From positions 1 to 20,582 of the IMG/VR virus record IMGVR_UViG_3300033143_003939: a stretch of DNA of 20,582 bases. One strand, 5' to 3'. The translations under genes were made by a program, and so were the position numbers. The stretch comes from a virus. Shown one piece after another: positions 1 to 20,582 of the stretch (position 1 is its first letter; each line of letters starts with the position of its first letter). A model generated the notes under the pieces. The model saw only the letters and a program-made list of their open reading frames with translations. It was not told where the DNA came from and searched no databases.

Positions 1-23
1 ATCAACGTGTAGTTTAACTAACC

Positions 24-43
24 GAGACCCCTTCGGGGGTCTC
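24..43 (+). terminator. Perfect 8-bp hairpin with TTCG tetraloop between late genes
   Basis: GAGACCCC (24-31) and GGGGTCTC (36-43) are perfect inverted repeats around a TTCG loop, a very stable RNA hairpin. It sits between the end of an unseen upstream gene (stop at 10-12 or 15-17, depending on frame) and the gene at 59. There is no immediate T-run (a short one lies at 54-58), so it may be a partial terminator or an mRNA-stabilising or processing hairpin. Confidence 0.6.
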
Positions 44-58
44 ATCTTAGGAGTTTTT

Positions 59-523
59 ATGAAACCTAAAGATATGCGAGTGAAGCTTAAGGAAGCGGGG
101 ATTACGTGCCCTGTGTCGAATAAAGACGTGATTGATCGATATAACGCGAATTTTGGTGAAAAGAAAACGATTGAAGATGTTTCTAAATTTGAAGACATTC
201 AGGTTGAAGCGATGAATCTTGATACCGGAGACATCATTCCCACTATTGTCGAACTTGTTTCAGATAATATTTATACCTATGTAGGGTCGGGCTGCACGCC
301 ACCTGAAAGAACGAACTTTATGGGTTTGCAGGAATTTGTCCGTGGCGAGCCTGTAGAAGTTATTGATCCATTTGTCAGGAAGAAGATCGAAAACCACCCT
401 TGCTTTATAAAAGGCAGCCCTAGTTTGACAAAAATGAGAGAAAATGACGAAAGAGAACTTGAAGGTGAAATGAAGCGCAAAAGAGCCGCAGAAGCACAAC
501 TCGCTGCGCGTAAAACAGGGTAA
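59..523 (+). CDS. Hypothetical head-region protein
   Basis: A 154-residue soluble protein that I cannot assign to a family. Residues 1-33 (K-D-M-R-V-K-L-K-E-A-G-I, then S-N-K-D-V-I-D-R-Y) resemble a short two-helix SAP/HeH-like motif. The middle is mixed, with two prolines at a likely turn (P-P-E-R-T-N-F), and the C-terminus (about 125-154) is highly charged and probably a coiled coil. The start is set by TAGGAG five bases before the ATG at 59. The stop overlaps the next start (TAATG). Its position just before the head-tail adaptor, where phages of this type carry capsid or head-completion genes, suggests a virion-associated role; that is inferred from context only. Confidence 0.8.
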   Translation: MKPKDMRVKLKEAGITCPVSNKDVIDRYNANFGEKKTIEDVSKFEDIQVEAMNLDTGDIIPTIVELVSDNIYTYVGSGCTPPERTNFMGLQEFVRGEPVEVIDPFVRKKIENHPCFIKGSPSLTKMRENDERELEGEMKRKRAAEAQLAARKTG

Positions 524-870
524 TGGCAACCAAAACCGAAGCTAAGAACCGTGCGTTAGAGTTATTGACGGTTAAAACGTTAGGCCAGAGTGCGCAATCT
601 CAGGACTTCGATCACATTGAAGACATCTACCTTGAAGTCTACACCGACTTGAAAACAGAAGGTATTGCTACGTGGGCGGTGGCAGGGACGATCCCCGATG
701 ATGTCATGCCTCACTTAGCCGCGTTAATGGCGTTTAACTCTGTTCACGTTAATGGACTTTCCTCTGAACGATATAACCGAATCTCAGCTAAAGCCTCGAT
801 TGCTAAAACTGAGATAAGAACCATCGTCACCCCTGATTACGAATCTTTAGAAGAGCCGGAAGACTTTTAA
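523..870 (+). CDS. Head-tail adaptor / tail accessory factor, P22 gp4-like
   Basis: A 115-residue, mostly helical protein. The N-terminal pattern (R-A-L-E-L-L-x-V-x-x-L-G-Q, then D-x-I-x-x-I-Y-x-E-V-Y-x-D-L-x-x-E-G) followed by W-A-V-A-G-T-I-P-D-D and an alanine-rich helix is the pattern I associate with the P22 gp4 / head-completion adaptor family, which binds below the portal and closes the DNA-filled head. P22 gp4 is longer (166 residues), so this is a short version. Neighbours agree: the gp10-like gene follows immediately, as in P22. Both junctions are one-base TAATG overlaps, pointing to translational coupling. Assigned by motif and context, not by alignment. Confidence 0.7.
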   Translation: MATKTEAKNRALELLTVKTLGQSAQSQDFDHIEDIYLEVYTDLKTEGIATWAVAGTIPDDVMPHLAALMAFNSVHVNGLSSERYNRISAKASIAKTEIRTIVTPDYESLEEPEDF

Positions 871-3041
871 TGCCCACGATTGATATTAATATTACCGGCG
901 GAACGTATAAAAGCCGGTCACGGTCTTTGGCGGCTCAAAAAACCCAAAATATGTATCCTGAGATCGTGGATACGGATGCAAAGAAAAGCCCGTTTGTTTT
1001 ACATAATTGGCCGGGTTTGACGTTGTTTGGCTCGGTTCCCGGTTTTGACCGTGGAATGTTTATTCATCAAGGAATTCTATACAAGGTTTCCGGCGATACG
1101 CTTTACTCTATTGATCAAAATGGTGTTCATTCTGTGATAGGGGTGATAACAGGGTCGGGACGATGTGTGTTTGAAGGGATTGGGGGTAATTTAATAATAG
1201 TTTCTGGCGGGAGGGTTTGGGTTTATAACCCTAATCCAGATTTAACAAATACAATATATTCTACTAAGAAATTTAATATCCTTGCTCAAGGGGACAATAA
1301 TACGCAGGATTTAACTTTCGGGGCTGACGGGTTAAATGTATACGTTGTAGGCTTGCTGCTTGACAAAGTCCATCAGTATACTTTGTCGGTCGCATGGGAT
1401 GTGTCAACAGCAGGATATTCTGGTAATTCGCTTGATGTCAGCTCAGAAGATATAACCCCAACAGGGGTCTATATTAGTAATGACGGGTCTAAAATTTATA
1501 TTAGTGGGAACACGAATGACTCTGTTTTCCAGTATGATTTTACCGAGAATTATGATCTCTCCACAGCAAGTTACGCAAGCAAATCAAAAGACATTTCCGC
1601 AGAAGAATTGCAGATAACAGGCGTAACTTTTTCTCCCAGCGGCCTTAAGATGTATATAGTGGGAACAGCAACAGGCGCTAGGGCTGTTTTCCAGTACGAT
1701 CTAACTATTGGCTGGGATGTTTCTACAGCAGCATACGCAAGCAAAACGCTCGATGTATCTTCTGAGGATATTGCCCCCAACGGACTAGCCTTTAATTTAA
1801 GTGGAACTGTGCTATATGTTGTTGGCGACACTAGCGATACTGTTTATCAGTACAACTTAACGTCTGCCTACGATCTTTCAACTGCGTCTTATGCTAGCAA
1901 ATCCCTTGATGTAAGCTCCGAGGACACTAATCTTAGAGGTCTTGCTGCAAATCAAAATATGAGCAATATTTATGTGCTCGGCACTTTTAATAATACTATC
2001 TATCAATACAGCTCTACGAAAGAAATCACCGATTCTGATCTAGAGTCTCCTAATGCAGTCGCACATCTTAATAATCAAGCCATATATGATGGTGACAATG
2101 CAAGATGGTGTACGTCTGATGTAGGGGATGCGTCATCAATAACAGCGGCTAACTATGCTACTGCCGAGGCTTCTCCTGATAATTTATCAAGACCGTATGT
2201 TTTCGATCAAATCCTTTACTTGTTTGGCGAAAAAACTACTGAAACATGGTACAACTCTGGCGTAGGAAATCCTCCTTTTGACAGAATAGAAGGCGGGATA
2301 TTTACTATTGGCCTTGCGGCGATTCATTCAACAGCCCACAACGATAATAATCTTTACTTTTTAGGCGACGATAATAAAGTCTACCGCCTTCCTACGAAAC
2401 AAAGCGTATCGGATATAGCCTTAACCCATGCCATCGAAGGCTACTCTGCCGTCGCAGATGCCATTGGTTTATGTTATTCATTTGAAAACCAGAACTTCTA
2501 TCAACTAACCTTCCCTTCTGAGAATAAAACATGGGTCTATTCAGAGCCAACTAATCAATGGATTGAACTTCTTTCCGGTGATGGACGGTATTTTGGTAAC
2601 TCTCATGCTTATGCTTATCGTAAGAACTTAATCGCAGATTACCGTAATGGTAATATTTACGAACTCGATATAAATTCATTCGACGACAACGGCACAACAG
2701 TTAAACGGATAAGAGAAACTGGCCCCATTCATGGTGGATTAGTAGGCGCTCCCGGTAAACGGGTAGAAATGAACCGCTTTGAACTCATTATGGAAGTTGG
2801 GGTAGGGGTAAGTGCAGGGCAAGGTATCGAGCCAGTTGTGATGTTGTCTTACTCTGACGATGGCGGAAAGACGTTTTCAACTGAGCGATGGGGAAATATT
2901 GGTCATTTAGGCGATTATTTAAGAAAAGTCGAATGGCACGGATTGGGAAGTTTTGAGAGTCGGATTATGCGAATTTCTATGTCAGACCCCGTCCAACTGT
3001 CCATTCACTCTGCCGCTGCGGATATAGAGGTTGGGATATGA
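870..3041 (+). CDS. Tail hub / packaged-DNA stabilisation protein, P22 gp10-like, with propeller insertion
   Basis: A 723-residue structural protein. The N-terminus (G-G-T-Y-K-S-R-S-R-S-L-A-A-Q-K-T-Q-N-M-Y-P-E, then P-F-V-L-H-N-W-P-G-L-T-L-F-G) and the segment after residue 385 (I-T-D-S-D, Y-A-T-A-E-A-S-P-D, L-F-G-E-K-T-T-E-T-W-Y-N-S-G) match the pattern of gp10-type proteins, which plug the portal channel and form the tail hub. P22 gp10 has 472 residues; the extra length here is almost entirely a repeat block at residues about 140-385. Removing it leaves about 480 residues, the normal size. It overlaps its upstream neighbour by one base and the next gene by four (ATGA). Confidence 0.85.
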   Translation: MPTIDINITGGTYKSRSRSLAAQKTQNMYPEIVDTDAKKSPFVLHNWPGLTLFGSVPGFDRGMFIHQGILYKVSGDTLYSIDQNGVHSVIGVITGSGRCVFEGIGGNLIIVSGGRVWVYNPNPDLTNTIYSTKKFNILAQGDNNTQDLTFGADGLNVYVVGLLLDKVHQYTLSVAWDVSTAGYSGNSLDVSSEDITPTGVYISNDGSKIYISGNTNDSVFQYDFTENYDLSTASYASKSKDISAEELQITGVTFSPSGLKMYIVGTATGARAVFQYDLTIGWDVSTAAYASKTLDVSSEDIAPNGLAFNLSGTVLYVVGDTSDTVYQYNLTSAYDLSTASYASKSLDVSSEDTNLRGLAANQNMSNIYVLGTFNNTIYQYSSTKEITDSDLESPNAVAHLNNQAIYDGDNARWCTSDVGDASSITAANYATAEASPDNLSRPYVFDQILYLFGEKTTETWYNSGVGNPPFDRIEGGIFTIGLAAIHSTAHNDNNLYFLGDDNKVYRLPTKQSVSDIALTHAIEGYSAVADAIGLCYSFENQNFYQLTFPSENKTWVYSEPTNQWIELLSGDGRYFGNSHAYAYRKNLIADYRNGNIYELDINSFDDNGTTVKRIRETGPIHGGLVGAPGKRVEMNRFELIMEVGVGVSAGQGIEPVVMLSYSDDGGKTFSTERWGNIGHLGDYLRKVEWHGLGSFESRIMRISMSDPVQLSIHSAAADIEVGI
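1311..2012 (+). repeat. Four to five tandem propeller-like protein repeats inside the tail hub gene
   Basis: Residues 148-381 of the hub protein hold units of about 52-53 residues with the shared pattern G-x-x-F-S-x-D-G-x-K-x-Y-x-x-G-x-x-x-D, then V-x-Q-Y, W/Y-D-x-S-T-A-x-Y and S-K-S-L-D-V-S-S-E-D. Units begin near residues 148, 198, 250 and 303, with a partial fifth near 355. The pattern is that of blades of a beta-propeller. Codons differ between units, so the repeats are old at the DNA level. Confidence 0.8.
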
Positions 3042-3568
3042 GCGTTCAACCCCCCAGTCCACCCATAAAAATACCCAAAGCATTTACAGAAGATCCAGAA
3101 GTTTTTAAGTTTATACAACAATTGGTAAATTCTAATTACCAGAAATGGGCTGAAAGACGCGAAGGTAGCTTTACCCCTGAGATATATGACGATTCTTTCA
3201 GCGGTAGCGAATCCCAGACGTATTCAGTGCAGACAGGGTATTATTATCGAATTGGTGATTTGGTTGTATTTTTCGGAGAAGTCACTATGACCTCTTTGGG
3301 GACATTAACAACATCACAGTCTGCTCAGCTTGGAAATCTACCCTTTCCCGTAAAAAACCTAACCAGTATACGGGGAGGGCTGACGATACATAGAGCGTCC
3401 AGCTTAAGTATAACCGCAGGATACAGTATATCCGGGTTCATTCAGCCCGGACAAAGTTATTCAACTTTAAGGTTATGGGATTCAACTGGCGGACAAACCG
3501 ATTTAACATTGGCGGAATTAACCGCTGCTGGCAGTATTGCTTTTGCAGGAAGTTATCTTGCCGAGTAA
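3038..3568 (+). CDS. Tail needle/fibre-like protein
   Basis: A 176-residue protein. Residues 1-40 are proline-rich and then helical (P-P-S-P-P-I-K-I-P-K, F-K-F-I-Q-Q-L-V-N-S-N-Y-Q-K-W-A-E), a likely attachment segment. Residues about 43-176 are beta-rich with the signature G-S-F-T-P-x-I, Y-S-V-Q-T-G-Y-Y-Y-R-I-G-D-L-V-V-F-F and L-P-F-P-V, common in C-terminal beta-sandwich domains of phage tail fibres. In P22 the gene after gp10 is the tail needle gp26, so a needle or tip role is reasonable but inferred. GAGG lies seven bases before the ATG, and the start overlaps the hub gene by four bases. Confidence 0.7.
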   Translation: MSVQPPSPPIKIPKAFTEDPEVFKFIQQLVNSNYQKWAERREGSFTPEIYDDSFSGSESQTYSVQTGYYYRIGDLVVFFGEVTMTSLGTLTTSQSAQLGNLPFPVKNLTSIRGGLTIHRASSLSITAGYSISGFIQPGQSYSTLRLWDSTGGQTDLTLAELTAAGSIAFAGSYLAE

Positions 3569-3580
3569 AGGGGAAATATA

Positions 3581-4192
3581 ATGGGAATTGCTAATCTTGC
3601 TATAGGTACAGTTTTTGGTGGGGATCCACTCGACTTGTCAGGTGAAGCCGCCGCGGGTGCGACACGAGAAGCGGCTAATATTCAATTAAGATCGACTCGT
3701 GAAGGCATCGCTGAGCAAAAGCGTGCCAGAGTGCAGGCCAGAGAAGATTTACAACCTTTTCGTCAAGCAGGCGAACAGAGTCTTTCGGGGTTATCCGATC
3801 TAGTCACCTCACCAGAAGCACAGACTGATTTCATTCAAGATAACGAGTTTCTAGATTTTATCACCGGAGAAGCTGCGACTCGGCTGGGTCAGAATCCGCT
3901 GACTTCGGGTGGTTCAGATCAATCCGCACGAGCTAGAGAAAACAGTTTGATGCTCTTAGCGCCGGACTTAATCAATCAAAGCTTCTCTCAGAGATTTAAC
4001 TTGGCTGGATTAGGGGCTAACGCCGCCGCACAGCAGGCTACACAGACGTTAGGAGTGGGGGCGAACATTGCCGACTTATTTACACAAGGCGCTAACGCGC
4101 AGGCTGCGGGAACGGTAGGGGCGCAAAACGCCCAAACGAACGCACAAAATCAAGCGGCAGCCGGTCTGTCGTCTTACTACGCGAATAGGTGA
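3581..4192 (+). CDS. DNA ejection (transfer) protein, P22 gp7-like, copy 1
   Basis: A 203-residue alanine- and glutamine-rich protein with the layout of the DNA-transfer family: an N-terminal helix (A-A-A-G-A-T-R-E-A-A), R-E-D-L-Q-P-F-R-Q-A-G-E-Q-S-L, a central segment (D-F-I-Q-D-N-E-F-L), then F-N-L-A-G-L-G-A-N-A-A-A-Q-Q-A-T and a C-terminal T-Q-G-A-N-A-Q-A-A-G-T-V-G-A-Q-N-A-Q. Such proteins are packed in the capsid and ejected with the DNA to build a conduit across the cell envelope. It is a paralogue of the next gene, four bases downstream, but stops where that one continues into an S74 domain. AGGGG lies ahead of the ATG. Confidence 0.8.
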   Translation: MGIANLAIGTVFGGDPLDLSGEAAAGATREAANIQLRSTREGIAEQKRARVQAREDLQPFRQAGEQSLSGLSDLVTSPEAQTDFIQDNEFLDFITGEAATRLGQNPLTSGGSDQSARARENSLMLLAPDLINQSFSQRFNLAGLGANAAAQQATQTLGVGANIADLFTQGANAQAAGTVGAQNAQTNAQNQAAAGLSSYYANR

Positions 4193-4195
4193 TAT

Positions 4196-5014
4196 ATGGG
4201 TGTTCTTGATGATTTAAGTAGCGGCCTTGAAGGTTTAGCAACCACGGGGACGGATGCAGCGATAGAGGCAGCGAGAATTCAAGCCCAAGGCGCGACTGAG
4301 GGTATTGACGAGTTAAGAGAAGCCAGAGAACAGGCAAGGGCTGATTTAGACCCTTTTAGACAGCAAGGCGCTGGCCTCGCGCCGGGATTGGCTAATTTAT
4401 TAACCGATAAGGGTGCGCAAAGAGATTTTCTTGCTCAAAACCCTTTCTTCAAACCGTTAGCAGAAAAAGCTCAACAGGATATTTTTGCCAGTCAAGCCGC
4501 AAGAGGGAAAGTAGGGTCAGGTGAAACTGGGAATATTTTACAGAATAAGCTCTTGCAAATCGGCTCTGAGCTGTTAAATAAAAACATCACCCAACGGCAG
4601 AACCTTGTTGCCTTAGGCTCAAATGCTGCATCAGGGCAAGCCACAGGGGGTCTTAGTACGGCCTCTGGCATAACAGACCTACTAACAGGAAGTGCTAACG
4701 CCCAAGCCGCCGGGATTGTAGGCGCTCAGAACGCCCAGACGCAACGCAATCAAACCATTGCGACCACTGCATTAAGTATTTTTGCCTCAGACGAAAGAGT
4801 GAAGGAAGATATTGAACAAATCGGTACTCATAAATCTGGGTTACCGATTTACACGTTTAAGTATAAACCCGATCTCGCCTTTAAATACGGCTGGGATACT
4901 GAGCACCAAATAGGCTTCATGGCACAAGAGGTTCAAGAAATGTTCCCTGAATATGTTTATGACATTGACGGTATTTTACATATAGATTACGGGAGCTTAT
5001 TACATGCCCATTGA
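4196..5014 (+). CDS. DNA ejection protein copy 2 with C-terminal S74 (intramolecular chaperone) domain
   Basis: A 272-residue protein. Residues 1-180 parallel the previous gene (L-D-P-F-R-Q-Q-G-A-G, F-L-A-Q-N-P-F-F-K-P-L, A-N-A-Q-A-A-G-I-V-G-A-Q-N-A-Q). Residues 197-270 form a short peptidase S74-type domain: A-S-D-E-R-V-K-E-D-I-E-Q-I-G, H-Q-I-G-F-M-A-Q-E-V-Q-E-M-F-P-E, H-I-D-Y-G-S-L-L. Ser198 and Lys203 sit five apart, the spacing of the Ser-Lys dyad used for self-cleavage in phage tailspike chaperone domains, so cleavage before Ser198 is possible. The domain is shorter than the endosialidase type (over 100 residues). The gene end overlaps the next start by 11 bases. Confidence 0.8.
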   Translation: MGVLDDLSSGLEGLATTGTDAAIEAARIQAQGATEGIDELREAREQARADLDPFRQQGAGLAPGLANLLTDKGAQRDFLAQNPFFKPLAEKAQQDIFASQAARGKVGSGETGNILQNKLLQIGSELLNKNITQRQNLVALGSNAASGQATGGLSTASGITDLLTGSANAQAAGIVGAQNAQTQRNQTIATTALSIFASDERVKEDIEQIGTHKSGLPIYTFKYKPDLAFKYGWDTEHQIGFMAQEVQEMFPEYVYDIDGILHIDYGSLLHAH

Positions 5015-6083
5015 TCCATCCATCCCCCTTCAAGTCCAGCCCAATCGACTCGGAGAGATATTTGCCCAATTCCAACAACAATCACGATCTAATCGCCTCG
5101 CTGACCAGCAAAACACTCGCCAAAATCGACTTATTCAGTTAAAAGAAGAACAAGCTGAAAATTTAGACATTGAGAAATCACGGAAGTCTTCACTAAAATC
5201 CACCGCGACCTTCTTAGAGACTACTGCGATTCCCATGCTTAAGGATGAAAATATTCAAGGCGTGGACGATGCTATAACTAAGCAGATTGAGGCGAATGCT
5301 GGCGACCCTGTTTTAGTGGATGGATTGGAAAAGATGCAACAAGCCCTTCGACAAAATCCTACCGGATTTGCCCGGACTGCCGATCAAACTGTGTCTCAAG
5401 CACGTTTTGAGAAGTTGATCCCATATCCGGGAGGGATAGATCCAAATAAGAAGACAGGAAGAGGTGCTTTTTTTACTCCTAGAGATGTAACTATAGACGA
5501 CGAAACAGTCCCCTTTACTTTTAACAATAGAACGGGGGAATGGGAAAGAGCAGATATTGAAGGTGCAACTTCACCTAAATTCGATCCAAGCGTTCAAAGA
5601 AGTATTGCCAAAAGCAAGGCTGGTGGGAAAGTCGAAGGAAAAGAAAGAACAACAGCGAAAATTGATCTACCAAAAGTGAGAAGTGATAGAAAATATCTTA
5701 CTAGTTTAGTGAAAAAAGCAGTTAAACACCCCGGAATGTCGGGTGTTGTTGGTGCTCCGGGGATAGGAAAAGCCAAACAATTTATTGGCGGGACAAAGGA
5801 AGCTAATTTTAAAGCTCTGTACGATCAAATTGCAGGCAAACAATTCTCACAAGCTTATGAAACGCTTAAGGGTGGCGGCCAAATCACTGAAATTGAGGGC
5901 GAGAAAGCGACTAACGCATTATCAAGAATGCGTACCTCAGTAAGCGAAGCAGAATTTAGGCTTGCCGCAGATGAGTTTATTTCAGAAATAAACAGATTAA
6001 CAGCTTTAGCTGAACAAAGAGCGTCGGGCGAAGACCCAAATAGAGCTTTGTTTGATGCGGCAGATAAAATTATAGGCCCATAA
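5004..6083 (+). CDS. Putative internal virion / DNA ejection protein
   Basis: A 359-residue protein. Residues about 15-65 are strongly charged and glutamine-rich (F-A-Q-F-Q-Q-Q-S-R-S-N-R-L-A, K-E-E-Q-A-E-N-L), a probable coiled coil. Residues about 225-355 form a compact helical domain (L-V-K-K-A-V-K-H-P-G-M-S-G-V-V-G, F-K-A-L-Y-D-Q-I-A-G-K-Q-F, L-K-G-G-G-Q-I-T-E-I-E-G-E-K-A-T) of a type recurrent in ejection-module proteins of P22-like phages. It lies between two ejection-type genes in one packed block, overlapping the upstream gene by 11 bases and the next by one. The exact P22 counterpart (gp20 or gp16) cannot be decided from sequence alone. Confidence 0.7.
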   Translation: MPIDPSIPLQVQPNRLGEIFAQFQQQSRSNRLADQQNTRQNRLIQLKEEQAENLDIEKSRKSSLKSTATFLETTAIPMLKDENIQGVDDAITKQIEANAGDPVLVDGLEKMQQALRQNPTGFARTADQTVSQARFEKLIPYPGGIDPNKKTGRGAFFTPRDVTIDDETVPFTFNNRTGEWERADIEGATSPKFDPSVQRSIAKSKAGGKVEGKERTTAKIDLPKVRSDRKYLTSLVKKAVKHPGMSGVVGAPGIGKAKQFIGGTKEANFKALYDQIAGKQFSQAYETLKGGGQITEIEGEKATNALSRMRTSVSEAEFRLAADEFISEINRLTALAEQRASGEDPNRALFDAADKIIGP

Positions 6084-7984
6084 TGGCAGCAGAAAAATAC
6101 GCACAATGGCTTGTTGAAAACGAAGACAAGAAGGGAACGCCTGAATTTGATACCGTGACTCAGGCTTATAAGTCTTCTCGATCTTCTATTGATCCAGCCT
6201 ATAACAGCCTTGAAACTACCCATAGAGAAGTTAAAGCTGAAACAGTCGGTCAAGAAGCTACTTTTACCGAAAGCCTTGGTAGAGGCATGATGGACGTTTA
6301 TGAAGGTGGCGCACAGCTTGGACTGAATATCGCATTAAAGATGAAAGGTATGGAGAAAATCCTTAGTAAAAAGTCGGGAAGTGATAAAATAGGCAAGGCG
6401 GCAACAGACGCTATTATGATGGTGACTGGTTTTGGTGGGATGTCTCAACTTCCAGACGGCTCCATAAGAAGAATGACAGATAAGCTGAATAAAAAAATAG
6501 AGTCCGACTTGTCAATTTTTGATAAAAATAACCCTGACTTTTCATGGGGAAGATTAGCTGGCGGCGTAGCGACTCCGTTAACCTTAATTCCCGGAGGGAA
6601 AGTAGCAACCCTGTCGGGGAAAGCCGCTACGGGAGCGGTAATAGGCGGCACTGCCGCAGCGTTTCAGCCTGTGAAAGACTCAGGAGCCTTCTTTGAGACT
6701 AAGGGCTTACAGGTGGGCGCTGGAATGACTTTAGGGGCAGCATTACCAGTAGCAACTAAAATATTATCCGGCGTTAAGAATTGGCTTGATGAACTTACCA
6801 AGCCATTGTATAAAAAAGGCATTTACCGTGATGTGGCAAAGTTTTTACGTGAGAATATATCTGAGAACAGTGATAAAATTAGAACTGCGTTACAAAGGTC
6901 TATATCAAACAAAGACGGCAAAACCGTCGGGCAGGTTATTTCCGAAGTAAATAAAGGTTCTTCTGATGACTTTGGAGGGCTATTAGTCAGATTAGAAAAA
7001 GACCTGTCTAGGGAGTCGGACTCCTTAAAAGCGGTATACGCACTTCAAACAGCGTCAAGAAGGGCGGTGCTTGATGGGATTGCGGGGACAGATGACGACT
7101 TAGCAAGAGCAATAAGTAATCGTACAAAGAACGCCGCTGAAAACTATGGTAAATCCTTTGAGGTTCAAATCACCGGCGACTCGGCATTGACGAATTTAGG
7201 TAAAACTAAATATTTTAAAACTGCAATGAACACAGCTAATGATTTAGCCGAAGCTAACAATGTAAACCCAAAAGAAAACCTGACGGAGTTTTTGCATTAC
7301 GTGAAGATCGGCTTAGACAAACAACTGCAAAGAACAGGTGACGATGCTTTAGCTAATACTGAACGAAAAGCCGTTAGTAATATTAAAGACAGACTGACCG
7401 GCTGGATTGGAAACAAAAACCCGCTTTATGAGAAAGCAAGAAGCACCTTTCAGGCAGATTCAACCCCAATCAATAAAATGGAAGTTGGCCGGGAGCTAAG
7501 AAATGCGCTGGTTAATTCCCTAGAAAATGAATCCCCGTCAACATTTAGCACAGCAGTTAGGGAGGCAGCGAGAACAATTAAACGTTCAACCGGGTTCTCT
7601 CGGTTTAAAAAACTTGAAGACATTATTCCTGATGAGGCTGCATCAGTGCGGAAAATTGCTAAAGAATTGACGATAGAAGCAAAAGGCAAGAAAATGGCAG
7701 CAGCCTCGAAAGGTATTCTCCCTGATATTGGGGCGGAAGTTGAGTTAAGGTTGCCTCATATTTTATCTCGTCCAGTAGTTATTGCTAACCATGCTCTTAA
7801 GGCTCTTGGCCAAGACAAAACTCCTGAGTATAAAAATCTTTTGTTTGATTTGGTTAAAAACCCTGAAAAATTCATCAAAGCGTATAAGCAGCCCGAATCA
7901 AATCAGCAAGCAAAAATGGCAATGGACATTATTCGGAAAATAAACACTATTGCTGCCTCTCAAACAGTAGCAAAAGAGAACTAA
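6083..7984 (+). CDS. Large DNA ejection / internal virion protein (P22 gp16-like position)
   Basis: A 633-residue protein, close in size to P22 gp16 (609). The N-terminus carries a short motif frequent in phage ejection proteins (W-L-V-E-N-E-D-K-K-G-T-P-E-F-D-T-V). Two glycine/alanine-rich hydrophobic stretches at about 156-193 (G-R-L-A-G-G-V-A-T-P-L-T-L-I-P-G-G, G-A-V-I-G-G-T-A-A-A) and 208-230 (V-G-A-G-M-T-L-G-A-A-L-P-V-A) could insert into or cross a membrane, as expected for a conduit protein. The remainder is long, charged and mostly helical. It is the last of four ejection genes and begins in a one-base TAATG overlap. Role assigned by position and composition. Confidence 0.7.
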   Translation: MAAEKYAQWLVENEDKKGTPEFDTVTQAYKSSRSSIDPAYNSLETTHREVKAETVGQEATFTESLGRGMMDVYEGGAQLGLNIALKMKGMEKILSKKSGSDKIGKAATDAIMMVTGFGGMSQLPDGSIRRMTDKLNKKIESDLSIFDKNNPDFSWGRLAGGVATPLTLIPGGKVATLSGKAATGAVIGGTAAAFQPVKDSGAFFETKGLQVGAGMTLGAALPVATKILSGVKNWLDELTKPLYKKGIYRDVAKFLRENISENSDKIRTALQRSISNKDGKTVGQVISEVNKGSSDDFGGLLVRLEKDLSRESDSLKAVYALQTASRRAVLDGIAGTDDDLARAISNRTKNAAENYGKSFEVQITGDSALTNLGKTKYFKTAMNTANDLAEANNVNPKENLTEFLHYVKIGLDKQLQRTGDDALANTERKAVSNIKDRLTGWIGNKNPLYEKARSTFQADSTPINKMEVGRELRNALVNSLENESPSTFSTAVREAARTIKRSTGFSRFKKLEDIIPDEAASVRKIAKELTIEAKGKKMAAASKGILPDIGAEVELRLPHILSRPVVIANHALKALGQDKTPEYKNLLFDLVKNPEKFIKAYKQPESNQQAKMAMDIIRKINTIAASQTVAKEN

Positions 7985-7985
7985 T

Positions 7986-8762
7986 ATGTCATACGCCCCT
8001 ATATCTAAATTTCTACCCCAGTGGGAAGATCCAGCTACCGGCCTACCCTATTCAGGAGCCGTACTAAAAGCTTACAAAGACGGAACTTCAACTGTTCTAT
8101 CAATGGCAACCGATTACACTGGAGGCACAACGGCCACAAGCATGGCGTTGAACTCTAGCGGCTACCCTGAAGTCTCTGGGAACGAAGTTATCCCGCATGT
8201 CAATGAAGACTACAAACTGGCTTTATATGCCAATCAAGCAGCCGCCGATGCCAATTCAGGTGCGTTATGGGAAATAGATACCCTCCCTGTTGGCTCTTTC
8301 TTCCAAACCATGACCAACCACGTAAAATCAGAAGTCTTCTTTATTGAGGATGATGTAGGCGCAGGGAGCACGGCGTTTGATATTGATGCGGTGATTGGGG
8401 CTGCATGGGAGTCTGTCGGCCCCACCGGATCAGGGGCGACAAATATCTGGACAGCAATGGATAACATCCCTGATGGTGCGACGTTTGTTGAAATAATGAT
8501 TTACAACTACTGTACTGACACAGCGAATGGTCAGTTAGCTCAGTATGTTTATGGCCGCGTGACTGGATCTTCAACGTCTATCGGCGTACAAGCAATGAAA
8601 TCCGCTGCCTACTGTCCGTTAAGCACGGATGACGACTCAGAAGCATTAGATTTAGTCAGCCGGAAAATCCCAATTGATTCAAGTAAACGCTTTGATTTAT
8701 ATCTTGTCACCGACGGAACATCAAGAACAGTAGACTGTTACTTGGTAGGAGCCGGAATTTAA
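7986..8762 (+). CDS. Short tailspike / receptor-binding protein with head-binding domain
   Basis: A 258-residue protein. Residues about 1-100 follow the tailspike head-binding pattern: K-F-L-P-Q-W-E-D-P-A-T-G-L-P-Y-S-G-A-V-L, K-A-Y-K-D-G-T-S-T, L-N-S-S-G-Y-P-E-V-S, V-I-P-H-V-N-E-D-Y-K-L-A-L-Y. This domain attaches spikes to the tail hub. The rest (about 110-258) is a beta-rich domain of about 140 residues that I do not recognise; it has no long beta-helix or recognisable glycosidase core, so this spike is far shorter than P22 gp9 (666 residues). It is probably a receptor-binding or adaptor spike. It starts one base after the ejection gene ends. Confidence 0.75.
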   Translation: MSYAPISKFLPQWEDPATGLPYSGAVLKAYKDGTSTVLSMATDYTGGTTATSMALNSSGYPEVSGNEVIPHVNEDYKLALYANQAAADANSGALWEIDTLPVGSFFQTMTNHVKSEVFFIEDDVGAGSTAFDIDAVIGAAWESVGPTGSGATNIWTAMDNIPDGATFVEIMIYNYCTDTANGQLAQYVYGRVTGSSTSIGVQAMKSAAYCPLSTDDDSEALDLVSRKIPIDSSKRFDLYLVTDGTSRTVDCYLVGAGI

Positions 8763-8779
8763 CCTATAAAGGACGCTGT

Positions 8780-9052
8780 ATGTCTGACGAACGACTAAGA
8801 AAGGTAGAAATGACGCTCGCTTCATTGGAGACAAAAGTTGATCTCACCAACGACTTTCTTAAAGGAAACCTCTCTGAGCTTAAAACCATCACTAAGAGCA
8901 ACGTAGACTTGATCTCAGACGTTCACGGAAGAACCGCTACCCTAGAGGACTCTCGTGAGAAGAAGGCTAAATGGACGTTTATAGGCGCTACAGCGATAGC
9001 AGGGTTATGGGTTAAAATTGCATGGGATTATATCCAGCATGGAAATCCTTAA
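8780..9052 (+). CDS. Coiled-coil protein with C-terminal membrane anchor (XhlA-like shape), lysis cassette
   Basis: A 90-residue protein. Residues 1-60 show heptad-like hydrophobics in a charged helix (R-L-R-K-V-E-M-T-L-A-S-L-E-T-K-V), followed by a basic stretch (E-K-K-A-K) and one hydrophobic segment at about 66-84 (T-F-I-G-A-T-A-I-A-G-L-W-V-K-I-A-W). This shape, N-terminal coiled coil plus C-terminal membrane anchor, is that of the XhlA-type accessory proteins found beside holins. AAGGA lies six bases before the ATG. It is the first of three membrane genes after the tailspike, the usual place for lysis genes. Function inferred from topology and context. Confidence 0.65.
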   Translation: MSDERLRKVEMTLASLETKVDLTNDFLKGNLSELKTITKSNVDLISDVHGRTATLEDSREKKAKWTFIGATAIAGLWVKIAWDYIQHGNP

Positions 9053-9212
9053 ATGGCTATCAGACCTCAGAAACGTCATCACGCTATTAATTGCTATTAT
9101 TGGCGGACTCTCAACCCTATCCCAGTACACAGACAAGAAAGAATCTCAGAAAATGAGTGTTAATCAAATAGCGAATATTGCTAACTTCTACAACAAAATG
9201 TGTGAGAAATGA
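9039..9212 (+). CDS. Small single-pass membrane protein, lysis cassette
   Basis: A 57-residue protein beginning M-E-I-L-K-W-L-S-D-L-R-N-V, with one hydrophobic segment at about 13-27 (V-I-T-L-L-I-A-I-I-G-G-L) and a polar lysine/asparagine-rich tail. ATG 9039 is chosen over the upstream TTG at 9018 because it puts the short charged N-terminus directly before the membrane segment. It overlaps the previous gene by 14 bases and has no clear Shine-Dalgarno site, so it is probably translated by coupling. An accessory holin or spanin-like role is possible, but no signal peptide or lipobox is present and no family is recognised. Confidence 0.55.
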   Translation: MEILKWLSDLRNVITLLIAIIGGLSTLSQYTDKKESQKMSVNQIANIANFYNKMCEK

Positions 9213-9213
9213 A

Positions 9214-9411
9214 ATGATTAAAGTAAAAAGCGAAAGCGGAAAGACATCAAAAACAGTACTCTGGTCAACCTTGCTTGGTGTTCTTGGTATTGTTGAGCTA
9301 AACATGAGCCTATTACAGGCTACATTAGGTGATTACTATGGTTTCACTTTCATAGGAGTGGGGATCGTAACCTACATCCTTCGTACATTAACCTCTACCC
9401 CATTAAGATGA
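9214..9411 (+). CDS. Probable holin (two membrane segments)
   Basis: A 65-residue protein: basic N-terminus (M-I-K-V-K-S-E-S-G-K-T-S-K-T), first membrane segment at about 16-31 (L-W-S-T-L-L-G-V-L-G-I-V-E-L), a short loop with L-L-Q-A-T-L-G-D-Y-Y, and a second segment at about 42-57 (F-T-F-I-G-V-G-I-V-T-Y-I-L-R), ending T-L-T-S-T-P-L-R. This hairpin layout with L-R-x-x-T-x-x-P-L near the end is typical of small phage holins, which open the inner membrane at lysis. ATG 9214, one base after the previous stop, is preferred over TTG 9178. It is the last late gene and meets the leftward operon tail to tail. Confidence 0.7.
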   Translation: MIKVKSESGKTSKTVLWSTLLGVLGIVELNMSLLQATLGDYYGFTFIGVGIVTYILRTLTSTPLR

Positions 9412-9536
9412 TCGACCTCACGGTAAACCAATTCAAACTCCTCTAAAAAGAAATCAAACTCACCATCAATCAAAAGGTCTGAATAATCAAATTCACCCTT
9501 CCTATCTGCAATATAAGCCTGTGTTAATATATCCAT
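9372..9536 (-). CDS. Small acidic protein, 54 residues, possibly from a leaderless transcript
   Basis: The reverse strand reads M-D-I-L-T-Q-A-Y-I-A-D-R-K-G-E-F-D-Y, then D-L-L-I-D-G-E-F-D-F-F-L-E-E-F-E-L, ending V-R-R-M. It is strongly acidic; small acidic phage proteins are sometimes DNA mimics or inhibitors, but nothing here proves that. AGAGG directly abuts the ATG, too close to act as a Shine-Dalgarno site, whereas a sigma70-like promoter (9543-9571) places the transcript start at the A of this ATG. It overlaps the end of the holin gene by 40 bases in convergent orientation. Without the promoter it would be a marginal call. Confidence 0.5.
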   Translation of the reverse strand: MDILTQAYIADRKGEFDYSDLLIDGEFDFFLEEFELVYREVDHLNGVEVNVRRM

Positions 9537-9542
9537 CCTCTA

Positions 9543-9571
9543 ATATTAGGATATGGTTATGTATTAATCAA
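9543..9571 (-). promoter_or_regulatory. Sigma70-like promoter for the 54-residue acidic protein
   Basis: On the minus strand, -35 TTGATT (9566-9571), 17-base spacer, -10 TAATAT (9543-9548). Seven bases past the -10 is the A of the ATG at 9536. The -35 abuts the parS-like palindrome at 9572-9587, which could act as an operator. Confidence 0.5.
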
Positions 9572-9587
9572 GGTTTTACGTGAAACA
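9572..9587 (+). promoter_or_regulatory. parS-like 16-bp palindrome
   Basis: The site reads GGTTTTACGTGAAACA. Against the bacterial chromosomal parS consensus TGTTTCACGTGAAACA it matches 14 of 16 positions, with the central ACGT intact. It lies directly upstream of the -35 of the leftward promoter at 9543-9571. It could be a ParB site, an operator for another protein, or chance. Confidence 0.4.
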
Positions 9588-9603
9588 TACCTACAAGGGT
9601 TTG

Positions 9604-9864
9604 TTAATCATTTCCTATGCGCAAAACCCCGCGCTGTTTTTCTCTTAGCCATTGGTGTAATAATTCATCGCTAATGCCGAAAGTTGTGTAATGCTCTTTT
9701 GCTTCGTTTCTGTCGTACACCAATAAAACGCCGCTGTATTTATCGTGCGTCATTCGCAATACTTCATAAAAGCCTTTGGGTCTGGATTCTTCCCAACCCA
9801 AGCCTCTGAGCCATGTTTTAAAATAAACAAGCTTGCTTTTATGTAAATCGCTTCTTGTTCTCAT
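9604..9864 (-). CDS. Hypothetical phage protein
   Basis: An 86-residue basic protein (M-R-T-R-S-D-L-H-K-S-K-L, W-L-R-G-L-G-W-E-E, V-L-R-M-T-H-D-K-Y-S-G-V-L-L-V-Y-D-R-N, ending G-V-L-R-I-G-N-D). The central part alternates hydrophobic and charged residues like a small alpha-beta fold with a W-L-x-x-L-G helix, seen in many small phage proteins. No family is recognised. AGAGG lies eight bases before ATG 9864; an adjacent GTG at 9867 is an alternative. It appears to be near the end of the long leftward operon, with the 26-residue membrane gene just ahead of it. Confidence 0.65.
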   Translation of the reverse strand: MRTRSDLHKSKLVYFKTWLRGLGWEESRPKGFYEVLRMTHDKYSGVLLVYDRNEAKEHYTTFGISDELLHQWLREKQRGVLRIGND

Positions 9865-9891
9865 CACTCTATCCTCTCAGTAGTAGGGCTG

Positions 9892-9972
9892 TTAAAAAGT
9901 CATCATTTCAAGAAACGTCCAAAGAGCAGCTATCGCTAAAGCTCCGCCAAGTATCCAAAATAGTATTTCCAT
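9892..9972 (-). CDS. Tiny single-pass membrane protein, 26 residues
   Basis: The reverse strand reads M-E-I-L-F-W-I-L-G-G-A-L-A-I-A-A-L-W-T-F, then L-E-M-M-T-F and a stop. Residues 3-20 form one hydrophobic helix with a G-G-A turn. AGGAGAG lies in good position before the ATG, as strong as for the neighbouring larger genes. It fills a gap between two leftward genes that would otherwise be empty. Membrane peptides of this size in phages can act as exclusion, lysis-timing or regulatory peptides; the role here is unknown. Confidence 0.55.
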   Translation of the reverse strand: MEILFWILGGALAIAALWTFLEMMTF

Positions 9973-9996
9973 CACTCTCTCCTGTTTCCGATATAA

Positions 9997-10188
9997 TTAA
10001 GGGGTGGTTTTTGGTGGTTCAGGCAAAGGCATCCAATGAGTGATACCAACAAGCCATTCTCCATCAGTAGCGTCACGCCATTTACTTTCGCTGGTAAAAT
10101 AGCAAGGCCACGGAATATCAAACGCGCCCCAAGTAAAAACTCTGACCGGAGGTTCCGGCAATCTATCTTCTACGCTTATCCATTCCAT
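9997..10188 (-). CDS. DUF551 family protein
   Basis: A 63-residue protein with the DUF551 signature: M-E-W-I-S-V-E-D-R-L-P-E-P at the start, a central tryptophan region (W-R-D-A-T-D-G-E-W), and I-T-H-W-M-P-L-P-E-P-P at the end. DUF551 proteins are small, frequent in phages and prophages, and of unknown biochemical function. The start is ATG 10188, not ATG 10194, because AGGAG is eight bases from the former and two from the latter, and because family members usually begin at M-x-W-I. It lies in the leftward operon between an HNH gene and the 26-residue membrane protein. Confidence 0.85.
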   Translation of the reverse strand: MEWISVEDRLPEPPVRVFTWGAFDIPWPCYFTSESKWRDATDGEWLVGITHWMPLPEPPKTTP

Positions 10189-10215
10189 ACCCATTACTCC
10201 TGACTCTCTGTGGGG

Positions 10216-10482
10216 TTAATATAATGCTGCTTTTCCATTCCAGTTTCGCTTAGGTTTTGATCTCGGCATCTTTGAATCTTTTTTAACATTACAATTCTTG
10301 CAGGCGATTCTTAAGTTTTCTTTTTTACCGCTGCCGCCTTTTGATTTAGGCATATAGTGATCAACTGTGGCGTTATCTTTTGTTAAATTTTTACCGCAAA
10401 GATAACATGGAGCGGTGTAGACACCCTTTACTTCAAGGTCGCTATAAACCTTCTTTTTCCACCGTGATACCGAACCACTCAT
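10216..10482 (-). CDS. Small HNH endonuclease
   Basis: An 88-residue HNH nuclease: C26-x-x-C29 and C61-x-x-C64 form a zinc site, and the catalytic core is T-V-D-H-Y-M-P-K-S-K-G-G (D41, H42) with N56 (E-N-L-R-I-A-C) and N65 following. Flanks are lysine-rich, suiting DNA binding. HNH proteins of this size occur as free-standing homing nucleases or as packaging or anti-host nicking enzymes in phages. AGGAG lies six bases before ATG 10482 (ATG 10485 is adjacent). The start directly follows the stop of the upstream gene, so translation is probably coupled. Catalytic residues all appear present. Confidence 0.85.
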   Translation of the reverse strand: MSGSVSRWKKKVYSDLEVKGVYTAPCYLCGKNLTKDNATVDHYMPKSKGGSGKKENLRIACKNCNVKKDSKMPRSKPKRNWNGKAALY

Positions 10483-10485
10483 CAT

Positions 10486-10761
10486 TCACTCCTTTTTCTC
10501 TATCGCACCCTTTAAGGCAAACTCATTTTTAGTAATCGGGTTATCTGCCCACTGGGATATTAGTTGTTCTAGTTCTGTTATGCGGGATTGTTGTGAGGCG
10601 CAATCTTCCTGCATATCAACAATGCAAGACCATTCGTCCTCGGTTAGCTCTTTAGGCAATAGGATTTCATAATGTTTGCCGTCCGCGAAGTCAATGCAGA
10701 GATAATTTTTACCGCCGCACTCGCCATCGTCACAGCCTTCCCAGTTTGTTATTTCACTCAT
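10486..10761 (-). CDS. Hypothetical phage protein with N-terminal cysteines
   Basis: A 91-residue acidic protein starting M-S-E-I-T-N-W-E-G-C-D-D-G-E-C-G-G-K, with a third cysteine soon after (N-Y-L-C-I-D-F), so a small metal site is possible. The C-terminal half has a helix with regular hydrophobics (C-A-S-Q-Q-S-R-I-T-E-L-E-Q-L-I) and a lysine/glutamate tail. AAGGAG lies upstream, 11 bases from ATG 10761 and five from an in-frame TTG at 10767, so either start is possible. The start overlaps the end of the upstream zinc-finger gene. No family recognised. Confidence 0.6.
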   Translation of the reverse strand: MSEITNWEGCDDGECGGKNYLCIDFADGKHYEILLPKELTEDEWSCIVDMQEDCASQQSRITELEQLISQWADNPITKNEFALKGAIEKKE

Positions 10762-10763
10762 AA

Positions 10764-11150
10764 TCAATCAGACTCCTTGCGGTGTTTTCCGTTAACCCAG
10801 TCTTCAATGTACTGCTCACGCTGTTCTTTATCCAGTTTAAGAGCAGCTATAGCGTTGTCTCGTTCCTGCTCAGTGGTGGTGAGTTTATCCTCTAAATCAA
10901 TAATCTCAATTCTTAGTCCGAATAGTTCTGTGGTAACTGTGCCCTTGCCATTACATACGCAGTCTTTTCCAGAAGGCAATGGTTTACCTAAACACACACT
11001 ACACTTATTAGCCGACTCCTTCTCACCCTCCAATCGCTGTACTGCGAGGGCGAGTTGTTGGAACTTGCCATCTTCCGCTAGCGTGTAAAGCCGTTCTAAT
11101 TTTGCGCCTAATACTTCATCGGCAAGAGCCATGATTTCTATGGTATCCAT
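10764..11150 (-). CDS. DnaJ-type zinc-finger and coiled-coil phage protein
   Basis: A 128-residue protein. A zinc knuckle at about 49-68 has the spacing of the DnaJ cysteine-rich repeats (C-S-V-C-L-G-K then C-V-C-N-G-K-G). It lies between an N-terminal helix (M-D-T-I-E-I-M-A-L-A-D-E-V-L-G) and a long C-terminal coiled coil (L-E-D-K-L-T-T-T-E-Q-E-R-D-N-A). There is no J domain, so it is not a co-chaperone of the usual kind; a nucleic-acid or protein-binding role is a guess. ATG 11150 is chosen because GGAG lies seven bases upstream. Its start is inside the end of the HNH-AP2 gene (35-base overlap), which is unusual for this operon. Confidence 0.7.
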   Translation of the reverse strand: MDTIEIMALADEVLGAKLERLYTLAEDGKFQQLALAVQRLEGEKESANKCSVCLGKPLPSGKDCVCNGKGTVTTELFGLRIEIIDLEDKLTTTEQERDNAIAALKLDKEQREQYIEDWVNGKHRKESD

Positions 11151-11649
11151 TTTCTTTCTCCGCTTGTTTTCTGGCGCATACCGCGCTCCGGTAATTATTA
11201 AAAGTACCAAGATGGGTGTGCTTTCCTTTCGCTCGTATGTACGCCATCCATGAGCCTGAATTGCTTTTGCAGACTCCAGTGCATCCGCTTTTGTTTCTGC
11301 GGCTTAGTTTCAAATTTTTCCCATTTTCAGAATGAGGGACATCACGTAAATTTATTATTCTATTATCATCACATACGCCGTTAATGTGGTCTATTTCATC
11401 TTTAGGCCATTCGCCGTACATATACATCCAAATTAATCTATGGCATTGATATTCTTTGCCTCGTATCTTTGTAAGCCTGTAGCCTCCCACTGTTATCCAC
11501 CCAATCTCTTTTCCATTTAATTGGCTTTTATGGTATGGCGACTTAATCCAAATAAAGGTGCCGGTATCAGGATCGTAGAATGTATTTTCTTTTAACCATT
11601 CTTGGGTTATATCAGCCAATTCAAGGTCTTCTTTAAGGTCTTTGTTCAT
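11116..11649 (-). CDS. HNH-AP2 homing-type endonuclease
   Basis: A 177-residue protein with the layout of phage HNH homing nucleases: a short beta N-terminal part (T-G-T-F-I-W), an HNH core at about 70-104 (C-H-R-L-I-W, E-I-D-H-I-N-G-V-C-D-D-N-R-I-I-N-L-R, with H70, D87, H88, N96 and N100) and a C-terminal AP2-type DNA-binding domain at about 118-168 (N-K-S-G-C-T-G-V, W-M-A-Y-I-R, H-L-G-T-F). Such genes usually insert as selfish elements. It overlaps the start of the zinc-finger gene by 35 bases and the next gene upstream by four. AGGA lies seven bases before the ATG. The core looks intact. Confidence 0.9.
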   Translation of the reverse strand: MNKDLKEDLELADITQEWLKENTFYDPDTGTFIWIKSPYHKSQLNGKEIGWITVGGYRLTKIRGKEYQCHRLIWMYMYGEWPKDEIDHINGVCDDNRIINLRDVPHSENGKNLKLSRRNKSGCTGVCKSNSGSWMAYIRAKGKHTHLGTFNNYRSAVCARKQAEKENGYHRNHGSCR

Positions 11650-11882
11650 CGTTCTATCCTGAAGAATGCAAACATTGCAAAATTAGCGACATCCACAAAA
11701 TCACCTTTTTCAACATGCTCAATTAACTGTTTTTTAATATCCTCAACAGGCCACGCACAATCGTCCCAGCCGGATTTCCCTTCATTGGTTTTGTCGAATA
11801 ATTTAACTTTCATCGCTTCAGAAAATTCTTGGACTGCTGCTGATAACCTTTCTTTTTCGTCCATAATTGGTATATATGTCAT
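11646..11882 (-). CDS. Hypothetical protein, possibly MazG-superfamily-like
   Basis: A 78-residue protein starting M-T-Y-I-P-I-M-D-E-K-E-R-L. The stretch K-S-G-W-D-D-C-A-W, then I-K-K-Q-L-I-E-H-V-E-K-G-D-F-V-D-V-A-N-F-A-M-F resembles the second half of small phage MazG-type pyrophosphohydrolases (a W after a glycine, then E-x-x-x-D-V-A-N-F-A-M), but the usual paired E-x-x-E metal motif is not clear, so activity is doubtful. ATG 11882 is used because GGAG lies seven bases upstream; a longer frame to 11921 runs through the upstream gene. It overlaps the HNH-AP2 gene by four bases. Confidence 0.6.
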   Translation of the reverse strand: MTYIPIMDEKERLSAAVQEFSEAMKVKLFDKTNEGKSGWDDCAWPVEDIKKQLIEHVEKGDFVDVANFAMFAFFRIER

Positions 11883-11884
11883 CT

Positions 11885-12073
11885 CTACTCTCCCATACTC
11901 AATGCAGCGCGTGTGTTCCATGCTTTATACGCCTCTTCTTTGGTGTCGTAATATTTCATTAATGAAGTAGTCGGTCTCATTGGACAGACATCCAAGCATT
12001 GCACATAGTGATTGCCTTCAACGGCTCCCCAGCCAGCCTCACCACCACAGAACGGACACGGTTTTAAATTCAT
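11885..12073 (-). CDS. Lar-like restriction alleviation / zinc-ribbon protein
   Basis: A 62-residue protein with the Lar family pattern: L-K-P-C-P-F-C-G-G-E-A at the N-terminus, a second cysteine pair (V-Q-C-L-D-V-C-P), and D-T-K-E-E-A-Y-K-A-W-N-T-R-A at the C-terminus. Lar of the Rac prophage dampens type I restriction (EcoKI), and phage proteins of this family are often annotated as restriction alleviation; most are untested. All four cysteines of the zinc site are present. ATG 12073 is chosen because GAGG lies seven bases upstream and because family members begin just before L-K-P-C-P-F-C. It overlaps the upstream gene by four bases. Confidence 0.85.
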   Translation of the reverse strand: MNLKPCPFCGGEAGWGAVEGNHYVQCLDVCPMRPTTSLMKYYDTKEEAYKAWNTRAALSMGE

Positions 12074-12393
12074 TTCTTTGCCTCGATTACGGCCAGAGCC
12101 ACTGCTTTGTAAATACATTTGTCTTCAATTTCAAGAGTACCGTTGGTGATATAATATAAATTGAGTCCATTTGTTCCTTCGTTGCCGATAGTGAAATCAT
12201 TATCCAGCAACCAATCTTCACACTCACAACGGATGGCGGCGCGAGTATATTTAAAGTCTCCGCAAAATCCAGCCATAGGGTCATCCGTTTTACTCCAGCA
12301 GACCATGTTGCCATTTTGATTCTCGTAATTAATGCTCATGGTATGTTTTTTATACCCCAAAGCCTTAGCCAGTTGTTCGTTTATATCATTCAT
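12070..12393 (-). CDS. Phage ABA-sandwich-like protein
   Basis: A 107-residue protein: M-N-D-I-N-E-Q-L-A-K-A-L-G-Y at the start, a middle segment with W-S-K-T-D-D-P-M-A-G-F and a helix (T-R-A-A-I-R-C-E-C-E-D-W-L), then a short beta segment and a final helix (A-V-A-L-A-V-I-E-A). The order helix, glycine-rich strand region, closing alanine-rich helix resembles the small phage ABA-sandwich family of unknown function. AGGA lies six bases before the ATG. It overlaps the Lar-like gene by four bases. The family link is from memory of the pattern and should be treated as tentative. Confidence 0.65.
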   Translation of the reverse strand: MNDINEQLAKALGYKKHTMSINYENQNGNMVCWSKTDDPMAGFCGDFKYTRAAIRCECEDWLLDNDFTIGNEGTNGLNLYYITNGTLEIEDKCIYKAVALAVIEAKK

Positions 12394-12411
12394 TGTTATT
12401 CCTGTGTTTGG

Positions 12412-12561
12412 TTATCTCAGTATTTTATGTCTACTTTTTGCCGCTGCAACTTGTCGTCGATACATTATATCTGCAATTTCAGGAATTATTTTTTCCTTCA
12501 TAAGCTGCACGAATTCATCAACTTGAGCTTGCTGTTCAGATGTTAAAGGTTGTGGTTTCAT
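12412..12561 (-). CDS. Small helical hypothetical protein, 49 residues
   Basis: The reverse strand reads M-K-P-Q-P-L-T-S-E-Q-Q-A-Q-V-D-E-F-V-Q-L, then M-K-E-K-I-I-P-E-I-A-D-I-M and a basic end (Y-R-R-Q-V-A-A-A-K-S-R-H-K). It is likely one or two amphipathic helices with an acidic front and basic end. GAGG lies seven bases before the ATG. It fills the space between the ABA-like gene and the gene at 12589 and has no strong rival frame. No family recognised. Confidence 0.6.
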   Translation of the reverse strand: MKPQPLTSEQQAQVDEFVQLMKEKIIPEIADIMYRRQVAAAKSRHKILR

Positions 12562-12588
12562 CCTCTATCCTCATGTTGTTAGGGTGGT

Positions 12589-12813
12589 TTAAGCATTTAG
12601 CATTATATGTACATGGTCAGCATGCTTGGTACACTGGTTGCGCTCAGGCATCCCGCTTAAGTATTTGTCGCCTTCTTTTCGGACAACCCAGCCCAGCGTC
12701 GTGCCGCAAGGGTTCTCCGCTTCTGCGAACTCAAGCACCCGTTCATCCGTCCATTCTTTAGGTACGCAAACTTGCATATCTAAAAGCCCCGTTCGTGTTA
12801 CTTCTGCTTTCAT
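12589..12813 (-). CDS. Conserved phage hypothetical protein
   Basis: A 74-residue protein: M-K-A-E-V-T-R-T-G-L-L-D-M-Q-V-C-V-P-K-E-W, E-N-P-C-G-T-T-L-G-W-V-V-R-K-E-G-D, P-E-R-N-Q-C, ending V-H-I-M-L-N-A. The pattern V-P-x-x-W-T-D-E-x-V-x-x-F-A and N-P-C-G-T-x-x-G-W-x-x-R is one I recognise as a recurrent small protein of proteobacterial phages with no known function. Three cysteines and a histidine near the end could bind a metal. AGGG lies six bases before ATG 12813, and GTG 12816 is adjacent. Confidence 0.75.
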   Translation of the reverse strand: MKAEVTRTGLLDMQVCVPKEWTDERVLEFAEAENPCGTTLGWVVRKEGDKYLSGMPERNQCTKHADHVHIMLNA

Positions 12814-12837
12814 CACTATCCCTTATAAGGTGTTTGG

Positions 12838-12856
12838 TGGGCGATTTACCTGCCCA
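12838..12856. repeat. Short inverted repeat between leftward genes
   Basis: TGGGC (12838-12842) and GCCCA (12852-12856) flank a nine-base loop. There is no T-run on either side, so it is not a clear terminator. It lies in the 66-base gap between the gene ending at 12880 and the start at 12813, and could shape the leader of the latter. Confidence 0.35.
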
Positions 12857-12879
12857 TAAGTTGTATAGATGCCGCGCTA

Positions 12880-13107
12880 TTAGCTCGGTGCTTTCTGCGA
12901 CCACATAAGAGGATCTTCTTCCCCGTCAGCCCATGCTTGCAGAATATCTAACATACTCATTCTGGCCGGGAATGTTTTATGATGCCATCCTTGGACTCCT
13001 AACATTCCGTCATTGCTTAGATTGTCAATTAAAACATATACCTCTGTAAGTTCTGGATCTCGAACGTTTATACGAAGTTCTTGGTATGCTATTTCTGTGT
13101 TTGCCAC
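12880..13107 (-). CDS. Hypothetical protein, GTG start
   Basis: A 75-residue acidic protein: M-A-N-T-E-I-A-Y-Q-E-L-R-I-N-V-R-D-P-E-L, V-Y-V-L-I-D-N-L, a glycine turn (M-L-G-V-Q-G-W-H-H-K-T-F-P), then a helix (S-M-L-D-I-L-Q-A-W-A-D-G-E-E-D-P). It looks like a small beta-beta-alpha fold. The GTG start has GGAGG eight bases upstream, a strong site, and no ATG fits. Just upstream lies the highly structured element at 13129-13297, so this gene is the natural target if that element is a cis-acting leader. No family recognised. Confidence 0.65.
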   Translation of the reverse strand: MANTEIAYQELRINVRDPELTEVYVLIDNLSNDGMLGVQGWHHKTFPARMSMLDILQAWADGEEDPLMWSQKAPS

Positions 13108-13128
13108 TTTCTAACCCTCCTACTAAGG

Positions 13129-13297
13129 TTTATAGATGCTGTGTACTGGCCTTTCGGAACGATGACTGGCTCAGCACCACCTGTTACGTCCTATCGCCAT
13201 TCTCTAACTGCTGCTCGGCTCTCTTAGCTCTGTTGGTTCAGAGCTTCAACCGAGGCAAATCCAGCAGTTAGTATCACGCAGTACACAGCTCTATAAA
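13129..13297 (-). ncRNA. Candidate structured RNA (nested inverted repeats)
   Basis: Four nested or stacked perfect pairings can be read directly. P1: 13129-13148 with 13279-13297, 19 base pairs with one bulged base (13137). P2: CTAACTGCTG (13204-13213) with CAGCAGTTAG (13262-13271). P3: CTCGG (13214-13218) with CCGAG (13250-13254). P4: AGCTCTG (13226-13232) with CAGAGCT (13239-13245), six-base loop. A further weak arm pairs 13160-13166 with 13188-13196. There is no good gene in the stretch. The minus strand is preferred because all neighbours run that way; P1 includes the stop codon of the 82-residue gene. It could instead be a DNA-level element such as an origin. Family unknown. Confidence 0.6.
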
Positions 13298-13539
13298 TCA
13301 TTCACATATTCACTCAGTAATGAGCAGTACATCTTCCTTGAGTCAGGGGCTTTGTCCTTCAATAGACTTATTAGTACCATTCTCTCATCCCCTGAGAGCC
13401 TCCAGAACAGCCCCTTCATCTCCTGAGCGTTGTCATCAGTGTCTTGGTCGATCAACCTCTTAAGACGTTCTGCGAGCCTCTCAAGCTTAGTTAAATTAAC
13501 CGGGACAGTGTTTACCTGCCCGGCTATGTATTTGTCCAT
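13291..13539 (-). CDS. Hypothetical helical protein
   Basis: An 82-residue protein: M-D-K-Y-I-A-G-Q-V-N-T-V-P-V-N-L, then amphipathic helices (L-E-R-L-A-E-R-L-K-R-L-I-D-Q-D, M-K-G-L-F-W-R-L-S-G-D-E-R-M-V-L-I-S-L-L). The L-S-G-D-E-R-x-V-L-I-x-L-L pattern suggests a small helical bundle. It starts in a one-base overlap (TGATG) with the stop of the SSB-like gene, implying coupled expression with it and perhaps a role in the same replication or recombination step. Its stop codon falls within one arm of the structured element at 13129-13297. No family recognised. Confidence 0.65.
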   Translation of the reverse strand: MDKYIAGQVNTVPVNLTKLERLAERLKRLIDQDTDDNAQEMKGLFWRLSGDERMVLISLLKDKAPDSRKMYCSLLSEYVNDL

Positions 13540-14183
13540 CAGAACGGTGGCAAATCGTCGTTAAAGTCCTCGCAACCTTCACCCGGATTCTCGGTGTTGG
13601 CGTAGCCTGTGTTCACCCCCATTGTTGCGTGTTGAGAGGTGGTTTCTTTCGGCTCCGCCTGCTCCTTTGCGCCCAAGACTTTTGCCTTCATCTTGTCGGT
13701 TAGCTTCTCAACTTCCTTTGGGTCGAGGCTATCTTGGTCGATTAAGATAATCTTCCCGACAGGTAAAGGGGCTGTCATCCCATCAGGGACAGGGCCAATA
13801 GTCTGAATGTTGGTAAACTTCCCATCTTCAGACCGAACAATATTCATAAAGGCAGGCATTCTCAACAAGGTTGAGGGATCGAAATTATCCGCCTCGTCCT
13901 GAGAAGTGAACTTCCGGCCTAGCCAATTCTCAACAAACCCACATAACATGGAATTTTGATACATTGAGTAATTGTAATTAGCAAACACTAGGAAGGGTTC
14001 GCCAGCAAAATCACCTGTTGTCATCTTCTTTTCAGACTCCAGTGCGATCATGATTTTACGTTCATCTTTCTGTTTCTTTTCATTAAAGTGCGTACCAACA
14101 TCTATTACGCGTGTACAGACACCTAGCGAGTACCCTGTGGGTAACATTTCAAAGGCTGCGCCTTTATTTTGTGGTGCTTTCAT
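13539..14183 (-). CDS. Putative phage single-stranded DNA-binding protein
   Basis: A 214-residue protein with a beta-rich core (G-Y-S-L-G-V-C-T-R-V-I-D-V-G-T, R-K-I-M-I-A-L-E-S, P-F-L-V-F-A-N-Y-N-Y-S-M, W-L-G-R-K-F), a lysine-rich middle, a flexible glutamine/asparagine-rich linker from about 175, and an acidic end with an aromatic tip (E-D-F-N-D-D-L-P-P-F). The acidic tail ending in P-F is the hallmark by which SSBs recruit partner enzymes. The core matches a phage protein family I recognise by pattern but that lacks a firm name. AAGGAG lies six bases before the ATG and a promoter lies at 14199-14227. Confidence 0.65.
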   Translation of the reverse strand: MKAPQNKGAAFEMLPTGYSLGVCTRVIDVGTHFNEKKQKDERKIMIALESEKKMTTGDFAGEPFLVFANYNYSMYQNSMLCGFVENWLGRKFTSQDEADNFDPSTLLRMPAFMNIVRSEDGKFTNIQTIGPVPDGMTAPLPVGKIILIDQDSLDPKEVEKLTDKMKAKVLGAKEQAEPKETTSQHATMGVNTGYANTENPGEGCEDFNDDLPPF

Positions 14184-14198
14184 TACTATCTCCTTACT

Positions 14199-14227
14199 GT
14201 TATAAAACTACTAAATTGCTTTCACAA
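14199..14227 (-). promoter_or_regulatory. Sigma70-like internal promoter for the SSB-like gene
   Basis: On the minus strand, -35 TTGTGA (14222-14227), 17-base spacer, -10 TATAAC (14199-14204). Transcripts would begin within a few bases of the Shine-Dalgarno site of the SSB-like gene. The -35 overlaps the 3' end of the upstream gene, so it would allow extra expression within the operon. Confidence 0.45.
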
Positions 14228-14468
14228 ATATTGTTGTTTCAATTTCCACTTTCATTAAATCGAAATCATATTCTTCAATTTGGAACACCTGGGGTTTTCC
14301 GTCATGCATTTGATGGTCATATCCAGCATAGACTGGCTTACCAATTACAGCGGTATCGTTGGCAGCTATGCATTCGTACACCACTTCGAGGTGGCTTCTA
14401 TCTCGTATGGTTTTATTTCTACCAATGGTAAAAATATCACCTTTCTTCATGTCTTTCGGGTCTATCAT
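14211..14468 (-). CDS. Hypothetical protein with SH3-like beta pattern
   Basis: An 85-residue protein: M-I-D-P-K-D-M-K-K-G-D-I-F-T-I-G-R-N-K-T-I, V-V-Y-E-C-I-A-A-N-D-T-A-V-I-G-K-P-V-Y, and V-F-Q-I-E-E-Y-D-F, ending I-F-V-K-A-I. The D-x-x-K-G-D-x-F start with short alternating strands suggests a small beta barrel of the kind seen in many accessory phage proteins. ATG 14468 is chosen because AGGAG lies seven bases upstream. The 3' end overlaps the -35 of the promoter at 14199-14227. No family recognised. Confidence 0.65.
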   Translation of the reverse strand: MIDPKDMKKGDIFTIGRNKTIRDRSHLEVVYECIAANDTAVIGKPVYAGYDHQMHDGKPQVFQIEEYDFDLMKVEIETTIFVKAI

Positions 14469-14478
14469 CTCTATTCTC

Positions 14479-14766
14479 CTATTCAATTACTTCTATCATC
14501 TTTATGGTTCTGCCCACATCAAACTTAAGCTCTTGTACTGCCCTCATCTCTCTAGTGTAAGCTTGCGGTTCTTGCCCCGGAATAACATTCACCCATAACA
14601 CTAAAGGTTCAGGTTTGATGCGATAGTTGTAGTCCACCCAGTCCCAGCAGGGGTCGTCGGCATAAAACCACGCGCCTTCGCGCCTCTCCGCTTTAGACTC
14701 AATTTCTGCTCCGCCTTCAAACGCCTGCATAACTTCTCTGGCTTGTTTTGTTTCTTCTTTATTCAT
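14479..14766 (-). CDS. Conserved phage hypothetical protein
   Basis: A 95-residue protein: an N-terminal helix (E-E-T-K-Q-A-R-E-V-M-Q-A-F-E-G-G-A-E-I-E), then W-F-Y-A-D-D-P-C-W-D-W-V-D-Y-N-Y-R-I-K-P-E-P, and a C-terminal alpha-beta part (L-W-V-N-V-I-P-G-Q-E). The segment A-F-x-x-G-x-x-I-E followed by D-P-x-W-D-W-x-x-x-x-Y-R-I-K-P is a pattern I recognise in many phage proteins of unknown function. GGAG lies seven bases before the ATG, and the start overlaps the upstream gene by eight bases. Confidence 0.75.
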   Translation of the reverse strand: MNKEETKQAREVMQAFEGGAEIESKAERREGAWFYADDPCWDWVDYNYRIKPEPLVLWVNVIPGQEPQAYTREMRAVQELKFDVGRTIKMIEVIE

Positions 14767-15088
14767 TATCCTGCTCCTCCTGAGATTCTTTAAGATGTAT
14801 TGTCCCTATCTCTGGGTGAACAATAAATTTATCAGGCTGTTTTTCTGCCCACTCAAAGACTGTATCCATTGGCAGTGTTCTAGCTGGGCTACTATGTGTT
14901 TCGTCATAAAAATTAGCAAGTTCGCTCCAGGTAAGGGCTTTTGACATTTTCTTGTCCTGTAGTTTTTGAGATTCTTTATGGTGCTTATCCAGTATTTCTT
15001 CATAGTCTGGGTCTTGAGATAACAAGTTTTCCATAGATAAGTCTTCTGGTGTTTCTTGTTCTAGGATGTGTTGTGATGTTTTACTCAT
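14759..15088 (-). CDS. Conserved phage hypothetical protein
   Basis: A 109-residue acidic protein. Residues 1-48 are a charged, probably coiled or flexible region (E-Q-E-T-P-E-D-L-S-M-E-N-L-L-S-Q). Residues 49-101 carry a compact motif, L-T-W-S-E-L-A-N-F-Y-D, R-T-L-P-M-D-T-V-F-E-W-A-E, F-I-V-H-P-E-I-G-T-I-H-L, which I recognise as a recurrent phage domain of unknown function. The end is glutamate/glutamine-rich. Only a weak purine-rich site precedes the ATG, so coupling from the upstream gene, which ends two bases before it, is likely. Confidence 0.7.
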   Translation of the reverse strand: MSKTSQHILEQETPEDLSMENLLSQDPDYEEILDKHHKESQKLQDKKMSKALTWSELANFYDETHSSPARTLPMDTVFEWAEKQPDKFIVHPEIGTIHLKESQEEQDNE

Positions 15089-15090
15089 CT

Positions 15091-15273
15091 TTATTTGTCC
15101 TTATATTTTCGCATCCAAAAAGCTATCGCTTCTAAGTCATCAGCCGTGAAGTCGCCATCAAGTACTGCTTTATCATCTCCTGCATTCCAGCACAGATACC
15201 ACCCAAGACTATACAAGGAGCCGTCTGACTGAATTTCATCCGATAATATTTCTTTAGCTTCACTCTCTTTCAT
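15091..15273 (-). CDS. Conserved phage hypothetical protein
   Basis: A 60-residue protein: M-K-E-S-E-A-K-E-I-L-S-D-E-I-Q-S-D-G-S-L, then Y-S-L-G-W-Y-L-C-W-N-A-G-D and L-D-G-D-F-T-A-D-D-L-E-A-I-A-F-W-M-R. The G-x-L-Y-x-L-G-x-Y-L-x-W and L-D-G-D-F-T-A-D-x-L-E-A-I-A-x-W-M motifs mark a small family widespread in proteobacterial phages, function unknown. ATG 15273 is used because GGAGG lies six bases upstream. It overlaps the upstream zinc-motif gene by 14 bases. Confidence 0.75.
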   Translation of the reverse strand: MKESEAKEILSDEIQSDGSLYSLGWYLCWNAGDDKAVLDGDFTADDLEAIAFWMRKYKDK

Positions 15274-15376
15274 CGTCTTCCTCCTCACAATCTATTAGCC
15301 CATCCTTATACTCTGTTCCGGGTTCATGGTCATCGTCTGCATATTCCCCGCAGATTTTACAGATATAGATAGCCAT
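15260..15376 (-). CDS. Tiny acidic CxxC protein, 38 residues
   Basis: The reverse strand reads M-A-I-Y-I-C-K-I-C-G-E-Y-A-D-D-D-H-E-P-G, then T-E-Y-K-D-G-L-I-D-C-E and an acidic end (E-E-E-D-D-E-R-E). C6-x-x-C9 with a histidine and a later cysteine could bind zinc. GGAG lies six bases before the ATG, and the start overlaps the upstream stop by one codon position (TAATG), so it reads as a proper operon member. No family recognised beyond the zinc-knuckle appearance. Confidence 0.6.
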   Translation of the reverse strand: MAIYICKICGEYADDDHEPGTEYKDGLIDCEEEDDERE

Positions 15377-15555
15377 TATCCTCTCCATCCCGCCGGTATC
15401 TCTGTTATGTTGTCAGCCCGATCTTCCAAGAATGTCATAAATTCATCAACGCGGTCAGCAATAAATGCCGTACGATACCACGGGTCGTCAAAAGCTTCGT
15501 TTGTCCAATAAGCCCTGTACTCTTCTAGTCTTGCCTGTGCGGGTGTTTGTTCCAT
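15376..15555 (-). CDS. Small hypothetical protein, 59 residues
   Basis: The reverse strand reads M-E-Q-T-P-A-Q-A-R-L-E-E-Y-R-A-Y-W, N-E-A-F-D-D-P-W-Y-R-T-A-F-I, R-V-D-E-F-M-T-F-L-E-D-R-A-D-N-I and ends P-A-G-W-R-G. It is tryptophan- and acid-rich and probably helical. GGAGG lies four bases before the ATG. Both ends are one-base-scale TAATG overlaps with its neighbours, strong support for being translated. No family recognised. Confidence 0.65.
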   Translation of the reverse strand: MEQTPAQARLEEYRAYWTNEAFDDPWYRTAFIADRVDEFMTFLEDRADNITEIPAGWRG

Positions 15556-15767
15556 TATTCCTCCGACGATGGTTTAAATATTTGAACCGAAACATACAAA
15601 GGCCAAGCAATTGAGGTATAGACCGATGCAAACACTTTGTCGGCTGCGGTAAAAGACGTTGGCCAGTTAGTATTATTCATACTATGCCCAAATGAAAGGA
15701 TCGCGCAGAGAATGTATCCATTGAGACAAACATAAAACATATCTATTTTTTTAAGCCATTCCATCAT
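15555..15767 (-). CDS. Small membrane protein, two membrane segments
   Basis: A 70-residue protein with hydrophobic segments at about 9-26 (M-F-Y-V-C-L-N-G-Y-I-L-C-A-I-L-S-F) and 43-63 (V-F-A-S-V-Y-T-S-I-A-W-P-L-Y-V-S-V-Q-I-F), separated by a polar loop. A W-P-L-Y motif in the second segment recurs in small phage inner-membrane proteins. It is far from the lysis genes and on the opposite strand, so an early role such as superinfection exclusion is possible but not shown. Two adjacent ATGs (15767 and 15764) both fit GAGG upstream. Confidence 0.65.
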   Translation of the reverse strand: MMEWLKKIDMFYVCLNGYILCAILSFGHSMNNTNWPTSFTAADKVFASVYTSIAWPLYVSVQIFKPSSEE

Positions 15768-15976
15768 CCTGTCCTCTGTATACATTTAGAAATACACGCC
15801 ATTCGATCTAAATACTCACATTCAACATCAAACGTCCCCTTAGGGATAATCTCCTCCCCGTACAGCCGTCTTAAGCCTAATAAGGTCTCAACGTAAGCCG
15901 CGGTTCTTTGTTCGGCTGAGAGGTGCTCTGCATCGTCTCTTGCGAGTTGCTCAGCAAGCTTGAAGTAATTAATCAT
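15764..15976 (-). CDS. Hypothetical helical protein
   Basis: A 70-residue protein: M-I-N-Y-F-K-L-A-E-Q-L-A-R-D-D-A-E-H-L-S, then A-A-Y-V-E-T-L-L-G-L-R-R-L-Y-G, a short beta segment, and C-E-Y-L-D-R-M-A-C-I-S-K-C-I-Q. It is alpha-helical throughout with three cysteines near the end. AAGGAG lies six bases before the ATG, and the end overlaps the start of the two-segment membrane protein by four bases. No family recognised. Confidence 0.6.
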   Translation of the reverse strand: MINYFKLAEQLARDDAEHLSAEQRTAAYVETLLGLRRLYGEEIIPKGTFDVECEYLDRMACISKCIQRTG

Positions 15977-15991
15977 TCCGTTCTCCTTAGC

Positions 15992-16240
15992 CTAATGCTC
16001 GTGCCATAGCACTATTTCGCCATGCTTCGCTATTAACTTAATAAGTTCGGCTGCTCCTTCGATCCCTGAGTCCCGCAAGCCTTCTAAGTATGGAATATCG
16101 CAATTCGAGACCAAAGCAGTTCCGTCGCCTATCGTTCCGTCCGTATCCCAGAGTCTTCGGCTAATCACACGCTTTAATTCGTACGGTAATGATTTGCCTT
16201 CTTGAGATATTGCTGGCCTCCACAATAATGTACTGCTCAT
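15992..16240 (-). CDS. Conserved phage hypothetical protein
   Basis: An 82-residue protein: L-W-R-P-A-I-S-Q-E-G-K-S-L-P-Y-E-L-K-R-V-I, L-W-D-T-D-G-T-I-G-D-G, then D-I-P-Y-L-E-G-L-R-D-S-G-I-E-G-A-A-E-L-I and a short final strand. The segment D-I-P-Y-L-E-G-L-R-D-x-G-I-E-G-A-x-E-L-I is one I recognise from many phages; function is unknown. GAGG lies seven bases before the ATG. It is the second gene of the leftward operon. Confidence 0.7.
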   Translation of the reverse strand: MSSTLLWRPAISQEGKSLPYELKRVISRRLWDTDGTIGDGTALVSNCDIPYLEGLRDSGIEGAAELIKLIAKHGEIVLWHEH

Positions 16241-16244
16241 ATTC

Positions 16245-16478
16245 TCACCTCATTAATTTACTAAGGACTAATCTTGTATCCATTGTGTTATCAAATACAC
16301 CGATTAAGTTCTTATCTACTTTAATTCTCATCCTGCCTTCAACTGAATCACCAAAGAAGGCGTTTAATCGTTTATCAAGACTCCCGAATATAAGCGAAGG
16401 CTTAAATACTGCAATGGGTGATTCAGCAGACGCTATTTGAATGCGCTCCATTATTAAATCTATTGCCATTAAGCTCAT
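16245..16478 (-). CDS. Hypothetical protein, first gene of the leftward operon
   Basis: A 77-residue protein: M-S-L-M-A-I-D-L-I-M-E-R-I-Q-I-A, S-P-I-A-V-F-K-P-S-L-I-F-G-S-L-D-K-R, then V-E-G-R-M-R-I-K-V-D-K-N-L-I-G-V-F and a closing helix. It has no recognisable family and could be a small regulator, as first genes next to a divergent control region often are, but no HTH is visible. GGAG lies eight bases before the ATG. The gene is divergent from the HTH gene at 16597 across a 118-base control region. Confidence 0.65.
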   Translation of the reverse strand: MSLMAIDLIMERIQIASAESPIAVFKPSLIFGSLDKRLNAFFGDSVEGRMRIKVDKNLIGVFDNTMDTRLVLSKLMR

Positions 16479-16514
16479 CTCTTCTTCTCCATTTCGTTAA
16501 TTTCTACACTCAGC

Positions 16515-16590
16515 TTAGCTCAAGCAAAACTAAAAATCAATGCTAATTTGCATAAATATACTTGCAGTTTGGCATAAGATTAGCTAGTAT
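16515..16590 (+). promoter_or_regulatory. Divergent control region with sigma70-like promoter and GCTAA half-sites
   Basis: The rightward promoter is TTGCAG (16562-16567), 17-base spacer, TAGTAT (16585-16590). Seven bases past the -10 is the A of the HTH gene's ATG at 16597, so the message would be leaderless, as lambda cI is from PRM. GCTAA occurs three times: forward at 16542-16546, reversed at 16515-16519 and 16580-16584. GCTAAT...ATTAGC forms a 43-base inverted arrangement, and TTTGCATAA / TTTGGCATAA repeat within it. No good leftward promoter was found. Confidence 0.6.
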
Positions 16591-16596
16591 AAAGAT

Positions 16597-16782
16597 ATGA
16601 GAAAAATGTTAACGGATTTAATTAAGTGGGGATTGACCGATCAAGCTATTGCAGATGTGGTCGGCGCGAGTCAATCAAGGATTAACCGGCTACGGAACGG
16701 AGTCATTAAGAAGAGTGATTACGACACTGGCCAAGCTATTAAGGCGTTGTGGCAGAAGAGAAAGCGGAAGATGAAGAAATGA
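16597..16782 (+). CDS. Small HTH regulator (Cro/repressor-like)
   Basis: A 61-residue protein. A helix-turn-helix is visible at about 13-35 (L-T-D-Q-A-I-A-D-V-V-G-A-S-Q-S-R-I-N-R-L-R-N-G), followed by a helix (T-G-Q-A-I-K-A-L) and a very basic end (Q-K-R-K-R-K-M-K-K). There is no dimer or peptidase domain, so it is closer to Cro than to a CI-type repressor in form. No Shine-Dalgarno site precedes the ATG; the promoter places the transcript start at that ATG. As first gene of the rightward operon it likely regulates the divergent region. Its stop overlaps the next start (ATGA). Confidence 0.8.
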   Translation: MRKMLTDLIKWGLTDQAIADVVGASQSRINRLRNGVIKKSDYDTGQAIKALWQKRKRKMKK

Positions 16783-16997
16783 CCTACTCAGCTAACGTCC
16801 TCACCGCGATGAGATCGACAACACAAGAATATGACTTTGAATACATCTGTGCTCAGTGTCCTCAAATCAAAGAAGACGAAGTGAGAAAAACGTTAAAGAT
16901 ATTAACTGATGGCGGAATGATAACTGAGCTATCCGGTAAACGCTTCATGAAGAACAGAAAGTATAAAACCAAGCAACGGTGTTCATGGAGGGTATGA
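16779..16997 (+). CDS. Hypothetical protein, possible winged-helix fold
   Basis: A 72-residue protein: M-T-Y-S-A-N-V-L-T-A-M-R-S-T, then F-E-Y-I-C-A-Q-C-P-Q-I-K-E-D-E-V-R-K-T-L, K-I-L-T-D-G-G-M-I-T-E-L-S-G-K-R-F and a basic tail. The order helix, short helix, E-V-R-K-T-L-K-I-L recognition-type helix, G-G-M-I wing resembles a minimal winged helix, so DNA binding is possible. ATG 16779 overlaps the HTH gene stop; GGAAGATGAAGAA upstream gives only a loose site, so translation is probably coupled. Confidence 0.6.
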   Translation: MTYSANVLTAMRSTTQEYDFEYICAQCPQIKEDEVRKTLKILTDGGMITELSGKRFMKNRKYKTKQRCSWRV

Positions 16998-17299
16998 TGA
17001 TACGTGTAGGAATGATGGTTGAGATAGTGGATCACTCAAATTTCAAGACCGGCAGACAATTTATTGGATGTGTCGGAGAAGTATTGGGGCCTTCACTTTT
17101 CAATCATGATAGTTGGCGCATCTCTGGTGCAGAAACCGATCTGTCAGACGGAAGGCTTATAGCTTTTACTTCTCGATCTCTCAGAGAAATCAAACCTCCC
17201 CGCACCTCAAAAGACGTAACTGAGAGCCAAGGTAAATACCTCCCTACCTTTGATGATGTAATAAGGGAATGTAATAAACCAGTAAAGGAGTTGGTATGA
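16997..17299 (+). CDS. Hypothetical protein with SH3/KOW-like N-terminus
   Basis: A 100-residue protein. Residues about 1-58 (I-R-V-G-M-M-V-E-I-V-D, G-R-Q-F-I-G-C-V-G-E-V-L-G-P, W-R-I-S-G-A-E-T) follow a small beta-barrel pattern common in phage accessory proteins, with R-S-L-R-E-I-K-P-P closing it; the rest is a flexible tail ending in a short helix. ATG 16997 is used because GGAGG lies five bases upstream; ATGs at 16985 and 16994 are alternatives. It overlaps the previous gene by one base and the next by four. Confidence 0.6.
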   Translation: MIRVGMMVEIVDHSNFKTGRQFIGCVGEVLGPSLFNHDSWRISGAETDLSDGRLIAFTSRSLREIKPPRTSKDVTESQGKYLPTFDDVIRECNKPVKELV

Positions 17300-17646
17300 A
17301 CGAAGAATATGTTATCTGGTTTGCTTTAATTGTTTGGCTATGTGGCGCTGTAACAATTTATATATTAATGCGCCCAGAAATAGTGAGATGGAAGAATGGA
17401 TGTAAATCGCGAAGCCGAGAAGCAACAGAACTAAAACTTGCCATTGTCAGGTACTACAAAATACTAATGGAAGTAAACGAAAACACCGGAATGATGATAT
17501 CGAGCGCCTATCACGAACAACAAGAATTCCACGACAAAGGGGCAAGGCTCATGCAAGAAATGTATCAGGCACAATCTGATTTATTCAGGCTTGCTAACTT
17601 TGATTATCACGGCGGAACAATAACGGGTAAACGAGATAACCCCTAG
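17296..17646 (+). CDS. Membrane-anchored hypothetical protein
   Basis: A 116-residue protein with one N-terminal membrane segment at about 6-25 (V-I-W-F-A-L-I-V-W-L-C-G-A-V-T-I-Y-I-L-M), then a basic patch (R-W-K-N-G-C-K-S-R-S-R) and a long helical region (L-K-L-A-I-V-R-Y-Y-K-I-L-M-E-V-N). The basic patch after the segment suggests the helical part is in the cytoplasm. AAGGAG lies five bases before the ATG, and the gene overlaps the previous one by four bases. No family recognised. Confidence 0.65.
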   Translation: MNEEYVIWFALIVWLCGAVTIYILMRPEIVRWKNGCKSRSREATELKLAIVRYYKILMEVNENTGMMISSAYHEQQEFHDKGARLMQEMYQAQSDLFRLANFDYHGGTITGKRDNP

Positions 17647-17668
17647 AGATACAACATAAGAGGCATGT

Positions 17669-18004
17669 ATGGATTCAAGTCAACTTAAACAAATAGCCAT
17701 CGCAATGGGTTATGAGATTGTCTTTATTAACGATGTAGGCGTAACTGTTCGCGACAAAAACGGCACCAATAGATTCTATCGTCCCGAAGGAAACGCTGAA
17801 CAAGCTGGGGAGGTAGTAACCCATTTATTAAGCAAGGGGTATTTTGTACATTTTGAGCCAAGCTCAGATGGTGATGTCAACTGTGATATTGAGTCTGGTT
17901 GGGCCGACAAAGAAGGCAAACCAATAAGTTTTTATGCTCTCACCGGCAAAACATGGAAATCAGCAGTAGTCGCCGCACTATGGGAGATCATAAAAGATGA
18001 TTAA
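17669..18004 (+). CDS. Phage ABA-sandwich-like protein
   Basis: A 111-residue protein: M-D-S-S-Q-L-K-Q-I-A-I-A-M-G-Y, a beta hairpin (V-G-V-T-V-R-D-K-N-G), then A-E-Q-A-G-E-V-V-T-H-L-L-S-K-G-Y-F-V-H-F, another strand region, and a closing helix W-K-S-A-V-V-A-A-L-W-E-I-I. The order helix, strands, helix with A-x-x-x-V-V-x-x-L and a final A-x-x-A-A-L-W-E helix resembles the phage ABA-sandwich family, like the leftward gene at 12070. AGAGG lies upstream of the ATG. Function unknown. Confidence 0.65.
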   Translation: MDSSQLKQIAIAMGYEIVFINDVGVTVRDKNGTNRFYRPEGNAEQAGEVVTHLLSKGYFVHFEPSSDGDVNCDIESGWADKEGKPISFYALTGKTWKSAVVAALWEIIKDD

Positions 18005-18019
18005 TTTAAGGAGAATAAG

Positions 18020-18190
18020 ATGGAAGATATAATGATTAAACTTACTAGAAAAGAAGTCATATCCGCTCTTGAGGATTATGTTAATAACCACATGCGCTCA
18101 CCCAGCCATATGAAAGTAAGGGTGAAAAGGCTGGAAGTTACACGAAACCGCTCTACCAAGTATTTGTTACATTTTGAAGTAGGAGAATAA
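18020..18190 (+). CDS. Small hypothetical protein, 56 residues
   Basis: Reads M-E-D-I-M-I-K-L-T-R-K-E-V-I-S-A-L-E-D-Y, then V-N-N-H-M-R and a beta part V-K-R-L-E-V-T-R-N-R-S-T-K-Y-L-L-H-F-E-V. The layout is one amphipathic helix then two short strands, with a net positive charge. AAGGAG lies in good position before the ATG. It is 15 bases after the ABA-like gene and followed at once by another gene with its own AGGAG. No family recognised. Confidence 0.6.
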   Translation: MEDIMIKLTRKEVISALEDYVNNHMRSPSHMKVRVKRLEVTRNRSTKYLLHFEVGE

Positions 18191-18191
18191 G

Positions 18192-18362
18192 ATGAGATGG
18201 TTAATAATAAATGAATACCGTCCGGGAGCGATACCAACGGACACTGTAGATCAATGGCAAATCCTACAAGAAAGACCCGCTACAGTGAATAGAAGCGGTG
18301 TTTGTGCTGGTGAGGGAGGATGGAAAGATGTAGCAGTTCAGATAGTAAAGGAGAGGAAATGA
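18192..18362 (+). CDS. Small hypothetical protein, 56 residues
   Basis: Reads M-R-W-L-I-I-N-E-Y-R-P-G-A-I-P-T-D-T-V-D, Q-W-Q-I-L-Q-E-R-P, and ends G-W-K-D-V-A-V-Q-I-V-K-E-R-K. AGGAG lies six bases before the ATG, and its stop overlaps the next start (ATGA), both good signs of translation. It is tryptophan-rich and probably a small mixed fold. No family recognised. Confidence 0.6.
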   Translation: MRWLIINEYRPGAIPTDTVDQWQILQERPATVNRSGVCAGEGGWKDVAVQIVKERK

Positions 18363-18583
18363 GTTATTTAGTTGTTCGTCTTGATAACCAAACACATCAC
18401 TGCCCTAAAGTGAAGCATGTAACAATTGATGAAGCGATGATTGAGGCAGAGAGGTTAGCAGGAAAGCATCCCGGCTCATGTTTCGTTTGCGCTGAAATTA
18501 TATGTGCTTACCAAACACAGCCTACGCCAAAACGGGTAGATGAAGAGGGTATGCCGTTAAAAGTGAAGCCAAATGAAAATTAA
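18359..18583 (+). CDS. Conserved phage hypothetical protein
   Basis: A 74-residue protein: M-S-Y-L-V-V-R-L-D-N-Q-T-H-H-C-P-K-V-K-H, V-T-I-D-E-A-M-I-E-A-E-R-L-A-G-K-H-P-G, then F-V-C-A-E-I-I-C-A. The motif D-E-A-x-x-E-A-E-R-L-A-x-K-x-P-G followed by a strand is one I recognise from many phage proteins (helix then strand, function unknown). Four cysteines and paired histidines could bind a metal. ATG 18359 is used because AGGAG lies five bases upstream and it overlaps the previous stop. The hairpin at 18588-18606 follows its stop. Confidence 0.7.
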   Translation: MSYLVVRLDNQTHHCPKVKHVTIDEAMIEAERLAGKHPGSCFVCAEIICAYQTQPTPKRVDEEGMPLKVKPNEN

Positions 18584-18587
18584 GACA

Positions 18588-18606
18588 CTCCCCCAGAAAG
18601 GGGGAG
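18588..18606 (+). terminator. Perfect 7-bp GC hairpin after a small early gene
   Basis: CTCCCCC (18588-18594) and GGGGGAG (18600-18606) flank an AGAAA loop. It starts five bases after the stop of the 74-residue gene. No T-run follows, so it is a poor intrinsic terminator but a stable 3' end or leader hairpin. The right arm is purine-rich and sits just before an ATG at 18609. Confidence 0.45.
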
Positions 18607-18608
18607 CA

Positions 18609-18917
18609 ATGTGCAGATTGGCATTTTGCGCCCGGTCTGCTATATTTAACGTGTTAGCAATAAATATGTGTATAAGTCTATACTACTTTTCTCATATTTT
18701 CCATAAGCATTTACTTATAGCTGACCACAGATCAAGTGGATCGTGGGCTTTTCTGTGTTTCCCCTACCATGACGGAGGCTTGGGATACCAGTCGATATGG
18801 GGTGAAGCCGAGAGCGAATCGGAACAGGCTAGAACTGGGCATTGGATAGTGAGGCTAAATTGGAGAAATCCTTGGCTGAATCACAATATTCCAGTGATAA
18901 GAGTGACCGAATGTTAG
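18609..18917 (+). CDS. Doubtful open frame (102 residues) in a region without a clear gene
   Basis: The frame is open from 18573, with ATGs at 18573 and 18609. Its N-terminal part (C-R-L-A-F-C-A-R-S-A-I-F-N-V-L-A, M-C-I-S-L-Y-Y-F) is hydrophobic; the rest is serine/glutamate- and tryptophan-rich with no family pattern. The GGGGG before ATG 18609 is locked in a hairpin and closer to the ATG than usual. A strong promoter lies within the first 40 bases of the frame, arguing against it as a normal gene. A 32-residue frame (18911-19009) follows. Either could be real, but I favour noncoding or decayed sequence. Confidence 0.2.
   Translation: MCRLAFCARSAIFNVLAINMCISLYYFSHIFHKHLLIADHRSSGSWAFLCFPYHDGGLGYQSIWGEAESESEQARTGHWIVRLNWRNPWLNHNIPVIRVTEC
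18618..18646 (+). promoter_or_regulatory. Strong extended -10 sigma70 promoter
   Basis: -35 TTGGCA (5/6), 17-base spacer, -10 TATATT (5/6) preceded by TG-C, the extended -10 motif. The transcript would begin near 18653, about 360 bases before the HNH gene. It is the best promoter match noticed in the window. Confidence 0.65.
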
Positions 18918-19012
18918 ACCTCTACAAGGCTCTATTGAGTGATAACTGTAGCTTCTACTTCTCCTTAGCTGGGGATAGTGGAGCTATGCCAAGACATACA
19001 GGATATTGAGTG

Positions 19013-19720
19013 ATGTACCAATACACCTACAATAGTCGTAAACCTAGACATAAAGTTCATATTATTAACTCTAAGACTGGTAGAACATTTTGCAGTCTTG
19101 AGAACAGCTATTCATTTAAAAACTTAAATGTTATTGGAGAAAATCCTGCTGATAGGCCTATTTGTTCTATATGCCAGAATCAATTATTGAATCCCAACAA
19201 GAAGAACAAAAAACACTCAAAATCAGCGATTAGAAAACAAAAGCAAAAAGAGCAGCGAGAAGTAAATCAAGCGGCAAGAGAAGGGCTAATCAAATATTTT
19301 GGTCTTTACCGTTATGCAACCAATATTGCTATTTGCTTGTGTATCCATAAGAAAACCGATCTGGATTTGCCTGATACTGATAAAGAAACCAAATCTATGA
19401 TGAGCAATTATTGGCGGCATGTTCGAGGTAAGACTCCGCATAAAAACTATAATTACATGAGTAGTAAAGATTTTTATTCGTCAAAAAAATGGCGGGAAGT
19501 AAGGTATATCGTACTACAGCAATCAAATGGTACATGTGAGTTATGCGGAGCGAGGGCGAGTGACGGTGTCCAATTACACGTAGACCATATCAAGCCGAGA
19601 TCAAAGTTCCCGGAGTTACAATTTAATTTGGATAACCTTCAGGTTCTCTGTGATGACTGTAATCTCGGAAAATCTAACTATGACGACACAGATTGGCGCG
19701 ACCATTGGGAAACGTTATAA
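19013..19720 (+). CDS. HNH endonuclease with N-terminal zinc-ribbon-like domain
   Basis: A 235-residue protein. Residues 1-58 resemble a small zinc ribbon (H-I-I-N-S-K-T-G-R-T-F-C, then C51-S-I-C54). A lysine-rich linker (about 62-84) and a helical middle follow. The C-terminal HNH core at about 154-225 has C175-E-L-C178, H-V-D-H-I-K-P-R-S (D191, H192), N208, C213-D-D-C216 and N217, all intact. Such proteins are free-standing homing or host-targeting nucleases. ATG 19013 has only a weak AGGA nine bases upstream. It is preceded by a roughly 400-base region without a clear gene. Confidence 0.85.
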   Translation: MYQYTYNSRKPRHKVHIINSKTGRTFCSLENSYSFKNLNVIGENPADRPICSICQNQLLNPNKKNKKHSKSAIRKQKQKEQREVNQAAREGLIKYFGLYRYATNIAICLCIHKKTDLDLPDTDKETKSMMSNYWRHVRGKTPHKNYNYMSSKDFYSSKKWREVRYIVLQQSNGTCELCGARASDGVQLHVDHIKPRSKFPELQFNLDNLQVLCDDCNLGKSNYDDTDWRDHWETL

Positions 19721-19752
19721 CCTGTGAACAGCGGGGTTTAAGGAGAAAAGGT

Positions 19753-19941
19753 ATGAGCGCATTTGCTACATTAAATATAACAAGAAGCAGAGCTAAGCAG
19801 TTTATTTTGCTTAATCTTCTTGGTGACTTGCCTGACGATAAGTTAGAACAGTTAATGGACAGCTATCTTGAGGTGAGATTATATAATTGCCGAATAGTCG
19901 CTGATGGGGATGATTATAATAATGACGATGTGCTTGATTAA
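19753..19941 (+). CDS. Conserved phage hypothetical protein
   Basis: A 62-residue acidic protein: M-S-A-F-A-T-L-N-I-T-R-S-R-A-K-Q-F-I-L-L, then L-P-D-D-K-L-E-Q-L-M-D-S-Y-L and L-Y-N-C-R-I-V-A-D-G-D-D. The pattern I-T-R-x-x-A-x-x and L-E-x-L-M-D with L-Y-N-C-R-I-V is one I recognise from many small phage proteins, function unknown. AAGGAG lies seven bases before ATG 19753, so the longer frame from 19693 is rejected. The stop overlaps the next start (TAATG). Confidence 0.75.
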   Translation: MSAFATLNITRSRAKQFILLNLLGDLPDDKLEQLMDSYLEVRLYNCRIVADGDDYNNDDVLD

Positions 19942-20093
19942 TGATCTACATATCTTTACTCCTAATCACTGGGCTAACTTTTTGGATGGTTAAAAGTCTA
20001 GGTTGGAGGATAATGATATTGTGTTGGTCAGGTTCTATAGTTTGGGTAGGGATGTTAATTTTAACGATGTATTTAATTGTTGGGAGAGGGTGA
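19941..20093 (+). CDS. Small membrane protein, 50 residues
   Basis: Reads M-I-Y-I-S-L-L-L-I-T-G-L-T-F-W-M-V-K-S-L, then G-W-R-I-M-I-L-C-W-S-G-S-I-V-W-V-G-M and L-I-L-T-M-Y-L-I-V-G-R-G. Nearly all of it is hydrophobic: one segment at about 2-16 and a second at 23-47, split by a K-S-L-G-W-R turn. It is joined to both neighbours by one-base overlaps (TAATG, TGATG), which supports translation by coupling. Role unknown. Confidence 0.6.
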   Translation: MIYISLLLITGLTFWMVKSLGWRIMILCWSGSIVWVGMLILTMYLIVGRG

Positions 20094-20278
20094 TGAACAC
20101 ACGGTTGAAATATAAGCTAGAAAAAGCAATTCAGAAATGGGTAGACGATAACTGTGAAGCAGGTGATTGGCCATCCACTTGGACTTATGATGATGAGATT
20201 GTGCATATGGCTGATGCGGCGGCGCTTGTTTTTGATGCAAGTGTGCTAGGTCAGTTGTTTGCTCAGGAAAATAATTGA
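20093..20278 (+). CDS. Conserved phage hypothetical protein
   Basis: A 61-residue protein: M-N-T-R-L-K-Y-K-L-E-K-A-I-Q-K-W-V-D-D-N-C, G-D-W-P-S-T-W-T-Y-D-D-E, then M-A-D-A-A-A-L-V-F-D-A-S-V. The W-P-x-x-W-T-Y-D-D and M-A-D-A-A-A-x-V-F-D-A motifs mark a small family widespread in phages, function unknown. ATG 20093 is chosen over 20003 because it follows GGGAGAGGGTG and overlaps the membrane gene's stop. Confidence 0.75.
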   Translation: MNTRLKYKLEKAIQKWVDDNCEAGDWPSTWTYDDEIVHMADAAALVFDASVLGQLFAQENN

Positions 20279-20308
20279 TGTATATACCCCAAACAAGGGA
20301 GAAATGAG

Positions 20309-20368
20309 GTGATTAAGAAACGTATACATGTAACGGTGTATGCGTTACAATATGACAATGTACAATAA
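20309..20368 (+). CDS. Possible 19-residue leader peptide before the replication-type gene
   Basis: A GTG start with GGGAG seven bases upstream opens M-I-K-K-R-I-H-V-T-V-Y-A-L-Q-Y-D-N-V-Q and stops at 20366-20368, inside the next gene's start region. A nine-residue frame (20278-20307) precedes it in a TGATG overlap with the 61-residue gene. Such short frames could relay ribosomes to the replication-type gene, which has no Shine-Dalgarno site. This is speculative. Confidence 0.3.
   Translation: MIKKRIHVTVYALQYDNVQ
20323..20351 (+). promoter_or_regulatory. Possible sigma70-like promoter at the replication-type gene
   Basis: -35 TATACA (20323-20328, 4/6), 17-base spacer, -10 TACAAT (20346-20351, 5/6). 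Seven bases past the -10 is the A of ATG 20358, so a leaderless message is possible. The -35 is weak. Confidence 0.35.
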
Positions 20369-20582
20369 AATATTTACTAAAATCTTGGACTCGTCAATCT
20401 GGCTTGAGCCTACTCCCACTCGCATTGTTTGGATTACCCTTATCGCGGCAATGGATGAGACGGGATACGCTCATTTTTCAGCTATTGAAAACCTCGCAAT
20501 AAGGGCAAATGTCAGCAAAGAAGATGCGCTAAAGGCTGTAGACATATTATCTAGCCCAGATCAAAACTCAGCAGACCCAGAC
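20352..20582 (+). CDS. Replication-type protein with winged-helix N-terminus, partial
   Basis: The first 77 residues of a protein cut by the window end. The stretch M-Y-N-K-I-F-T-K-I-L-D-S-S-I-W-L, then R-I-V-W-I-T-L-I-A-A-M-D-E-T-G-Y and I-E-N-L-A-I-R-A-N-V-S-K-E-D-A-L-K-A-V fits the N-terminal winged-helix domain of phage replication (DnaA/O-like) proteins, which bind the origin and recruit a helicase. ATGs at 20340, 20352 and 20358 are all in frame; family members usually start near M-Y-N-K-I-F. No Shine-Dalgarno site is present. A helicase loader or helicase gene would be expected next. Confidence 0.7.
   Translation, partial: MTMYNKIFTKILDSSIWLEPTPTRIVWITLIAAMDETGYAHFSAIENLAIRANVSKEDALKAVDILSSPDQNSADPD

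Follow-up and report, generated by a model that had tools for sequence, protein, structure and literature searches.

A strongly folding non-coding element between two leftward phage genes, possibly an intercistronic processing or stability hairpin

The stretch from 13129 to 13297 of the window (the whole of a complete 20,582-base IMG/VR record) is made of real inverted repeats and forms a strongly folding element without a current match. The data support the view that this structured element is unlike any Rfam family. Taken alone, the element most likely has the ordinary role of a processing or stability hairpin. We tentatively propose, by analogy with bacteriophage T7, that it would act in cis, as an RNase III-type intercistronic hairpin of a polycistronic leftward message. 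Structured non-coding elements of uncultured phages are poorly catalogued, and this clear strong-fold candidate, located outside the current RNA libraries, could be targeted precisely in tests of expression or of nuclease action.

A block of leftward genes extends from 16,478 to 9,604. Within this block, the element fills the 183-nt gap that separates the stop codon of an 82-aa ORF (13291-13539, minus strand) from the GTG start codon, at 13107, of a 75-aa gene (12880-13107, minus strand). The latter belongs to a conserved family, the members of which share the motif GVQGWHHKTFP, and its Shine-Dalgarno sequence AGGAGG is found at 13116-13121, 7 nt past the end of the element. An earlier note, made from the sequence alone, had indeed placed the element between two leftward genes and just before this site. 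Relatives of the 82-aa ORF were looked for and none was found; the proteins flanking the element have no Pfam match. Further upstream, a 214-aa gene (13539-14183, minus strand) encodes a protein with an SSB-like acidic C-terminus (DFNDDLPPF) and no Pfam or PHROG match. Judging from this C-terminal sequence, it may be the counterpart of the SSB gene found in relatives. Among the gaps of more than 150 nt in the leftward block, in two others small ORFs of 49 and 59 aa are plausible, whereas that of the element contains only a 25-aa frame and is the sole clearly non-coding one. No protein frame of the minus strand is open across the element, in keeping with the previous remark that it holds no convincing gene, and a coding frame through the stretch is ruled out.

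Considered as minus-strand RNA, the element is closed by a 19-bp stem, P1. The 5′ strand of P1 (13279-13297; inverted repeats I2 and I11) includes the TAG stop codon of the 82-aa ORF (13291-13293) and shows predicted pair probabilities of 0.70-1.00, mostly close to 1. Its 3′ strand (13129-13148) has one bulged base at 13137, which separates 8 bp (13129-13136 with 13290-13297) from 11 bp (13138-13148 with 13279-13289). Inside, the 10-bp stem P2 pairs 13262-13271 with 13204-13213 (inverted repeat I5). Stem P3 (13248-13254 with 13214-13220), 7 bp long including one G-U, is predicted to stack directly on P2 by its 3′ strand, a one-sided bulge of 7 nt (13255-13261) being left between the two stems on the other side. 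The arm ends with the hairpin P4 (13226-13245; inverted repeat I20), where 7 bp (13226-13232 with 13239-13245) close the 6-nt loop AACCAA. The closing stem with its single bulge, the perfect 10-bp stem and the terminal hairpin are thus found where they had first been described. The stacked stem is also present but had been given a length of 5 bp instead of 7. In contrast, the possible third arm is not retained: the 55-nt 3′ junction concerned (13149-13203) has no significant structure and folds no better than chance (z of -0.35 on the minus strand and +0.17 on the plus strand). Short direct repeats, D2 and D3 (14/16 and 13/16), relate the 3′ end of P1 (13124-13139) and P4 (13218-13233) to positions 12857-12889, just past the 75-aa gene; they may be due to chance.

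The minus-strand RNA of the element has a folding energy of -71.9 kcal/mol (z -7.0), a value equalled by none of 500 dinucleotide shuffles, and the plus strand of the same interval reaches -63.9 kcal/mol (z -5.9, also with dinucleotide shuffles). Both strands being far beyond the shuffles, the idea that such nested pairings would hardly arise by chance is borne out. The inner arm by itself gives a z of -5.7, and a scan of the whole window has the element as its top fold outlier. With the same fold method, control stretches from T7 intergenic regions, several of them holding known RNase III sites, gave z values of -1.1 to -4.5. This strength of the fold argues for the processing hairpin, as do the better score of the mRNA-sense strand and the G-U of P3, which pairs in minus-strand RNA only. 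However, inclusion of the flanks (13110-13310) gives the advantage to the plus strand (z -6.4, versus -5.4 for the minus strand), and the preference for the minus strand is weak because its sign shifts with the chosen boundaries. Also to be set against the processing hairpin, P1 to P4 are almost wholly Watson-Crick, with one G-U among 43 pairs; therefore, inverted repeats at the DNA level, possibly recent ones, fit nearly as well. Folded as DNA, both strands of the element are strongly structured (z -7.4 and -6.5).

Hence, a DNA-level or inserted inverted repeat is a serious rival to the processing hairpin, even if we consider it unlikely. In such a model, the element, possibly with the 82-aa ORF, would be a small insert, MITE-like or the scar of a cassette; P1 would correspond to terminal inverted repeats and the RNA fold would be a by-product. 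Bacterial MITEs and small inverted-repeat elements similarly have terminal inverted repeats and a short non-coding interior. The gene context is also of the kind expected from an insertion. In two closer relatives of the 75-aa gene (L009 and L010), an SSB-type gene ending in DDDIPF lies directly upstream of the 75-aa gene and, therefore, the 82-aa ORF and the element look inserted. From this gene order, they would appear to be a lineage-specific gain between the SSB-like and 75-aa genes. In L010, the gap upstream of the 75-aa gene is unstructured (z -1.1). On the other hand, the flanks at the two ends of P1 differ, without target-site duplication, and no second copy was found either in the window or in the phages, plasmids and E. 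coli genomes searched. Internal nested stems also set the element apart from MITEs, and four nested stems that differ from one another and have asymmetric loops would not be expected from a single inverted duplication.

For the processing hairpin, the following scheme may be envisaged. The leftward message would be transcribed in the order 214-aa gene, 82-aa ORF, element and 75-aa gene. In this RNA, the 183-nt gap would fold into a long, nearly perfect duplex, formed by the 19-bp base and a stacked arm of about 24 bp. The duplex would be either a substrate for host nucleases, with an RNase III-type cut, or a barrier blocking 3′-5′ exonucleases. What lies upstream in the message would thereby be separated from what lies downstream, and the stability and translation of the two parts would be set apart. 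Transcription through the element, nuclease action and the effect on expression are what we infer here. In favor of the processing hairpin, the element fits exactly into the space from a stop codon to the following Shine-Dalgarno sequence in a one-way gene block. The RNase III sites of T7 (R0.3-R1.3) are likewise duplex hairpins lying between the stop of one gene and the start of the next in a one-way phage message. The gap between T7 genes 1 and 1.1 measures 184 nt, as compared to 183 nt at the element, and the duplex of about 20 bp that characterizes T7-type sites in intercistronic regions is present. However, T7 sites occur several times per genome, are smaller and share a CTCAAGG core, whereas the element is bigger and more branched, has longer stems, lacks the core and is found in a single copy when the window is searched with covariance model R1. 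The likeness to the T7 sites is thus one of position and shape only. Another point against the processing hairpin is that no homologue was found and hence no covariation.

In silico, the Shine-Dalgarno sequence downstream has nearly the same predicted accessibility with and without the element. This counts against the processing hairpin and, the pairing of this sequence being so little changed, it speaks against simple translational switching. It also bears on a further model, rather improbable to us, in which the fold would bridge two translation events. The 82-aa ORF has its stop codon paired in P1, and the fold would bring this codon near the Shine-Dalgarno sequence that starts 7 nt past the stem; terminating ribosomes would then either reinitiate translation at the 75-aa gene or change the access by opening P1. 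However, the predicted pairing of the Shine-Dalgarno sequence is similar whether the element is intact, has its P1 opened by a ribosome or is absent, and in relatives the 75-aa gene manages without such an element. With covariance model R1, none was detected beside the other relatives of the 75-aa gene, nor beside a 64%-identical relative of the 214-aa gene (L007). A leader of the 75-aa gene family is ruled out, since the relatives have no such fold upstream. In L009, the 75-aa gene is followed by a stretch of about 350 nt in which no gene is obvious (4609-4964); it ends in a clear intrinsic terminator (approximately 4916-4950) and its overall fold is not beyond shuffles (z -0.93).

Known RNA classes were searched with Rfam 15. 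The whole window gave no match at the gathering threshold and the interval 12900-13500 none at E ≤ 10; with 13195-13275, the only match was mir-49 (E 4.7, 12 bits for a cut-off of 60). The earlier failure to assign the element to a known class agrees with the empty scan of 12900-13500. Phages, plasmids and E. coli genomes yielded only chance fragments in blastn searches up to E 10. Covariance model R1 found no homologue in the window, 53 loci and 18 whole records, a weak negative since the model was built from a single sequence, and the collections may lack near kin of the window. A loop-anchored pattern with variable P4 gave 29 matches, about the number estimated for chance, none of which extends beyond P4. 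The description of the element as an uncharacterised structured RNA therefore stands as regards the fold beyond shuffles, the absence of an Rfam family and that of a coding frame, but a conserved functional RNA is unsupported, no homologue having been found.

Three of these 29 matches are tRNA-Val D arms in antisense (L030, L034 and L053). On the plus strand, 13218-13247, TAGCTCTGTTGGTTCAGAGC, resembles a tRNA D arm, but has T in place of the conserved A14; once the tRNAs retrieved through the pattern are set aside, this likeness scores 16, within a background of up to 19, and is not significant in an unbiased test. ARAGORN detected no tRNA, and a tRNA-derived element is ruled out, the unbiased alignment test giving background scores only. 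As for a retron, the ORFs near the element, of 75 aa on its downstream side and of 82 and 214 aa on the other, are too short to encode a reverse transcriptase.

It may also be imagined that the element is released as a discrete small RNA of about 170 nt, a model to which we give slightly less credit than to the translational bridge. The fold is self-contained, about 170 nt long and bounded by a duplex, and DicF of the Qin prophage provides a precedent for a small RNA cut from a phage polycistronic mRNA. Both would be non-coding RNAs within such a transcript, as predicted for the element. However, the release and the targets of DicF are proven whereas a transcript of the element is putative, and the two have no sequence relation, as judged from the absence of an Rfam match. 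Neither a promoter-like site nor a terminator is present at the ends of the element, and no family match was found.

Beside the ordinary role, there is a small chance that the element represents an undescribed class of phage RNA. In that case, a small orphan protein and a branched RNA about 170 nt long would form a cassette between the SSB-like gene and the next one, and during infection this RNA would work either in trans or as a regulatory structure. Least probable in our opinion is a regulatory element that binds a protein or a ligand, for instance the SSB-like protein, which would exert feedback on the operon that encodes it. The one-sided 7-nt bulge and the sizeable single-stranded loops held in a stable frame would suit such a function, as would the gene order with an SSB-like gene. 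But no homologue was found in which conserved loops could be recognized, and the element follows the SSB-like gene instead of lying at its start. An origin of replication is not indicated: GC skew tracks gene direction, without an extremum at 13.1 kb, and the origin-like DNA structure once envisaged is not favored.

At the scale of the window, positions 1-9596 share 99.99% identity with a second IMG/VR record (3300033148_001824, L008), which stops at 9596, where gene direction turns; among the records compared, the window beyond these left 9.6 kb has no near copy. Three different HNH endonuclease genes are found in this 20-kb fragment, at 10216-10485, 11116-11649 and 19010-19720.
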